64,000 bases of DNA, from assembly GCA_016192145.1 (NCBI GenBank), contig JACPUT010000018.1:372001-436000 (forward strand), read 5' to 3'. Position 1 is the stretch's first letter. Each line of letters begins with the position of its first letter. Made by a program: the position numbers and the translations under genes. Under the pieces are notes generated by a model, which was not told the origin of the DNA, searched no databases, and was given only the letters and a program-made list of their open reading frames with translations. This DNA is from Acidobacteriota bacterium (GTDB taxonomy: Bacteria; Acidobacteriota; Holophagae; Holophagales; Holophagaceae). This document shows positions 1-64,000 of the stretch, one piece after another.

Positions 1-567
1 AACGGGGAGACCTACGGCGGCGGAGGCATCCACCAGCTCTACTCCACCGTGGCCAGCGACAACGCCTTCGCACCCTACCTCTTCATCCACGAGTTCGCGC
101 ATCACTTCGCGGGCCTCGCCGACGAGTACTACACCTCCGACGTGGCCCTGGAACTCGGCAAACCCCGGCTCGAACCCTGGGAGCCCAACGTCACGGCGGA
201 TCCCCGCAATCCCAAGTGGAAGGAGCTCATCACTCCAGGTCTGCCCCTCCCCACGCCCTGGAAGAAGGCGGAATTCGAGGCCTACAGCCACGGCATCCAG
301 AAGGAACGCCGGGCCATCCGCGCCGCCAACCAGCCCGAATCAATCATGGAGGCCCTCTTCCGGCGGGAGGCAGCCCATGAGACGAAGCTGCTCGGCACCG
401 ACGTCCACAGCGGGAAGGTGGGTGCCTTCGAAGGCGCCAATTACGAAGCCACGGGCTACTACCGCTCCCAGGAGGACTGCGTCATGTTCACCCGGGATGA
501 AGTGGGATTCTGCGCCGCCTGCCGGAAGGCCATCGAGGGGGTGATCCGGCAGTACGCGGGGCGCTAA
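1..567 (+). CDS. M64-family zinc metallopeptidase, C-terminal part
   Basis: The reading frame is open from base 1, so the gene starts upstream of the window and 188 residues are visible. Near nucleotide 88 it encodes HEFAHHFAGLADEYY, the HExxH zinc-binding motif followed by the GLADEY signature that I associate with the M64 (IgA-peptidase-like) family. The two His and the Glu are intact, so the enzyme looks active. The last 30 residues carry three Cys (ends CVMF..FCAAC), perhaps a disulfide or metal site. Such proteins are usually exported; the signal peptide would lie outside the window. The stop overlaps the stop of the convergent epimerase gene by 4 bp. Substrate cannot be told from sequence. 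Confidence 0.85.
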   Translation, partial: NGETYGGGGIHQLYSTVASDNAFAPYLFIHEFAHHFAGLADEYYTSDVALELGKPRLEPWEPNVTADPRNPKWKELITPGLPLPTPWKKAEFEAYSHGIQKERRAIRAANQPESIMEALFRREAAHETKLLGTDVHSGKVGAFEGANYEATGYYRSQEDCVMFTRDEVGFCAACRKAIEGVIRQYAGR

Positions 568-1454
568 GCCCGGTAGGCCCAAGCCTCCGCGAGGTAGGTC
601 TCCAACCGGAGGGTGGGCCTTCCTAGGAGGGCCTCCGTTCCGTTGGGCTCCACGGCATAGCCCTGCCGGTGGCGATCGAACCCTTCGGCAGTGAAGGGGA
701 CGAGGTCACTCCAGAAGCCACGGTGGCCCAGGCGGGCTCCCCAGTCGCGGGCGGAATCCTCCGAGAGACGAGGGCCCACGAGGGATTTGCCCGCGGCCGT
801 GGCGCAGGCTTCCAGCAATTGGCCCCAAGTCCAGGGGGCGCCGCCGAGGCGGGCTTCCTGAACCTCCAGGGTGAGCAGGGCTTCCGCGACGTCTTCCACG
901 GCGATCGGATCGAGGCGCACCTCCTCCAGGAAGCGTGGGATCACGGGGCTGCGCATCATCCAGGCGCCGATTTCATCCAGGAGGGCATCTCCCGGACCGA
1001 ACATCGGGGCGCTGCGGAGAAGGGTCCAGGGGATGGCGGCGGCTTGGATGATCGCCTCGGCTTCGGCCTTGGTCCGGCTCCAGGCATCGGGCCCATCGGA
1101 ACGCAACGGGGCCAGGTGCACCAGCCGTGTGGCCTGGGTCGCTTCCGCCAGGGCCACCACCTCCCGGGCCACCCCGGGGTGGGCCAGGGCCAGATCGGCC
1201 CCGGGAAGCTCCCGGTTCAATCCGGCGGCGTTGATGATGCGGGGGCCGGGCTCCAAGCCGAAACCGGCCATGAACACCTCGGGGTCGGCTCCGAAGGGCA
1301 GCACCGTGAGGCGGCCGGTGGCCAGGTCCTCGGGGCTGAATCGGGACTCCCCTTCCGCCCGGACGAGCGCGAAGACCTCGTGCCCGGCGGCCATGGCCTG
1401 CCTCACCACCTCACTGCCCACGAAGCCCGTGGCTCCGGCGATGACGACCTGCAT
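564..1454 (-). CDS. NAD(P)-binding NmrA/epimerase-like protein
   Basis: A 296-residue atypical short-chain dehydrogenase. The N-terminus reads MQVVIAGATGFVGSEVVRQA, a Rossmann dinucleotide-binding motif (GxTGxxG). The middle keeps the NAG- and HLAPL-like core strands, but I do not see a clear YxxxK pair, so it may be an NmrA-like sensor or an epimerase with altered chemistry. ATG 1454 is chosen over GTG 1460 because GGGAGG sits 7 bases before it. It is divergent from dnaX with about 38 bp between start codons. Substrate unknown. Confidence 0.8.
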   Translation of the reverse strand: MQVVIAGATGFVGSEVVRQAMAAGHEVFALVRAEGESRFSPEDLATGRLTVLPFGADPEVFMAGFGLEPGPRIINAAGLNRELPGADLALAHPGVAREVVALAEATQATRLVHLAPLRSDGPDAWSRTKAEAEAIIQAAAIPWTLLRSAPMFGPGDALLDEIGAWMMRSPVIPRFLEEVRLDPIAVEDVAEALLTLEVQEARLGGAPWTWGQLLEACATAAGKSLVGPRLSEDSARDWGARLGHRGFWSDLVPFTAEGFDRHRQGYAVEPNGTEALLGRPTLRLETYLAEAWAYRA

Positions 1455-1492
1455 GCGCACGCCTCCCTCCGTCCATCGTAAGATGAACGTTC

Positions 1493-3070
1493 ATGTCCAC
1501 CCTGGCCCTGAAATACCGACCCCGCCTGCTGTCCGACCTCGTGGGGCAGGAGGCGAGCGTCAAGGCGCTCACCAACGCTCTGAAGCGGGCCCGGGAGACG
1601 GGCAAGCTGCACCAGGCCTACCTCTTCGCCGGCGTGCGCGGCACGGGCAAGACGAGCACGGCCCGCATCCTGGCCCGCGCGCTGAACTGCGTGCAGGGTC
1701 CCACGGCCACGCCCTGCGGCGTCTGCGATCCCTGCAAGGCCGCCGAGTCCCCGGACCAGAACCTGGACATCGTCGAGATCGACGCCGCCTCCCGGGCTTC
1801 GGTGGAAGATGCCCGCGCCCTCCGCGAGCAGGCCCAGACCCGCCCCGCCTTCTGCCGCTACCGCGTCTACATCGTGGACGAGGTGCACATGCTCTCCCGG
1901 CAGGCCTTCGACGCCTTGCTGAAGGTCATCGAAGAGCCGCCCGCCCACGCCATCTTCGTGCTGGCGACGACGGAGCTGCAGGACGTTCCGGACACGATCA
2001 AGAGCAGGGTGCAGATCTTCCCCTTCCGCCTCATCCCCGTGCCCGTCATCGAGGCCCGCCTGGCCTGGGTCTGCGAGCAGGAGGGCGTCACGGCCCAGGG
2101 CGAGGCCCTGCGGCTCGTGGCGGAATCGGGGCAGGGGTCCATGCGCGATGCGCTCACCACCTTGGATCGCGTGATCGCGGCGGGGGATGGCGTCATCGGT
2201 GAAGAACTCGTGCGCGAGCTGCTGGGCATCGTGCCCGCCTTCCGCGTGCAAGGGGTGCTGGAGGCCCTGGCCGCGGGGGATGCCGCCGGCATCCTCGACC
2301 ACACCCAGGCCCTCGCCGAGCAGGGCGCCGACTGGGACACCTTCTGGCGCGAACTGGTGACCTCCCTGCGGGGGCGCCTCGAGCAGGAGGCCCGCGCGGG
2401 GGGCGGCCCCCAGGCGCTGCTGCGCTGGGCCCGCGTGACGCAGCTGCTGCTGCAGCGGGAGCGCGATCTCCGCGACAGCGCCCTCAAGCGGGCGGTGGTG
2501 GAACTGGCGCTCGTCACGGCCTCGCAGTTGCCTCAGCTGGCCCCCCTGGAGGCCCTGCTCACGGCCGCCCCCGGCGGGGCGCCCCGGCCCACGCCGGCCC
2601 CAACCCGTTCTTCGCCGCCGCCAAACCCTAATCCGGCCCCCCAGGCGATCTCCGCGCCTGCGGTGGCCGCGGTACCGGCCGGGGAGGAGGTCAAGGCCCT
2701 GGTGCCTGGCACTGCCGGAGAGGCCCTTCGCTCCGCTGTCGCCGCTGCGTTGAAGGCCTCCACGAGCCTGCCCAAGACCCTGGCGACCATCCCCCACATG
2801 GCGAGTCTGGTGAGTTGGGAGGCCCGCACCCTCACCTTCCGCTTCCCCGCCAACGCCAAGCCCACGGCCGAACCGCTGCTGCGGGAGCGGGAGAGCCCGC
2901 ACCTGCTCGGCTCCCTCTCGCCCCTGCTGCCTGGCCTGGCCTACGTGGATGTCCTCTTCGACGAACCCATCCAGGCCGAGCCCCCCGAGGCACGGATCCG
3001 GAAGGATCCGGCTTTCCAGGACCTGCTGCGCCTCAGCGGCGGGGAAGTGGTGGAAGTGCGGAAGGACTGA
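1493..3070 (+). CDS. dnaX: DNA polymerase III subunit gamma/tau
   Basis: Clamp-loader ATPase of 525 residues. The N-terminus has the DnaX signature (ALKYRPRLLSDLVGQE), Walker A GVRGTGKT at residues 47-54, a four-Cys zinc site at C66, C75, C78 and C81, and the Walker B stretch VYIVDEVHMLS. The SMRDAL sensor region follows. Residues about 359-395 form a Pro/Ala-rich linker, then a tau-like C-terminal domain that in other bacteria binds DnaB and the polymerase. I see no A-rich slippery site like that used to make gamma in E. coli, so probably only one product is made. No clear Shine-Dalgarno sequence precedes ATG 1493. The stop directly abuts that of the convergent DUF6526 gene. Confidence 0.97.
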   Translation: MSTLALKYRPRLLSDLVGQEASVKALTNALKRARETGKLHQAYLFAGVRGTGKTSTARILARALNCVQGPTATPCGVCDPCKAAESPDQNLDIVEIDAASRASVEDARALREQAQTRPAFCRYRVYIVDEVHMLSRQAFDALLKVIEEPPAHAIFVLATTELQDVPDTIKSRVQIFPFRLIPVPVIEARLAWVCEQEGVTAQGEALRLVAESGQGSMRDALTTLDRVIAAGDGVIGEELVRELLGIVPAFRVQGVLEALAAGDAAGILDHTQALAEQGADWDTFWRELVTSLRGRLEQEARAGGGPQALLRWARVTQLLLQRERDLRDSALKRAVVELALVTASQLPQLAPLEALLTAAPGGAPRPTPAPTRSSPPPNPNPAPQAISAPAVAAVPAGEEVKALVPGTAGEALRSAVAAALKASTSLPKTLATIPHMASLVSWEARTLTFRFPANAKPTAEPLLRERESPHLLGSLSPLLPGLAYVDVLFDEPIQAEPPEARIRKDPAFQDLLRLSGGEVVEVRKD

Positions 3071-3499
3071 TCAGACGCGGTGGTGATCCGGTCGCCACGT
3101 CTTGATGCGCTTCTTGATGGCCTCGCCGTCCAGGTTCTCGGCGAGGGTCTGACGGACGAGGTCCGCAAGCTCGCCATCCGAGGCGAACCGCAGACCCACG
3201 CACTGCGAGGGCGTGAGTTCATGGGCCCGACCCCGGAGGTCCTCCGGCAGGAGGGTCGCCATGCGGAGCCGCTCCTCGAGGCGGATCACCCGGTCCTGCA
3301 CGCTCAGGGCGTAGGCCCGGGTCTTGAACCAATGGATCAGGAGCCCGATGGCGAGGATGAAAGTGGCGCCGTTGGAGAGGCTGCTGCCTTTCCACAGGGA
3401 ACGGGCCGCCAGCAGGAAGAAGACAACGTAAAGGGTCGCCAGGACGAAGTGGAAGAGGGGGTCGAGGCGGCGATGCGTCGCATAGGATTGTTCGGCCAT
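3071..3499 (-). CDS. DUF6526 family membrane protein
   Basis: A 142-residue protein that matches my memory of the DUF6526 family: MAEQSYATHRRLDPLFHF at the N-terminus, two hydrophobic segments (about residues 14-30 and 40-58), then VQDRVIRLEERLR and a C-terminal KTWRPDHHRV. The start at 3499 is chosen because the conserved family N-terminus begins there. Function of the family is not known to me; it is common in Acidobacteriota and Bacteroidetes. It is convergent with dnaX and divergent from the PAS gene. Confidence 0.85.
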   Translation of the reverse strand: MAEQSYATHRRLDPLFHFVLATLYVVFFLLAARSLWKGSSLSNGATFILAIGLLIHWFKTRAYALSVQDRVIRLEERLRMATLLPEDLRGRAHELTPSQCVGLRFASDGELADLVRQTLAENLDGEAIKKRIKTWRPDHHRV

Positions 3500-3649
3500 G
3501 GATTCCTCGGAGTGGGGTGAGGCCAGCATATCCCGGGGCGGGATCCTGCAAAGAATTCCCAGAGGGAGGTTGCGGGAAATCTGAGGGGGCGTAAGTTCTA
3601 CCACCTAAACCCAGTCCAGGCTTTGTTGCCCTACCACCACGGGAAATCC

Positions 3650-4075
3650 ATGCCTGAATTCTCCATGAACGCCCTGAGCCCTCTCACCGAAGCCCACCTT
3701 CGGGAGGCCATGGATGCCATGCCGGTACCGGTGGCCGCATTCGATCCCTTCGGCCGGGTGCTCTGCTGGAACCGGGAGGCTCAGCGGCTCACCGGGTGGT
3801 CCTTGCACGATCTCCAAACCGGTGGGCTGATCCACCTCTTTCCCAATGCCCTGGAGCGTGCGCTGGTGATCGAGGAGTGGGCCCGGAGGGGGGACTCCTT
3901 CGAGGGCTGGGAATGGTGCGTGACGGGGCGGGACGGGCGGGCAAGCTGCCTGACCTGGACCAGTCAGACGGATCGCCGCCCCATTCCCGGATGGGCCACT
4001 TGGATGGTGGGTACCTCCGTGGCCGCTGAACGGAGCACCCACTGGAAGCCCCCGTTCGTGAGGTCGGCTGGTTGA
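3650..4075 (+). CDS. Single PAS-domain protein
   Basis: About 141 residues. The core (EAMDAMPVPVAAFDPFGRVL, then CWNREAQRLTGWS) is a PAS sensor fold, the usual input domain of kinases and cyclases. There is no output domain in frame, so it is either a stand-alone sensor or a decayed kinase fragment. ATG 3650 follows a weak GGGA; ATG 3665 is the alternative. The gene ends at a strong bidirectional terminator (4136-4167). No partner gene lies next to it. Confidence 0.65.
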   Translation: MPEFSMNALSPLTEAHLREAMDAMPVPVAAFDPFGRVLCWNREAQRLTGWSLHDLQTGGLIHLFPNALERALVIEEWARRGDSFEGWEWCVTGRDGRASCLTWTSQTDRRPIPGWATWMVGTSVAAERSTHWKPPFVRSAG

Positions 4076-4135
4076 TCCCTGCTGGTCCCTCTTGATCCAA
4101 GGGAAGCGAGCCTGATTGCGAATACGCCCCCGCAT

Positions 4136-4167
4136 GAGAACGACCCCGCCGAAGCGGGGTCGTTCTC
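4136..4167. terminator. Bidirectional rho-independent-type hairpin
   Basis: A perfect 14-bp stem (GAGAACGACCCCGC and its complement) closes a CGAA/TTCG tetraloop. It lies between the convergent PAS gene and the BNR protein gene and can serve both strands. There is no long T-run. Confidence 0.75.
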
Positions 4168-4179
4168 GTCCCATGGCTG

Positions 4180-7100
4180 CTACTTCGGGGCGGTCTTCAG
4201 CTCCCAGGCCTCGCGGGTACCCATGGCGAGGGCCTGATCGGCAAACTGACCCGAATTGAGCGCCGGGAGTTCCTTGGCGGCAAGGTCCTCAAAGGTCTTG
4301 ACCAACGTGGCGAACTCGCCCTGCAGCGCCTTCAGGCGGGCGAGCTGCTCCGAGCTGGGGCGGCTGGGCTGCCCGAAGATGCCGCGGTAGAGCCCGCTCA
4401 CCTTCTCCCGGAGGCGCTCCTCGCCAGTGATGGCGCCATGGCTCTCCTTGGTGCTCACGAGCTGGCCGCGCACTTCCTCCACGGCTTCGGCGAAAGCCTC
4501 GAGCTTGGCCTTGCGGCCCGGTTCGGCGTTCGCAGCCGCGGAACGGGCCGCGTTCCTCAGCGCCAGCACCTGCTCCGAGCGGAAGGCCAGGTCCTCCACG
4601 AGGTGGAAGAGCTCCATGGAGGCCTTCCACTTGGCCTCGCGATCCTCGCGCTTGTAGGGACTGGTGGGATCCGCCTCCAGCTTGAGGGTGCCCGTGAGCA
4701 CCTCCTTGCCCTTGGTGAGGCGGTAGCCGTAAGTTCCCTCCAGGACTTCCGGAGCCTGGAAGATGACGCCATCCATGAAGTTGGCGCCGGTGGCCGCCCG
4801 GGGCAGGCGCAGCTGGCGATCCCAGAGGATGCGGTTGAAGCCTCGGCGCTTGGAGCCGGGCAGGGTGCGCAGCACCTTGCCATTGGCATCGAGGATCTCC
4901 AGCTTCATCTCGCCGATGAGGTGCCGCTTCTTCTGCCAGAAGGCGATGACGGCCCCGCCCGAGCGATCCTGGCCAGAGAACTCCTGATCACCATCGGACC
5001 AACCGTCACCGCCGCGATCCAGCGAGGCCGCGGGGCGGGTGGGGAGAAGGGCCACGTCCTTCGCGAGGGTCTCGGGCGTCAGGGCGCGCAGGGGGGTGAG
5101 GTCATCGATGACCCAGAGGCCCCGGCCATGGGTGGCCAGCACGAGGTCGTGCTCCCGGGTCTGGAAGGCCATGTCGCGCACGGCCACCTTGGGGAAGTCG
5201 CCGCCCTTGAAGGCCGCCCAGTTGGCGCCGCCATCCACGCTGATGAAGAGGCCGAACTCCGTGCCGAGGTAGAGCAGGTTCGGGCGCACGGGATCCTGCT
5301 TCACCACGTGGGCGTAGCCGGAGAGTTCGGGGGTGGCCAGGGGCTTCCAGGTCTGCCCGAAGTCATCGGTGCGGTACACGTAGGGGGTCATGTCGCCCAC
5401 GCCGTGGGCATCGAAGGTGACGAAGGCGGTGCCTTCCGCGTGGGGGCTGGCGTCGATCCAGGAGACCCCGGCCACCTTGGGCAGTCCGGGGATGCGGGCC
5501 TTGAGGTTGGTCCAGGTCTTGGGGTTTCCACCGTCCCGGGAGAGCTGCACGTTGCCATCATCGGTGCCCACCCAGAGGACCTTGGGGTTCCGGGGGCTCT
5601 CGGCGATGGCGTAGATGGTGCAGTAGGTCTCGGCGGAGCTGTTGTCGAGGGTGAGACCGCCGCTGCCCTCCTGCTTCTGCTTCACGGGGTCGTTGGTGGT
5701 GAGGTCGCCGCTGAGGCGTTCCCAGGTGTTGCCCTTGTCCCGGCTTCGGAAGAGCACCTGGCTGCCGAAGTAGATGACCTCCTTGTTCGTGGGGCTCATG
5801 GCCATGGGGGTGTTCCAGTTCCATCGGAACTTGAACTTCCCGCCGTCGCGCTTGGATTCCTCGGCCGTCTCCTTGGGCTGCACCGAGGTGGCCATCAGGG
5901 TCTTGGTGTTCACCCGCACGAGCGTGCCGCCCTGGTACTCGACATAGACGTAATCCGGATCGGATCGGTCCGGCAGGGCCCAGAAGCCATCGCCGCCATA
6001 GAGGTTCGTCCAGTGCTTGTTGCCCAGCCAGGTGCTGCCGTAGCCCATCCAGGTGCTGTTGTCCTGGAGGCCACCGAAGACCCGGTAGGGCAGGCCGTCA
6101 TCCACGGCCACGTGGTAGAACTGCCCGATGGGGAGGTTCCGCACCATGCGCCAGGTGTTCCCCCGGTCCTCGCTCACGAAGAGCCCGCCATCGGTGCCCA
6201 CGTACATGATTTCGGGGTTCTGGGGGTGGAAGAGCAGGGCGTGGTGATCGGCGTGGGTGCTGTTGCCGAGGGTGGCGAAGCTGACGCCGCCATCCTCGCT
6301 GGCCGCGAGGAAGAGGCCGGGTTTGTAGACCCGCAGGGCGTCCTTGGGATCCACGAAGAGGGCGCTGAAGTAGAAGGGGCGGATGGTGAGGTTGGCGCCG
6401 TTGTTGCCGCGCTTCCAGGTTTCGCCGCCGTCCTCGCTGCGGTAGATCGCTCCGTCCTTGGCCTCCACCGTGGCATACACCTTGTTGCTGTCGGAAGGCG
6501 CGATGGCCACCGCGATGCGACCCAGGGTCCCGGTGGGCAAGCCGCGTTTGGGATCGTCGGTCAGGCGGGTCCAGGTCCTGCCCGCATCGGTGGACTTGAA
6601 GAGGCCGCTGCCCGGGCCCCCGCTCTCGAAGGACCAGGGCTGGCGCCGGTGCTGCCACATGGAGGCGAAGAGCACCTTGGGGTTGCCGGGATCGATGCTG
6701 AGACTGGAGCAGCCGCTGTCTTCGTTGGTGAAGAGGATGCGCTCCCAGGTCTTGCCGCCGTCGATGGTCTTGTAGAGGCCGCGCTCGCCGCCCGTGCTCC
6801 ACAGGTGGCCCAGGGCCGCCACGTAGACGATGTTGGAATCCGTCGGATCGATGGCGATGGCGCCGATGCGCTCGCTGGTGGGAAGGCCCATGAGGTTCCA
6901 GGTCTCGCCGCCATCCGTGGTTTTGTAGAGGCCTTCGCCGATGCCCACACTGTTGCGCACCCAGGGCTCGCCCGTGCCCACCCAGACCGTGCGGGGATCC
7001 TTGGGATCCACCTTGATGGCCCCGATGCTCTGGGCGTACTTGTCGAACACGGGCTTCCAAGTGGTGCCGCTGTTCATGGATTTCCAGATGCCGCCGCTGG

Positions 7101-7293
7101 CCGCACCCACGTATAGGGTGAGCCGCCCCTTTTCCATCACGCCGTCGATGGCCGAGATGCGGCCCGACATGATGGCGGGGCCGATGTTGCGGGCCTGGAG
7201 GCCGGCCAGGGCATCGGCGTCGAGCAGGACCGGGGGGGCCTGAGCCACGAGGGCCACGGTGGCGACGGAAAGAAGGAGGGCGGGCGATCGCAT
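4180..7293 (-). CDS. Secreted BNR/VPS10-type beta-propeller protein
   Basis: A 1037-residue exported protein. It starts with a signal peptide (MRSPALLLSVATVALVAQA) and is then built of repeated Asp-box/BNR blades, seen as many copies of SxDGGxTW (TTDGGETWNLM, TIDGGKTWERI, SEDGGETWKRG, SEDRGNTWRM, SVDGGANWAAF). This is the sortilin/VPS10-like or WD40/YVTN/BNR class; such proteins are often annotated as glycosyl hydrolases, but no catalytic residues are recognisable. The last 200 residues are a Lys/Glu-rich helical tail. ATG 7293 is preceded by AGGAG at good spacing. Abundant in Acidobacteriota; role unknown, perhaps binding or degrading extracellular polymers. Confidence 0.88.
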   Translation of the reverse strand: MRSPALLLSVATVALVAQAPPVLLDADALAGLQARNIGPAIMSGRISAIDGVMEKGRLTLYVGAASGGIWKSMNSGTTWKPVFDKYAQSIGAIKVDPKDPRTVWVGTGEPWVRNSVGIGEGLYKTTDGGETWNLMGLPTSERIGAIAIDPTDSNIVYVAALGHLWSTGGERGLYKTIDGGKTWERILFTNEDSGCSSLSIDPGNPKVLFASMWQHRRQPWSFESGGPGSGLFKSTDAGRTWTRLTDDPKRGLPTGTLGRIAVAIAPSDSNKVYATVEAKDGAIYRSEDGGETWKRGNNGANLTIRPFYFSALFVDPKDALRVYKPGLFLAASEDGGVSFATLGNSTHADHHALLFHPQNPEIMYVGTDGGLFVSEDRGNTWRMVRNLPIGQFYHVAVDDGLPYRVFGGLQDNSTWMGYGSTWLGNKHWTNLYGGDGFWALPDRSDPDYVYVEYQGGTLVRVNTKTLMATSVQPKETAEESKRDGGKFKFRWNWNTPMAMSPTNKEVIYFGSQVLFRSRDKGNTWERLSGDLTTNDPVKQKQEGSGGLTLDNSSAETYCTIYAIAESPRNPKVLWVGTDDGNVQLSRDGGNPKTWTNLKARIPGLPKVAGVSWIDASPHAEGTAFVTFDAHGVGDMTPYVYRTDDFGQTWKPLATPELSGYAHVVKQDPVRPNLLYLGTEFGLFISVDGGANWAAFKGGDFPKVAVRDMAFQTREHDLVLATHGRGLWVIDDLTPLRALTPETLAKDVALLPTRPAASLDRGGDGWSDGDQEFSGQDRSGGAVIAFWQKKRHLIGEMKLEILDANGKVLRTLPGSKRRGFNRILWDRQLRLPRAATGANFMDGVIFQAPEVLEGTYGYRLTKGKEVLTGTLKLEADPTSPYKREDREAKWKASMELFHLVEDLAFRSEQVLALRNAARSAAANAEPGRKAKLEAFAEAVEEVRGQLVSTKESHGAITGEERLREKVSGLYRGIFGQPSRPSSEQLARLKALQGEFATLVKTFEDLAAKELPALNSGQFADQALAMGTREAWELKTAPK

Positions 7294-7351
7294 GGAATCT
7301 CCTAGTGGATTGGAGCGGGCCATCACTCGGCGAGGGCCCCAGAGCTGCAGG

Positions 7352-7389
7352 AAAAAGGCTCACGAGGGGCCGCAGCCAGCTCGTGAGCC
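7352..7389 (-). terminator. Terminator after the lipoprotein-sorting-like gene
   Basis: Read on the minus strand, GGCTCACGAG pairs with CTCGTGAGCC (10 bp) across a GC-rich loop and is followed by TTTTT. It lies just downstream of the gene ending at 7404, separating it from the BNR gene. Confidence 0.75.
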
Positions 7390-7403
7390 GTGGTTCGTTC
7401 CGA

Positions 7404-8159
7404 CTACTTGGGTGCGGGGGCGGCCGTCGCGGGAGCCGGCGCGGGGGCGGGCATCTTCAGGCTGGCGGGATCCAGGGCCACGTTGGGCTCGATCTTGTCG
7501 ATGATGATCTTTGAGCGCTGGGGCATGCCGGGCATGCCCTGTTCGATGGCGAAGGGCATGAGCACGCCGGCCACCTCACGGAAATCGCCGTAGAAGGTCT
7601 CAGCCTCCACTTCCTGCTCGCGGACCTTGCGCTTCGAGGTCTGCTTCACCTCCAGGAAGCTGTCGGCATCCAGGAAGTAGGTCTGCACATCGCCGTTCTT
7701 CAAGGTCAGCTTGAGCTTGTGGGCGGGGGCCCCTTCGATGGTGTCCTTGCCCATGTACTCCACCTTGTGGCCCTTGGCGGCGTAATCCACCAGGGGGCCG
7801 TCGAGGTCGGCCTGGACTTCCGCGGCCTTCATCTCGTCGGCGGTGAAGGCTTCAGCGTTCTTGCCGCCGCCGTAGCCCTGGAAGGGATCGATCTTCCAGC
7901 CGGCCTTGCCGTCGAAGGCGGTGATCTGGGTCATGCCCTGGACGCTGACCTCCATGCGGAAGGCGCCGCGGGCCTGGATCCCGGTGATCGCGATCTCCAT
8001 GGGCCCCTGCATGATGCGACCCGCCATCTTGACGGATTTGAGGGCCTTGATCTTGGCGAGACCACCCTTGGCCTCGAAGTTCTTGGCCAGGAGCTGATCC
8101 ACCGAAGGCGCTTGAGCGACGAGGGCGGGAGCGAACAGGAGGAGGGCGAGGGAACGCAT
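7404..8159 (-). CDS. Secreted protein related to outer-membrane lipoprotein-sorting proteins
   Basis: A 251-residue exported protein with signal peptide MRSLALLLFAPALVAQA. The mature part (VDQLLAKNFEAKGGLAKIKA, later VDYAAKGHKVEYMGKDTIEG and QTYFLDADSFLEVK) resembles the LolA/LolB-like fold often annotated as outer membrane lipoprotein-sorting protein. There is no lipobox Cys. The C-terminus is Ala/Pro-rich. ATG 8159 has TGGAG upstream. It follows the MacB-like permease genes on the same strand after a 145-bp gap, so it may share their transcript; substrate unknown. Confidence 0.75.
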   Translation of the reverse strand: MRSLALLLFAPALVAQAPSVDQLLAKNFEAKGGLAKIKALKSVKMAGRIMQGPMEIAITGIQARGAFRMEVSVQGMTQITAFDGKAGWKIDPFQGYGGGKNAEAFTADEMKAAEVQADLDGPLVDYAAKGHKVEYMGKDTIEGAPAHKLKLTLKNGDVQTYFLDADSFLEVKQTSKRKVREQEVEAETFYGDFREVAGVLMPFAIEQGMPGMPQRSKIIIDKIEPNVALDPASLKMPAPAPAPATAAPAPK

Positions 8160-8304
8160 GGTGACTCCATTTGGAGCGGCCGAAGGGCCGTGGGGGGATC
8201 GATCGGAAAGCATGGCACGGCTCAGAGCTGGGGCCGGGAAGGGTCATGCAGGCGCCGCCCAGTGGATGAAAATTCCCGGTGAACGGTGGTCCTTGATCCA
8301 GGGC

Positions 8305-9624
8305 TTAGCGCATGGCCTCCATGGGACTCAGCCGGCTCGCCTTCAAGGCGGGGTAGAGGCCGAAGACCACGGACAGGGTGAGGGCCACGATCCAGGCCAT
8401 GAGGAGCCCGAAGGGATTCACCACCAGCCCGTAGGGGAAGTTGGCGCTGAGGGCCTTGCAGAGCAGGCTGCCGAACACCGTGCCGCCCAGGGCGCCCAGG
8501 GCCGCGAGCACCACGGCCTCGAGCAGGAACTGGATGAAGATCTCGTGATCCGAGGCGCCCAGGGACTTGCGCAGGCCGATCTCGAATCGCCGGTCGCTGA
8601 AGGAGATGAGCATCACGCTGAGCACGCCCACCCCGCCCACCAGCAGCACCGTGCCGGCGAGGCTCAGCAGCACCACGCGCCAGCCGAAGATCTGGGCGAG
8701 GAACTGCTGGTAGCTCTTGGCCAGCTCCTGATCGAGATCCACCATCTCCACGTCCTCGATGCCATGGTGGGCCTGCTTCACGCGGCCCAGCATGAGGGCG
8801 CTCACCTCGGTCATGTCCCGCTTGGCGTTGAGCTTCACGGCCACCTGGCTGAGCTTGTGGGTGGGATCCAGGCGGTCCATGTAGGCCTCCAGGGGCACCA
8901 GCATGCCGTTGGCGTCCATCCACGTGTCATCGCTGATGATGCCGATGGGGGCGAGCACCCCTACGATGAGGAAGGCCTGGCCCTGCAGCTGCACGGTGCG
9001 GCCCACGGGATCGGCGCCGCCGAAGAGCTTGTTGGACATGGTGCCGCCGATGACGGCCACGGCGCTGCGGCGGCGCTGATCATCCTCGGTGAGGCCCCGG
9101 CCCAGGACGACGGGGCGGTTCATGATGGGCGAGTAGGCGGGTGAGACGCCGTGCACGAACACGCGCTCGCTGGCGGCGGCCACGCGGACGTTCATCTGCT
9201 TGGTGGCCTTCGGCAGGAAGGCCATGACCTTGGGGTGGGGCGTGGTGAGGCGGCTCAGGTCCTCATAGCGGAGCCCGGGGCTCATGGCGAACCGCTTCTG
9301 CTCCTCAAACGTCTCCGGGGCCTTGGGCGCGATCATCACCGTGCCATCCCAGCTCATGCCCGAAAAGGAAGTGCCGATCTTGTCGACGACGCCATCCAGC
9401 ACGGAGGTCATCACCACCAGGGCGAAGACGCCGAGCATCAGCAACGTGAGCGTGAGCATGCTGCGGAGCTTGTGGGACCACAGCTCGGTGAGCCCGGTGC
9501 GCACGATTTCCCAGAGCATGCCCAGGCGGGTGGCCAAGGAGAACCGGTGGCCGGACAAGGCCGGGGCGGGAGCTTCCGTGTCGAGGATGGATGGGCCGGG
9601 AGAGCGGAGGACGTTCTCACTCAT
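8305..9624 (-). CDS. MacB-like ABC transporter permease (second copy)
   Basis: A 439-residue permease of the MacB/FtsX type: an N-terminal membrane helix around residues 45-70, a large periplasmic MacB_PCD domain, then three helices near the C-terminus ending in the family motif GLYPALKASRLSPMEAMR. The start overlaps the stop of the preceding permease gene by 8 bp (ATGAGTGA), a sign of translational coupling. With the neighbouring permease it probably forms a heterodimer driven by the ATPase encoded upstream. It exports or extracts a substrate from the periplasmic side; substrate unknown. Confidence 0.92.
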   Translation of the reverse strand: MSENVLRSPGPSILDTEAPAPALSGHRFSLATRLGMLWEIVRTGLTELWSHKLRSMLTLTLLMLGVFALVVMTSVLDGVVDKIGTSFSGMSWDGTVMIAPKAPETFEEQKRFAMSPGLRYEDLSRLTTPHPKVMAFLPKATKQMNVRVAAASERVFVHGVSPAYSPIMNRPVVLGRGLTEDDQRRRSAVAVIGGTMSNKLFGGADPVGRTVQLQGQAFLIVGVLAPIGIISDDTWMDANGMLVPLEAYMDRLDPTHKLSQVAVKLNAKRDMTEVSALMLGRVKQAHHGIEDVEMVDLDQELAKSYQQFLAQIFGWRVVLLSLAGTVLLVGGVGVLSVMLISFSDRRFEIGLRKSLGASDHEIFIQFLLEAVVLAALGALGGTVFGSLLCKALSANFPYGLVVNPFGLLMAWIVALTLSVVFGLYPALKASRLSPMEAMR

Positions 9625-10870
9625 AACGAAGGGCCTCCATGGGTGAGAGCCGCGAGGCCTTCCAAGCGGGGAAGAGGGCGAAGACGACGCCGAAGGCGGA
9701 GGCGAGCAAGTAGGCCCAGATGAAGCTGGCGGGCTCCACGTGGAGGGGCACGCCGATGAACCAGGTGATGAACCAGGAGAAGCCCACACCGAGGACCACG
9801 CCCACGAGGCTGCCCAGGATCGTGAGGAGCAGGGCCTCCGTCATGAACTCCTTGAAGACTTCGCGTCCGCTGGCGCCCAGGGCCATCTTCACGCCGACCT
9901 CGCGAACGCGTTCCTTGAGGCTGGCCATCTGGATGTTGACGTTCACCAGCCCGCCGCCCAGCAGGGCCAGCACCCCGGAGAGCATGAAGATGATGTTGTA
10001 GACGTCGCCCTGGCTGCGGCGCTTGCGGACGCGCGCCGCGACGTCATCGAGGCGGAAATCATCCTGCTGGCGGTGGTTGGCCTTCAGGACGGCGCCCAGT
10101 TCCTTGGAGAAGGCTTCCATCACATCCATGTTGGGGATGCGGAAGGTCATCCGATCCAGGCGCTGGTACCCGTCGCCCTGCATGCGGCGCTGGACGAGCG
10201 TGGCGGGCAGGGCGATGAGCTTGTTGAAGCGGGCGAAGATGTTGCCTTGGCCCGGCTGATTGCGGAAGCGGAACACCCGCTCCCGGAGCACCCCCACCAC
10301 TTTGACGGGGATGTCGCCCACGCGGATTGTCTGGCCCAAGGCGCTGCCGGTGGGGAAGAAGGTGGCTTCGGCCTCGCTCCCGAGGATGGCCACGGGGGCG
10401 GCGGATTCCACGTCGGCCATGGAGAAGAGGCGGCCTTCCTTGAGATCGAAGCCCTCCACCGCGAGGTAATCGGCGCCGATGCCCTTGATGCCCCGGTCCT
10501 GATCGGCGAACTCGGAGCGCACCCGGGCCCGCGCGTTCTTCTGCACGCTGAGGCCTTCGACCTCATCGGGCTTCAGGGCGCGCCCCTCTTCGCCATCCTG
10601 GGTGCGGAGGCCGATGTTGGCCTGCACGAGGGCGGTGGGGGCGCCATCCGAGACCAGGGGTTTGGGCTGCACGTTCAGCTTGTCCATGCCACCCATGCGG
10701 ACGTAGAGTTCGTCGCTGCGCTTGCGCTGGCTATCGCTGATGGAGAAGCCGCCGAGCACGGAGGCCACGCCCAGCATCACGCCGAGCGCCTGGAGGGTGG
10801 AGCGGCCGAGGTTGTCCCGGATCTCCAGCCAGGCGTCGAGCAGGCGTTCCTTGAAGGCCCCGGTTCCCAT
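9617..10870 (-). CDS. MacB-like ABC transporter permease (first copy)
   Basis: A 417-residue MacB-family permease with the same layout as its neighbour: N-terminal helix (LQALGVMLGVASVLGGFS), periplasmic domain, three C-terminal helices and the end motif LFPAWKASRLSPMEALRYE. Its ATG follows the ATPase stop codon with no spacer (TAG then ATG). Two non-identical permeases in tandem suggest a heterodimeric transporter, unlike E. coli MacB, where ATPase and permease are fused in one chain. Confidence 0.92.
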   Translation of the reverse strand: MGTGAFKERLLDAWLEIRDNLGRSTLQALGVMLGVASVLGGFSISDSQRKRSDELYVRMGGMDKLNVQPKPLVSDGAPTALVQANIGLRTQDGEEGRALKPDEVEGLSVQKNARARVRSEFADQDRGIKGIGADYLAVEGFDLKEGRLFSMADVESAAPVAILGSEAEATFFPTGSALGQTIRVGDIPVKVVGVLRERVFRFRNQPGQGNIFARFNKLIALPATLVQRRMQGDGYQRLDRMTFRIPNMDVMEAFSKELGAVLKANHRQQDDFRLDDVAARVRKRRSQGDVYNIIFMLSGVLALLGGGLVNVNIQMASLKERVREVGVKMALGASGREVFKEFMTEALLLTILGSLVGVVLGVGFSWFITWFIGVPLHVEPASFIWAYLLASAFGVVFALFPAWKASRLSPMEALRYE

Positions 10871-11641
10871 CTAAACCCCGCCTGCGAGGAGGGGTCGACC
10901 CAGCTCGACGTGATGCTCAGCCTCGCGGGTACCCGGAATTTTGGAGGCCTTTGGGGCCTCCAAAGTTCCACCCGCGTAGGCTTCGCCATCCCGGATCTCG
11001 ATGCGGCGCTGGGCCTGGGCGGCGATGGACGGATCATGGGTGACGAGCACCAGGGTGTTGCCCTGGGCGTTCAGTTCGCGGAACAGGTCCAGCACCTCGG
11101 CGCCGGTCTTGGAGTCCAGGGCGCCGGTGGGTTCATCCGCCAGGAGCAGGGTGGGGCGGTTGGCCAAGGCGCGAGCCACGGCCACGCGCTGCTTCTGACC
11201 GCCGGAGAGGGTGGCGGGCAGTTTGAGGGCCTTGTCCTCGAGGCCGACTTTCACGAGCAGTTCCATGGCGCGTTCCCGGCGTTCCTTGCGGCCCACGCCC
11301 GCGTAAAGCATGGGCAACTCCACGTTGCGCACGATGCTCGCCTTGGGGAGGAGGTTGTAGCTCTGGAAGACGAACCCGATCTTCTCGTTCCGGATGCGGG
11401 CGAGCTCTGAACCGGAGAGGCCCTGGACCTCATGGCCATCCAGGACGTAGCGACCGTCCGAGGGTGAATCCAGGCAGCCGAGGATGGCCATGAGGGTGGA
11501 TTTGCCGGAGCCGGAGGGGCCGATGAGGGCCACGAACTCGCCTGGCTCCACGCTGATATCGATGCCTCGGAGGGCATGCACGGCCTGGCCATTGGTGCCG
11601 TAGACCTTAGTGAGGCTGTGGGTCTGGATGACAGGGGACAT
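10871..11641 (-). CDS. MacB/LolD-type ABC transporter ATP-binding protein
   Basis: A 256-residue ATPase with Walker [10 protein letters not shown] at 41-49, Q-loop [10 protein letters not shown], signature [15 protein letters not shown], Walker [13 protein letters not shown] and the H-loop THD, all intact. The spacing matches the LolD/MacB subfamily. GGAG precedes ATG 11641. It sits between the adaptor gene and the two permease genes, completing a tripartite export system; an outer-membrane TolC partner is not in the window. Confidence 0.95.
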
Positions 11642-11655
11642 GCTCGCTCCGGGAA

Positions 11656-11733
11656 GGCTGGAGGCTGCAGGCTGGAGACCGGAGGAAGGATGGGGCACGG
11701 CGGCCTCCAGTCTCCGGTCTCCAGACTCCGGCC
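11656..11733. repeat. Opposed 7-bp tandem arrays in the macA-like/ATPase gap
   Basis: Five units of about GGCTGGA (11656-11690) face four units of about TCCRGWC (11706-11733), which are the complement of the same GRCYGGA heptad. The second array ends at the stop codon of the adaptor gene. The two arms can pair into an imperfect hairpin with a loop of about 15 nt. Confidence 0.7.
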
Positions 11734-12959
11734 TAGTTGTTGTCGTCGTCCTTCTCGACCTTCTTCTTCGACACGTCCTCGAGGGCGACCTGTTCATCGG
11801 CCTTCAAGCCGCTCAGGACTTCCACGCGCTCCAGGGTGGCGATGCCGGCCTTGACGGGCACCACATCGAAATATTCCTTCCAGTGGTCGGAGAGCCAGAT
11901 GAACTTGGTGCGACCGGAGAGGCCATCCTTGGCCTGCTGGACCTGCTCGGGCTTGAGGCCCGCCTTCAGGCGGTAGACCACCGTCTGGCCATCCTTGCGC
12001 TGCAGGGCTTCGAGGGGGATGCTCACGGCCTTCTCGCGCTTCTCGCCCAGGATCTCGACGTTGGCGCTCATGCCGGTGCGGAAGGCCTCCGAGAGCTCAT
12101 CCAGGGTGATCTCCACCTCGAAGACCTTGATCTTCTCCACGACCTTGGCCGCGGGAGCCACGAAGCGGACCTTCCCGCTGAAGGCCTTCTGGGGGTAGGC
12201 ATCCAGGTTCACGCGGACGGGTTGACCCACCTTGACCTTGGCGATGTCCACCTCGTTGAGGTTCACGCGGATGATGAGGGACTTGAGGTCGGCCACGGTG
12301 AACACCACGGTGCCGGCATTGAAGCTGGAGACGCCGCTGGTGATGGTGTCCCCCAGCTCCACGCCCTTCTTGATCACCACGCCGGTCATGGGGCTGGCCA
12401 CGCGGGCGATCTGGGAGGAGGCGTTGCCGCTGATGGGGATGCCCCGATCTTCGACGATCTGGTACTTCATCTGGGCGTTCTTGTAGCTCTCTTCGGAGAG
12501 ATCCCTTTTGGTCTTGGCGTCGCGATGGGCCTGCTCGGAGATGAGCCCGGCCTTGAAGAGGGCCGCCTGCTGCGTGTACTCCCGTTCGGCGTTCTGGAAG
12601 TTGAGCTGGGATTGGGCCAGGCCGCCTTTCACATCGGAGAGCGTCTGGGCCTGGTTCACGTCGGGCTCCACCTCGGCGAGGGTCTGGCCCGCGCTCACCA
12701 CGGCCCCCTCCCGCACCTTCAGCCCGACGATGCGGCCGGACACGGAGCTCTTCACATCCACCTTGGTGAATGGATCCACGGTGCCGACCTCCCGGACGCT
12801 CACCTGGAGGTCCTCCGCCTGGACCTTGCCAAGGCGGAAGGGGTAATTCTGCTCCCCCTTGCCCTTATCGCCGCCCTTAGCAGTGACGAGGAGGCCGCCG
12901 ATGATCACCACCGCCGCCGTGGACGCGATAACCCAACGCTTTTTCATAGGGAACCCCAT
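11733..12959 (-). CDS. MacA-like periplasmic adaptor (membrane fusion) protein
   Basis: About 408 residues. A membrane anchor (KKRWVIASTAAVVIIGG) leads to a HlyD/RND-adaptor fold: a lipoyl half-motif (GRIVGLKVREGAVVSAGQTLAEV), an alpha-hairpin coiled coil (about residues 90-160), the second lipoyl half (PMTGVVIKKGVELGDTI), and beta-barrel and membrane-proximal domains. It would link the inner-membrane transporter to an outer-membrane channel. Start 12959 has GGAG 8 bases upstream; ATG 12947 (MKKRW) is the alternative. The C-terminus is very acidic and lysine-rich. Confidence 0.9.
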   Translation of the reverse strand: MGFPMKKRWVIASTAAVVIIGGLLVTAKGGDKGKGEQNYPFRLGKVQAEDLQVSVREVGTVDPFTKVDVKSSVSGRIVGLKVREGAVVSAGQTLAEVEPDVNQAQTLSDVKGGLAQSQLNFQNAEREYTQQAALFKAGLISEQAHRDAKTKRDLSEESYKNAQMKYQIVEDRGIPISGNASSQIARVASPMTGVVIKKGVELGDTITSGVSSFNAGTVVFTVADLKSLIIRVNLNEVDIAKVKVGQPVRVNLDAYPQKAFSGKVRFVAPAAKVVEKIKVFEVEITLDELSEAFRTGMSANVEILGEKREKAVSIPLEALQRKDGQTVVYRLKAGLKPEQVQQAKDGLSGRTKFIWLSDHWKEYFDVVPVKAGIATLERVEVLSGLKADEQVALEDVSKKKVEKDDDNN

Positions 12960-13048
12960 GGGAAAGACTCCGAGCAAGCCGGATGCTGTTCCTGGGGTAC
13001 GGGGGGGCCTGGGGGTGGTTTAGAGGGGAGAGGCCGGGGAGGTGGCCC

Positions 13049-13069
13049 TCCAGTCTCTGGCCTCCAGCT
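13049..13069. repeat. Short heptad array after the chemoreceptor gene
   Basis: Three units (TCCAGTC, TCTGGCC, TCCAGCT) of the same heptad family as at 11706-11733 lie 3 bp from the stop codon of the chemoreceptor gene. A weaker purine-rich counterpart precedes them at about 13023-13045. Confidence 0.5.
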
Positions 13070-13072
13070 TGG

Positions 13073-14662
13073 TCACGCGGTCTTGAAGCGCTTCACCCGG
13101 TTCTGGAGGTCCTGGGCCAATTGGGCCAGCTGATCAGCGGTGCGGGCCGTCTCCTGGATGGTGGCGGCCAGCTGGATGGTGGCGCTGGCGTTGCGCTCCA
13201 CCATGCTGGAAGTCTCGCCCATCCCCTGCACGACGGATTCCGTGGCCTTGCCCTGCTCCTCCATGGCCAGGGCGATGGTGCGGATGTGGTCCGTGTTCTC
13301 CTTCATGTTGCCTTCGATGAGTTCGAGACTTCGGCCGGCGGCGTCCACGGCGCTGGCGCCCACCTCGACGCGCTGCTTGCTCTCCTGGATGAGCTGGGTG
13401 ATCTCCTTGGCGGCGGCGGCGCTGCGTTCCGCGAGCTTGCGGACTTCCTCGGCCACGACGGCGAAGCCTTTGCCCATGGCCCCCGCCTTGGCGGCCTCGA
13501 TGGCCGCGTTGAGGCTCAGGAGGTTGGTTTGGCGGGCGATGTCCTGGATCACGGTGGTGATGCGGCCAACCTTGTCGCTGCTCTCCTCGATGGCGGCCAT
13601 GGCCCGGGCGCTCTCGCGCACGCTGTCGGCGCCCTGCTGGGTGGTGAATTGGGCGGATTCGGCAAGGCTCTCCACCTTGCGGGTGTTGTCCAGCACCCCA
13701 TGCATGGAGGCGCTCATCTCCACGAGGGCGGCGGAACTATCCTCCACGGCCTGACGCTGGACTTCGGAGGCCTTGCGCAGCTCGTCGGTGGTGGCGTTGA
13801 TCTCCTCGGTGGTGGCGCTCAGCTCGGTGGCGCTGGAAGCCGTGCCATCCGCGGCCTGCACGATGGCCACGATGTCGAAGCGGAGCTGTTCCACGACCTC
13901 ATTGTAGGTGCGGCCCATCATGCCCAGCTCGTCGGTGCCGGAGAGGATGCTCTTCTTGGTGAGGTCGCCTGCGGCCAGGCTCGTGAGGCGGCTTTTCAAG
14001 TGCTCGGCGGCCCCCGAGACCTGGCGGCTCACGTAAGTCGCGAACCAGTAGCCGGCTAGAACGGCAACGATGCAGGAGAAAAGCATGTAGCGCTTGGCAT
14101 CCCCGGCGAGGACCTCCATGAGGTCCAGGCTCACCACGGTTTCCTTGCCCTGGAACTCGAGCAGGGCGTCCAATCCCTTCCGGGCCTTCTCCAACAGTTC
14201 CCGCCCCAGGTTCTGCCGTTCGAAACGGCCCATGGCCTTGGCCTTCTCCAGATTCGCGGGGAACTCGGCGACGAAGGCGCGGCAATCCCGGCTGGCGGAA
14301 GCCACGATGACCTTCTCCTCGGCCGTCCAGGAGGGATTGCCTTCGATTTCCTTGAGGAGATTCTCCAGGTCATCTTGGGCTTTTTGAACCTTGGGGGCCA
14401 TGGCCTGGAGGAAGGCGGGATCCTCGGCCCCGGCGAAGGAGGCCTTGTGCTCGCCCCGCAGGAGGTTGAAGGTGTACCTGGCCTTGGCGGCCACCTGCTG
14501 GTGGTGGAGGTTGCCCTTGGTCTCCAGGGCATTGTCGCGGACCTGGCCGAGGGCCCTCCAAACGAGGACCGTGAGGACCACGAGCACGGCCATCTGGCCT
14601 GCCCACAGGAAGAGAAACTTCCCTTTGATGCTCAGGTTCTTCAGATAAGAAGACAGATTCAT
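13073..14662 (-). CDS. Methyl-accepting chemotaxis protein
   Basis: A 529-residue transmembrane chemoreceptor. There is a first helix at about 18-38, a 150-residue periplasmic four-helix-type sensor, a second helix ([20 protein letters not shown]) and a HAMP linker. A long cytoplasmic coiled coil follows, with the conserved hairpin tip [20 protein letters not shown]. No C-terminal CheR/CheB-tethering pentapeptide is visible. GGAG lies 10 bases before ATG 14662. Ligand unknown. No che genes lie nearby. Confidence 0.93.
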
Positions 14663-14723
14663 GGCGAGGCACTCCAAGGCGATGTCGTCTCAGCGGCGCC
14701 AGGGAGGGGGCTCTTGAGTTCTG

Positions 14724-15662
14724 TCAGCTCAGGAAGACGCCTGCCGTCAACAGCTCCACCTTGGGAAAGGGCTCTCCCAGCGCCTGGTCCGCCTGGGCGG
14801 CCAACGCCTGGACCAGCTTGTCCTGGAGCCCAGGTTCCGGGAGCCAGCCCTGGGTTTCCAGCCAGCCTTCAAATCGGGGCAGGGGATCCTTCGCCTTCCA
14901 CTCGGCCAGGAGGCCCGGGTCCACGTAGCGCTGGTCGTCATGCTCCGCATGACCTGACATGCGGAAGGTTTCGCAGACCAGGAAGACGGGGCCCAGGCCC
15001 ATGAGGCACTGCTGCCGGGCGAAGGCCGCGGCCTGGTAGACGGCCTTGGCGTCGTTGCCATCCACCGTGAGGGTGTAGGCGCCCTGGCTGCGGTCCGCCA
15101 GGCGGCCCTTCATCTGCTTCTCCGGTGGCGTGGAGTACGCGAAGCCGTTCGACTCGCCTACGACGATGAGGGGGAGCTTGTGCACCACGGCGAAGTTGAG
15201 GCCTTCGTAGAAGGCGCCCGTGGAGCTGCCGCCATCGCCGATCCAGGTCATGGCCACGTTCGCCTTGCCCTCCTGGCGGAAGGCCAGGGCCACGCCCGCC
15301 ATCACCGGCACGAGGGCGCCCAGCATGGAGGTGGGGGCGATGAGCCCTTTGGCCACATCCCCGAAGTGGTTGTTGTGCTCACGCCCGCCCGTGGGGGAGG
15401 TGGCCCGGCCGAGGTACTGGCGGAACACGTCCAGGGGCTGGGCGCCCCGGGCGAGCATTGAACCGAGGTTGCGGATCAGGGGGCCGATGGCATCCCCCTC
15501 CTCCAGGGCGAGCGCCGTGCCCACGGCGGTGGCTTCCTGGCCCAAGGAGCGGTAGACCCCGCCCATGGTGTGCCCCTGGCGGAACAGGGTGACGAGCCGC
15601 TCCTCCGTGAGCCGGGTGAGCAACATCAGTTCGTGCAGTCGGAGCGCGGTGGCCTGATCCAT
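14724..15662 (-). CDS. Thiamine-diphosphate dehydrogenase E1 component, alpha subunit
   Basis: A 312-residue alpha subunit of the pyruvate / branched-chain 2-oxoacid / acetoin dehydrogenase type. The ThDP-binding motif is clear: GDGGSSTGAFYEGLNFA, followed by VVGESNGFAYSTP. The phosphorylation-loop region (FRMSGHAEHDDQRYV) matches bacterial E1-alpha. The beta subunit, E2 and E3 are not adjacent, so it is encoded apart from its partners or works with a distant operon. It is divergent from the GNAT gene with only 19 bp between starts. Confidence 0.88.
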   Translation of the reverse strand: MDQATALRLHELMLLTRLTEERLVTLFRQGHTMGGVYRSLGQEATAVGTALALEEGDAIGPLIRNLGSMLARGAQPLDVFRQYLGRATSPTGGREHNNHFGDVAKGLIAPTSMLGALVPVMAGVALAFRQEGKANVAMTWIGDGGSSTGAFYEGLNFAVVHKLPLIVVGESNGFAYSTPPEKQMKGRLADRSQGAYTLTVDGNDAKAVYQAAAFARQQCLMGLGPVFLVCETFRMSGHAEHDDQRYVDPGLLAEWKAKDPLPRFEGWLETQGWLPEPGLQDKLVQALAAQADQALGEPFPKVELLTAGVFLS

Positions 15663-15681
15663 CCCGATAGGATAGAGCACT

Positions 15682-16164
15682 ATGTTGACGATCCGCCCCG
15701 CCGTCCCCGCCGATATCCCGCTGATCCTCGCCTACATCGGGGAGCTGGCGGAGTACGAGAAGGCCCCGGAGGCCGCCGTGGCCAAGGCGGAGGATCTGAG
15801 GGTCCATCTCTTCGGCGAGCGCCCGCTGGCCTTCGTGGAAATGGCGGAGTGGGAAGGTCGCCCCGCGGGCTTCGCTTTCTGGTTCTTCAACTTCAGCACT
15901 TGGGAAGGCAAGCCGGGCCTCTACCTGGAGGACCTCTGGGTGCGCCCCGAGTTCCGGGGCTTCGGGATCGGGAAGTCCCTGTTGCGCCACCTGGCCCGAT
16001 TGGCGGTGGCGAAGGGTTGCACCCGCTACCAGTGGCAGGTGTTGGACTGGAACACCCCGGCCATCGATTTTTATGAGGCCCAGGGGGCGGGGGTGATGAG
16101 GGAATGGCTCACCTGCCGCGTGGAGGGCGAGGCCTTGAAGGCCCTCGCGGCGGGCGCTCCGTGA
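15682..16164 (+). CDS. GNAT-family N-acetyltransferase
   Basis: A 160-residue single-domain acetyltransferase. The acetyl-CoA loop is RGFGIGKSLL, preceded by the strand LYLEDLWVRPEFR and followed by WQVLDWNTPAIDFYEAQGA, typical of the diamine-acetyltransferase-like branch. Substrate is probably a polyamine or other small amine, but this is inference. The stop overlaps the start of the next gene by 4 bases (GTGA), so the two are translationally coupled. Confidence 0.9.
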   Translation: MLTIRPAVPADIPLILAYIGELAEYEKAPEAAVAKAEDLRVHLFGERPLAFVEMAEWEGRPAGFAFWFFNFSTWEGKPGLYLEDLWVRPEFRGFGIGKSLLRHLARLAVAKGCTRYQWQVLDWNTPAIDFYEAQGAGVMREWLTCRVEGEALKALAAGAP

Positions 16165-17573
16165 AGGGGCTGCGGCGCCTTGGCGATGCGGTGGGCGCCG
16201 CCCACCTTTGGGTGGTGGGCGGCGCCCTGCGGGATGAGCTGCTGGGACGGCCCCACGGCGACTGGGATCTGGCCACGGACCTCCTTCCCGAGGAAGTGAT
16301 GCGGCGGGTGCGCGCCGGCGGCCTGAAGGCGCTGCCCACGGGCCTTCAGCATGGCACGGTCACCGCCGTCGTCGAGGGCGAGGCCTTCGAGGTCACCACC
16401 TTCCGCAGCGAGGGGGGCTACACCGATGGCCGCCATCCGGATCAGGTGAAGCTGGGCGTGACGTTGGAGGAGGACCTCTCCCGGCGCGATTTCACCATCA
16501 ACGCCCTGGCCCTGCCGCTGGGCGAGCTGGGGCACGTGGATGCCCGGAACCGCATCGTGGATCCCTTCGGTGGCCGGCAGGATCTCGCCGCCAAGCTCAT
16601 CCGCGCCGTAGGAGATCCCGGTACGCGCTTCCATGAGGATGGGCTGCGGCCCTTGAGGGCCTGCCGGTTCGCGGCGCAGCTGGGCTTCGATCTGGACCCG
16701 GGCACGGAGGCCGCCATCCGGCCCTGCTTGGGGATCGTGGCGAAGGTGGCCGTGGAGCGCGTGCAGGTGGAGCTGACCAAACTGCTCATGGGGCCCTGGG
16801 TCACGAAGGGGCTGCGTCTCCTGGAGGCCACGGGCCTGCTGGACCAGTGCCTGCCCGAGCTGCGCCCCATGGTGGGATGCCTCCAGAACCGGCACCACCG
16901 TTATGACGTCTGGGAGCACACGTTGCGGGCCCTGGCCTGTGAAACCACGGCGAAGGCGGATCTCCGGTGGGGGTTGCTCCTGCACGATCTGGGCAAGCCC
17001 ACCTCCGCAACCAGGGGAGAGGACGGCGAGATCCACCACTTCGGGCACGAGGATCGTTCGGTGGCGATGGCGGCGGAGATGCTCCGACGCCTGAAATGCA
17101 GCCATGCCCTCATCGGCCGTGTTGAGGCGCTGATCCGGCACCACGGTGTCCATCCCACGCAGGATTGGGGCGATCCGGCATGCCGGCGATTCCTGCGTCG
17201 GCTCCGGGAAGACGGCCTTTCCCTGGCCGATTGGACGGCCTTTCGCCTTCCGGATCAGTGGGCGAAGGGTTGGGGCGATGCCGAAGGCCAACGGGAGGGC
17301 CTGCCCGGGGAGCCCTACCGCAGCGACGTCGAGGTGGCCTGTCTGACCACGCGGGATCGGCTCCAGGCTCTGCTGGATGCCCAGCCCCCGCTCACGGCCA
17401 AGGAATTGGCCTTGGATGGCCGGGCTTTGATGGCCCTGGCGGATCGGCCCGGTGGGCCCTGGTTGGGAGAGCTGCAGCGGTATTTATTGGAATCGGTGCT
17501 GGAAAATCCCAAGGTCAATACGGCCGAGTCGCTGGCAAACGAGGCGCGGGAGTGGCTTGCGGAGTCGACCTGA
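16161..17573 (+). CDS. CCA tRNA nucleotidyltransferase / poly(A) polymerase family with HD domain
   Basis: 470 residues from GTG 16161. The class II nucleotidyltransferase head is present: WVVGGALRDELLGRPHGDWD, with the metal-binding DxD in GDWDLATD, then RRDFTINALAL and an RFAAQLGF helix. An HD hydrolase domain follows (LLHDLGKP, HFGHEDRS, IRHHGVHP). HD-containing members commonly add or repair the tRNA CCA end. A GTG start coupled to the GNAT stop fits better than upstream ATG 16104, which would overlap the GNAT gene by 61 bases. Confidence 0.9.
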   Translation: MKGLRRLGDAVGAAHLWVVGGALRDELLGRPHGDWDLATDLLPEEVMRRVRAGGLKALPTGLQHGTVTAVVEGEAFEVTTFRSEGGYTDGRHPDQVKLGVTLEEDLSRRDFTINALALPLGELGHVDARNRIVDPFGGRQDLAAKLIRAVGDPGTRFHEDGLRPLRACRFAAQLGFDLDPGTEAAIRPCLGIVAKVAVERVQVELTKLLMGPWVTKGLRLLEATGLLDQCLPELRPMVGCLQNRHHRYDVWEHTLRALACETTAKADLRWGLLLHDLGKPTSATRGEDGEIHHFGHEDRSVAMAAEMLRRLKCSHALIGRVEALIRHHGVHPTQDWGDPACRRFLRRLREDGLSLADWTAFRLPDQWAKGWGDAEGQREGLPGEPYRSDVEVACLTTRDRLQALLDAQPPLTAKELALDGRALMALADRPGGPWLGELQRYLLESVLENPKVNTAESLANEAREWLAEST

Positions 17574-17642
17574 CGGAAATTGATTCCCGATTGCAATGAC
17601 CGATACCGGGGGGAGTTCGTCCAATCGATTCGGGAGTTCGCC

Positions 17643-19256
17643 ATGGGCATGCTGGACCGTCTCCGAGTGAAGCCGAAGCTCTTCGTCCTGGTGGGGATCC
17701 TCCTCGGGATCGCCCTGCTGATCTGGGGATCGGGTACCTACGATCTCGCCACCGCCCTTTCCCAGGTGCAGGGATCCTATGAGGAGATGGAGCGCGCGGT
17801 CCAAGCCTCGGATGGTGTGCGCGAAGCGCAATCGGACTTCAAGACCCAGGTCCAGGAGTTCAAGAACATGCTGATCCGGGGCCACGAGGCCGCGGAGATG
17901 TCCAAGCATCGGGCCGGCTTTGAAAAGTCGGAGAAGGAAGTCGTCGCGAATCTGGACAAGGTCAAGGCCCTGCTGCCCCAGTTGGGGATGGACGCCAAGC
18001 TGGCGGAAGACACCCTCAAGGCCCACCGCGAGATGGGGGAGAAATATCGGGCGGCCCTGCTTTCGTTCGACTCCCAGAAGCCCCTCAGCTACCGGGACGT
18101 GGACAAGCAGCTCAAGGGCATCGACCGCCCCATGGCCTCCAGCCTCACGGACTTGTCCGGGAAGATCCTGAAATTCGCCGCCGCCGAACGTGCGGATCAC
18201 ATGAAGGAGCTGCAGGATCGGCGGAAGACGTCGATGGCCATTGGAGCGTCGGTCCTTATCGCCGGGATCCTGTTCGCCTTGATCCTGACCTCCTACATCG
18301 TCAACGCCATCACGCGCCCGCTGGCCTGCCTCCACAAGGCCATGGATTCCATGGCCTCCGGGGATCTCAGGGACCGCCTGGAGGTGAAGTGCCGAGATGA
18401 GATCGGGGATATCGCCAACAACTACAACGCCCTGCTGATGAAGTTCACGGAGCTCTTCACCAACCTGAAGACAGCCTCTTCCCAGGTGGCCCAGGGGAGC
18501 ACGGAGTTGAACGCCACGGCCCAGGAAATGCAGCGTGCCACCCGTGAGATCGCCGACTTCGCCGAAGGGCAGCGGGTCGCCCAGGAGCACACCGCCGCGG
18601 CAATGACCGAACTGAGCGCCTCCGTGCAGGAAGTGGCGGGCAACGCCCGCTCCAGCCAGGGAGCCACGGATGCGGCCGTCAGCGCCGTGGCCGATGGCAC
18701 GACCCAGGGCACGGCCACGGAATCGGCCATGGGTTCCATCAACGAGGCCTCCGGGCAGATGGTGCGCGCGGTCCAGGTGATCCAGGAAATCGCCCGGCAG
18801 ACGAACCTCCTGGCCCTCAACGCGGCCATCGAAGCCGCCAAGGCGGGGGCCATGGGCAAGGGCTTCGCGGTGGTGGCGGAGGAGGTGCGAAAACTCGCGG
18901 AGCGCAGCAGCGCGGCGGCCAAGGAGATCGGCGCCCTCATCGAGGCCACCAATGGGGCCATGGGGGAAGGCGCGCGCACCGTGAAGGCCACCGTGGAGAG
19001 CCTCGCCGCGATCCGTGACAACGTCGCCCAGCTCGCCAGTGCCATCGCGGAGATCAGCGCGGCCACCGAGGAGCAGGGGCGCACTTCCGGGGAGGTGGCG
19101 GCGCAGGTGGAGGCCTCCGCCACGGCGACCGCCCGGAGCGCGGCGGCGGCCACGGAGTTGGCCCAAACGGTGGAGGAAGTGAGTCGTACCAGCGACTACC
19201 TGGCCCGCATCGCCGAGGACCTCTCGGCTTCCGTGGCTGGTTTCCGGACGGCCTAG
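17643..19256 (+). CDS. Methyl-accepting chemotaxis protein
   Basis: A 537-residue chemoreceptor: helix 1 near residues 12-32, a periplasmic helical sensor of about 160 residues, helix 2 ([21 protein letters not shown]), HAMP, and the signalling tip [25 protein letters not shown] lies 6 bases before ATG 17643. Its signalling region is close to that of the receptor at 13073-14662, while the sensor parts look unrelated, so the two probably detect different stimuli. Confidence 0.93.
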
Positions 19257-19265
19257 GACGCGCCC

Positions 19266-19751
19266 CTACCGCTCCAGCAGGACCACGGCCTGGGCCGCGA
19301 GACCCTCGCACCGCCCGGTGAAGCCCAGTTTCTCCGTGGTGGTGGCCTTGACGTTCAGGTCCTCCACAGGGATCCCCAGCACGGGGGCCACGCGCTCGCG
19401 CATGGCCTGGCGGAAAGGGGAGAGCTTCGGTCGCTCGCCGATGAGGCAGACGTCGGCGTTCACCACCCGCCAACCGCCGCTCCGGAGATCGCTCATCACC
19501 CGCCCCAGGAGGATCATGGAATCGGCGCCCTTGAAAGCGGGATCAGTATCCGGGAAATGGAGCCCGATATCCCCCAGGCCCGCGGCGCCCAGCAAGGCAT
19601 CACTCAGGGCGTGCAGCATCACGTCTGCGTCCGAGTGGCCAGCCAGGCCCCGATCATGGGGCACTCGCAGGCCCATGAGCATCAGCGGGCGACCCTCGGC
19701 GGGCTCCGCGAAGCGGTGGACGTCATAGCCCTGGCCGATGCGGAAGGCCAT
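19266..19751 (-). CDS. ispF: 2-C-methyl-D-erythritol 2,4-cyclodiphosphate synthase
   Basis: A 161-residue enzyme of the MEP isoprenoid pathway, converting CDP-ME 2-phosphate to MEcPP. The zinc ligands are in GYDVHRF (D10, H12) and the family core is GLAGHSDADVMLHALSDALLGA followed by DIGLHFPDTD. The C-terminal motif with KATTTEKLGFTGRCEGLAAQA is complete. Its ATG overlaps the histidine-kinase stop by one base (TGATG). ispD, often fused or adjacent, is not here. Confidence 0.97.
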   Translation of the reverse strand: MAFRIGQGYDVHRFAEPAEGRPLMLMGLRVPHDRGLAGHSDADVMLHALSDALLGAAGLGDIGLHFPDTDPAFKGADSMILLGRVMSDLRSGGWRVVNADVCLIGERPKLSPFRQAMRERVAPVLGIPVEDLNVKATTTEKLGFTGRCEGLAAQAVVLLER

Positions 19752-21301
19752 CAGCCCTGGCCCTCCAGTATCCGGGGGTTGGGATTGGGCTGGGTGGTCT
19801 GGTGATGTTTGCCCGTGTTCTCGTCAGTGGCGGCGCGGCCGCGCAGCTCGTGGTCCGGCATGGTCATCACGACTTCCGTCCCATGCCCTTCTTCGCTCAT
19901 CACTTCCAGCGTGCCACCGTGCTCCTCCACGATCTTGCGGACGGTGGCCATGCCCAGGCCCGTGCCCTTCTTCTTGCCGAAGCTGAAGAAGGGCTCGAAG
20001 ATCCGGCGGAGGATCTTGCGCGGGATGCCCTTTCCGTTGTCCTTCACGCGGATCACGGCACCGCCGGTGACCCGTTGGACCTGTACGTTCACGAGGCCGG
20101 AAGGCCCTTCGAGGGCGTCCAGCGCATTGGCGAGGACGTTCTCGATCACGCGGGTGAAACGCTCGGGGTCGAGCTGGATGGAGACATCATCGCCCTCCAC
20201 CTCGATCTGCGCCCCGGCCTCCATGGCCCGCGGCACGAGCGGTTCCACGAGGGATTCCAGGTAAGTCTTGAGGCAGATGAGGCGTCGCTTCGGCTCCTGC
20301 ACCTTGGCATATTCAAGCACGTCCTGGCTGAGCACCGTGAGGCGCCGGATGCCTTCCTGGATCCGATCCACATGATGGTGGACCTTGGGATCCCGCGTCG
20401 CCATCTCCAGAAGCTCCACGTGGCCGCGGAGGACGAAGAGGCCGTTCTTGAAATCATGCACGATGCTGGAGGCCACCTGGCCCACGGTGGCGAGCACCTC
20501 GCTGCGCAGGTTGGCTTCGCTCAACCGGGTGCGCTCGATGGCGATGGAAGCCAGCGCCACGATGGCCTCGAAGGTCTCCCGGCTGGGGGGCTCGGTGATG
20601 GGGCGCCGGCTATCGAGGTAGACCACGCCGATGCGCTTGCCCTGCAGCGTGAGGGGCAGGCAGAGGATCGTCTTCAGCTCCAGGCGCAGGATGCTCTGCT
20701 GACTGAGCATCTTCTGGTCATCGGCCACATTGAGGATCCAGATGGGGTCCCCGCTGTCGAAGACGGAATGCACGGTGCTCATGGAGAGCTGGATGGCGCC
20801 TTCCGGTTCCTGGCCCAGGTTGCGCTGGGCCTTGATGCGGAGCTCGGCCTCCTCCAGCAGCATGATGAAGCCGCGGTCCGTGCCGGAGATGCTGAGCAGC
20901 CGATCCAGCGTCTGTTCGAGCAGATCCTCGAGGTCCACTTCCTGGGCCAGGAGTTGGGCCGTCTCGAGAATGGCCTGGAGGTGGACTTCGCTGCTGCTCT
21001 GGGTCTGGCTGACCAGGGTGAGGCTGTAGGCACCATCCGCCAGGCGGAGCGGGGTGTTGAGATCCCACTGGATGCGTCCCAGGGGCTGATCCTTGTAGAA
21101 GGTCCCGTGGGTGCTGCCCAGATCCTCGGCCCACCAAAGGTCTTCCTTCAGCTCCAGGCGGAGGTGATTCCGGCTGATCATGCTGTCGGAGAGCACCACG
21201 TCGCAGAGGCTCTGACGACCCAGGGTGATCGGCCGGGCAAGGGGAACCGTCCGCTCGAAACCATGGCGGTCTCGGATCAGCAGTTGGTAGCGCTGGGCCA
21301 A
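19751..21301 (-). CDS. FHA-GAF sensor histidine kinase
   Basis: A 516-residue soluble kinase. An N-terminal FHA phosphothreonine-binding domain (TLGRQSLCDVVLSDSMISRNH and GSTHGTFYKD) is followed by a GAF domain (about 110-255), a HisKA-like helix with SSIVHDFKNGLFVLRGHVELL, and an HATPase_c domain (ENVLANALDAL, DNGKGIPRKI, GTGLGMATVRKIVEEHGG). The start is TTG at 21301, supported by GGAG 5 bases upstream. No membrane segment and no adjacent response regulator. The FHA input suggests control by a Ser/Thr kinase. Confidence 0.9.
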   Translation of the reverse strand: MAQRYQLLIRDRHGFERTVPLARPITLGRQSLCDVVLSDSMISRNHLRLELKEDLWWAEDLGSTHGTFYKDQPLGRIQWDLNTPLRLADGAYSLTLVSQTQSSSEVHLQAILETAQLLAQEVDLEDLLEQTLDRLLSISGTDRGFIMLLEEAELRIKAQRNLGQEPEGAIQLSMSTVHSVFDSGDPIWILNVADDQKMLSQQSILRLELKTILCLPLTLQGKRIGVVYLDSRRPITEPPSRETFEAIVALASIAIERTRLSEANLRSEVLATVGQVASSIVHDFKNGLFVLRGHVELLEMATRDPKVHHHVDRIQEGIRRLTVLSQDVLEYAKVQEPKRRLICLKTYLESLVEPLVPRAMEAGAQIEVEGDDVSIQLDPERFTRVIENVLANALDALEGPSGLVNVQVQRVTGGAVIRVKDNGKGIPRKILRRIFEPFFSFGKKKGTGLGMATVRKIVEEHGGTLEVMSEEGHGTEVVMTMPDHELRGRAATDENTGKHHQTTQPNPNPRILEGQG

Positions 21302-21417
21302 TGGGTCTCCGGGTAGAGGGAGATTGTACCGAAGGTGGGGGATGGAAGTTTAATTACCAAGGCCAGGATACGCTCACCCCTATCCGTGGGAACCCCCAAC
21401 GGTGAAACTGGAAGCAG

Positions 21418-22437
21418 ATGAACCTGCATCGCCATCCAGACCTCGATCCCAGCTCCTCGGATGCCGTGGAGTTTTCCCTGCGCCCCCAGCGCCTGGCCGA
21501 GTACATCGGGCAGGTGAAGGTGAAGGCCCGCCTCGATATCGCCCTGCAGGCCGCCCAACGCCGGGGTGAGGTGCTCGACCACGTGCTGCTGTTCGGGCCA
21601 CCGGGCCTCGGCAAGACGACCCTGGCGCATGTCCTGGCGAACGAGATGGGTGCTCCATGCAAGGTGATTCAAGCACCTGCGTTGGAAAAAAAGGGCGACC
21701 TGGCGGCCATCCTCACCAATCTGGAAGAGGGGGAATTCCTGTTCATCGACGAGATCCACCGGCTCTCGGCCCCCATCGAGGAGATGCTCTATTCGGCCAT
21801 GGAGGATCGGAAACTGGACATCCTCATCGGCCAGGGACCCAGCGCCCAGACCCTCAAGGTGGATCTCCGGCCCTTCACCCTGGTGGGGGCCACCACCCGG
21901 GCGGGCCTCATCTCCAAACCCCTCCATGACCGCTTCGGCATGGTGCACCGCCTGGAGTTCTACACGCGGGAGGAGTTGGGCATCATCGCCGCCCGGAGCG
22001 CGGATCTGCTGAACGTCCACATGGCGCCGGAAGGGGCCGGGGCCATCGCCCGTCGCAGCCGGGGCACCCCCCGCATCTGCAACCGCCTCCTCCGCCGCTG
22101 CCGGGATTATGCGGAAGTGAAGGGGGATGGCACGATCACCGCCGAATCCGCCGATGCCTGCCTGAAGCTGCATGAGGTGGACGATCTGGGCCTCGATGGC
22201 CTCGATCGCATGTACCTGGAGGCCCTGTGCGGCAAGCACCGGGGGGGGCCCGTCGGGCTCCGCACCCTGGCGGCCGCCCTGGGCGAGGATGAGGGGGCCC
22301 TGGAGGATCTGGTGGAACCCTACCTCATGCAGGTGGGATTCCTGGATCGGACGCCCCAGGGCCGCAAGGCCACGGATCACGCCTATGCCTACCTGGGCCT
22401 GAAGGGAAGCTCCAATCCGGGGCCGTTGTTCCAATAG
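21418..22437 (+). CDS. ruvB: Holliday junction branch-migration ATPase RuvB
   Basis: A 339-residue AAA+ helicase motor acting with RuvA and RuvC in recombination. The N-terminal motif LRPQRLAEYIGQ, Walker A GPPGLGKTT (60-68), Walker B FLFIDEIHRL, sensor GATTRAGLIS and the C-terminal winged helix (MQVGFLDRTPQGR) are all present. ruvA and ruvC are not adjacent. It ends at a bidirectional terminator. Confidence 0.98.
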   Translation: MNLHRHPDLDPSSSDAVEFSLRPQRLAEYIGQVKVKARLDIALQAAQRRGEVLDHVLLFGPPGLGKTTLAHVLANEMGAPCKVIQAPALEKKGDLAAILTNLEEGEFLFIDEIHRLSAPIEEMLYSAMEDRKLDILIGQGPSAQTLKVDLRPFTLVGATTRAGLISKPLHDRFGMVHRLEFYTREELGIIAARSADLLNVHMAPEGAGAIARRSRGTPRICNRLLRRCRDYAEVKGDGTITAESADACLKLHEVDDLGLDGLDRMYLEALCGKHRGGPVGLRTLAAALGEDEGALEDLVEPYLMQVGFLDRTPQGRKATDHAYAYLGLKGSSNPGPLFQ

Positions 22438-22456
22438 CGGCCCGACGGGTTTGGGC

Positions 22457-22504
22457 CTCCCGCACGAGAACGGCGCCCTGGAGGGCGCCGTTCTCATGCG
22501 GGAG
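22457..22504. terminator. Bidirectional terminator between ruvB and the bactofilin gene
   Basis: A perfect 13-bp stem (GAGAACGGCGCCC / GGGCGCCGTTCTC, loop TGGA) sits within a further 7-bp outer stem (CTCCCGC / GCGGGAG). It is shared by two convergent genes. Confidence 0.75.
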
Positions 22505-22520
22505 GTAGGCCAGGCGGAGG

Positions 22521-22955
22521 CTATTTCTTGGCTTCCAGCCGATTCTTGTCTTGGCCGGGGAGGCTCCCACCCTTGGCGACTTCCGCGGCTTTGGGATCGT
22601 CCCGGCGGAGGCAGGTGCCCTGCAGGATGCCCCCCTCGTCCACCACGAGGCGGCCGACCTCGACTTCGCCTTCCACATACCCCGTTCCATGGATTTCGAG
22701 GCACTCGGTGGTCTTCACGGTGCCCTTCACCTTGCCGGTGACGACGAGGTGCTTGGCCACCACGAGGCCGGTGACAAGGCCGCCCGGGGCGACGATGACT
22801 TCACCTTCGCTCTGGATGGTGCCATCCACGGTGCCTTCGATCCGGATGCTCCGGGCGCCCGCGAGGATCTCCCCTTTGAAGACCATGTCCTTGCCAAGGA
22901 TGGTGTGCACCGCCGGAGCGGACTCAGGCTTCTGCTTCTTGCCACCGAAGACCAT
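22521..22955 (-). CDS. Bactofilin (polymer-forming cytoskeletal protein)
   Basis: A 144-residue protein with the right-handed beta-helix repeat of bactofilins: GKDMVFKGEILAGARSIRIEG, VDGTIQSEGEVIVAPGGLVTG and onward in about 18-residue turns. The tails are short and basic. Bactofilins polymerise without nucleotide and organise cell-wall enzymes. It starts 9 bp after an M23 peptidase gene on the same strand, as in known bactofilin/M23 cell-shape pairs. Confidence 0.93.
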   Translation of the reverse strand: MVFGGKKQKPESAPAVHTILGKDMVFKGEILAGARSIRIEGTVDGTIQSEGEVIVAPGGLVTGLVVAKHLVVTGKVKGTVKTTECLEIHGTGYVEGEVEVGRLVVDEGGILQGTCLRRDDPKAAEVAKGGSLPGQDKNRLEAKK

Positions 22956-22964
22956 GACTACCTC

Positions 22965-23921
22965 CTAGGAATGCTTCGAAAGGGCACCCAGCCACTGCCG
23001 CTGGAGCTTCAAATAAGGTGAGGGGTTGATGGGGCTTCCCCCCCGGCGCACCTCATAGTGGAGGTGGACTCCGGTGGCGTTGCCGGAACGCCCCATGCCT
23101 CCCAGGATATCCCCGCGCTGGACCTGCTGCCCGGGCTTTACGTCCACCCGTTCCAGGTGGGCATAGAGGGTCGCCAGCTCCACGCCATGCTTGATCACCA
23201 CGCCCCAGCCGTACCGATCCATCCAACCGGCCTGCACCACTTCGCCATCTGCCGTGGCCTGGATGGGGGTGCCCGCCTGGTTGCTGATGTCGAGCCCGGT
23301 ATGAAAGCCCAGCAGGCTCTCCCCCTCCTCTTTGACATTGGCGAGGGGGGCCACCCGCACACCATAGCCCGAGGAGAGGTAGCCGGCCGTGGGCGGAATC
23401 GAGGGAGTGGCGGCCCAGGCCCGCAGGATGGGTTCCATGCGGGCCCGGATGAGGCGGGCCTGCATTTGGCGCTGGTCCAGCTGCTGCTGGAGCTGACCCA
23501 CCCGCTCCTTCACCTCCGGCGAGGGGGCCTGCTGCGGTACCGGGGTCAGGTTTGGACCGGGGGCCTTGGGGTCCAGCAGCTTTAAAAGTTCGGCGTGGTT
23601 TTCTTGCAAGGTCTGGATTTCCGCCTCAAGCCCTTGGGCCTGTTCAAGCGTGGTCCTCAATTTTTCCTGCTGCTCCCGGGTCTCCTGCTGCAGCTGGGTG
23701 AAGGTGAGCACCTTGCGGAAGGACCACATGCCGTAGCTGCTTCCCAGCACTCCGAAGGCCCAGATTCCAAAGGTGCCCCCCAGGATGAGGAGGAGCCGCT
23801 GCTTGGAGACGGACCAGCTGAAGGACCGATGGCTGAGGATCACCATGACGGTCAACCAGCGGAGCGAATCCGGACGGCTCTGCCGCACGGCGCGACGACG
23901 ATTTTCGATGGGGGTGGACAT
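22965..23921 (-). CDS. Membrane-anchored M23 peptidoglycan endopeptidase
   Basis: A 318-residue protein: cytoplasmic basic tail, one membrane helix (LLLILGGTFGIWAFGVLG), a coiled coil (about 75-165), then a LytM/M23 domain with the zinc ligands in GFHTGLDIS and HLHYEV. It would cut peptide cross-links in the periplasm. It lies upstream of the bactofilin gene and almost touches it, so the filament probably positions this enzyme for cell-shape control. Confidence 0.92.
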   Translation of the reverse strand: MSTPIENRRRAVRQSRPDSLRWLTVMVILSHRSFSWSVSKQRLLLILGGTFGIWAFGVLGSSYGMWSFRKVLTFTQLQQETREQQEKLRTTLEQAQGLEAEIQTLQENHAELLKLLDPKAPGPNLTPVPQQAPSPEVKERVGQLQQQLDQRQMQARLIRARMEPILRAWAATPSIPPTAGYLSSGYGVRVAPLANVKEEGESLLGFHTGLDISNQAGTPIQATADGEVVQAGWMDRYGWGVVIKHGVELATLYAHLERVDVKPGQQVQRGDILGGMGRSGNATGVHLHYEVRRGGSPINPSPYLKLQRQWLGALSKHS

Positions 23922-24088
23922 GAACTACTCAGCTTACCTGGGAAATCGGCGGGCTGGATCTTTGGAATTACAACCGTGTGACCGAACTGGCCCAGTGGGC
24001 GGAATGCCTGGGCCAGCGACGCCTGCGTGCCATGGGAGGGCGGGGTTCCGCGTCGAGGAGCCGCGTTCGTCATGCGAACGGATCGGAG

Positions 24089-25045
24089 TCAAGCCAAGGC
24101 GCGGCGCATCCAGATTTCAACGGCATGGCCGCTGAAATACACGAGACCGATGAGGGCGTTGAGCGTGAAGAAGGCCTCGTCCATGCGGGTGAGATCCCCA
24201 TCGCGGACAAGCCACTGTTCACGGAACAGGATCATGGCGACTCCTGCCCAGGCCAACCAGGGGAACAGGTGGCTCTGCTGATCCAGGTTGAAGGAGGCCC
24301 AGCAGGCCAGGGCCAGGAGGTGGAGCACCCGGCTCAGGATCAGGGCGCCCCGGGTTCCCAGCTTGGAGGGCACCGAGTGGAGGCCGGCTTTCCGGTCGAA
24401 GGCCTCGTCCTGGAGGGCGTAGAGGATGTCGAAGCCCGCCGTCCAGGTCAGCACGCCCATCGCCAGGAGCAGGGCTCCACGTTCGATCTGCCCGGTGACG
24501 GCGATCCAGGCTCCCAGCGGCGCTCCGGCCAGGGAGAGGCCCAGCACCACGTGGGCGAAGGCCGTGAATCGCTTGCAGAGGCTGTATCCCAGGATGATGG
24601 CCATGGCGACTGGGCTGAGCTTCCAAGTGAGGGGGCCCAGTGCCCCGGCGGCCACGCCGAAGGCCACGATGCCCGCCCCCATGAGGATGATCGCTCCGAG
24701 CCGGCTCACGCGGCCAGCGGGGATGGCCCGCTGAGCGGTGCGGGGGTTCGCGGCATCGACATCGGCATCCACGAGCCGGTTGAAGGTCATGGCGGCCGTA
24801 CGGGCCCCCACCATGGCCACCAGGATCCAGAGCAGGGTCCGCGTGGCCGGGATGCCCTGGGCGCCGGCGAGGGCGCCCAGGAATGCGAAGGGGAGCGCGA
24901 AGACCGTGTGCTCGAACTTGATCATGTCGAGCAGTTCGCGAAACCGCGCGATGGGAGCCCGTTCCGCGACGGGCAGGGGCAGTGGTTCTGGCGGTGGAGC
25001 CGCCGGGGCGGGCGGCGTGGCGGGAGGGTGTTCCGGGATATCCAT
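24089..25045 (-). CDS. UbiA-family polyprenyltransferase
   Basis: A 318-residue membrane prenyltransferase with eight to nine predicted helices. The two Asp-rich diphosphate-binding motifs are NRLVDADVD and DILYALQDEAFD. It belongs to the 4-hydroxybenzoate-type / UbiA-like group; in organisms that make menaquinone by the futalosine route this group includes MqnP. Which quinone precursor it uses cannot be decided here. Residues 1-30 are an unusual Pro-rich extension. Confidence 0.88.
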   Translation of the reverse strand: MDIPEHPPATPPAPAAPPPEPLPLPVAERAPIARFRELLDMIKFEHTVFALPFAFLGALAGAQGIPATRTLLWILVAMVGARTAAMTFNRLVDADVDAANPRTAQRAIPAGRVSRLGAIILMGAGIVAFGVAAGALGPLTWKLSPVAMAIILGYSLCKRFTAFAHVVLGLSLAGAPLGAWIAVTGQIERGALLLAMGVLTWTAGFDILYALQDEAFDRKAGLHSVPSKLGTRGALILSRVLHLLALACWASFNLDQQSHLFPWLAWAGVAMILFREQWLVRDGDLTRMDEAFFTLNALIGLVYFSGHAVEIWMRRALA

Positions 25046-25134
25046 CGCCTCCCATGATCGGATGAATCCAGGGGTTTGTCTCCGTGGCTGGGCCGACGCC
25101 CCCTGCGCGGGGCCGTCATATCACGGATAGGCCC

Positions 25135-25560
25135 TTACTTCCGGTCCGCCCGCACGATCAGCACGCTCCCCGGCGCATGGCGGGCCACCGCGGCCGCCGT
25201 GCTGCCGAAGAGCAGGTGCTCCCAGCGGGAATGCCCCACCTGGCCGATGACGATCAAGGTTTCCGGGGTGGCTTCCATGAGCAACCGCTCGCCGGGGTTT
25301 CCCTGGCGCACGAGGCTGGAGATCTCGGGGTAGGGGCGGAGGCACTCCTCCAATCTCGCCTGCACCTTGGGTTCGTGCTCCCGGAACCAGGCGGGGTCCC
25401 CCAGCGTGGCGTAGGTGGGGAAGTAGGAGGGGTAGGGCATCTCCACCACGTGGAGCGCTTGCACGGGAACCTTCAGCGCCAAGCCCAGTCCATGGGCTTC
25501 GGCGAGCGCCTTGAGGCTGGCGGGGGAGAAGTCGAGGCCTACGAGGATGTTCCTGAACAT
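25135..25560 (-). CDS. Universal stress protein (UspA family)
   Basis: A 141-residue single Usp domain: MFRNILVGLDFSPASLKALA at the start, and near the end IVIGQVGHSRWEHLLFGSTA, a somewhat altered form of the ATP-binding GxxGxxx(9)GS motif. ATG 25560 has a good GGGGA site. It lies in a same-strand group with a CBS protein and a CBS-containing site-2 protease, which suggests a common energy or redox stress response. Confidence 0.9.
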   Translation of the reverse strand: MFRNILVGLDFSPASLKALAEAHGLGLALKVPVQALHVVEMPYPSYFPTYATLGDPAWFREHEPKVQARLEECLRPYPEISSLVRQGNPGERLLMEATPETLIVIGQVGHSRWEHLLFGSTAAAVARHAPGSVLIVRADRK

Positions 25561-25644
25561 GGATTCCCCTTTCTCGGTTCGGCTGCCCTCTCGCAGGCAT
25601 GGCACCCTCCCGCGGACACCGTCAGGCCGGAGGCTGGGCCCGGC

Positions 25645-26139
25645 TCAAATGCGGATGAGCTGATCCCTGGCCGGCAACTCATGGCGACGGTGATGCGCGC
25701 AAAGGGCCTTGAGCGTGAGGGCCACTTCGGTGAGAGTGGGCCCGGGCCGCCCATCCGGATGCACCTCCTGAGCTGCCATGGCCAAATCATTGAGGGAGAG
25801 GATGCCTTCCAGGGTGCCATCCGATGCCGTGATGGGCAGGCGCCGAACGTGGTGGCTACGCATGGCGCGCATGGCCTGGGCCGGGGTGTCGTTGGCGCCG
25901 ATGGTGCGCACTTCGGTGCTCATGACGTCACGCACGCACAGACCCGCGGCCGAAGTGGGATGGGCGGCCAGGGCCATGCAGATATCCCGGTCGGTGAGCA
26001 CTCCGACCACGCGGTAAGCGTCATCCACCACGGGGAGGATGCCGCAGTCGTGTTCATCGAGCAGGGCCGCAGCGGAGGCCAGGGTGGCCTCAGGACGGCA
26101 GGAAGCCACATAGGAAGGGGATAATTCACGGATGTTCAT
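25645..26139 (-). CDS. Tandem CBS-domain protein
   Basis: A 164-residue protein made of two CBS domains (PVVDDAYRVVGVLTDRDI and PITASDGTLEGILSLNDLA), which usually sense adenosine nucleotides. ATG 26139 is preferred over ATG 26145 because AGGAG is 7 bases from it. No effector domain is fused. It lies between the UspA gene and the site-2 protease group. Confidence 0.9.
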   Translation of the reverse strand: MNIRELSPSYVASCRPEATLASAAALLDEHDCGILPVVDDAYRVVGVLTDRDICMALAAHPTSAAGLCVRDVMSTEVRTIGANDTPAQAMRAMRSHHVRRLPITASDGTLEGILSLNDLAMAAQEVHPDGRPGPTLTEVALTLKALCAHHRRHELPARDQLIRI

Positions 26140-26392
26140 GGCCATTCTCCTGGGAGAGCCCTTCCGGCGTGGCCTCGGAAGCCCACCCGTGGGGCCGGTG
26201 GCGAAACGACTCGCCGATAATGGGGCGATCTGATCTCAACCTCGGGAGGCGGTGGAAGGAAGGAACCCCGATGCCAGGGATGCCGACCATTCCGGTCACC
26301 CGGCGAAGTATCCCCAACCTCGGTCATCGGTGGCGATTTTCAATCCCCCGGGATGCATCGGTGACGGGCGGCATGCACCGGGTGGCAGGCTC

Positions 26393-26662
26393 TCAAGCCT
26401 CCAGGTCCACATGGGGGATCTCATGCTCCTCCTCCAGATGGGGATGGAGGATGTGGCCCAGTTCGTCGTATGTCTCCGGGGGCGGCTCCACCACCTCGGG
26501 CACCGCCCGGCGCCGGTTGCGCTTGCGGCGATCGGCGCCCTGCCAATTGCCGGGCAGGTTGAGGACCCGGAGTGTCCGAGGCGGCACCTGCACCGGTCGG
26601 GAGGGGCGGGCCCTCAGCACCGGAGAAATGGGATGGAGGGGATCCTCTTCAAGGGGGCTCAT
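26393..26662 (-). CDS. Small Pro/Arg-rich protein coupled to the site-2 protease
   Basis: An 89-residue protein with no family I recognise. Residues 15-50 are basic and Pro/Arg-rich (ending ADRRKRNRRR); the C-terminal 35 residues are acidic and His-rich. GGAGG precedes ATG 26662, and the start lies 14 bp inside the end of the M50 protease gene, so it is likely translated by coupling. It has no membrane segment. It could be a regulator or substrate of the protease, but this is inference from position only. Confidence 0.6.
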   Translation of the reverse strand: MSPLEEDPLHPISPVLRARPSRPVQVPPRTLRVLNLPGNWQGADRRKRNRRRAVPEVVEPPPETYDELGHILHPHLEEEHEIPHVDLEA

Positions 26663-27752
26663 GGGGCCTCCAGAATGGTCCCGGGGCCAGGTCCCGGGCC
26701 AGGAACATCTCACCTACATTTTCGGCTGTCAGGAGGCCCACGACGAGGGGGCCCTCCCGCACCACGAGCATGCGCCCCGGAGCTTGGGGTAATCGGCCAA
26801 GGGCGGTCGCCAGGGGCTCCGTGGGGGAGCTGAGGCCAAAGTCGGATTCCATGGCCGTGGTCACGGGAGAAGCCTCGGGGTGGTGAGCCAAGGCCTTGAG
26901 CAGGCCTTCATGGGTGAGCAGCCCCAGGCAGTCACCCTCCCGGCCCACCGGGAAGTTCCGCTGGAAGCTGTGGAAGAGCAGCTCACGGGCCATGCCGAGG
27001 GAAGCCTCCGGAGCCAGGGTGTGGAAGGTGGTGACCATGGCCTCGCTCACGGGAACGCCGTCCAGCAACGCCTGCAGCCGCGTGGCCTGGGCCTCTTCGC
27101 CCGCGCTGATCCAGACGAACAACCCGATGAACACGAGGAACGGATTTCCAAGGAGGCCCGCCGCCGCGAAGAGGAGGGCCATGCCCTGGCCCATGCGCGC
27201 GGCGATCCGGGTGGCGCTCACGCGATCCATGCGGGTGGACAGGATGGCCCTGAGCGCGCGGCCCCCGTCCATGGGGAAGGCGGGGAGGAGGTTGAACACG
27301 GCGAGGCCCACGTTCACGATGGCCAAGCGCCAGAGGAAGGCGGACAGGGAGGGAATGGGGTCCCGAAGGTCCAGGGGAGCCGCCAGGAGGGAAAGGCCGC
27401 CCAGGATCCCGAAGGCCAACAGCAGGTTCACGGCTGGGCCGGCCAAGGCCACGAGCAGCTCTTCACGGGGTTTGGTGGGAACGCGGTCCAGCTGGGCCAC
27501 GCCGCCGATGGGAAGCAGCGTGATGCCCAGGGTGCGCACGCCGAATCGGCGGGCGGTGAGGGCGTGCCCCAGCTCATGCATCACGACGGTGCCGAACACG
27601 GCGAGGATGAAGGCGATGGCGATGGCCGCGGCGGTGGGGCTGTGATCCTTGGAGTAGGAGAGCCCCCCGACCCACAAGAGGAGCAGCAGGAAGGTCGCGT
27701 GGAGCCGGACTTCGATTCCCGCGACGGTTCCCAATTTCCACGCCCACCTCAT
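26649..27752 (-). CDS. Site-2 protease (M50) with C-terminal CBS pair
   Basis: A 367-residue intramembrane zinc metalloprotease. HELGH at residues 59-63 and NLLPAFPMDGG near residue 160 provide the zinc ligands inside membrane helices. The last 130 residues are two CBS domains, giving the SpoIVFB-like, ATP-sensing arrangement. Such proteases release membrane-held anti-sigma or pro-sigma factors; no such substrate is obvious nearby. Its ATG overlaps the stop of the membrane-protein gene by 4 bases (ATGA). Confidence 0.92.
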   Translation of the reverse strand: MRWAWKLGTVAGIEVRLHATFLLLLLWVGGLSYSKDHSPTAAAIAIAFILAVFGTVVMHELGHALTARRFGVRTLGITLLPIGGVAQLDRVPTKPREELLVALAGPAVNLLLAFGILGGLSLLAAPLDLRDPIPSLSAFLWRLAIVNVGLAVFNLLPAFPMDGGRALRAILSTRMDRVSATRIAARMGQGMALLFAAAGLLGNPFLVFIGLFVWISAGEEAQATRLQALLDGVPVSEAMVTTFHTLAPEASLGMARELLFHSFQRNFPVGREGDCLGLLTHEGLLKALAHHPEASPVTTAMESDFGLSSPTEPLATALGRLPQAPGRMLVVREGPLVVGLLTAENVGEMFLARDLAPGPFWRPHEPP

Positions 27753-28348
27753 GGGACAACCTCCCTCAGGGGATTTTCGGTCGGCCGGGATTCAGGGCGT
27801 GTCAGCCATCGGGCGAGCAGGCCTTCGCCCACCCCCAGGAAGGTCATGATGAGGGCGGCTAGGGCCACCCGGTAAGACCAGAGGCCGGGGAAGAGGCGCT
27901 CCAGGAGCCCATGGCGGCGGAAGACCAGATTCACGTTCAGATCAGCGGGCGTGAACAGGCGACTCGCGGCCAGCGCCAACCCTACGAAGGTGAAGGCCCA
28001 AAGCGCCACATGCCGGGGGAACCCCCGCTTCCTCAAGTACCACCAGGCGGCGAACAGGGGCGGCAAGTTGGCAAGCAGGGACACCCACTCCACCTTTCCC
28101 GTGACGGCGAAGGCATAGAGGTGCCCCGGTTCGCCGAGGGCAAGACGGAGGAGGAGCACCATGCCCACGAGGGTGCTGGACTCGAACCAGAGGGCGGGCA
28201 CCAGGATGAATGAGGCCGCATTGCAGAACCAGAGCAGCTCCGGGAGGGTTCCCAGGCGCAACTTCCAGGCCGCGAACAAGGCCATGTCCGCTCCGATCAG
28301 GAGGGAAAGGGTTCTCGGGTCATCCCATCGCCATCGGATCGCTTCCAT
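27749..28348 (-). CDS. Multi-pass membrane protein of unknown function
   Basis: A 199-residue hydrophobic protein with about six membrane segments. I do not recognise the family. The start at 28348 is fixed by GGAGG at good spacing. It is first in a tightly coupled run with the site-2 protease and the small basic protein, so it may be a partner or target of the protease. The promoter region it shares with the divergent FNT gene has repeated CAAGAT boxes. Confidence 0.7.
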   Translation of the reverse strand: MEAIRWRWDDPRTLSLLIGADMALFAAWKLRLGTLPELLWFCNAASFILVPALWFESSTLVGMVLLLRLALGEPGHLYAFAVTGKVEWVSLLANLPPLFAAWWYLRKRGFPRHVALWAFTFVGLALAASRLFTPADLNVNLVFRRHGLLERLFPGLWSYRVALAALIMTFLGVGEGLLARWLTRPESRPTENPLREVVP

Positions 28349-28375
28349 GCGCACCCTCCAGCCCCATGCCCTGGT

Positions 28376-28467
28376 CCCAAGATAGGGACCGGCCTGCGAG
28401 GCGCCCGAACATGTGATGCAAATCTTGCTCCTCTGCTCCGCAAGATCAACGGCCCACCTATCTTGGG
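28376..28467. promoter_or_regulatory. Four CAAGAT-type boxes in the divergent promoter region
   Basis: An 11-bp perfect inverted repeat (CCCAAGATAGG at 28376 and CCTATCTTGGG at 28457) encloses a second inverted pair (ATCTTGC at 28422, GCAAGAT at 28440). All four contain CAAGAT or its complement. This arrangement between divergent genes fits operator sites for a dimeric regulator, which I cannot identify. Confidence 0.5.
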
Positions 28468-28543
28468 GGTGAGCCTCGCCCCGTCGGCAGGGAATTGCGC
28501 AGCGGGCCTTCATTGGAGTGGGCGATCGGAATGGGAGGGCATG

Positions 28544-29359
28544 ATGGGCGTCGAACCAGGCTCGGACAAGGGCCCTGATCCCTACACCCCGGCCGAAATG
28601 GCGAGGCGGGTGGAGGCAGGCGGCGTGGCGAAGGCCTCCCTCTCCTGGGACCGTGCCTTCGCCCTGGGGGTCCTCGCCGGGGCCTTCGTGGGGCTGGGGG
28701 CACTGCTCTCTACCATCGCGGGCAGCGATACCGGCTTGGGGTATGGACCCACGCGGCTCCTGGCAGGGGCCGCCTTCAGCCTGGGCCTCGTGCTGGTCGT
28801 GGTGGGGGGTGCGGAGCTCTTCACGGGGAATGCCCTGCTGGTGATGGCCTGGGCGGAGGGCAAGGTGCCCACCGCTGCGCTCCTGCGCAACTGGGGGATC
28901 GTCTATCTGGGGAACCTCGTCGGTGCCCTGGCCACGGCCTATGGGGTCCATCGATCCGGGGTGATGTCCCTGGCCGGGGGGCGGATCTCCCAGACGGCCC
29001 TGGCCATCGCCACCGCGAAGGCCGAGCTGCCCTGGGATCAGGCCTTCATCCGGGGAATCTTCTGCAACGCTCTCGTGTGCATGGCGGTATGGCTGGGATT
29101 TTCCGCCCGAACCACCACCGATCGGATTTTATGCGTGATGTTCCCCATCACGGCGTTCGTGGCGGCGGGGTTCGAACACTCCATCGCGAACATGTACTTC
29201 ATCCCCCTGGGCCGCCTGCTCCAAGGGAGCCCCGCCCACGGGCTGACCTTGGAGGCCTTCTTCCTGGGCAACCTCCTGCCCGTCACCTTGGGGAATGTCG
29301 CGGGAGGGGCTGGGCTCGTAGGAGCCCTCTACTGGTTCATCTACCTGCGAAAGCCGTGA
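28544..29359 (+). CDS. Formate/nitrite transporter (FNT) family channel
   Basis: A 271-residue membrane protein of the FocA/NirC family. The N-terminus has the family motif YTPAEMARRVEAGGVAKA and six helices follow, including FIRGIFCNALVCMAVW, where FNT channels carry their filter, and a later AAGFEHSIANMYFIP. It would pass formate, nitrite or a similar anion across the inner membrane. ATG 28544 is chosen over 28541 for spacing to GGGAGG. Convergent with the MoaD-like gene. Confidence 0.92.
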   Translation: MGVEPGSDKGPDPYTPAEMARRVEAGGVAKASLSWDRAFALGVLAGAFVGLGALLSTIAGSDTGLGYGPTRLLAGAAFSLGLVLVVVGGAELFTGNALLVMAWAEGKVPTAALLRNWGIVYLGNLVGALATAYGVHRSGVMSLAGGRISQTALAIATAKAELPWDQAFIRGIFCNALVCMAVWLGFSARTTTDRILCVMFPITAFVAAGFEHSIANMYFIPLGRLLQGSPAHGLTLEAFFLGNLLPVTLGNVAGGAGLVGALYWFIYLRKP

Positions 29360-29363
29360 TCGA

Positions 29364-29585
29364 TCAGCCTCCGCTGACGGGGGGGAGCAACGCCACCTCA
29401 TCTCCGGCCTTGAGGGCTGCGGTGCGGTCCGCGAAGGACTGGTTCACGGCCAGGAGCGCATCCTTGGGCAGGGCCTCGAGCCGGGGGTCCGCCAATAGCT
29501 CCCCCAGGGTAGCGACGACGGGCACCTCCAGACGGTCAAAGCCCAGGAGGGCACGGTAGCGGGCGAAGGCGAGGAGGGTGAGCAT
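29364..29585 (-). CDS. MoaD/ThiS-family sulfur carrier protein
   Basis: A 73-residue ubiquitin-like protein ending in PPVSGG; the C-terminal Gly-Gly is where the thiocarboxylate forms. The overall pattern (LLAFARYRALLG, then VNQSFADRTAALKAGDEVALLPP) fits MoaD, the small subunit of molybdopterin synthase, better than ThiS. moaE and moeB are not adjacent. Confidence 0.85.
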   Translation of the reverse strand: MLTLLAFARYRALLGFDRLEVPVVATLGELLADPRLEALPKDALLAVNQSFADRTAALKAGDEVALLPPVSGG

Positions 29586-29658
29586 CGGGAGATCCGGAGT
29601 CGGAAGGCAGGGGCCTCAGGGATCCAGTGTGCGATGGAACAGGCCTTGAGGGCGTCAC

Positions 29659-29674
29659 ACGCTCCTAGGAGCGT
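29659..29674. other. 16-bp perfect palindrome after tamB
   Basis: ACGCTCCTAGGAGCGT lies 4 bp downstream of the tamB stop codon. It could be part of a short transcription-end hairpin or a protein-binding site; there is no loop and no T-run, so the role is unclear. Confidence 0.3.
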
Positions 29675-29677
29675 TTC

Positions 29678-32600
29678 CTAGTTCTTCGGGCTCCAGGTGT
29701 GCCGGATCTCGCCTGAAGGATTCACGCCGCTGTTCTGGCTCTGGGTGGCGCCGAACTGGAGGGTGAAACCGCCGAAGCGCCACTCCACCTGGCCGGAGGT
29801 GGTGGTGAGATCCCGGCTGCGGCGCTGGGACACGATGAGGGGCACCTTCCATCCGAAGAGGTTCACCCGCTTGCCGAGCACGACATCGGTCTCGGTGGTC
29901 CCCGTGGAGCCGGTGCGGACGCTGACGCTGACGCGGTCGAGGCGGAAGGTCTTGCGCACCTGCTCCTGGAAGGCGGCGAGGGCCAGGGTGGTGAGGAGGC
30001 CGGTGCTGGCGCTGGCGAGGCCGCTGTTCACGGCGCCCTGGCTGCCTCCCGGCGTGGTTCCGGCGGTGGAGGCGTACTCCGGATTGATGAGCACGGCCAC
30101 CATGTCGCTCTGGCTGAGGCGGGGGATGCTGCTCAGCTGCCAGTTCAGATTGGCCATGGTGCCCGTGATGCCCACGGACACGGTATAGCCCGGAACCTGC
30201 ACGTCCCCGCTGAGATCCAGATGGGGATTGATGGGGAGGTCGGGATCCATGAAATCGAAGGTGCCCCGGCTCAGCACCACGTCGCCTGCGGGGAGGAGGT
30301 TCGTGATGCGGCCGCCGGGCTCCAGCACCATCCGGCCCTTCAGGCCGGGCCGGGCCAGGGTGCCCTGGATGCGGAAGGCTCCTTCGGGGCGGCCCTCCAG
30401 CTTGGCGAGGTTGGTGTCCAGTTCCCAGGGGCGATCCATCTGCACATCGAGATCCAGGCGGATCTTGTCGAGGGGGTCGTTGGGGTCGAGCGTGGAGAGG
30501 GTCGAGCTCTCGGCGAGGGCGCTGTTCACGAGCCAGTCGTAGAGCTTGATGTCCGTCTGGTAGGAAAGCCGCGACGTCGCGACGTTGCCCCTCAGCACGC
30601 CCCCGGAGTCATCCCCCTTGAGGGTTGCCTCCAGATCGCCTTGCATGATGAGCCCCTGCAGCTCGGGCGGATCCTGGAGCTGGAAGCCCTTCAGCTGGGC
30701 GTTGAGTTCGTATCGTTCCAATCCGCCCGGCTGCCATTTGACTTCCCCCGTGGCGAGGAGGTGGCCCTGGTTCAAGGTGCCGGTGAGCGGCCGATCGAGG
30801 GGCAGGGCGATGGTCCGATCCTTGAACTTCACGTGCAGGCCGAGTTCCCGGATGTTCTCGTACTCGGCCAGGCGGAGGTTGGCGTGCTCCACGTCGAGGG
30901 TGCCATCCAGCCTGGGATCTCGGTAGGTGCCGTGGGCAAGCAGATCGAAGGTGCCTTGGCCTTCCGGCCGGAGGCTGTGCAGGAGGTTCCCCTCCTCGAC
31001 GTCCAGCAGGACATCGGCGATGGTCTTCAGATCCCCGAGTTCCATGCTGCCCTCGGAACGGATGCTCATGGGGGCGGTGTCCGAGAAGGGGAGGGTTCCT
31101 TTGAGCCGGAGGGAGGCGCTTGGGCGCAACTGCCCTTCGGGGGAGAGCCCTTTGCGCTGGAGCCCTTCCAGGAACAGATCCAACGCGGCGCCCGCGCCGT
31201 TGCCGATGACTTGGCTGGGTTGGGATTGGCGCAGGGTGAATGCGGGGAAGGTGCCTTCGAGCCGGGCCAGCTGGCCCTTCCACTGGAGCCCCGACTCGGG
31301 GGTCCAGCGCCCCTGCCCCTGGAAATCGGCGCGGAGATCCTCCATGACATCGCTGGTGAGCCGGGAGGCGAGGCTTTCGGTTTCGCAGGTCTCCGGAACC
31401 ACCTTCACCTGGACCTTCCCGTCGACGGCCGTGCCCGACTTCCGGGCCTCCAAGGCGAGGATGGGGGCTTCGTGGGAGGCCTTGGCCAAGCTGGCTCGGA
31501 GATCCCTGCCCGTGATGGCGGCCCGGATCTCGAGATCCTCCAGGCTTCGGTCGCCCAGGAGGACCCGGGCCCCGGAGAGGTTGAAATGCCCCCGGGGCAG
31601 GGGCCAGGGGCCGAAATCCTGGACGTAGGGCCCTTCGAACAGGATGTCGGCGCGGCCGGTGATCCTGGGCAGGGGAAGATCCGTCTCGAAGGGGCCCGTA
31701 TCGAGGAGCCCGTTCAGGCGCCCCCACCAGGTGCCCCGCTCGATATCCATGTCCAGCTCGCCCTGCAGGGACAGGGGGCCCGAGGGCTGGTCCGCCCCGG
31801 GATCGAGGCTGCCCATATCCCCGGCGACGCGGATGTCCATCAGGCGCATGCGAAGCGTTTCGATGTCCATTTCGAAGCGGGCCGAGGCGGCGGGCACCTT
31901 CATCCGGAAGGGGGAGGGGTCGCCCAGCACCACGAGGCTGGCGGCTTCCGCGGTGGCGCACCCCTCCATGTGGAGATCCCGGAAGGGGCCATGCAATCGC
32001 GCCCAGCCGTGACCCGTTCCCTCGAGCTTCACGCCGATGTCCTCATCGGTGAGCCCCGCGGCCCTCAGCCCGTGGGAAGCAGCCACGCGGGAGGCGGCGA
32101 AGCACATGTCCAGTTCATCCCCCTTGGCGGCCTTGGACCAGGTCAGCCAGAGGTTGCCGGTGACTTCGCCGCCCCCCGCATGGGCCGTGAGCTGATCCAC
32201 CCAGAGCTGGTCCTTCCGGATCCGCACCTGGGCGGCGACATCCTCCGCTTCCTCCAGTTCCCACCGCGGGCGATCCACCGCGACCGTGCCCTGGAGATCC
32301 AGGCCATCCCTGGGAGAAAAGGCGACCTGGGCCTGGGCGCGCACGGCGCCGCCCATGGGCAGGTTGGTGATGTTCCAGGCCCGGAGGGCGGCGGCCACGC
32401 TCTCGGCGCGGGCCACGACACTCCCCTCGCCCTGGAGGCCGATGAGCCCCTTCGGCCCCAGCGCGCCGGTGCCGGTAGAGCTGAGGATCAGGGTACCCAG
32501 CCGCAGATCCTGGGCTTTGAAGCGCACCTGGCCCTTTTCCGCGCGCGCATCCAGAGCGCCCGCCGGCCCCAGGGCATCCGAGGCTTCCCCCTTGAGCTGA

Positions 32601-33790
32601 AGGGACCAGCGATCGGGCCGCGCCATCTCCGCGAGGGTCTTCGGCCCTTGGGCCCTCCCCTCGATTTGGAAGGCGGTCTGGGCGGCATCCTGCACCTTGG
32701 CGAAGCGTGCGATGAGCTCGCCCTTCAGGTCCTTCACCTGGAACTGCAGGCTCGGAGCAGCCCCCTTGGCCCAGGTGGCGGAGGCCGCCAGCGTCCCCTG
32801 GGGGCTGGACCAGGCCAGATCCTGGAGGGTCACGCTTCTTTCGGTGCCCTTCGCCCGCAGGGCCAGGCGGCCCGGCTGGATCCCCTTCACGCCCGTTTCG
32901 AGGTCGGACCCGTCCATTTCCAGATCCCAGCGTGGCTTCAACAGGCTTCCCGAGAGGCGCGTGGAAACCCTGACCTCTCCCCTGGGCAAGGCGTCCAGCT
33001 TGCCCCACGCGGCGGCCTGGGCCAGATCCACGGTGGCCTTCCCATGCAGATCCGAACGCTTGCTGGGAACTTCGTACCGGCCCTGGGCCTTCACCTGGGA
33101 GTGGCCCAGGCGAAGGCTGGAACGGATGAGCGAAATCACTTCCTCTGAAAGATCCGCATCCAGTTCGAGGGCCCCGGATTCAGGCCCCGAAGGGCCCTCC
33201 ACCTGGAATTCCGACGCGAGCAACGCGAGGCGCAGCCGATTGGCGCCAAGGCCCTGGCCCGTGGCCTGGAAGGGGAGGTTCAGGTGGGGCACCCCCCACG
33301 CGGGGCCATCCACGATCACGCGCCCCCCGACCACCTGCAGGAGGTCCAGGCGCACCTGGGGGTTGGGCTTGGTGCTCTTGGGACGGGCCCTGAGCTTGAG
33401 GGCCTTGAGCCGCGCCTCGCTGATGCGGGCGATGGGATCCTCGATGCGCACGAGGTGGAGCCGGGGGGTATTCCCGAGGGCGCTCCGGGGATCGAAGCGC
33501 ACCTCCAGCCTTCGGATGGTGAGCAGATCCCCACCGAGGGCCACGTTATGCAGGATCAGCAGCCCGGAAAAGGGACGTGCCTCCACCCGCTCCAACTGGA
33601 AGGAGAGGCCGGTCTCCTCCTGCACCAACCCATCGATCTTGGAGACTACCCACCGCGTCGTGCCGGGCCGTTCCAGCACCCAGCTCCCCACTTGCACCAA
33701 CGTGGCGCCTCCCACGATCACATAGGTGAGCCTCCGCACCCAGGGCCGCGCCCAGAGGCGCCGACAGCCTTCGCGGGTGAGGTGGATCAA
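29678..33790 (-). CDS. tamB: TamB-like translocation and assembly module protein
   Basis: A 1370-residue envelope protein: one N-terminal membrane anchor (LTYVIVGGATLVQVGSWVL), a very long repetitive beta-rich periplasmic part, and the C-terminal DUF490/TamB domain (including RLSQSDMVAVLINPEY). TamB-like proteins bridge the membranes and are linked to phospholipid transport and outer-membrane assembly. The start is TTG 33790, backed by GGAGG 6 bases upstream. No BamA-like TamA gene is adjacent. Confidence 0.93.
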   Translation of the reverse strand: MIHLTREGCRRLWARPWVRRLTYVIVGGATLVQVGSWVLERPGTTRWVVSKIDGLVQEETGLSFQLERVEARPFSGLLILHNVALGGDLLTIRRLEVRFDPRSALGNTPRLHLVRIEDPIARISEARLKALKLRARPKSTKPNPQVRLDLLQVVGGRVIVDGPAWGVPHLNLPFQATGQGLGANRLRLALLASEFQVEGPSGPESGALELDADLSEEVISLIRSSLRLGHSQVKAQGRYEVPSKRSDLHGKATVDLAQAAAWGKLDALPRGEVRVSTRLSGSLLKPRWDLEMDGSDLETGVKGIQPGRLALRAKGTERSVTLQDLAWSSPQGTLAASATWAKGAAPSLQFQVKDLKGELIARFAKVQDAAQTAFQIEGRAQGPKTLAEMARPDRWSLQLKGEASDALGPAGALDARAEKGQVRFKAQDLRLGTLILSSTGTGALGPKGLIGLQGEGSVVARAESVAAALRAWNITNLPMGGAVRAQAQVAFSPRDGLDLQGTVAVDRPRWELEEAEDVAAQVRIRKDQLWVDQLTAHAGGGEVTGNLWLTWSKAAKGDELDMCFAASRVAASHGLRAAGLTDEDIGVKLEGTGHGWARLHGPFRDLHMEGCATAEAASLVVLGDPSPFRMKVPAASARFEMDIETLRMRLMDIRVAGDMGSLDPGADQPSGPLSLQGELDMDIERGTWWGRLNGLLDTGPFETDLPLPRITGRADILFEGPYVQDFGPWPLPRGHFNLSGARVLLGDRSLEDLEIRAAITGRDLRASLAKASHEAPILALEARKSGTAVDGKVQVKVVPETCETESLASRLTSDVMEDLRADFQGQGRWTPESGLQWKGQLARLEGTFPAFTLRQSQPSQVIGNGAGAALDLFLEGLQRKGLSPEGQLRPSASLRLKGTLPFSDTAPMSIRSEGSMELGDLKTIADVLLDVEEGNLLHSLRPEGQGTFDLLAHGTYRDPRLDGTLDVEHANLRLAEYENIRELGLHVKFKDRTIALPLDRPLTGTLNQGHLLATGEVKWQPGGLERYELNAQLKGFQLQDPPELQGLIMQGDLEATLKGDDSGGVLRGNVATSRLSYQTDIKLYDWLVNSALAESSTLSTLDPNDPLDKIRLDLDVQMDRPWELDTNLAKLEGRPEGAFRIQGTLARPGLKGRMVLEPGGRITNLLPAGDVVLSRGTFDFMDPDLPINPHLDLSGDVQVPGYTVSVGITGTMANLNWQLSSIPRLSQSDMVAVLINPEYASTAGTTPGGSQGAVNSGLASASTGLLTTLALAAFQEQVRKTFRLDRVSVSVRTGSTGTTETDVVLGKRVNLFGWKVPLIVSQRRSRDLTTTSGQVEWRFGGFTLQFGATQSQNSGVNPSGEIRHTWSPKN

Positions 33791-33839
33791 GGGCGACCTC
33801 CACTCCCTGGGATGTGGGGAGCAAGGGGGTTGGTTCCCG

Positions 33840-34820
33840 TCACGCCCGCTCTCCGCAGGAGGGGCAGCGCGTGGCCCCGCGGGGCAGGGATTTGAAGCAG
33901 AAGGCGCAGAGCTTCGCCTGGGTGGGGTTGGCCAGTGAGCGGTAGGTGGGATGGGGTCCTGAGCTGCCGGTGTTGGCCATGATGGCGGTGCCCAGGGGGC
34001 GCGTCTCCCGGGCCACGCTCTCGCGTAGCTTCAGCAGGGCTTCGAGCATGGCGTGGGCGCTGAGGTAGCGGTCGCCCAGGTTCACGGAGAGGGCCTTCAT
34101 GACCACCTCGCCGAAGGCCTTGGGCACGGCGGGGTTCTTGAGATGCGGAGGCACGATCTGCTGGCTCGTGAACGCCTGGGCGATCTTCAGCGGATCCGCG
34201 TCGTAGAAGGGCACGGTGCCCGTGAGCATCTCGTAGAGGGTGATGCCGATACTCCACAGGTCGGACTGGAAGACGGCCCGACCGCGGAAGTGCTCGGGCG
34301 CCATGTACGGGGGGGAGCCGATGCGCGTGGGTGCGAAAGGGACATGCTTCATGTCCAGTTCGCGGCTGGTGCCGAAGTCGGTGACCTTGGCCACGCCCTC
34401 CTTGGTGACGAGGATGTTGGCGGGGCGCAGATCGCGGTGCAGGATCTGGTGCCCATGGGCGAAGGCGATGGCGGTGCAGACGTCGATGGCCATCCCGAGG
34501 GCCACGGGGGGGGCGAGGAAGCGTTCCTTGCGGATCATGCGGTCGAGGCTCTCGCCTTCCACGTACTCCAGCACCATGAAGAAGATGCCGTTCTTGCGTT
34601 CCACGGTGATGAGCTCGACGATGTTCGGGTGCTTGAGGAGCGCCATGATGCGGGGCTCCTTCAAGAGGTCCACGACCTCCTCCTGCTGCTGGTGGGGCAC
34701 CTTCAGGGCCACCTTCCGGTTCACCCAGGTATCCAGGGCCAGGTACACGGTTCCAAAACCGCCACTGCCGAGGCGGTCCAGGATTTTGTACTTTCCCAAA
34801 GTCTGGTCTTTGGCCAGCAC
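33840..34820 (-). CDS. Serine/threonine protein kinase with C-terminal zinc ribbon
   Basis: A 326-residue Hanks-type kinase from GTG 34820: P-loop GSGGFG (18-23), Lys40 in VALK, catalytic loop HRDLRPAN, DFG in TDFGTSRE, and YMAPEHF. The catalytic-loop Lys is Arg, as in some tyrosine kinases, so activity is still expected. There is no membrane segment; the C-terminus is a zinc ribbon (CAFCFKSLPRGATRCPSC). GGAG is 9 bases before GTG. The start lies 73 bp beyond the rpoD terminator hairpin, leaving very little room for a promoter. Confidence 0.9.
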   Translation of the reverse strand: MLAKDQTLGKYKILDRLGSGGFGTVYLALDTWVNRKVALKVPHQQQEEVVDLLKEPRIMALLKHPNIVELITVERKNGIFFMVLEYVEGESLDRMIRKERFLAPPVALGMAIDVCTAIAFAHGHQILHRDLRPANILVTKEGVAKVTDFGTSRELDMKHVPFAPTRIGSPPYMAPEHFRGRAVFQSDLWSIGITLYEMLTGTVPFYDADPLKIAQAFTSQQIVPPHLKNPAVPKAFGEVVMKALSVNLGDRYLSAHAMLEALLKLRESVARETRPLGTAIMANTGSSGPHPTYRSLANPTQAKLCAFCFKSLPRGATRCPSCGERA

Positions 34821-34892
34821 CGGTATGAACTCCGAGGTGAGGACTCCAGCATGACCTGATTCCCAGTAGAGCTCCAGCGAGCCCTTGGATAT

Positions 34893-34940
34893 CCCCGAAA
34901 AAAGAACACCGGCCTCGGGGCCGGTGTTCTTTTTTCGGGG
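34893..34940. terminator. rpoD terminator, perfect 22-bp inverted repeat
   Basis: Two 22-nt arms are exact complements around a TCGG/CCGA loop. Each contains a GC-rich inner stem (AACACCGGCC) followed by TTTTTT when read outward, so it can stop transcription on either strand. It lies 8 bp after the rpoD stop codon and upstream of the kinase gene. Confidence 0.9.
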
Positions 34941-34948
34941 AGGTGACC

Positions 34949-36673
34949 TTAGCCCAGAAAGGCCTTCAAGGTCTTTGAGTAGCGGGGGTGGCGGATCTTG
35001 CGGAGGGCCTTGGATTCGATCTGCCGGATGCGCTCGCGGGTGACGGCGAACTCGCTGCCCACCTCCTCGAGGGTGTGCTCCGTGGACTCGTCGCCCACGC
35101 CGAAGCGCATGCGGAGGACCTTCTCCTCGCGTTCGGTGAGGGTCTTGAGCACGTTGCCCACGGTTTCCTTGAGGCGCTGCTGGACGACCTGATCCACGGG
35201 GGAGCTGACGCTCTTGTCCTCGATGAAATCCCCCAGGTGGGAATCCTCCTCCTCGCCGATGGGCGTTTCGAGGCTGATGGGCTCCTGGGCGATCTTCATG
35301 ACCTTGCGCACCTTGGACACGGGCATGTCCATGGCGTGGGCGATCTCCTCGACGGTGGCGTCGCGGTTCAGCTTCTGCAGCAGCTCGCGCTGGGTGCGGA
35401 TGAGCTTGTTGATCGTCTCGATCATGTGCACGGGGATGCGGATCGTGCGGGCCTGATCCGCGATGGCGCGGGTGATGGCCTGGCGGATCCACCACGTGGC
35501 ATAGGTGGAGAACTTGAAGCCGCGGCTGTACTCGAACTTGTCCACGGCCTTCATGAGCCCGATGTTGCCCTCCTGGATGAGGTCCAGGAACTGCAGGCCG
35601 CGGTTGGTGTAGCGCTTGGCGATGGACACCACGAGGCGGAGGTTGGCCTCGATGAGCTCGGCCTTGGCGGAACGGCTGATGGCCTCAGCGCCCTTGAGGG
35701 CGTTGAAGTCCTTGTGGAAGCCCTCGCTGACCGTTTCGTACTTCAGGAAGAACTCGGCGAGGGTGGCCTCGATGTGCTCCTGTTCCTGCTTGTAGCGCTC
35801 CTTCAGCTTGGCGAAGGCGGGGTTCTTCAGGCGGTCCTTCAGTTCCCGGATCTTGCGCTCGCCGGCCATGACCTGGGCGTGCTGCTGCGTGATCTTGTCG
35901 ATGAGGCGCGTGACGGCGAGGCTGTTGAGGCCCAACTTGCGCACCTGGCGGCCCACGCGGCCGCGGGCCAGCAGGATCTCCCGGTCCAGCTTGCGTTTCT
36001 TGGGCAGGGTCTTCTCGCCCTTGTCCACGAGCTTCTTGAGGTCCAGCAGCTCGCGCAGGGCTTGGTCATAGACGAGGAGCTTCTCGAACTGGTGGTGAAC
36101 GTGCTGGGTGGCGGAGGTGCTTTCGGCGTCCTCGTCCTCGTCCACGTCGTCGGAAAGGCCCACGACCTCGCGGATCTTGCCGGGGTTCTCCTTCAGCATC
36201 TTGCCGATGTCGATGAGGAGGCTGGCGGCCAGGCGGCTGTGGGAGAGCAGGCGCATGACGCTGCGGACGCCCACTTCGATGCGCTTGGCGATCTCGACCT
36301 CGTCCTCGCGCTTGAGGAGGGGCACGGTGCCCATCTCTTTGAGGTACATGCGGACGGGATCGTTGAACTTGTCGCCATCGGCGGAATCGAGATCGACGTC
36401 GCCTTCCTTCTCGCTCTTGGGGGCGGGTTCGGCGTGCGTGAATTCGGGCTCGATCTGCTCCTTGGCGAGGAGGGCCTCCTCCTCCGTTGCGCCGACGCCG
36501 ACGCCGAGGCGGGCGAAGAGCCCCATGAGGGCCTCGATGTCCGCGGGGGTGCTGGCCGAAGGCGGCAGGAAGGAATTCAGCTCATCCACCAGGATGTAGC
36601 CGCGATTCCGTCCGAGAGAGATGAGCGCCTTCGTCAGCTCGAAGTACGTATCCAAGTTGGGCATCGGAACCAT
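34949..36673 (-). CDS. rpoD: RNA polymerase primary sigma factor
   Basis: 574 residues, the housekeeping sigma-70. Region 1.1 is present at the N-terminus; region 1.2 is [19 protein letters not shown], region 2 includes [12 protein letters not shown] and [17 protein letters not shown], and region 4.2 ends [20 protein letters not shown] non-conserved insert lies between 1.2 and 2. GAGG precedes ATG 36673. It follows dnaG on the same strand, the classic macromolecular-synthesis order (rpsU is absent), with its own likely promoter in the 142-bp gap. Confidence 0.98.
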
Positions 36674-36765
36674 TCAAACCTCAAAGGTGGACCTGCTGGC
36701 CGATCCCTGTGATCGGGGTCGGGGCACACTCCCGGCATATTGCCTGGAGCGGTCCAGAACCTATC

Positions 36766-36793
36766 AGTATAGAGAATCCCTTAAAAACGGCAA
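36766..36793 (-). promoter_or_regulatory. Probable sigma-70 promoter of rpoD
   Basis: On the minus strand TTGCCG and TATACT are separated by 16 bp, about 95 bp before the rpoD start codon. This would allow rpoD to be expressed separately from dnaG. Confidence 0.6.
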
Positions 36794-36815
36794 GGGCGAC
36801 GGGTTCGGAGGCGGC

Positions 36816-38540
36816 CTACCGGCCCTTCATGGATTGGGCCAATCGGCTTTTGCGCACAAGCAATTCGGCCATTCTCCCCTCCAGCCGGGAACTCATCCCC
36901 GGCTCCCCCTGGGTGCGGGGGTCGGCCAATTGGCGCTGGAGAGCCTGGAGCTCCCGCATGACGTAGGCGTTCTCCAATTTCAGCCGGGTTGATTCAGGGT
37001 TGGCCATGGCCTCCGGAGCATCCCGGCGTGAAAGGTCGGCTTCCAGGGCGCGGGCGATTTGGAGCACCTCTGGCGGCAGCAGTCCGTCATCGCCTTCTGA
37101 ATCCAACAGGGCCTGCAGGATGGGGGCGCCGGATAGCGCCTCCCACCATGCGGAAGGCCAGGAGTCGACCTCGGAGGCGTGGCCCGCCCGTGCCAGAAGC
37201 ACGAGGGCGCGGATCTGCTCATCCAGGGCCAGGTTCGCGGGCATGGCCAGCTCGGGTTCCGCCGGGGCCGCGGCGCCGCCCCGCTTCCAGACCCGTTCCA
37301 CCTCCTGCATGGGCAGTTGGAGCTGGTGGGCGAGGCTCACCAGCACCTCGCGGTTCTCGGCCGTGCGGGGCAGGTAGGGGATGAACTCCGAGAGATCCTT
37401 GAAGGCCTCCATGCGGTCCCGGATGCTGCGCATGTCCTTGCCATCCATGGACCGGTTGATGACGAAGGAGGTCCAATCCGCGGCCTGGCGAAGCAGATCC
37501 CGGAAGGCTTCGGCGCCCATGCGGAGGCACCAGGTATCGGGATCCTCGCCCTGGGGCAGTTCCAGCAGACGGATCTCGAACCCGTGGGGCAGCGCCATGC
37601 GCAGGGTGCGATCCATGGCGCGACGGCCCGCGGCGTCGCCGTCGAAGCAGAGGATGAGGCGACGGGAGAAGCGGCCGATCTGCTTGAGGTGTTCTTCCGT
37701 GAGGCTCGTGCCCATGGGCGCCACGGCCGCGTGGATGCCCTGCTGATGCAGCTGGAGCACGTCGAAGTAGCCCTCGACGATGAGGGCGCCATCCCGCATC
37801 TGGCCCTTGGCGCGGTGGAAGCCGAAGAGGGTCTCGCCCTTCTTGAAGAGCGCCGTTTCCCGGGTGTTCATGTACTTGGGTTTGATGTCCCCCCAGGCCC
37901 GGCCGGCGAAGGCCACGATCCGCCCCCGGGCATCATGGATGGGCAGCGTGAGGCGGTCCCGGAGGAAGTCGATGAGGGTGCCGCGCTCCGTGCGGCTCAC
38001 GAGCCCGGCCTGTTCCAGCAGTTCACCGGAGAAGCCGAGGCCCTTCAGGTGCTCGATGAGGCGGTCCCAGGAATCCGGCGCCACCCCGAAGCCTGCCTCC
38101 TTGCCAAAGGCTTCCTGGATGCCGCGATCCTTCAGGTAGGCGCGGCCCGCGCCATGGCGCTCCAGTTCCCGCTCGAAGAAGGCTTGGGCTGCGTCCAAGG
38201 CGCTGCGCAGCCGCGTCTCCGCATCCACTTCCTCGGAAGAGCGCTCCCGCTGCTTCGGCATCTCGATGCCCGCATGGCGCGCCAGGGTCTCCAGAGCCTC
38301 GGGGAAGGTCATGCCCTCCCGCTCCATGAGCCAGGAGAAGGCATCGCCGTGCTTTCCGCACCCGAAGCAGTGGAAGAAACCCTTTTCGGGCACCACCTGG
38401 AAACTGGGGGACCGCTCGGCGTGGAAGGGGCAGAGGCCCGTCCAGGAGGCCCCGGCCTTCTTCAGCTTCACCGCCTGGCCCACGAGGGCCAGAAGGTCGG
38501 TGGCGTCCTTGACGCGGTTAACGAGTTCTCTGTCTTTCAT
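36816..38540 (-). CDS. dnaG: DNA primase
   Basis: 574 residues. The CHC2-type zinc site is C37, H40, C58 and C61 (GLCPFHAERSP and FFHCFGCGKHGD). The Toprim catalytic core has EGYFDVLQLHQQG and LCFDGDAAGRRA. A helical C-terminal region for helicase binding follows. No Shine-Dalgarno sequence is seen: the bases right before ATG 38540 belong to a heptad repeat array. It makes RNA primers for replication. Confidence 0.97.
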   Translation of the reverse strand: MKDRELVNRVKDATDLLALVGQAVKLKKAGASWTGLCPFHAERSPSFQVVPEKGFFHCFGCGKHGDAFSWLMEREGMTFPEALETLARHAGIEMPKQRERSSEEVDAETRLRSALDAAQAFFERELERHGAGRAYLKDRGIQEAFGKEAGFGVAPDSWDRLIEHLKGLGFSGELLEQAGLVSRTERGTLIDFLRDRLTLPIHDARGRIVAFAGRAWGDIKPKYMNTRETALFKKGETLFGFHRAKGQMRDGALIVEGYFDVLQLHQQGIHAAVAPMGTSLTEEHLKQIGRFSRRLILCFDGDAAGRRAMDRTLRMALPHGFEIRLLELPQGEDPDTWCLRMGAEAFRDLLRQAADWTSFVINRSMDGKDMRSIRDRMEAFKDLSEFIPYLPRTAENREVLVSLAHQLQLPMQEVERVWKRGGAAAPAEPELAMPANLALDEQIRALVLLARAGHASEVDSWPSAWWEALSGAPILQALLDSEGDDGLLPPEVLQIARALEADLSRRDAPEAMANPESTRLKLENAYVMRELQALQRQLADPRTQGEPGMSSRLEGRMAELLVRKSRLAQSMKGR

Positions 38541-38543
38541 CTG

Positions 38544-38648
38544 GGCTTTCGGCTTTGGACTCTAGGCTCTTGCTGGCTCCGTCCCATCAGGTCCATTCGG
38601 CCGTGGTGGGTCGGCGCCAGCCAGAGCCCAAAGCCGAGAGCCAAGAGA
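38544..38648. repeat. Opposed heptad arrays between the LeuA-like gene and dnaG
   Basis: About four units of GGCTYTN (38544-38571, e.g. GGCTTTC, GGCTTTG, GGCTCTT) face four units of the complement (38621-38648: CCAGAGC, CCAAAGC, CGAGAGC, CAAGAGA). One array begins 3 bp from the dnaG start codon and the other ends at the stop codon of the LeuA-like gene, so the element fills the whole gap. Confidence 0.7.
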
Positions 38649-39857
38649 CTATAAGAGTGCCCTGATCTCATCATCCGTGAGCACCCGCGAGCTCTGCTTC
38701 GCTTTCCCGAGGATCCGCTCGATGCGCTCGGGGCTCGTGTCGTGGCCGTTGCTCTCGAGCCAGTAGATGACGTTGGAGTGGCCGGCCACGGGGCCGATCT
38801 CGATCTCCTGGCGCCGATTCACGAGGGCGGCGGGGACGCCGCTGTAGACGGCATCCGCGAGCTCCGTATCGCCCCGGCGCAGGGCCTTCACGATGGCCGC
38901 CGCGTGGACGCCGGTGCCGGTGCGGAAGGCGTCGCGGCCCAGCAGGGGATAGTTGGCGGGGATCTCGAAGCCGCAGAGCTCGGCCACGCGGTCCGCCAGG
39001 CCGGGAAGGTCCGTGAGGTCCGCCTCCAGGTAGCCCATGAGGATGAGGTTCATCATGAGCTGATCGAGCGCCACGTTGCCGCAGCGCTCACCGATGCCCA
39101 GGATGCTCCCGTGGAGGCGGTCGGCCCCGGCTTCGAAGGCCGCGATGGCGTTGGCCACCCCCACGCCGCGGTCGTTGTGGCCGTGCCAGTCCAGGCGGAT
39201 GTGGCCATAGCCCTTGAGCACGTCCTCCTTGATGAAGCCCACGAGGTTGCGCACGCCTTCGGGGGTCGCGTGGCCGCAGGTGTCCGACAGGCAGATGGCC
39301 GAGGCGCCCTCGTCGATGGCGGCGGAGTAGATGGCCTTCAGCACTTCGGGCCGGGCCCGGGTCGTATCCTCGGTCACCATCATCACGGGGATGTGGTTCC
39401 GGCGGCAAAAGCTGATGGACTGGCGCACGGTGGCGACGAGGAAGCCCAGATCCCACCCCTCCACATCCATGCGGACGGGGCTGGAGCCCAGGAAGGCGCC
39501 CGCCTCGAGGGGGATGCCCACCCGCTGTTGGATCTCTGCGATGGGCCGGAGGTCGGCTTCCAAAGTTCGCACGGCGGCGTTGGGATGCACGGGGAGGCGG
39601 TGATCGCGCACCTCCACCATGAGGGCCTTCACGGCGGCCAGGGCCTTGGGGCCGGCGCCGGGCATGCCCAGGTCTAATCCATGGACGCCCAGGCGGGAGA
39701 TGCGATGGAGGAGATCCCGTTTGGCGGAGATATCGGGATCCGTCACGGAGGGGCTCTGGAGCCCGTCGCGGAGGGTTTCGTCGTTCAGCTGGGGCCGACG
39801 GCCACCCGGAGGGGGCAGGGGGCGGTTCCAGTCGTGGATCAGGTCTTCAAGGGTCAT
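38649..39857 (-). CDS. LeuA-family (2-isopropylmalate synthase-like) enzyme
   Basis: A 402-residue HMGL-like Claisen-condensing enzyme. The TIM barrel has the metal and acyl-CoA site motif NDETLRDGLQSP and the HGHNDRG metal motif. The length fits catalytic plus linker regions without the LeuA allosteric dimer domain, so it should not be leucine-regulated as LeuA is. The N-terminus is unusual. It may be homocitrate-, citramalate- or isopropylmalate-forming; no other leu or lys genes are nearby to decide. Confidence 0.85.
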   Translation of the reverse strand: MTLEDLIHDWNRPLPPPGGRRPQLNDETLRDGLQSPSVTDPDISAKRDLLHRISRLGVHGLDLGMPGAGPKALAAVKALMVEVRDHRLPVHPNAAVRTLEADLRPIAEIQQRVGIPLEAGAFLGSSPVRMDVEGWDLGFLVATVRQSISFCRRNHIPVMMVTEDTTRARPEVLKAIYSAAIDEGASAICLSDTCGHATPEGVRNLVGFIKEDVLKGYGHIRLDWHGHNDRGVGVANAIAAFEAGADRLHGSILGIGERCGNVALDQLMMNLILMGYLEADLTDLPGLADRVAELCGFEIPANYPLLGRDAFRTGTGVHAAAIVKALRRGDTELADAVYSGVPAALVNRRQEIEIGPVAGHSNVIYWLESNGHDTSPERIERILGKAKQSSRVLTDDEIRALL

Positions 39858-39878
39858 GGGGTCAGCGGTGCGCGGGGC

Positions 39879-41381
39879 TCACAAGGTGGTCTCCAAGACT
39901 ACCCGGACGGGGCGTCCCAGCAGCTGCACGAGGAGGGATCCCTTGGAATCCAGGGCCTCCAGCTCGGGGCCCAGCTCCCCGCTACCCCGGATCCGGAAGG
40001 TCAGGGCGGGTTCCCCGTCCTCCAGGGACACGCCCGTCACGGATTGCCTCCGGCGGCGATCCAGGGCGTCCGCGGCCCGGAGGATGCCGGTCAGCTTGCG
40101 CACGGTGTCCCGGTGCCAGGGGGGCAGGTTCCGGAAGGCCTCGTGCTTTTCCGGATCGGGGTCTTTCCCCCGGTGATGGCGCACCACCTGGGCCAGGATC
40201 TCCACCTCCTCGGGCCAGAACCCGGGCAGGGTGGCGGCGCGCAGGAGGTAGGCACCGTGCTTGTGGTGGCCCTTCTCGGCGATGGAGAACCCGATGTCGT
40301 GCAGGCGGCTCGCGTGCTGCAGCCACTCCCGTTCCCGTTCGCCCAGCTCGAACCAGGGCTGCACGGCCAGGAAGAGCTGATCCGCCAGATCGCTCACGTG
40401 GCGGCTGTGGCCGGGATCGGGGTCGTGGCGAATGGCCAGGGCTTCCACGGAAGCGCGGCGGCGCTCGGCCAGGGGCGGGATCGCGGCGCCGCCATGGGCG
40501 AGGGCATCCCAGATCATCCCTTCCCGGAGGCCCACCGGGAGGTGCTGCACCGGGGGGTTGCCCAGCCAATCCAGGAGGGCGGCCGCCCAGGCGGCGCCGA
40601 CATGGAGCACTTCCGCCCGTTTTGGGGGGACGCCAAGGCGGAGCCGGCCCGCCGCGTCCGTGGACCAGAGCTTCTTCTTGAATCGTCGCAGCTGTGCGGC
40701 ATCGAAGCGCACGGTGCCCGAGGATCCCGAGGCCAGATCCTCCAGCGTGCCGCTGGTTCCGAGGATGAGGATGGGCGCGGGGAGGCCGGCGGGCAGGCCC
40801 TTCCCCGCCTTCTTGAGCACCTTCCGCGTGAACCGGCGAAGGCGTTTAAGGTCGGCCAGCGTGGGCGGATTCTCCGTGGGGCAGGCCTCCGCCAGGCGCT
40901 GGAGGCCGAAGGGGATGGACGTGGAGGCCAGCGCCCGGCCGCCCTCCACCCAGGTGAGTTCGGTGCTCCCACCGCCGATGTCCACGAGGGTGGCGGGGCC
41001 CTCCGGGAAGGGGATCGCATGGCTCACGGCCAGGTGGATGAGGCGCGCCTCCTCCTCGCCGCTGATGATGCGGATAGGGATGCCCAGGCGGGCGGCCTCC
41101 CGCAGGAAGTCGGGGGCATTGCGGGCATCCCGCAGGGCCGCGGTGCCGCAGGCCATCACGGTGTCGCAGTGGAAGCCCTCGATGACCTGGGCCATGAGGG
41201 CGAGGGCCTCCAGACCTTCCCGGAAGGCCTCCGGGTTGATCTCCCCGGTCTGGGCGTTCCCGCGCGCGAGGCGCACCATGGCCTTCTCCCGGGTGAGCAC
41301 CCGCTGGTTGCCGACGGAGTCCACTTCCACCACCACCAGGTGGAGGGAATTGGAACCTACGTCAAGGGCGGCGATGCGCAT
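39879..41381 (-). CDS. ppx: Exopolyphosphatase / guanosine pentaphosphatase family protein with HD domain
   Basis: 500 residues. The N-terminal actin-like fold has MRIAALDVGSNSLHLVV and the second phosphate loop DIGGGSTEL, with ISGEEEARL between. The C-terminal third is an HD-type domain (RHVSDLADQL, ASRLHDIGFSI, VVRHHRG). Ppx and GppA cannot be separated by sequence alone; either role concerns polyphosphate or (p)ppGpp turnover. Divergent from the P-type ATPase gene. Confidence 0.92.
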   Translation of the reverse strand: MRIAALDVGSNSLHLVVVEVDSVGNQRVLTREKAMVRLARGNAQTGEINPEAFREGLEALALMAQVIEGFHCDTVMACGTAALRDARNAPDFLREAARLGIPIRIISGEEEARLIHLAVSHAIPFPEGPATLVDIGGGSTELTWVEGGRALASTSIPFGLQRLAEACPTENPPTLADLKRLRRFTRKVLKKAGKGLPAGLPAPILILGTSGTLEDLASGSSGTVRFDAAQLRRFKKKLWSTDAAGRLRLGVPPKRAEVLHVGAAWAAALLDWLGNPPVQHLPVGLREGMIWDALAHGGAAIPPLAERRRASVEALAIRHDPDPGHSRHVSDLADQLFLAVQPWFELGEREREWLQHASRLHDIGFSIAEKGHHKHGAYLLRAATLPGFWPEEVEILAQVVRHHRGKDPDPEKHEAFRNLPPWHRDTVRKLTGILRAADALDRRRRQSVTGVSLEDGEPALTFRIRGSGELGPELEALDSKGSLLVQLLGRPVRVVLETTL

Positions 41382-41415
41382 ACTTCACGGTAGATCGGAG
41401 GCCGGGGCCGGCTCC

Positions 41416-44067
41416 ATGCATTTCCATCTGCTTTCCATGGAAGAAGCGCTTGCGGGGCTGCGCAGCTCCCCGGAGGGCTTGACCTCGGAGGAGGCCGGCC
41501 GGCGCCTGGCGGAATTCGGGCCAAACCGCGTGGCGCCGGTTCGGAGCAGGTCGCTGGCCTGGGAACTGGTGCGGCAGTTCGTCCACTTCTTCGCGCTCGT
41601 CCTATGGGTGGCGGCGGGCCTCTGCTTTCTGGCGGAGTGGCGGGATCCCGGCGGGGGCATGGCCAAGCTGGGGGTGGCCATCCTCGTGGTGATCCTCGTG
41701 AACGGGCTCTTCGCCTTCTGGCAGGAGGCCAAGGCGGAAGAGGCGGTGCGGGGCCTGGAGGCCCTGCTGCCGATGGAGGTCCTCGTCACCCGGAACGGCC
41801 GCCTGGTTCAGCTGGGGGCGGAAGCCCTCGTGCCCGGGGACGTGGTGGTGCTGGAGGATGGCGACCTGGTGCCAGCGGATGTGCGCCTGCTGGAAGGCTT
41901 CGGCCTGATGGTCAACGCGGCGGTGCTCACGGGCGAATCCGTGCCTTTGCCCCGGGACCTCCGGGCCGAGACCGAAACCAATCCGCTTCGGGCGCGCAAC
42001 GTGCTCCTGGCGGGCACTTCCATCGTCTCGGGGCAAGGGAAGGGCCTCGTGTACGCCACGGGCATGCGGACGGAGTTCGGTCGGATCGCGGGGTTGACGC
42101 AGGTGGTCGAAGGAAGGACCGGCGGTCTGCAGCGCGAGATCGCGCGGGTGAGCCGCACCATCGCCCTGCTGGCCCTGGCCATCGGAGGGACCTTCTTCCT
42201 GCTGGGGCGCACGCTCGGCCTCACCTTCTGGCAGAACCTCGTGTTCGCCGTGGGCATCATCGTGGCCAACGTCCCGGAGGGCCTGTTGCCCACGGTGACC
42301 TTGGCCCTGGCCATGGCCAGCCAGCGGATGGCCAGCCGGAACGCCCTCGTCCGCAACCTGCCCACCGTGGAGACCCTGGGCGCGGCCACGGTGATCTGCA
42401 CGGACAAGACGGGCACCCTCACTCAAAACCGCATGGTCGTGCGCCGGATCTACGCGGATGGGCGACTCACGGAAGTGGAAGGTACGGCCATCCCAACGGC
42501 GGGCCCGGCCCGCCTATTCGAGGGCGCCCGGAGGTGCCAGACCCTGAAGGGTGGACCTGGCGCCTGGCACGGCGACCCCATGGAAGTGGCCCTGTTGGAG
42601 TTGGGGGGATCCGCGCAGGGAGCGGCTGAATCCTGGGTGCGGGTGGATGAGGTGCCTTTCGATTCCGATCGGCGGAGATTGAGCGTGCTGCTTCGGGCTC
42701 CGGAGGGGCTGTTGCTCCACAGCAAGGGTGCCCTGGAAGCCCTGCTGCCGCTCTGCACGCGGGTGGAGGAGACGGGAAGGGTGCGCCCCCTTTCCGAGGC
42801 GGATCGGCATCGGTACCTGGAGATGCAGGGCGGGATGGCCACCCAGGGCTTGCGGGTGCTGGCCTTCGCCTGGCGCTCCGTGGAGGAGGGTACGGCCCGG
42901 GAGGAACTGGAGCGGGATCTGGTGCTCACGGGTTTGGTGGGCCTGGAGGACCCCCCCCGGCCGGAGGTGCCGGCGGCCCTCGCCACCTGCCGCGCGGCGG
43001 GCATCCGCGTCTTCATGGTCACGGGGGATCATCCCCTCACGGCCCTCGCGGTGGCCCGCCAGATCGGCCTGGTGAGCAAGGAGGACGCCCGGGTGATCAC
43101 GGGAGAGGAGCTGCGTCGCCTTCCGGACGTTCAGCTGCAGCTGTTGCTGGATGGGCAGGAGCTCGTCTTTGCAAGGCTCGACGCGGATCAGAAACACCAG
43201 ATCGTGAAGGTGCTTCAGCGGAAGGGGGAAGTGGTGGCCGTCACCGGGGACGGCGTGAATGATGCACCGGCCCTGAAGGCGGCGGATATCGGGGTGGCCA
43301 TGGGGCGTTCCGGCACGGAGGTGGCCCGCCAGGCGGCGGACCTCGTGCTGGCGGACGACAACTTCGCCAGCATCGTGGCCGCGGTGGAGGAAGGCCGGGC
43401 CATCTACACCAACATCCGCCGCTTCCTCACCTACCACATGACGTCCAATTGCGGCGAGTTGATGCCCTACCTGGCCTTCGTGCTCTTCCGCATCCCGCTG
43501 CCCCTCACCATCCTCCAGATCCTCGCCATCGACCTGGGCACGGATATGGTGCCCGCCCTGGCCCTGGGCGCCGAGCGGCCGGGCCCGGAAGTCATGTCCC
43601 AACCTCCGAGACCTCGGAACGAACGGCTGCTCAACGGGCAAGGCTTGGCCCGCTCCTACGGCGTGCTGGGCCTCGTGGAAGGGGCCGCGGGCCTCGCCGC
43701 CTTCGCCACGGTGCTCAAGTTGGGCGGATGGCAGTGGGGGCAGGTCCTGATCGCTTCCGACCCCCTCTACCTCCGCGCCACCACCGCCTGTCTCAGCGGC
43801 ATCATCGTGATGCAGATGGTGGCCGTCTTCCTATGCCGGCATGAATCCCGCTCGGTCTTCCTCCCGGGCGGCGGCTGGAATCGGCTGCTGCTCGTGGGCG
43901 TGGGATTGGAGCTGGTCGTCCTGCTGGCCCTCAACCACGCCCCCTTCGTCCAGCGGGCCCTGGGCACGGCGGCGATCCCCGGGGCCGCCTGGGTGGTGCT
44001 CATCCCCTTCGTCGTGCTGATGGTCGCGTTGGAGGAGGGGCGGAAGGCCTGGGCGCGACGCGAATGA
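41416..44067 (+). CDS. P-type cation-transporting ATPase, Na+/K+-ATPase-like
   Basis: 883 residues. Actuator motif LTGES; phosphorylation motif DKTGTLT with Asp330; hinge GDGVNDAPALKAADIGVAMG. The helix-4 motif NVPEGLLPTVTLALA and the C-terminal LPLTILQILAIDLGTDMVPALALG closely resemble type II Na+/K+- and H+/K+-ATPases rather than SERCA or heavy-metal pumps. No heavy-metal domain. Ion cannot be fixed from sequence; Na+, K+ or Ca2+ are possible. ATG 41416 has only a distant GGAGG; ATG 41437 is the alternative. Confidence 0.93.
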   Translation: MHFHLLSMEEALAGLRSSPEGLTSEEAGRRLAEFGPNRVAPVRSRSLAWELVRQFVHFFALVLWVAAGLCFLAEWRDPGGGMAKLGVAILVVILVNGLFAFWQEAKAEEAVRGLEALLPMEVLVTRNGRLVQLGAEALVPGDVVVLEDGDLVPADVRLLEGFGLMVNAAVLTGESVPLPRDLRAETETNPLRARNVLLAGTSIVSGQGKGLVYATGMRTEFGRIAGLTQVVEGRTGGLQREIARVSRTIALLALAIGGTFFLLGRTLGLTFWQNLVFAVGIIVANVPEGLLPTVTLALAMASQRMASRNALVRNLPTVETLGAATVICTDKTGTLTQNRMVVRRIYADGRLTEVEGTAIPTAGPARLFEGARRCQTLKGGPGAWHGDPMEVALLELGGSAQGAAESWVRVDEVPFDSDRRRLSVLLRAPEGLLLHSKGALEALLPLCTRVEETGRVRPLSEADRHRYLEMQGGMATQGLRVLAFAWRSVEEGTAREELERDLVLTGLVGLEDPPRPEVPAALATCRAAGIRVFMVTGDHPLTALAVARQIGLVSKEDARVITGEELRRLPDVQLQLLLDGQELVFARLDADQKHQIVKVLQRKGEVVAVTGDGVNDAPALKAADIGVAMGRSGTEVARQAADLVLADDNFASIVAAVEEGRAIYTNIRRFLTYHMTSNCGELMPYLAFVLFRIPLPLTILQILAIDLGTDMVPALALGAERPGPEVMSQPPRPRNERLLNGQGLARSYGVLGLVEGAAGLAAFATVLKLGGWQWGQVLIASDPLYLRATTACLSGIIVMQMVAVFLCRHESRSVFLPGGGWNRLLLVGVGLELVVLLALNHAPFVQRALGTAAIPGAAWVVLIPFVVLMVALEEGRKAWARRE

Positions 44068-44433
44068 AGCGCCAGGCCCAAGGGGCCGAACGCCATGAGG
44101 CGAGAGCTGAACATGCCGCAGGAAAAAAATAAAAAAGGGTTAGCCGCAAAAACACAAAACTTACAAAAGAAACTTCGGTGGCTGCGGCCAGGTTCGCGGC
44201 TCTAAAGGTCTTTGTTTTTGTGCCTTTTGTGTCCTTTGTGGCTAGTTCAATTTTTTAGGTGCGGCCTGCTTTTCTGAGTGCAAATGCCCTATGTGACCGG
44301 CCTTCCCTTGTCAATGCGCGTGGCGCCTTGGCGCTGAACCCATGATTCGGATTGTCCCGAAGCACCCATCGCCCAGGACGGCCCGTCAAAAAGCCCCGGG
44401 TTTCCCCGGGGCTCATCCTGGTGCGCGATCGAT
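44068..44433. repeat. Gene-free 366 bp with a long A/T-rich imperfect inverted repeat
   Basis: No gene is seen here. An imperfect inverted repeat spans about 44130-44256: TAGCCGCAAAAACACAAAAC near 44141 is matched by CTTTTGTGTCCTTTGTGGCTA at 44224-44244, with A-runs and T-runs outside. Composition is far more A/T-rich than the surrounding genes. It lies between two convergent genes; the terminator at 44392-44413 follows. Confidence 0.6.
44392..44413 (-). terminator. Terminator of the S9 peptidase gene
   Basis: On the minus strand AGCCCCGGG and CCCGGGGCT form a 9-bp stem with a 4-nt loop, followed by TTTT. It lies 20 bp after the stop codon. Confidence 0.8.
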
Positions 44434-46542
44434 CTACTTCTTCAGCTGCTGCCAGAGGAAGGTGTAGGCCAGGGCCTGCATCTGCGCGGCCTGCTGGTTG
44501 TTGGCGGCGCCGCCGTGGCCGCCTTCGATGTTCTCGTAGGAACGGACATTGGCTCCGAGTTCCTGCATGCGGGCCATCATCTTGCGGGCGTGGCCGGGGT
44601 GCACCCGGTCGTCGCGGGTGGAGGTGGTGAAGAGGGTCGGGGGGTACTTCACGCCCTTCTTGAGGTTCTGGTAGGGGGAGAAGGTGCGGATGTAGTTCCA
44701 CTGCTCAGGCACGTCGGGGTTGCCGTACTCGGCCATCCAGGAGGCGCCGGCGAGGAGGTGGTTGTAGCGCTTCATGTCGAGCAGGGGCACCTGGCAGACG
44801 ATGGCGCCGAAGTGCTTGGGGTAGAGGGTGATCATGTTGCCCATGAGCAGGCCGCCGTTGCTGCCGCCCTGGGCGCCCAGGTGTTTCACGGAGGTGACCT
44901 TGCGGCGCACGAGGTCCTCGGCCACGGCGGAGAAGTCCTCGTAGGCGCGGTGCCGCTTGTCCTTCAGCGCCGCCTGGTGCCACTTGGGGCCGTACTCGCC
45001 ACCGCCGCGGATGTTGGCCACGACGTAGACGCCGCCCTTCGTCGTCCAGGCGAGGCCCGCAACGGGGCTGTAGCTGGGGGTGAGGGAGATCTCGAAGCCG
45101 CCGTAGCCGTAGAGCAGGGTGGGGTTCGTGCCGTCCAGCTTCAGGCCCTTGGGGGCGACCTGGAAGTAGGGCACCTTCGTGCCGTCCTTGGAGGTGGCGA
45201 AGTGCTGGCTCACTTCGAGGCCGCTGGCATCGAAGAAGGCGGGCATGGCCTTCAGCTGCTCCGGGGTCCCCTTGCCCACGGTGCCCAGGTGGAGGCTCGC
45301 GGGGGTGAGGTAGCCGCTGACGGTCATGAAGTAGTCGTCGGATTCCCTTGCGTCGACGGCCGAGGCCGAGGCGGTGGCGAATTGGGGCGCGCCCTGGAGG
45401 GGGTTGGTGGTCCAGCCATCCGGGCCGGGGGTGGCCACGGCGAGGCTGCTCTTCACATCCTCCAGGAGGTTGAGGATCAGGTGGTGCTTCGTGGCGGTGA
45501 AGCTGGCGAGGGTGCGGTGCGCCGTGGGCTCGAACACGAGGGTGAGTTCGCGCTTGCCGGCCAGGTAGTCGTCGAATTTCGCGGCCACCAGGGAGCCGGC
45601 GGCATAGGTCTTCGCGCCCACGGTCCAGGCGGTGCGGGGTTGCACGAGGAGCCACTCCCGGTGGACATCGGAGTTGGCGTCATTGGGAACGTCGATCTTC
45701 TGCAAGGTGCCGTCGGCCTTCCGGAAGAAGGTCTCCTCGTTGTAGAAGGCGAGGGTGCGGCGGACGAAGTGGCGCTCGAAACCCTCGGTGTCATCGAAGG
45801 AGGCGCCGATGGACATGTCGGTGTCGCGGCCCTCATACACGATCTCGGCGGAGGTGAGGGGGGTGCCGCGCTTCCAGCGCTTGACCACCCGGGGGTAGCC
45901 GGAGGTGGTCATGGAGCCGGGGCCGAAGTCCGTGGCGACATAGAGGGTGTCCTTGTCGATCCAGGAGGCGCCGCCCTTGGCCTCGGGCAGGGTGAAGCCA
46001 TCCTTCACGAAGGTCCGGGTCTCCAGATCGAATTCGCGGGTGACGGTGGCATCGGCTCCGCCCCGGGAGAGGGCGATGAGGGCGTACCGATGCCCGCCGG
46101 CCTTGAGGAAGGTGGCGCCCTTCCACACCCAGCTCTCGTGCTCGGCGGCGGCGAGGGCATCCAGATCGAGGATCACGTCCCACTTGGGTTCGGCCTTGCG
46201 GTATTCCTCCAGGCTGGTGCGGCGCCAGAGGCCCTTGGGGTTCTTCCCGTCCTTCCAGAGGTTGTAGTAATAGGCGCCCTGCTTGGACACGAAGGGGATC
46301 CGGGCGGTGGAATCGAGCACCTTCAGGATGTCGCCCTTCAGGGCCTCGAAGGCGGGGGCGGCGCTGAGTTCCTTGAGGGCGTCCGCATTGCGGGCCTTCA
46401 CCCAGTCGAGGGCCTTCGCATCCGTGACGCCCTCCAGCCAGAGGTAGGGATCCTCGGCGGGGGCGGCGGGTTTCGCCTGCTGGGCGGCGAGGCCGCAGGT
46501 GAGGGCCCAGCCTAGGGCGAGTGGGGTCCAAATGCGTTTCAT
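44434..46542 (-). CDS. Exported prolyl oligopeptidase family protein (S9A)
   Basis: 702 residues with signal peptide MKRIWTPLALGWALTCGLAA. An N-terminal seven-bladed propeller precedes an alpha/beta-hydrolase domain with nucleophile motif GGSNGG, the acid in TSTRDDRVHP and the His in IEGGHGG. The catalytic triad is complete. It should cleave proline-containing peptides in the periplasm. GGAG is 5 bases before the ATG. An M13 peptidase gene lies just upstream on the same strand, suggesting joint peptide scavenging. Confidence 0.95.
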   Translation of the reverse strand: MKRIWTPLALGWALTCGLAAQQAKPAAPAEDPYLWLEGVTDAKALDWVKARNADALKELSAAPAFEALKGDILKVLDSTARIPFVSKQGAYYYNLWKDGKNPKGLWRRTSLEEYRKAEPKWDVILDLDALAAAEHESWVWKGATFLKAGGHRYALIALSRGGADATVTREFDLETRTFVKDGFTLPEAKGGASWIDKDTLYVATDFGPGSMTTSGYPRVVKRWKRGTPLTSAEIVYEGRDTDMSIGASFDDTEGFERHFVRRTLAFYNEETFFRKADGTLQKIDVPNDANSDVHREWLLVQPRTAWTVGAKTYAAGSLVAAKFDDYLAGKRELTLVFEPTAHRTLASFTATKHHLILNLLEDVKSSLAVATPGPDGWTTNPLQGAPQFATASASAVDARESDDYFMTVSGYLTPASLHLGTVGKGTPEQLKAMPAFFDASGLEVSQHFATSKDGTKVPYFQVAPKGLKLDGTNPTLLYGYGGFEISLTPSYSPVAGLAWTTKGGVYVVANIRGGGEYGPKWHQAALKDKRHRAYEDFSAVAEDLVRRKVTSVKHLGAQGGSNGGLLMGNMITLYPKHFGAIVCQVPLLDMKRYNHLLAGASWMAEYGNPDVPEQWNYIRTFSPYQNLKKGVKYPPTLFTTSTRDDRVHPGHARKMMARMQELGANVRSYENIEGGHGGAANNQQAAQMQALAYTFLWQQLKK

Positions 46543-46578
46543 GGATGCTCCGGGGGATCGGTTGTTGAAGGGGGATCG

Positions 46579-48657
46579 CTACCAGATTCGGATGCGGTCG
46601 GCGGGGGCCAGGTAGTACGTTTCGCCCGGTTTCACACCGAAGGTGGCGTACCAGCTATCGAGGTTGCGGACCGTGAGGGGGCGGTACTCGCTGGGGGCGT
46701 GCCCATCGGTGAGGATGAGCTGACGCTGGAGGCCATCCCTCGTTTTGCTGCGCCAGATCTGGGCGTAGCTGATGAAAAACTGCTGATCACCCGTGAGCCC
46801 CTGCACCGTGGGTGCGGGCTTGCCGCGGAGGGAGAGGCGGTAGGCGTCGAAGGCGGTCGCGAGGCCGGCCACATCGGCGATGTTCTCGCCCAGCGTCAGC
46901 TTTCCGTTGATGGCGAGATCCGGGAAGGGCTTGTACGCGCTGACCTGGGCGGCCAGCAGGTCGGCGGCGGCCTGGAAGTGGCTCAGGTCGGCGGGGGTCC
47001 ACCAGTTCTGGAGCTTGCCGGAGGCATCGAAGAGGGCGCCGGTGTCATCGAAGCTGTGGCTGATCTCATGCCCGATCACGCTGCCGATGGCGCCGTAGTT
47101 CATGGCCGCGGGCCGCTTGGGATCGAAGAACGGCGGTTGCAGGATGGCCGCGGGGAAGTTCATGGCGTTCAGGGCGGGTAGATTCACGGCGTTGATGGTC
47201 TGCGGGGTCATCACCCACTCGCTCCGGTCCACCTTCCGGCCCAGTTTCCGGAGGCTCAATTCCAGCTGGAAGCGCTCGGCCCTTTCCTGGTTTCCGCAGG
47301 GATCTCCCGCCACGACCTGGAGGGCGCCGTAATCCTGCCAACGGTCGGGGTAGCCGATGGAGACCTTCAGCACCGCCAGCTTGGCCTTGGCTTTGGCCTT
47401 CGTCTCCGGGGTCATCCAGGCCAGCCCCTCGATGCGTCGCCCGAAGGCGGCGATGATGTCGGCCACCATGCGCTGGGCTTCGGCCTTGGCGGAGGCGGGA
47501 AAGTGGCGGGCCACGTAGGCCTTGCCGATGATCTCGCCCAGGGCCCCGTTGGTGGCGGCCACGGCGCGCTTCCAGCGGTCCCGCTGCTTCGGCACGCCGC
47601 TCAGTTCACGGCCGAAGAAGGCGAAGGACTGATCGGCGATGGCCCTGGGGAGCACCGCGGCCTTGGCCTGGAGGGCGTGGAAGCGGAGGTAGTCCTTCCA
47701 GGTCTCCAGGGGAACCTCGGAGACGAGGGCCGCGAGCCCGGTGAAGGCGCTGGGCTGCCACACCACGAAATCCTGGGCCTGGCCCAGGCCGGTGGCACCG
47801 AAGTAGGCCTCCCAATCCAGGCCTGGGGCCTTGGCCGCGAAGTCGGCGCGGCGCCAGGGATTATTGCCTTTCTGCACGTCTCCGGATTCCTCCCGGCTCC
47901 AGTGCGCCTGGGCCATCCGGGTTTCCAGGGCCACGATGGCGGCGGCGCGGGTCTCGGCATCGGCCTCCGCGACGCCCCCAAGTCGCAGCATGGCGGTGAC
48001 GTGGGCCAGGAACTGGGTGCGGATCCTGGCCATGCCCTCGGAGGCGTCCAGGTAATAGCTCCGCTCCGGCAGGGAGAGGCCCCCCTGGAGGAGGAAGGGC
48101 ACGTAGCGGGTGGGATCGTTGAGGTCCTGGGCCACCCAGAGTCCGAAGAGGTTCGAGGTGGTGTAGTTGGTGTTGTTGAGCACGTCCACATCGGCCCTGA
48201 GGCCGGCCCCGAGGTGGCGGGAGAGGGCGGTCCGGTCGGCGATCGCGGCGATGGCCCCGAAGGCGGCTTGGAGGGGACGCAGGCCCGCGGCCTCGATGGC
48301 GGCCTCATCCATGAAAGACGCGTAGAAATCGCCGATCTTCCGCTGGTCCGATCCGGCGGGGGCCTTCGCGGCGGCGGCCTCCTGGATGATGGCCACGGTC
48401 TGGCGATCCGTGAGGTCGAAGAGGGTGGACCAGATGCCCACGGAAGCCTTGTCGGCGGGGATCTCCGTCTGCTTCATCCAGGTGCCGTTGGCGAACGCGT
48501 AGAAGTTGTCACCGGGCTTCACGCTGCGGTCCATGCCCGCGAGATCGAGGCCATGGCCCATGGGGGCAGTGGCTGCGGCTGCGGCCTTCCGGGGCGCCTG
48601 GGCGAGGCCCGAGATGGAGATGAGGGCCAGGAGGACGGGGGAGAGGCGATGGCGCAT
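46579..48657 (-). CDS. Exported M13-family (neprilysin/PepO-like) metallopeptidase
   Basis: 692 residues. A signal peptide (MRHRLSPVLLALISISGLAQA) is followed by the M13 N-terminal domain (MDRSVKPGDNFYAFANGTWM) and the catalytic domain with HEISHSFDDTG and the downstream Glu in ENIADVAG. The C-terminus RIRIW matches the conserved end of the family. The zinc ligands are complete. It is 36 bp upstream of the S9 peptidase gene on the same strand. Confidence 0.95.
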   Translation of the reverse strand: MRHRLSPVLLALISISGLAQAPRKAAAAATAPMGHGLDLAGMDRSVKPGDNFYAFANGTWMKQTEIPADKASVGIWSTLFDLTDRQTVAIIQEAAAAKAPAGSDQRKIGDFYASFMDEAAIEAAGLRPLQAAFGAIAAIADRTALSRHLGAGLRADVDVLNNTNYTTSNLFGLWVAQDLNDPTRYVPFLLQGGLSLPERSYYLDASEGMARIRTQFLAHVTAMLRLGGVAEADAETRAAAIVALETRMAQAHWSREESGDVQKGNNPWRRADFAAKAPGLDWEAYFGATGLGQAQDFVVWQPSAFTGLAALVSEVPLETWKDYLRFHALQAKAAVLPRAIADQSFAFFGRELSGVPKQRDRWKRAVAATNGALGEIIGKAYVARHFPASAKAEAQRMVADIIAAFGRRIEGLAWMTPETKAKAKAKLAVLKVSIGYPDRWQDYGALQVVAGDPCGNQERAERFQLELSLRKLGRKVDRSEWVMTPQTINAVNLPALNAMNFPAAILQPPFFDPKRPAAMNYGAIGSVIGHEISHSFDDTGALFDASGKLQNWWTPADLSHFQAAADLLAAQVSAYKPFPDLAINGKLTLGENIADVAGLATAFDAYRLSLRGKPAPTVQGLTGDQQFFISYAQIWRSKTRDGLQRQLILTDGHAPSEYRPLTVRNLDSWYATFGVKPGETYYLAPADRIRIW

Positions 48658-48700
48658 GGGGATCCCAGGGAACCCCTCAGGGTGAAGCAGAAGCCGCCAG

Positions 48701-48729
48701 CACGGAAGGCATCGTCTTCCCCTTCCGTG
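48701..48729. terminator. Possible hairpin between the HAD and M13 genes
   Basis: CACGGAAGG and CCTTCCGTG pair over an 11-nt loop. There is no T-run on either side, so this is only a candidate transcription-end signal for the HAD gene. Confidence 0.35.
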
Positions 48730-48758
48730 GTCAACGGCGCCCCGGGCGGGGTGAATGC

Positions 48759-49742
48759 CTACCCCAGGTGCCGCGGAGCTGCGCCCACCTGTTCCTTGAG
48801 CGCGGCCTTCTTACGTTCCACGATGCCGGCGGCGATCTGACGCACCTTGAGGCCCAGCCACTTGGCCGTGGGGCTGCCGGGGCGATAGTCGGCGGGGCCG
48901 TAGTGGTGCACGCGGCCATCCTCCCGCAGGCGCTCCACCTGCTCCAGGCTGGCGTCGTGGGCATCGTCATACACGGCGTAGGCCGTGCCGCCGTTCTGCT
49001 TGAGCACGCTGAAGGCGGGCACGTCGCTCGGGCCATCGGCGATGTAGATCATCTGCTCGAAGGGCACGCGGCGGAAATCCCGGGGCAGGGTGGCGTTCAC
49101 CTCGATGGTGGGATCCACGTTGGAGCCCTTGTTGATCTCGAAGATGGCGCGGGTCTTGGACGTGTTGTCGTAGGCCACGGCGATCTGGCTGATGCCGTGC
49201 ACGTGCAGGAGCGCATTGGCCGCGTGGGCGGGGGCGGAAGTGGGGGCGATCCTGGGGTCGAACCCGGGCTGGGGCGGCGTCTCGATGAACTCGCTGGCCC
49301 AGATGCCATCGACGAAGGGACGGATGGCGCTGCCTTCGATCATCTCCCGCAGTCCCGTGGACACGATGTAGTGCTCCAGCTTCAGCTCGAAGCGGTCGGC
49401 CTCGGGAACCTTGTCCAGTTCCTCCTTCAGCAAGCGGAAGAAATCCGGGAGGCCCTCGTGGAAGACGATGTCCTTGCCCAGTTCCCGCAGCTTGCCGTTG
49501 GTGAGGCCGCCCATGCGGCCCGCGTTGACGTAGGTGAGCAGGTGGTTGAGGTAGCAGGTGTCGGGATGGACGTTCACGCCGATGCGCTTGAAGAAGCCGG
49601 GCAGGGCGTTGACCTCCCGCCAGAAGGCGCCGCCATCCACGCTGTAGGCCTCGAAGATCGGATCCTGCATGTAGCCGGGGATGACGGTCTTGTCGAAGTC
49701 CCAGATGAGGGCGATGACGTTCTGGGGATGGGCGGTGGACAT
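48759..49742 (-). CDS. HAD-superfamily hydrolase-like protein
   Basis: A 327-residue protein. The HAD motif I is IWDFDKTVIPGYM, where the second Asp position is followed by Lys-Thr as in phosphatases. A later IYIADGPSDVPAFSVL is motif IV. The middle 100 residues form a helical cap. It resembles the phosphoserine-phosphatase-like group of unknown substrate. AAGGA precedes ATG 49742; an upstream ATG at 49859 would require translating the inverted repeat and is rejected. Confidence 0.85.
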   Translation of the reverse strand: MSTAHPQNVIALIWDFDKTVIPGYMQDPIFEAYSVDGGAFWREVNALPGFFKRIGVNVHPDTCYLNHLLTYVNAGRMGGLTNGKLRELGKDIVFHEGLPDFFRLLKEELDKVPEADRFELKLEHYIVSTGLREMIEGSAIRPFVDGIWASEFIETPPQPGFDPRIAPTSAPAHAANALLHVHGISQIAVAYDNTSKTRAIFEINKGSNVDPTIEVNATLPRDFRRVPFEQMIYIADGPSDVPAFSVLKQNGGTAYAVYDDAHDASLEQVERLREDGRVHHYGPADYRPGSPTAKWLGLKVRQIAAGIVERKKAALKEQVGAAPRHLG

Positions 49743-49805
49743 GGGCCGGGGTCCTTGCGGAGATGAGTTCAGCCTAGCGGAAGCCGGGACTGGAAAAGAT
49801 GAAAG

Positions 49806-49876
49806 AAAACCGGTGATGAACAGTGATGAACGGTGATGGGAATGCGTTGCTTTTTTCACTGTTCATCACCGGTTTT
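49806..49876. repeat. 21-bp perfect inverted repeat with tandem decamers
   Basis: AAAACCGGTGATGAACAGTGA (49806-49826) and its exact complement (49856-49876) are separated by 29 bp. The left arm runs into further near-copies of the same 10-bp unit (CGGTGATGAA, CAGTGATGAA, CGGTGATGGG). It lies between the SDR stop and the HAD start. A T6 run adjoins the right arm. Confidence 0.75.
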
Positions 49877-49903
49877 GCTTTTGTTCTTCTCGCCATCCTC
49901 GGC

Positions 49904-50686
49904 CTACTTCAACCCCAGGCTGCGGCCCGCAACCCATGCGATCACCCTCCTCGGCACGAAGCGCTGGACCTGAACCAGGAACCGATGGCGCATTCCGGGT
50001 ATGACGAGTGCCCGGCCCTGCTCCAGCCCCCGCAGGCCCGCCTCCACCACGGCCTCGGGATCCAGCAGGCCCCTGGCCAGGGCCGGGATCCGCTTGCGCG
50101 GGATGTTGGCGGCCTGGAAGAACTCCGTGGCCGTGGCGCCGGGGCAGAGGGTGGTGACGGTGATGTCGTCCTTCCGCAGTTCCTGGCCCAGGGCCTGGGC
50201 CCAGCTGAGGATGAAGGCCTTGGTGGCGCCGTAGGTGGCGAAGTTGGGGCAGGGCTGGAAGGCGGCGGTGGAGGCCACGAAGAGGATGCCGCCCTGGCGC
50301 CGGCGCTTCAGGAGCGGCAAGAGGCCATGCACCACCTCCACCACCGCCTCGATATTGAGGGTGAGCATCTCCTGGTGGGCCCGGAGACTGAGGGTGGCCA
50401 CGCGCCCCACGGGGCCCCAGCCCGCGTTGGGGATGAGCACGTCCACCGTGCCCACCCGCGTCACCAGCTCGGCCCGGGCCTGGGGGATCAGCAGATCGCA
50501 GGCGATCACCTCGGGGTGGATGCCCGTCCGCGCATGGATGGCCTGCGCGACTTCGGCCAGGCGCGTCTGCCGCCGCGCGACGAGGATCGGGATCGCCCCC
50601 CTCCGCGCCACCGCGTGGGCGAACTGCTCCCCGAGGCCGGAACTGGCCCCCGTGATGAGCACCCGCGCGCCCTGCCACTGGATCAT
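49904..50686 (-). CDS. Short-chain dehydrogenase/reductase
   Basis: A 260-residue classical SDR: cofactor motif TGASSGLG, NAG in IPNAGWGPVG, catalytic Ser in VASTAAF and YGATKAF as the YxxxK pair. Absence of an acidic residue after the second strand (LVARRQTR) suggests NADP preference. The C-terminal 35 residues are basic and amphipathic, perhaps membrane-associating. Substrate unknown. Confidence 0.92.
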   Translation of the reverse strand: MIQWQGARVLITGASSGLGEQFAHAVARRGAIPILVARRQTRLAEVAQAIHARTGIHPEVIACDLLIPQARAELVTRVGTVDVLIPNAGWGPVGRVATLSLRAHQEMLTLNIEAVVEVVHGLLPLLKRRRQGGILFVASTAAFQPCPNFATYGATKAFILSWAQALGQELRKDDITVTTLCPGATATEFFQAANIPRKRIPALARGLLDPEAVVEAGLRGLEQGRALVIPGMRHRFLVQVQRFVPRRVIAWVAGRSLGLK

Positions 50687-50713
50687 GTCCCCAAGCTACC
50701 AGATGGCCTCGGC

Positions 50714-52195
50714 TCAGGGCGCCGCCCGCCGCGTGAGCAGGCCCGTGCGCCACCGGAGCCCCAGGGCGACCATGGCGGAATCCAGGCCACCGTGGAGGGC
50801 CCGGGTGCGGCCCACGCGGAGGGAGAGGTCCAATTCGTCCCCCAGGGGCTGGTTCAATCCAAGCACCGGCTGGATCAGGGCGCCGCCCCGGGTGTCGACG
50901 CCGCCGCCGCCGCCCGCGCCCAGGCTGAGTTCCGCGAAGCAGGTGGTGCCGAGGGCACCCAGGGCCCTTGATTCCAAGCCGACCCCGGCGAGGCCCTCCG
51001 CGTAGCCGCCGGCTTGGCCACTGGTGCCGAAGGCCGCCTCGCCCACGAGGTAGACGTGGGCCGCCAGGGGCAGGGCGATGCGGAGGCTCGCCAGGTTCAC
51101 GGGGCCCTGCTTGGGGCTTGAGGCACGCGCGGGGTCGGTGAGTTCGGCGACGCCGAGTTCCATGCGCCACGGCTGATCGCTGAAGAGGTCAGTCGAAAGG
51201 GACGGGCGACCCCCCTCCATGGCCACGCCGAAGCGGCGCCCCAGGCCCACCTGCACGACATCGGCCCGGTAGGTGCCACCGGGTGCGATGAACCGCCCAC
51301 CCTCCAAGGAGAGCACCGTGGATTCGCCCAGGCGGGCTGAGAGACCGAGCGCGGCTTTCCAGGCCATGCCGCCGCCCACGTCGAGGCGTCCCCCTCCGGC
51401 GGGGCCGCCGGCGAGTCGGGCATGCAGTCGCCAGCGATCCGATCCCTCGAGCCGCCAGCGCCAGCCCAGCCCTACCAGTCCTTCCATGTAGCCATCGGCC
51501 CCGCCGCCATGGGCGCCGGCCAGCTCGAGGCTGCTGAAGACGTGATCGCCCAGGGCGAGGGTGGAGTGAAGCCCCACCAGATCCACCCCCCGCTCGGGTT
51601 GTCCATCGGTGCGAAGGCCGCGATCGGGCCGGTAGTGGGCGTAGGTGAAGGCCATCTCCAGTTCCCGCCAGCTCAGGCCCTCCATGGAAAAGGGACCGGA
51701 GGATGGGGCCCGTTTCATTTCGAAGGATCTACCGACGGAGAGCCGCCACTGGGAGCTATCGATATCGCCATTGGGGAAGCGGATCCGCGCATAGGCGGCA
51801 CCGAGGCGCCATGCCTCCACCCGCCAGTCGAGGCCCGCGTGACCCTCCAGCATCCAGCCCCCGCCCACGGCTGCGCGTCCCGCGCCGCCACCACCGCAAT
51901 AGACCCCCAGGTCGAGGTTGAGGTGATCGGTGAGGGCCGGGCGCCAGGCGCCGCTGGCCCCCACCGTGATGAACCCGCCTCGGGTGCCGGTCAGGGCGCC
52001 ATAGCCGCCCAGCCCCCAGGCGAAGCCGTGCTTGTGTTCCCGGAGGAACTCCAGGCCCATGAGACCCATGCGCTCGCCCGGTATGGGCATGCGGAGGGTC
52101 TGCCAACTGAGGCGGGCTTCCATGGGCAGCCGGTGCGGTTCGGGCGTCTGGGCGGCCAGGGCGGGAGCCAGCAGGAGGGCGACGATGGTTCTCAT
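50714..52195 (-). CDS. Exported Gly-rich beta-barrel-like protein of unknown function
   Basis: 493 residues. Signal peptide MRTIVALLLAPALAAQ, then alternating hydrophobic/polar strands with many Gly and aromatic residues (LGWRWRLEGSDRWRLHARL, WRLSVGRSFEMK), and a C-terminus of strand character. This looks like an outer-membrane beta-barrel, but no family is recognised. ATG 52195 is used; ATG 52210 is possible. The open frame extends far upstream, but that part is antisense to the desulfurase gene and is not coding. Confidence 0.7.
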   Translation of the reverse strand: MRTIVALLLAPALAAQTPEPHRLPMEARLSWQTLRMPIPGERMGLMGLEFLREHKHGFAWGLGGYGALTGTRGGFITVGASGAWRPALTDHLNLDLGVYCGGGGAGRAAVGGGWMLEGHAGLDWRVEAWRLGAAYARIRFPNGDIDSSQWRLSVGRSFEMKRAPSSGPFSMEGLSWRELEMAFTYAHYRPDRGLRTDGQPERGVDLVGLHSTLALGDHVFSSLELAGAHGGGADGYMEGLVGLGWRWRLEGSDRWRLHARLAGGPAGGGRLDVGGGMAWKAALGLSARLGESTVLSLEGGRFIAPGGTYRADVVQVGLGRRFGVAMEGGRPSLSTDLFSDQPWRMELGVAELTDPARASSPKQGPVNLASLRIALPLAAHVYLVGEAAFGTSGQAGGYAEGLAGVGLESRALGALGTTCFAELSLGAGGGGGVDTRGGALIQPVLGLNQPLGDELDLSLRVGRTRALHGGLDSAMVALGLRWRTGLLTRRAAP

Positions 52196-52240
52196 GGGAT
52201 GGCCCAGCATAGCCCAGGGCGCCGGTGCGATAGTAGAGGC

Positions 52241-53281
52241 GTGGAACGCACCTACTTCGACGCCAACGCCTCCGCTCCGCCCGTTCCAGAGGCGGTGGAG
52301 GCCGTGCGCCGGGCCATGGACGAAGACTGGGCGAATCCCACGAGCACGCATCGGGAGGGTCAGCGGGCCCGGCATCGGCTGGAGGAGGCGCGGCGTTCCA
52401 TCGCGGAAGGGCTCGGGGTCGCCCCTGCGGAACTGATCTTCTGCAGCGGCGCCACGGAGGCGCTGCACCTGCTGATCCGGGGGTTGCGTCCCGCCCTCGG
52501 GGATCGGCCCGCGGCCGTGTTCCCGGGCGAACACAGCGCCTGCCTGAATCCCCTGAACGATTGGTCCGCGGTCAGCTGGCGCCGCCAACCCCCGGAGGGC
52601 TGCGCCACGGTCATCCAGATGGCCGCCAGCAACGAGACGGGCATCCGCTATCCCATGCCGCAGATCGACGGGGCCCTGCGCCTCCGGGATTGCGCCCAGG
52701 CCTGGGGCAAGGTGCCGCTGGATCTGGAGTCTTGCGACGCCGCCGTGTTCAGCGGCCACAAGATGGGCGGCCCCCGGGGAGTGGGCCTCCTTTGGATGCG
52801 GCCTGGCCTGCCCTGGGAGAGTCCCATGGAAGGGCCCCAGGAGCGGCGGCGCCGGGGCGGCACGGAAGACCTGCCCGCCATCCTGGGCCTCGCGGCGGCG
52901 GCCCGTCGGATTCCCGAACGCCTCGCGGCGAACGTGGCCCTGGCTCCCCTGCGGGATGCCTTCGAAGCCGAGGTGCTCAGCTGGGATCCCGGGTTTGAAG
53001 GGATCGGGCGTGGCCAGGATCGCCTGCCCAACACGTCGGCCCTGCTGTTGCGCGGACATAGCGGCGAAGCCGTCCAGATGGCCCTGGACATGGCGGGCTT
53101 CGCCGTGAGCACCGGCAGTGCCTGCCACAGCGGCTCCGTGAAGCCAAGCCACGCCATCCTCAGCCTTGGTTACTCCGAGCCCGAAGCGCGCAGCGTGGTG
53201 CGGATTTCCATGCTCCCTGGCACCACGGAAGGCCAAGTGGCGCGGCTGGTGGCGGCCCTGAGGACCATCCTTCGGCGGTAG
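52241..53281 (+). CDS. Cysteine desulfurase family protein (class V aminotransferase)
   Basis: 346 residues from GTG 52241 (VERTYFDANASAPP). PLP lysine is Lys174 in SGHKMGGPRG; the probable catalytic Cys is Cys295 in STGSACHSGS, on the usual flexible loop. It is shorter than IscS (about 400) and lacks IscU, IscA or SufB/C/D neighbours, so the sulfur acceptor is unknown. It lies 9 bp upstream of an RlmI-like methyltransferase gene and the two are probably co-transcribed. Confidence 0.88.
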   Translation: MERTYFDANASAPPVPEAVEAVRRAMDEDWANPTSTHREGQRARHRLEEARRSIAEGLGVAPAELIFCSGATEALHLLIRGLRPALGDRPAAVFPGEHSACLNPLNDWSAVSWRRQPPEGCATVIQMAASNETGIRYPMPQIDGALRLRDCAQAWGKVPLDLESCDAAVFSGHKMGGPRGVGLLWMRPGLPWESPMEGPQERRRRGGTEDLPAILGLAAAARRIPERLAANVALAPLRDAFEAEVLSWDPGFEGIGRGQDRLPNTSALLLRGHSGEAVQMALDMAGFAVSTGSACHSGSVKPSHAILSLGYSEPEARSVVRISMLPGTTEGQVARLVAALRTILRR

Positions 53282-53290
53282 TCTTGAAGG

Positions 53291-54481
53291 ATGGACGCAT
53301 CCCGCTGGCCCTACCCCCTCCTTCGCCTGAAGCCCGGAAAGGAAAAGCTCCTCTCCAAGCGCCATCCCTGGATCTACAGCGGAGCCGTAGCCGCTCCCGC
53401 GGAATCGCCCCTGGTGCGCATCGCCGATGACTCCGGAAACGTGGTGGGGGTGGGCTCCGCTTCGGCCACCAATCCCCTGGCCGCCCGGGTTTTCCGGTTC
53501 GAGGATGCGCCCCTGGATGAAGCCTTCTTCGCGCACCGCTTCGAGATGGCCCTGCAGCTTCGCAAGGATCTGGGGCACACGGATCCCAAGGAGGGCGTGC
53601 GCTGGGTCTTCGGGGAGGGCGACCTGCTTCCGGGCCTCGTGGTGGACCGCTACGCTCATGCCCTGGTGATCCAGGTGGGCACGGCCGGGCTCGAGGCCCT
53701 GCGCCATGTCTGGGGTCCCGTGCTGGAGGCCATTGGCCGCCGCGAGGGCTGCACGGTGTTCGTGGAACGCAGTCAGAGCGGCCGCAAGGAAGAGGGGCTC
53801 GCCCCCGTGAACCGCATCCTGAAGGGCAGCCTCGGCGGCCCCATCACCATCCATGAAGGCCCCGCCCGCCTCACCGTGGACCTCCTCAAGGGCCAAAAGA
53901 CGGGCTTCTTCCTCGATCAGCGGGCCCACCGCCTGCAGATGGGCGCCCTGGCCAATGGCAAGCGCGTGCTCAACGCCTTTGGCTACACGGGGGGCTTCAG
54001 CATCCACGCGGGGCTCGGCGGCGCCGTGGAAGTGGCCACCCTGGACACGAGCGCCGGGGCCCTGGATCAGGCGGAGGCGGATTGGAAGGCCAATGGCCTC
54101 GACCTCGCGGTCCACACCCGCATGGAAGGTGATGCCTTCGACTTGATGCGCCAGCTGGATGCGGAATCCTGGGACCGGGTCATCGTGGATCCTCCGGCCT
54201 TCGCCAAGCAGCGCAAGGACGTGGACAACGCCTTCAAGGCCTACAAGGACGTCTTCCGCCTCGGCGCCCGCGCCACGGCCCCTGGCGGAATGCTCTGGTG
54301 CTACAGCTGCAGCCAGCACCTGGATCGAACGCGCTTCCAGGAAGCCGTGTGGACGGCCCTCCTGGAAGCCGGCCGCGATGCCCAGGTCCTCGCCCACCTG
54401 GGCCAGCCCGCGGATCATCCTTACGCCCTGAACCACCCCGAGGGCTTCTACCTCAAGGGGTTGTGGCTGAGGGTGCTGTAG
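53291..54481 (+). CDS. RlmI-like class I SAM-dependent rRNA methyltransferase
   Basis: 396 residues. An N-terminal PUA domain (KRHPWIYSGAV) precedes the EEHEE region and a Rossmann methyltransferase with KTGFFLDQRAHR, NAFGYTGGFSIHAG and the catalytic strand VIVDPPAFAK. This matches 23S rRNA m5C methyltransferases RlmI and relatives, including a CSCSQH-like Cys motif (YSCSQHL). The 3' end overlaps the convergent DUF418 gene by 29 bp. Confidence 0.92.
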   Translation: MDASRWPYPLLRLKPGKEKLLSKRHPWIYSGAVAAPAESPLVRIADDSGNVVGVGSASATNPLAARVFRFEDAPLDEAFFAHRFEMALQLRKDLGHTDPKEGVRWVFGEGDLLPGLVVDRYAHALVIQVGTAGLEALRHVWGPVLEAIGRREGCTVFVERSQSGRKEEGLAPVNRILKGSLGGPITIHEGPARLTVDLLKGQKTGFFLDQRAHRLQMGALANGKRVLNAFGYTGGFSIHAGLGGAVEVATLDTSAGALDQAEADWKANGLDLAVHTRMEGDAFDLMRQLDAESWDRVIVDPPAFAKQRKDVDNAFKAYKDVFRLGARATAPGGMLWCYSCSQHLDRTRFQEAVWTALLEAGRDAQVLAHLGQPADHPYALNHPEGFYLKGLWLRVL

Positions 54482-55709
54482 CGGGAATGGTGGGGCGCAG
54501 GCGGAAGGCCTGGGGGCTTCCGTAGGTGAGGCGTCGCCAGAGCCATTCCGCGGGGCCCATGCGGAAGCGGGCCAGCCACAGGCGGCTGCTCCAAACCTGC
54601 AAGGCGAAAAGGGCCATGCCCCCCATCAGGTAGTGGCTGATCGGCACCTTCCCGTAAAGGCCCAGGCCGTGGCCGTTGAAGATCCAGGTGCAAATGAGGG
54701 ACTGCAGGAGGTACTGCGTCAGGGCCATCCGCCCTAGGGGGGCGAAGGTTCCGAGGGCTTTGCGGGCCACGGGGTGCTGGAGCAGCAGCAGGATTCCCGC
54801 GGCGTACCCCAGGGTGAGCCCCGGCTTCGCGAAGAAGTAGGTGGCGCGGACCAGGATGCGCAAGGGGCGGAAGGAAAAGGAGGCGGAGTAGGACCAGACG
54901 AGTTCCTGGGGGAACAGGTTCGCCGCGAGGCCCAGGAGACCGAAGACCAGCGCCATGCGCCGCAGGGTGGCCCCGTGCCGCTCGGGTTCGGAGAAGAACC
55001 CCTTCTTCCAGAAGTAGGCGCCGAGCACGAAGAAGGGCAGGAGGATCGGCAGGCGGTTGGCAAGGCGCACCGGGCCCAGGACGTGCACCATCTCCCACGC
55101 GCGGTACTTCAGTGTGGCGAGCCAGGAGGCGGCGCCGTAGTGTTCGGCGCTCAGGGCGTTGAAGCGGGCGGCCTGTTCGAGCAGGTCGGTGGCGGCGCCG
55201 ATGCGCCCGGCGAAGGGCAGAATGAGGAGCCCCGCCGCGGCCCAGAGGAGGGGGAGGGTCCATAGGATGCGGCGGGCGCTCACGTGGAGGACCGGCAACA
55301 TGAGGAGGCTGATGAGGGCGTAGTCCAGGAGGATGTCGCCGTCCCAGAGGAGGAAGCTGTGGGCGAGGCCCAGGAGGGCGAGGGTCCCCACGCGGCGGAG
55401 GGAGAAGGGGAGGTGCCGCTCGCCTCGCCGTGTCAGGGCCTCGGCCTGGATCGTGAGGCCGGCCCCGAAGAGCATGGCGAGGAGGGCCGCGGACTTGGAT
55501 TCCAACAGGGCGCCTGTAAGGGCTTGGAGGACTTTGCCCCCCCAGCCCATGGGGTAGGGGAGGTGGGCGTCGATGGCCCATTCGGAGCCGCTGAACATGC
55601 TGAGGTTCACCAGCAGGACGCCCAGCAGGGCGAGGCCCCGGAGCACGTCCAGTTGCAGGAGCCGGGCCTCGGGGGCCACGGGTTTCAAGGATGGGGAGGT
55701 CGGGGGCAT
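54453..55709 (-). CDS. DUF418 domain membrane protein
   Basis: A 418-residue multi-pass membrane protein. The N-terminus has LDVLRGLALLGVLLVNLSMF, the DUF418/acyltransferase-3-like start, and the last third has the DUF418 pattern (GRMALTQYLLQSLICTWIF). About ten helices are predicted. Function of the family is uncertain; transport or envelope modification is assumed. AAGGA 5 bases upstream fixes ATG 55709. Confidence 0.88.
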   Translation of the reverse strand: MPPTSPSLKPVAPEARLLQLDVLRGLALLGVLLVNLSMFSGSEWAIDAHLPYPMGWGGKVLQALTGALLESKSAALLAMLFGAGLTIQAEALTRRGERHLPFSLRRVGTLALLGLAHSFLLWDGDILLDYALISLLMLPVLHVSARRILWTLPLLWAAAGLLILPFAGRIGAATDLLEQAARFNALSAEHYGAASWLATLKYRAWEMVHVLGPVRLANRLPILLPFFVLGAYFWKKGFFSEPERHGATLRRMALVFGLLGLAANLFPQELVWSYSASFSFRPLRILVRATYFFAKPGLTLGYAAGILLLLQHPVARKALGTFAPLGRMALTQYLLQSLICTWIFNGHGLGLYGKVPISHYLMGGMALFALQVWSSRLWLARFRMGPAEWLWRRLTYGSPQAFRLRPTIPATAPSATTP

Positions 55710-55972
55710 GGGCGTCCTTGGGTGGCAGGGGTTCCCCGGAGGTCGAGCGGACCCGGGTGATGATGTCGCCGTCGAGGAGGAGCAAGAGGGGCGCCGTGAA
55801 GGCCTCCCCCACGGTTTCGATCCACCCGTTCTACTCGTCATTCCCGAGGCGGTTTAGGGGAGGCTGCTTCCAGACCGGCCATTTCTTCGGGGTCCCTTGA
55901 AGGAAGGTCGCCACGTCCTTCAGGCCTCAAGTGGCCCCGGGGCGCCACCGATGCAGGCGCATGGAGGAGTTC
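55710..55972. other. Gene-free stretch between DUF418 and response regulator genes
   Basis: 263 bp hold the divergent control regions of the DUF418 (minus) and response regulator (plus) genes. I see no clear promoter hexamers, hairpins or convincing small ORF. Confidence 0.4.
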
Positions 55973-56344
55973 ATGAAGATCCTGGTGGTGGATGATGTTC
56001 CCTATGTCCGCGAGTTCCTGGTGGCGGCCCTGAAAGCCAAGGGGCATCAGCCCTTCGCGTTCGGGGACGCCAAATCCGCGTGGGACTGGTTCAATGCGAA
56101 CCCCTGCCCCCTGGCGATCCTGGACTGGGAGATGCCGGGCGGCATGGATGGCCTGGGGCTCTGCCGCTGGATCCGCGAGAGCCACCCTAAGACCTATGTG
56201 CTCATGCTCACCGGACACGACACCGTGAATGAGCGGGTGGAGGCCACCAAGGCCGGGGCCCACAACCTCGTGGGCAAGCCCCCCAGCCTGCAGGATCTCA
56301 ACGAGACTTTGCAGCTGGCGGAATGGCGGTCCACGCAGCCCTGA
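55973..56344 (+). CDS. Single-domain response regulator
   Basis: A 123-residue receiver domain. The acidic pocket is in ILVVDDVP, the phosphoacceptor Asp in AILDWEMPG, Thr in MLTGHD and Lys in LVGKPPS, all in place. There is no output domain, as in CheY or Spo0F. GGAGG 5 bases upstream supports ATG 55973. No histidine kinase is adjacent; the FHA kinase at 19751-21301 is one orphan that could pair with it. Confidence 0.9.
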   Translation: MKILVVDDVPYVREFLVAALKAKGHQPFAFGDAKSAWDWFNANPCPLAILDWEMPGGMDGLGLCRWIRESHPKTYVLMLTGHDTVNERVEATKAGAHNLVGKPPSLQDLNETLQLAEWRSTQP

Positions 56345-56347
56345 GGC

Positions 56348-57199
56348 CTACCCGAGCTTCTCAACCTCGGCATCCTGGCCCTTGGCGCTCAGGGCGCCGA
56401 GCCGGGGGTCCAGCAGGTGGGTGGGGTGCACGTTCTTCATGGCCGCCAGCATGGAGGCCTTGATGGCCGGGATGTTGGGCTGGAGCTGTTCGATCAGGGC
56501 CTTGGCCTGCTTGCGGCGGCTCTCTTGGATGGAGCAGGCGCAGAGCGGACACCCGCAGGGCACGATGGGGTAGCCCTTGAGCCAGGTGTAGCGCTGGAGA
56601 TCCCCTTCCTCGCAGGTGCCCAAGGGGCGGATCACGGTGTTCGCTCCGTCATCGCTCGTGAGGCGGAGCGGCATCGAGCCCAATCGGCCTTCGAAGAACA
56701 GGTTTAGAAGGAGGGTCTCCAGCAGATCGTCTACGTGGTGGCCCAGGGCGATCTTCGTGTACCCGTTCGCCTTGGCGTGGGTGTAGAGCACGCCGCGGCG
56801 CAGGCGGGAGCAGATGATGCAGGGCAGGGCCTCGGGCCGCTCCCGGATCTTCTGATCGATGGGGGCGCCCAGGATCGTGTGGGGGATGCCCTTCCGTTCG
56901 CACACCTCGGCGATGCGGTCGGGGTCGAACTTGGGGAAGCCGGGATCCACGGTGATGCCATGCACCTCGAAGTCGATGGGGGCGCGCTTCCGGAGGGTCT
57001 CCAAGACTTCCAGCAGCGCCCATGAATCCTTGCCGCCGCTGAGGCCCACGAGGATCCGGTCGCCCTCTTCAATGAGGTTGTAGTCACGGATGGCTTCGCC
57101 CACCCGGCGCAGGATCCGCTTCTCCAGTTTGGGGAGGAGTTTGAGATCCGCCTCCGTCGGAGGGGTGGCCAGGGACGGCAGGGCGCAGAGGTTGCTCAC
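56348..57199 (-). CDS. ttcA: TtcA-family tRNA 2-thiocytidine synthetase
   Basis: A 283-residue PP-loop ATPase with SGGKDS at residues 54-59. Cys pairs CIICS and CGCPLCAC fit the iron-sulfur ligands of TtcA, which adds sulfur to cytidine-32 of tRNAs. The start is GTG 57199, 7 bp after the rrf2 stop, so the two genes share a transcript. The C-terminal 45 residues lie beyond the usual core. Confidence 0.9.
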   Translation of the reverse strand: MSNLCALPSLATPPTEADLKLLPKLEKRILRRVGEAIRDYNLIEEGDRILVGLSGGKDSWALLEVLETLRKRAPIDFEVHGITVDPGFPKFDPDRIAEVCERKGIPHTILGAPIDQKIRERPEALPCIICSRLRRGVLYTHAKANGYTKIALGHHVDDLLETLLLNLFFEGRLGSMPLRLTSDDGANTVIRPLGTCEEGDLQRYTWLKGYPIVPCGCPLCACSIQESRRKQAKALIEQLQPNIPAIKASMLAAMKNVHPTHLLDPRLGALSAKGQDAEVEKLG

Positions 57200-57206
57200 C
57201 GCGGGT

Positions 57207-57719
57207 TCAGCCCATCAGGGCGGCGCAGCCCTTGACCTTGCCGTTGGCCATGCCCTCCTGCACGGCCTTCACGTACTCGGGGCAGGTGCAGTCGGGGCAG
57301 GTGTTCGCGTGGGTTTCGCTGCAGAGGTCGGCGATGGTGACCTTCTCCAGGAAGGTGGTGATGTGGTTGGTGAGCTGCTGCCAGAGCATGGCGGCCATCC
57401 GTTCGTCGCCCATGAGGATCTCGCGGGCCGACAGGGGATCCAGCTTGGCCTGCGCGTGGAAGGCGCCATCCGTCAGGCGGAGGATCTCGCCCACGCTGAT
57501 CTGATCACAGGCTCGGGTGAGCACGTAGCCGCCCTTGGGGCCGCGAACGGAGGCCACGACGCCGGCCTTCTTGAGCTTGTTGAAGATCTGCTCGAGGAAG
57601 GGGAGGCTCAGGTTTTGGCGCTGGGCGATGAGATGGAGGGGCACAGGCTGGCCGTGGCTGTGGTGGGCCAGATCAAAGAGGGCCTGCATGCTGTAGCGGC
57701 CACGGGCGCTGATTTTCAC
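57207..57719 (-). CDS. Rrf2-family transcriptional regulator (IscR-like)
   Basis: 170 residues. Winged-helix start MKISARGRYSMQALFDLA and recognition region LPFLEQIFNKLKKAGVV, with GPKGGYVL in the wing. A Cys cluster (LCSETHANTCPDCTCPEY) is a candidate Fe-S site but is spaced unlike the C92-C98-C104 pattern of IscR. It precedes ttcA, whose product also needs a cluster, so it may sense cluster supply. Confidence 0.9.
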   Translation of the reverse strand: MKISARGRYSMQALFDLAHHSHGQPVPLHLIAQRQNLSLPFLEQIFNKLKKAGVVASVRGPKGGYVLTRACDQISVGEILRLTDGAFHAQAKLDPLSAREILMGDERMAAMLWQQLTNHITTFLEKVTIADLCSETHANTCPDCTCPEYVKAVQEGMANGKVKGCAALMG

Positions 57720-57748
57720 CGGATGCCTCTGCTTCCCTTCAGTCCTCC

Positions 57749-57777
57749 AGATTAGGATTGTTGATCAGAACAGTCAA
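57749..57777 (-). promoter_or_regulatory. Promoter of rrf2-ttcA with a possible operator
   Basis: TTGACT and TAATCT are 17 bp apart on the minus strand, near the sigma-70 consensus, about 30 bp before the rrf2 ATG. The spacer holds TGTTCTGATCAACA (arms TGTT/AACA), a possible binding site that would allow autoregulation. Confidence 0.7.
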
Positions 57778-57908
57778 TTATTCCTCCGGTGGGGCCGCCT
57801 TTGCCCCCTAAAGCCCTCGGTGAGACCTCCCAGGGCTCGCTGGAACCCACCCCCGGAGGCGGAGCCAAAGGTCAGGCCGGGGCAAGCCGCGCCGATAGGG
57901 ATGGGGTG

Positions 57909-59480
57909 ATGCGCCTTCCCTCCCTCCTGATCGCACTCGCCCTGGGTACGGGCCTCTTCGCGCAACCTGCACCCATCCGGGTGGTGGGAAGCGAGCTGGA
58001 TGGGATCAATCCCCTGCTCATCTTCAACGAAGACCAGATCCCCCCCATCGATCTCGTGTTCGATCGCCTGGTCACCATGGATGCCCAGGGCACCTTCCTT
58101 CCAGAGATCCTGGAGCGCTGGGAGCTTTCCTCGGACCTTCGCCAGGCCACCCTGGTGGTTCGGCCGGGTCTCACATGGCAGGATGGCCACCCGCTCGATG
58201 CGGAGGACATCCTCTACACCTGGAACCTCATCCGATCGCCCCGGATGATCGAGGTCAGCGACAACTTCGGCCGTTGGATCCCTTCCATGGTCAAGGTGGG
58301 GCCCCTCACCCTGAAAGTGACCTCCGAGTTGCCGATGGCCACCCTACTGGCCGAGCTCTATAACTTCATCCCCGTTCCGAAGCACCTCTACCGGGCCGTG
58401 GTCGATCCCGCCAAACACGCTTTCAATTGGGCTCCCGTGGGCTCAGGGCCCTTCAAGGTCCTCCCGGGTGCGAATCCAAAAGAGGTGCGCCTGGTGCGAT
58501 GGGAGGGCTATCGCGGCATTCACCCGGGGCAGGCTCCTGGATTCCTGTTCAAGGCCCTCGAGACGGGATTTGTTCCCGCGATGCTTGCCGGCGGGGGCGA
58601 CTTCTTCACCTATACGGGGGATTGGCTGAGCAACTACCTGCTGCGAAAGGGGGCCGTGGGGCAGGGCAAGCTGGTCGCCTACAACACGGTCCAGGATGGC
58701 TTCAGCGCCTTGTGGATTAACTGCGATCCGAAGCGCAGCGTTCTCTCGGACGTCAGGATGCGGCAGGCGCTCGCGAATCTCGTTCCTTTCGAGGAATACG
58801 CCCGGCAGCGGGCGGTGCGGCCCATCCAGGTGGCGAACAGTGTTTGGCACCCCCTCTCGTGGGCCTTCGATCCCTCCCCGAAACCCCTTCCCAAACGCGG
58901 GCTCGCCCTGCAGTTGCTGGATCAGGGGGGATGGAAGCTGGGCCCAAAAGGCTGGCGGCAGAACGCTCAAGGCAAGGAGCTGATCCTCTCCCTGATCATG
59001 TCCGGGTCCCTCAACAGGAGCCCCCTCGTTCGCAAATGGGTGGAGTCCCTGCAGAGCGCGGGCATCCGCGTGGACCTTCAGGAAGTCAGCGGCAACCAGG
59101 CGCTCAAGGCCCAGGTCGAGGGGCGCGGGGATATCTGGCTCAGCGGCTGGGTGAACAATGGGCCCGATCCCAGCGGGGACCGCCTTCTGTACACCAGCGA
59201 AGGGATCCTGAGCCACACCAACTTCATGGGTTACCAGAACCCCGAGGTAGACCGGCTGTTCGAGGTGGGCCGACATGAGGTGGACCTGGACGCCCGCAAG
59301 GCGATCTACCACCGGATCAACCAGATCCTCTTCCGGGACCGCCCTCTCATCTTGCTGGAGTACAACCCCGCTTACGCCATCACCTCGAAGGAACTGAAAG
59401 GCGTGGCCTTCAGCTCCCGGGGGGTGCACTACGGTTTCATCCCCGGCATCCGGGGGTGGAGGCTGGAGCCGGGTTCCTGA
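57909..59480 (+). CDS. ABC transporter solute-binding protein, family 5
   Basis: 523 residues with signal peptide MRLPSLLIALALGTGLFAQ and no lipobox Cys. It has the SBP_bac_5 pattern of peptide, nickel or dipeptide-binding proteins (LERWELSSDLRQATLVVRPG, then WQDGHPLDAEDILYTWNLI, PVGSGPFKV). Later motifs (VRMRQALANLVPFEEY, and a C-terminal oligopeptide-binding half) are normal. Permease and ATPase genes are not nearby, so this is an orphan binding protein. Confidence 0.9.
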   Translation: MRLPSLLIALALGTGLFAQPAPIRVVGSELDGINPLLIFNEDQIPPIDLVFDRLVTMDAQGTFLPEILERWELSSDLRQATLVVRPGLTWQDGHPLDAEDILYTWNLIRSPRMIEVSDNFGRWIPSMVKVGPLTLKVTSELPMATLLAELYNFIPVPKHLYRAVVDPAKHAFNWAPVGSGPFKVLPGANPKEVRLVRWEGYRGIHPGQAPGFLFKALETGFVPAMLAGGGDFFTYTGDWLSNYLLRKGAVGQGKLVAYNTVQDGFSALWINCDPKRSVLSDVRMRQALANLVPFEEYARQRAVRPIQVANSVWHPLSWAFDPSPKPLPKRGLALQLLDQGGWKLGPKGWRQNAQGKELILSLIMSGSLNRSPLVRKWVESLQSAGIRVDLQEVSGNQALKAQVEGRGDIWLSGWVNNGPDPSGDRLLYTSEGILSHTNFMGYQNPEVDRLFEVGRHEVDLDARKAIYHRINQILFRDRPLILLEYNPAYAITSKELKGVAFSSRGVHYGFIPGIRGWRLEPGS

Positions 59481-59499
59481 CAATCAGGGGCTCCCACGA

Positions 59500-59527
59500 A
59501 AACGGCCGCCCGGGAAGGCGGCCGTTT
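59500..59527. terminator. Bidirectional terminator between SBP and WYL genes
   Basis: An 11-bp stem (AAACGGCCGCC / GGCGGCCGTTT) with a 6-nt loop lies between two convergent genes. Confidence 0.75.
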
Positions 59528-59553
59528 CCAAGGATGGCCCGAGCCAGCTAGAT

Positions 59554-60627
59554 CTAGAGCCGCTCGACGCGGACTTCGACCTTCGAAGTGCCGCGGACTT
59601 CCTCCCGGCGGGGCCGCTCCTCATGTTCCTCGCGGCGGGGGCGGTCATGGCGGGGGCGGTCTTCGCGTTCCGGCCGGGCCTCGCGTTCAGGCCGGGGTTC
59701 GCGCTCGGGCCTGGGTTCGTGCCGAGGGGCCGCGACTGCGGGCTTGGCCAGTTCCTTCCCGGCCCAGGCGGAAGCCACCTGGCGCAGGCGGTCTACGAGG
59801 CGCTGGGGCTCCTGCACGGTGATGCCGTCGCCGAACTGCATGGCCCAGCGCGCGATGGCACGGAGGTCCGTGGCGGTGAAGGTGGCGAGGGCCTTGCCAT
59901 CCTCCTGCTCCTTGAGCTGGAACTGGGGGAAGGCGGGGGGCGCCTGCTTCACGGCGAACACCCACTGCTTGTGCAGGAGGGCCTTCACGGGGATGGGTTC
60001 GCCGCCCAGCCAGCCGCCGATCTGGTTGCCGGGGGTGCCCTCCGCGTAGGGGCCCTGGGCGGCGCGGCCGACGCCTTCCACCTCGTTCACCTCGGCGAAG
60101 AGATCCAGGCGGTGGTGGCGTTCGGCGTTGTAGCGGCGATCCCATCCGAACACGAACCAGGCCTGGGAGAGGGCGTCGTAGGTGAGCTGGCGGGGTTCGA
60201 AGGTGCGGGGGGCGTTGGCGTCCTGATCCTTGAAGATCAGCTCCACGGGGCGGTTTTCGCGGATGGCGGCGAGCAGGGCGGGGAAGGGGAAGGCCAGCGG
60301 GTCCCCACTGGGGGCGGGGGCCTCGGTCTTCTTCACGCCGTCCTTCGGCCGATGGGCCTCCGCTTCCTGCTCCGGCCTGGCCTTGGCGGCCTTGGGCTTC
60401 GCCTCCACGGCGGGCTCGGGCGCGACGGGGACTTCAGCCAGGGGCTCTTTGGCGGCGGCCTTCCTGCTGGTCTTCTTAACGGCCTCGGCGGCGGTTTCCG
60501 CCTTCGGAGCCTTGGCGGCGGCCTTCTTAGCGGGTGCCTTCACAGCCTCCGCCTCGATCTTGGCCTTCACGGCCTTCTTGGGCTTGGCTTCTGAAGGAGC
60601 GGTCTTGGGGGTGCGCTTGATGGCCAT
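59554..60627 (-). CDS. WYL-domain protein with histone-H1-like N-terminal tail
   Basis: 357 residues. Residues 1-108 are a Lys/Ala/Pro-rich low-complexity tail (e.g. VKAPAKKAAAKAPKAE). Residues about 110-295 are a WYL fold (AIRENRPVELIFKDQ, FEPRQLTYDALSQAWFVFGW, RRYNAERHHRLDLF). The last 55 residues are Arg/Glu/Pro repeats (RPEREPRPEREARPERE). There is no helix-turn-helix, unlike most WYL regulators. The tails suggest nucleic-acid binding. It is the reason to suspect a nucleoid or RNA-linked role, but this is inference. Confidence 0.8.
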   Translation of the reverse strand: MAIKRTPKTAPSEAKPKKAVKAKIEAEAVKAPAKKAAAKAPKAETAAEAVKKTSRKAAAKEPLAEVPVAPEPAVEAKPKAAKARPEQEAEAHRPKDGVKKTEAPAPSGDPLAFPFPALLAAIRENRPVELIFKDQDANAPRTFEPRQLTYDALSQAWFVFGWDRRYNAERHHRLDLFAEVNEVEGVGRAAQGPYAEGTPGNQIGGWLGGEPIPVKALLHKQWVFAVKQAPPAFPQFQLKEQEDGKALATFTATDLRAIARWAMQFGDGITVQEPQRLVDRLRQVASAWAGKELAKPAVAAPRHEPRPEREPRPEREARPEREDRPRHDRPRREEHEERPRREEVRGTSKVEVRVERL

Positions 60628-60676
60628 GGGGGAACTCCAGCTTCATCTTCACCCAGCGGGCGTCAACCGTCCAACG

Positions 60677-61612
60677 TCAGGATGTGGCCCGTGGGTGCAT
60701 CCGGTCGTAGAGCTCCTTCAGCCGGGCCCGGTGCACATGGGTGTAGATCTGCGTGGTGCTGATGTCCGCATGTCCGAGCATGGCCTGCACGGCCCGCAGG
60801 TCGGCCCCATGATCGAGCAGGTGGGTGGCGAAGGCGTGCCGCATGACATGGGGGCTGACGCGCTCCGAGGGCACGCCGGCCTTGATGGCGTAGGCCTTCA
60901 CGAGCCGCCAGAGCTGCTGCCGGCTGAGGCCATCCCCGTGACGGCCCACGAAGAGCGCATCCGACCGGGGTTTGAAACCGGGCCGCACCGCCAGCCAGGC
61001 TCGCAGCCAGGAAGCCGCGGAATCCCCGAAGGGGATGAGCCGCTCCTTCCGCCCCTTGCCCATCACCTTCAGAAAGCCCTGGTCCAGGAACACGGAAAGC
61101 GCCGGCAACTCGGCCAGTTCGCTCACCCGAAGGCCGGATGCGTAGAGCAGCTCCAGCCAGGCGCGGTCGCGGATGCCCAAGGGAGTTCCGGTATCGGGCG
61201 CGGAGAGGATGGCTTCCACGCTGATCTCGCTGAGGGTCTTCGGCAACCGGCGGGGCGGGCGCGGAGCCTTGACGACGGCTTCCGGGCCCACCGCACCCTC
61301 GCCCTCCAGGCGGAGAAAGGCGAGGAGGGAGCGCAGGCTGCTGCCCATGCGGGCGAGGCTGCGGCTGGCCTTGCCCAGGGTCTGCTGATGGACGAGAAAG
61401 GCGTTGACGTCCTCCCGCCCGAGGTCGGAGGGAGGGCGATTCCGATCACAAGCCCACGCGGCAAGCTGATGGAGATCCGATAGATATCCTTCGGCCGTGC
61501 GGGGACTCAGGCCCCTCTCCACCACCAGATGGGTGCGGAGCTCCCGGAGGCTGGGGCCCCACCCCAGAGGCCAACCGTGTTCGGGCTCAAGGATTTCCTT
61601 CGGGCGGGGCAT
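60677..61612 (-). CDS. Tyrosine recombinase, XerC/XerD type
   Basis: 311 residues. The N-terminal SAM-like domain begins LRTHLVVERGLSPRTAEGYLSDL. The catalytic residues are Arg in ASGLRVSELAEL, Lys in GKGRKERLIPFG, HxxR in HVMRHAFATHL, His in LGHADIS and the nucleophile Tyr in QIYTHV. It resolves chromosome dimers at dif in other bacteria. The start codon directly abuts the 61614-61885 element, so no normal leader is visible; the first 20 residues may be altered. Confidence 0.93.
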   Translation of the reverse strand: MPRPKEILEPEHGWPLGWGPSLRELRTHLVVERGLSPRTAEGYLSDLHQLAAWACDRNRPPSDLGREDVNAFLVHQQTLGKASRSLARMGSSLRSLLAFLRLEGEGAVGPEAVVKAPRPPRRLPKTLSEISVEAILSAPDTGTPLGIRDRAWLELLYASGLRVSELAELPALSVFLDQGFLKVMGKGRKERLIPFGDSAASWLRAWLAVRPGFKPRSDALFVGRHGDGLSRQQLWRLVKAYAIKAGVPSERVSPHVMRHAFATHLLDHGADLRAVQAMLGHADISTTQIYTHVHRARLKELYDRMHPRATS

Positions 61613-61613
61613 G

Positions 61614-61885
61614 GGGGCCTGGGAAGCAATAAATCTTACGATCGCGAAGGGCGCCGACCGAGGCAGGCCAGGCAGGCGAGGCTAAGCGTAGCGGGACTAC
61701 GAGTGCCGAGCCTAACGCCGCATGGCGAGAGTCGCCGCCCTTCGCCCGGAGGGTAGGTGGCTCTCCGCGCCCCCAGCATCGTCGGCCATCTTGTCCCTAG
61801 GCACCACTAGGGCCTGCGACGCCCTTCTTGCTGGATGACGTGGATAGCCACCTACGATTGTAAGATTTATTGCTTCCCAGGCCCC
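61614..61885. mobile_element. 272-bp nested palindromic element (MITE-like or structured RNA)
   Basis: 31-bp ends match as inverted copies with one mismatch (61614-61644 and 61855-61885, core GGGAAGCAATAAATCTTAC). Inside are two large hairpins: GCGAAGGGCGCCGAC (61644-61658) with GTCGCCGCCCTTCGC (61731-61745), and GTAGGTGGCT (61754-61763) with AGCCACCTAC (61846-61855). A smaller CGTAG/CTACG hairpin lies in the first. No ORF and no clear target duplication. It fills the xer-acpP gap. Confidence 0.7.
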
Positions 61886-61915
61886 TTGGGGATGGCCTCA
61901 TATGGGATTCCTATT

Positions 61916-61943
61916 TTGCACACGGCCTGCCGCGTGGTAGGTT
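61916..61943 (+). promoter_or_regulatory. Possible acpP promoter
   Basis: TTGCAC and TAGGTT are 16 bp apart, about 29 bp before the acpP start codon. The -10 match is moderate. It lies just outside the palindromic element. Confidence 0.45.
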
Positions 61944-61971
61944 CTTCAGGTTCGCTTTCAAGGAGCCACCG

Positions 61972-62208
61972 ATGTCTGACGTCCGCAAGAAGGTCATTGC
62001 GATCATTGCCGAACAGCTGGCCAAGCCCGAGGATTCCATCCAGGAGACCAGCCACTTCGTGGATGATCTCGGTGCCGACAGCCTCGACACCGTCGAGATC
62101 ATCATGGCGATCGAGGAGGCTTTCGGTCTCGAGATCCCCGAAAGCGAGCAGGAGAAGATCCGCACCGTCGGCGATGCGATCTCCTACATCGAGAAGCACT
62201 CCAAGTAA
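61972..62208 (+). CDS. acpP: Acyl carrier protein
   Basis: 78 residues, acidic, with the phosphopantetheine-attachment motif GADSLDTVE (Ser37). It carries growing acyl chains in fatty-acid synthesis. AAGGAG 6 bases upstream fixes ATG 61972. fabF follows 97 bp downstream, the usual order. Confidence 0.97.
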   Translation: MSDVRKKVIAIIAEQLAKPEDSIQETSHFVDDLGADSLDTVEIIMAIEEAFGLEIPESEQEKIRTVGDAISYIEKHSK

Positions 62209-62222
62209 CCCTCCTGTAAATT

Positions 62223-62252
62223 GAAGCGCCGCGGCCTGGGTCGCGGCGCTTC
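62223..62252 (+). terminator. Hairpin between acpP and fabF
   Basis: An 11-bp stem (GAAGCGCCGCG / CGCGGCGCTTC, 8-nt loop) lies 14 bp after acpP, followed by GCGTTT only. It probably lowers transcription into fabF or stabilises the acpP message. Confidence 0.6.
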
Positions 62253-62305
62253 GCGTTTAGGAACCTGCCTAACCCCTGGTAGGATGAAGGCTTCGAGGTG
62301 AAGTG

Positions 62306-63556
62306 ATGTCCTCTTTGAACCGTCGTCGCGTCGTCATCACGGGCATGGGCACCGTGAACCCCTGCGGGCTTACCGTGGGCGAGACCTGGGACAACCTCCT
62401 CGCCGGCCGCAGTGGCATCTCCACCGTGGATCGTTTCGATGCCAGTGAGTATGCCTGCCGCATCGCCGGGTCCGTGAAGGGGTACAACCCCGACCTGTTC
62501 ATCGATAAGAAGGAACAGAAGAAGATGGACCTCTTCATCCAGTACGCCCTCGGCGCCGCCGCCGAGGCCTGGGTGGACGCGGGCTACGAGGGCGTCGAGC
62601 TGACCAAGGCCGAGCGGGAGCGCTTCGGCACCTACATCGGCAGCGGCATCGGCGGCCTCAACACCATCTGGGAGGAGGCCAACGGGTTCCGAGGGCCCCG
62701 TCGCATCAGCCCCTTCTTCATCCCCAGCCTCATCGTGAACCTGGCCAGCGGGTTCGCCAGCATCAAGTACGGCCTTCAGGGCCCCAACAGCGCCGTGGCC
62801 ACGGCCTGCGCCACGGGTACCCACGCCATCGGCGACGCGGCCCGCCTGATCATGCACGGCTACGCCGACCGCATGCTCACCGGCGGCGCGGACTCCGTGA
62901 TCAACCCCCTGGGCTTGGGCGGCTTCGCCGCCATGCGTGCCCTCTCCACCCGCAATGATGCCCCCGAACAGGCCAGCCGCCCCTTCGATACAGGCCGGGA
63001 CGGCTTCGTCATGGGCGAGGGCGCCGGCATCGTGATCCTCGAGGAGTACGAGCTCGCGAAGGCCCGCGGCGCGAAGATCTACGCCGAGGTCGTCGGCTAC
63101 GGCATGAGCGGTGACGCCCACCACATCACCTCCCCCAGCGAGGACGGCGACGGCCCCAAGCGCGTCATGCGAGCCGCCATCGAGGATGCTGGCATTTCCG
63201 TGGAGCAGATCGCGTACGTGAATGCCCATGGGACGAGCACGCCAGCCGGCGACAAGCTGGAGTGCCTGGCCATCAAGGCCGTCTTCGGCGACCACGCCAA
63301 GAAGCTCAAAGTGAGCTCCACGAAATCCATGCACGGCCACCTGCTGGGAGCCGCCGGGGCCCTGGAGAGCATCGTCTGCGCAAAGGTCATCCACACGGGG
63401 GAAATCCCCCCCACCATCAACGTGGTGGACCAGGACCCCGCCTGCGATCTGGACGTCACCCCCAACACGAAGGGGCGCTTCGAGGGCGAGTATGTGCTGA
63501 ACAACAACTTCGGCTTCGGCGGCACCAACGCCTGTGTGGTGCTGAGGAAGCTCTGA
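62306..63556 (+). CDS. fabF: Beta-ketoacyl-ACP synthase II
   Basis: 416 residues. Catalytic Cys in TACATGTHAIG, His in NAHGTSTPAGD and His in MHGHLLGAAG form the complete condensing-enzyme triad. The N-terminal RRVVITGMGTVNPCG is typical. It elongates acyl-ACP with malonyl-ACP. ATG 62306 is preferred over GTG 62303 for spacing to GAGGTG. Confidence 0.97.
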   Translation: MSSLNRRRVVITGMGTVNPCGLTVGETWDNLLAGRSGISTVDRFDASEYACRIAGSVKGYNPDLFIDKKEQKKMDLFIQYALGAAAEAWVDAGYEGVELTKAERERFGTYIGSGIGGLNTIWEEANGFRGPRRISPFFIPSLIVNLASGFASIKYGLQGPNSAVATACATGTHAIGDAARLIMHGYADRMLTGGADSVINPLGLGGFAAMRALSTRNDAPEQASRPFDTGRDGFVMGEGAGIVILEEYELAKARGAKIYAEVVGYGMSGDAHHITSPSEDGDGPKRVMRAAIEDAGISVEQIAYVNAHGTSTPAGDKLECLAIKAVFGDHAKKLKVSSTKSMHGHLLGAAGALESIVCAKVIHTGEIPPTINVVDQDPACDLDVTPNTKGRFEGEYVLNNNFGFGGTNACVVLRKL

Positions 63557-63582
63557 TTCCCGGGCCAGGACTGAATGGATGG

Positions 63583-63618
63583 AGGGCGGAAGGGGGCTGT
63601 GTGCCCTGCTTCCGCCCT
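63583..63618 (+). terminator. Terminator after fabF
   Basis: AGGGCGGAAG pairs with CTTCCGCCCT (10 bp) around a GC-rich loop, 27 bp after the fabF stop. The following bases are pyrimidine-rich. Confidence 0.6.
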
Positions 63619-63641
63619 TCCTTTCGAGGTTTCGGCGGGTC

Positions 63642-63711
63642 GAAAAATATAAAAAATCGGATCCGAAAAATAATTACTTGAAAAATTAATACAAAAACAC
63701 CAAAAATTAGT
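63642..63711 (+). promoter_or_regulatory. A/T-rich leader before the glutamine synthetase gene
   Basis: A 70-bp stretch of mostly A and T, holding an 8-bp palindrome CGGATCCG between A-runs, precedes the gene by about 45 bp. It stands out sharply from the GC-rich surroundings. It probably contains the promoter and an UP-like element, but no hexamer pair is convincing. Confidence 0.35.
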
Positions 63712-63756
63712 TCAGCGAGGTTGTAGCCGGTGCTGCACCCGCCTTTGGAGGCTTCC

Positions 63757-64000
63757 ATGGCGAACGTTGGACTTCGGGACTTTCTGGAAATCCCTTACGA
63801 CGAGCTCGAGCAGCTGAACCTCAAGGCGAAGCAGCAGCGCCTGGATCGGGTTCCCGTCGAGCAGATCCGCGAGGAGCGGATGAAGTACCTCGAGGGCGAG
63901 AAGCGGATCAAAGCCGTGACGGTCTGCTTCACCGACATCGAAGGCCGGCTCCACATGCTGGACTACGACAAGAAATTCCTTCTGAAGTCCTATGACAACC
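63757..64000 (+). CDS. Glutamine synthetase, N-terminal part
   Basis: 81 residues are visible before the window ends. After a helical start (LRDFLEIPYDELEQL), KAVTVCFTDIEGRLHMLDYD fits the beta-grasp N-terminal domain of glutamine synthetases, where the FTD motif is conserved. GGAGG 5 bases upstream supports ATG 63757. The catalytic domain lies outside the window, so the subtype is not determined. It would form glutamine from glutamate and ammonia. Confidence 0.75.
   Translation, partial: MANVGLRDFLEIPYDELEQLNLKAKQQRLDRVPVEQIREERMKYLEGEKRIKAVTVCFTDIEGRLHMLDYDKKFLLKSYDN

Follow-up and report, generated by a model that had tools for sequence, protein, structure and literature searches.

The element between xer and acpP

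The window, a stretch of 64,000 nucleotides from a genome of the Holophagaceae (Acidobacteriota), carries a gene for a XerC/XerD-type tyrosine recombinase (xer) and, beside it, the acyl carrier protein gene acpP. The gap between the two genes measures 359 bp, of which 272 bp are occupied by an element built of nested inverted repeats (Table 1). The first-pass annotation described the element as filling this gap, which is correct for most of it; about 86 bp, including the acpP upstream region, are left on the acpP side. A single base separates the element from the ATG of xer. No Shine-Dalgarno sequence remains at the junction (window 61600-61614), where relatives have GGAGGAT-type sites; xer has lost this site. 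Judged from this junction, translation of xer may be reduced or leaderless-like.

Table 1. Features of the xer-acpP locus (window coordinates).
Feature	Position	Strand	Basis or remark
Whole element, 272 bp	61614..61885	+	Fold, BLAST and inverted-repeat analysis; full-length relatives exist
Left terminal inverted repeat, 5' strand of outer stem P1 (GGGGCCTGGGAAGCAATAAATCTTACGATCG)	61614..61644	+	
Right terminal inverted repeat, 3' strand of P1	61855..61885	+	
Hairpin P2	61644..61745	+	Contains the inner CGTAG/CTACG hairpin (61687-61701)
P2-P3 linker, CCC-GGA-GGG	61745..61753	+	
Hairpin P3	61753..61855	+	Diverged inverted relative of P2
xer, XerC/XerD-type tyrosine recombinase	60677..61612	-	Neighbour; start codon at 61612
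acpP, acyl carrier protein	61972..62208	+	Neighbour

The nested structure reported earlier is real, and its details were recovered. The two arms of P1 are 31 nt long and 97% complementary, with one mismatch. They enclose two hairpins, P2 with a base of 15 nt (61644-61658 / 61731-61745, 93% complementary, the one mismatch noted before) and P3 with a base of 17 nt (61753-61769 / 61839-61855, 88% complementary). The short sequence previously seen three times occurs once as GCGAAGGGCG (61644) and twice inverted, as CGCCCTTCGC near 61736 and CGCCCTTC near 61821. The minimum free energy of the 272 bp is -167.2 kcal/mol, as compared to a mean of -110.2 (sd 4.9) for dinucleotide-shuffled sequences (z -11.6), and none of 200 shuffles was as stable. 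No convincing ORF was found in the element, in agreement with its description as non-coding.

Copies in the genome and structural variants

BLAST detects at least six further copies in the same genome. The covariance model R1, which represents P2, matches the window element at 61644-61753 (E 5.9e-19) and gives 23 matches in the genome, corresponding to about 19 elements, since in several copies P3 is itself recognised by the P2 model, on the opposite strand. P3 is therefore a diverged inverted relative of P2. In the window it is covered by a match of model R2 (L001:1626-1746, that is, window 61739-61859). A fold with P1, P2, linker and P3 in this order is shared by all copies of the genome but one, and the CCCnnnGGG of the linker is nearly invariant across the family.

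The exception (L086) lacks P3 and is a P1+P2 deletion derivative, and one copy of a relative (L049) lacks P2 and is a P1+P3 derivative. Extra nested hairpins occur in some copies (L078, L005/L091, L012, L060, L192). A separate small hairpin insert, some 43 bp long (TCTCGTGTATCGCCG..GGCGATACCGAGA-like) and nested in P3 of L012, L060, L030 and L192, represents a second palindromic repeat. Three clustered tRNA genes follow immediately downstream of one copy of the genome (L085:1501-2011), and in G194 a fluoride riboswitch (L181:123-183) is located near an element copy.

The copies of the genome share only about 60% of their arm sequence, yet each is almost perfectly self-complementary; among 60 copies, a mean of 18.5 of the 20 outer bases are self-complementary. 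Two copies of a single genome (L024/L096) have cores that are 97% identical and different outer ends, the boundary of L096 being uncertain. The search for copies with conserved ends that the first-pass annotation had suggested, in this genome and in relatives, thus returned many copies whose ends are conserved at the terminal bases only. As a test it was too strict, because beyond these bases the ends are merely complementary within each copy.

Distribution across lineages

The family is widespread in Geothrix, and BLAST matches were obtained in 44 of 77 Holophagaceae genomes. In a sample of the phylum, model R1 has matches in 40 of 396 genomes, other families included (f31 and f5; E down to 1e-13). 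A 21-base pattern taken from the P3 loop was scanned over named genomes and, among the matches listed, falls in Geothrix/Holophagaceae and in Alphaproteobacteria (Thalassospira, Xaviernesmea, Ciceribacter, Rhizobium daejeonense and Maricaulaceae). Most alphaproteobacterial matches have the same folded architecture, but their outer ends differ; in L202, L206, L228, L233, L237 and L248 these ends are unrelated (e.g., TATACCAAGGATCGATGATAG). Their P2 side, on which the P3-loop pattern exerted no selection, is matched as well (R1 in L202, E 2e-8), and R2 recognises L202, L233 and L228 on their opposite strand, with E values between 6e-10 and 3e-9. As these matches lie outside the selected pattern, they argue for homology beyond analogy, and the elements of the two phyla are likely homologous.

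Among 2.9 million viral contigs there was no exact match to the pattern, and only one plasmid record resembled an alphaproteobacterial copy. Comparison with Rfam at both thresholds gave no family for the element, and no paper describing it was found in the literature on Geothrix or Acidobacteria MITEs and repeats. This family of soil bacteria is undescribed, widespread and MITE-like, with an unusual conserved double-hairpin core.

Pairing at the DNA or RNA level

The covariation check proposed at the outset gave a very strong signal in both hairpins. Paired cells amount to 97.3% in P2 and 95.1% in P3, and changes on both sides (compensatory) are seen in 29 of 34 P2 pairs and 27 of 29 P3 pairs. 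The covariation score is 0.42 for P2 and 0.51 for P3 versus 0.12 and 0.15 in shuffles, none of 500 shuffles being as high, in alignments that were fitted to the models and in which related rows count separately.

Covariation is what the first-pass annotation expected of a structured RNA. The copies might act as cis-acting 3' elements (terminators or stabilisers) or as trans-acting RNAs, spread by duplication, with a fold kept because the transcript works; the conserved internal loops and the frequent position of copies right behind stop codons are consistent with such a role. However, strong covariation alone is no proof of a structured RNA, and the asymmetry between G-U and A-C mismatches should be checked too. 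Mismatched cells in P1 (67 G-U vs 59 A-C) and P3 (30 vs 26) display no preference for the pair tolerated in RNA and hence no strand-specific RNA bias. P2 alone has such an excess (49 vs 10), which stems in part from a few shared columns. The G-U share of the stems is 1.4-2.8%, as compared to 5.8% in local tRNAs, a figure derived from the predictor's own pairs. The orientation of copies to genes is mixed, a promoter and terminator scan gave no match, and the presence of the element at individual loci is not conserved. Of the expectations raised by an RNA, covariation was upheld, the G-U excess was seen in P2 and absent from the other two stem sets, and an Rfam match was lacking; a structured RNA is an unlikely explanation. 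Since P1 and P3 lack a G-U excess, the pairing is read as kept mainly at the DNA level, where it would be maintained by selection, or by template switching that corrects imperfect palindromes.

Empty sites, target duplications and stop codons

The acpP locus was compared in 29 relatives. In 28 of them, one being the sole other genome of the genus (L129), the stretch inspected upstream of acpP, which was shorter for four or five relatives (L136, L138, L145, L148, L150), is free of the element. The remaining relative (G035, locus L124) carries an independent insertion of another subtype, with the borders GCAATCC/CTAG...CTAG/TATTCTTGCGGG, where its own relatives read GCAATCCCTCTGTTCTTGCGGG.

These loci also bear on the suggestion that the element is a site linked to the recombinase, dif- or att-like and tied to the adjacent Xer protein. 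The suggestion draws on the contact between the element and the start codon of xer. It was contradicted by the xer orthologues that stand without the element in 28 relatives, which refute it as a general explanation, and by the other copies, which adjoin unrelated genes; practically no credence can be given to it. The location beside xer is incidental.

The family ends are short (GRG...CYC), and element boundaries were placed at these terminal bases blind to the flanks. Of 67 copies, 16 have the same 3 bp on both flanks, where 6.5 would be expected (p 0.0002). A TNA flank is found on the left of 31, on the right of 36 and on both sides of 23 of the 67 copies. At the xer-acpP copy itself, no target duplication is visible. 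Duplications of 3 bp (TNA/TWA), like GRG ends, are characteristic of IS5-group elements and of their eukaryotic relatives PIF/Harbinger.

A marked bias towards stop codons was also observed. A genuine stop codon lies within about 12-15 nt of a boundary in 39 of 63 copies, versus 3.9% of random positions. In 29 of these 63 copies it sits precisely at the boundary, as compared to 3% of the TNA sites and 11% of the TAA/TTA sites that served as controls at the same loci; these counts include copies orthologous between genomes (e.g., L102 and L105), which makes the effective number slightly smaller. Because the control sites include coding positions, where insertions would be purged, part of the excess reflects survival and not targeting. 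A stop codon is preserved after insertion by the TNA duplication, or by TA joined to the element's initial G. Landing at stop codons would be tolerated through this regeneration.

Candidate mobilising enzyme

In G035, an IS5-family insertion sequence (NF033580, PF13340) of about 870 bp (L323:911-1777) is present in several near-identical copies. Those compared are 99.8% identical, and the transposase is encoded in two overlapping frames (DUF4096 + DDE). Its ends read CTA/GGGCCTGTTTTCAAAGTC...GACTTTGAAAACACACCC (right end ACACCC/TAG), in a CTA/TAG context. The elements of the window genome end in GGGCCTGT... (GGGCCTGTATGG..., GGGCCTGTTCATG...), and an element of G037 in GGGCGGGTTTTCAAAGTGG, which are of the same kind. 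The match between the element and this insertion sequence is short, and an IS5-family sequence with similar ends was found in G035 only. Because the element ends resemble those of this one insertion sequence, we infer that a DDE transposase of the IS5 family (PIF/Harbinger-like) most likely acts on the element in trans.

In most of the Geothrix genomes that are rich in the element, no transposase scored above cut-off with the IS5-type Pfam models (PF01609, PF13586, PF13359). In the window genome these models returned only an IS4-like insertion sequence with other ends and a second PF01609 ORF. Both loci were rejected as partners: the former ends in CCACTAGTGTCCGG, the latter lies beside a partial inverted duplicate, and neither matches the element ends. 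A TIR-pattern search of six Geothrix genomes for an insertion sequence sharing the same long TIR yielded only MITE copies, together with a solo end and some truncated or rearranged ones.

That the element is of the REP/BIME type and dispersed by a RAYT (Y1 tyrosine transposase), or is a CGTC-type REP dimer, is a very unlikely reading. Its appeal comes from the head-to-head pair of homologous hairpins and the location at gene 3' ends, both of which resemble REP dimers (PMC3733652). Nevertheless, Y1_Tnp is absent from the window genome and from most element-rich Geothrix genomes, the units measure about 105 nt as opposed to 20-40, and the outer inverted repeats of the element are long and accompanied by TNA duplications.

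Interpretation

Terminal inverted repeats, dispersed short copies without a transposase ORF, target duplication at the family level and empty-site polymorphism are all found here. The element is quite probably a MITE, that is, a gene-less non-autonomous DNA transposon whose ends are short (GRG...CYC) and whose target is a TNA of 3 bp; it is most likely mobilised by an IS5-family transposase in trans. The MITE reading, one of the three first suggested, is the one that the many copies in this genome and its relatives, the empty sites, the TNA duplications and the IS5-like ends support. The body of the element is a near-palindrome, with the inverted hairpins P2 and P3 inside an outer stem P1 of 30-40 bp, and either DNA strand can for this reason extrude a T-shaped structure.

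It is also possible, though we would not call it probable, that P2-P3 is an old DNA-level module common to Acidobacteriota and Alphaproteobacteria. Such a module would keep its T-shaped (cruciform-like) fold through concerted change of the arms, swap its outer ends, ride on different transposases and settle at stop codons rebuilt by its target duplication. MITEs are usually regarded as short-lived, lineage-bound relics; in the present family, a single architecture with its covarying stems is retained in different genera and families and in two phyla, even as the ends change. Whether the folding of the DNA itself, through cruciform extrusion and template switching, is responsible for maintaining and mobilising these elements becomes a testable question, and so does the idea that they can spread with little harm owing to a target duplication by which the stop codon is rebuilt.

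Comparison with known systems

The element resembles REP/BIME sequences and CGTC/GTAG REP dimers in its inverted hairpin pairs at gene 3' ends, and REP dimers can form larger folded structures (PMC3733652). It differs from them in unit size, in its long outer inverted repeats and in the lack of a RAYT in most host genomes. RIME and Sm repeats of Rhizobium are palindromic mosaics too, and lie between genes of Alphaproteobacteria. Over a 300 kb stretch of pSymB of S. meliloti, which was searched in place of a RIME reference sequence and in which hairpin repeats are present, the P3 model gave no convincing match (best E 0.12).

With the IS5-family insertion sequences (NF033580; DUF4096 + DDE) the element shares ends of the type GGGCCTGTTTTC.. 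and a TA-containing target, as in the insertion sequence of G035; unlike them, it lacks a transposase, and its interior is not clearly homologous to that insertion sequence. Prokaryotic MITEs derived from insertion sequences include Chunjie of Geobacter uraniireducens (235 bp) and QMITE2 of Coxiella (reviewed in PMC10969869). Like these, the element is small and gene-less, with inverted ends, direct repeats, many intergenic copies and stable stem-loops. In contrast to them, it is GC-rich, and its two inverted homologous hairpins are conserved across families and, as an architecture, across two phyla. Moreover, the inner part of its ends varies between copies yet stays self-complementary, and its stop-codon bias is strong.
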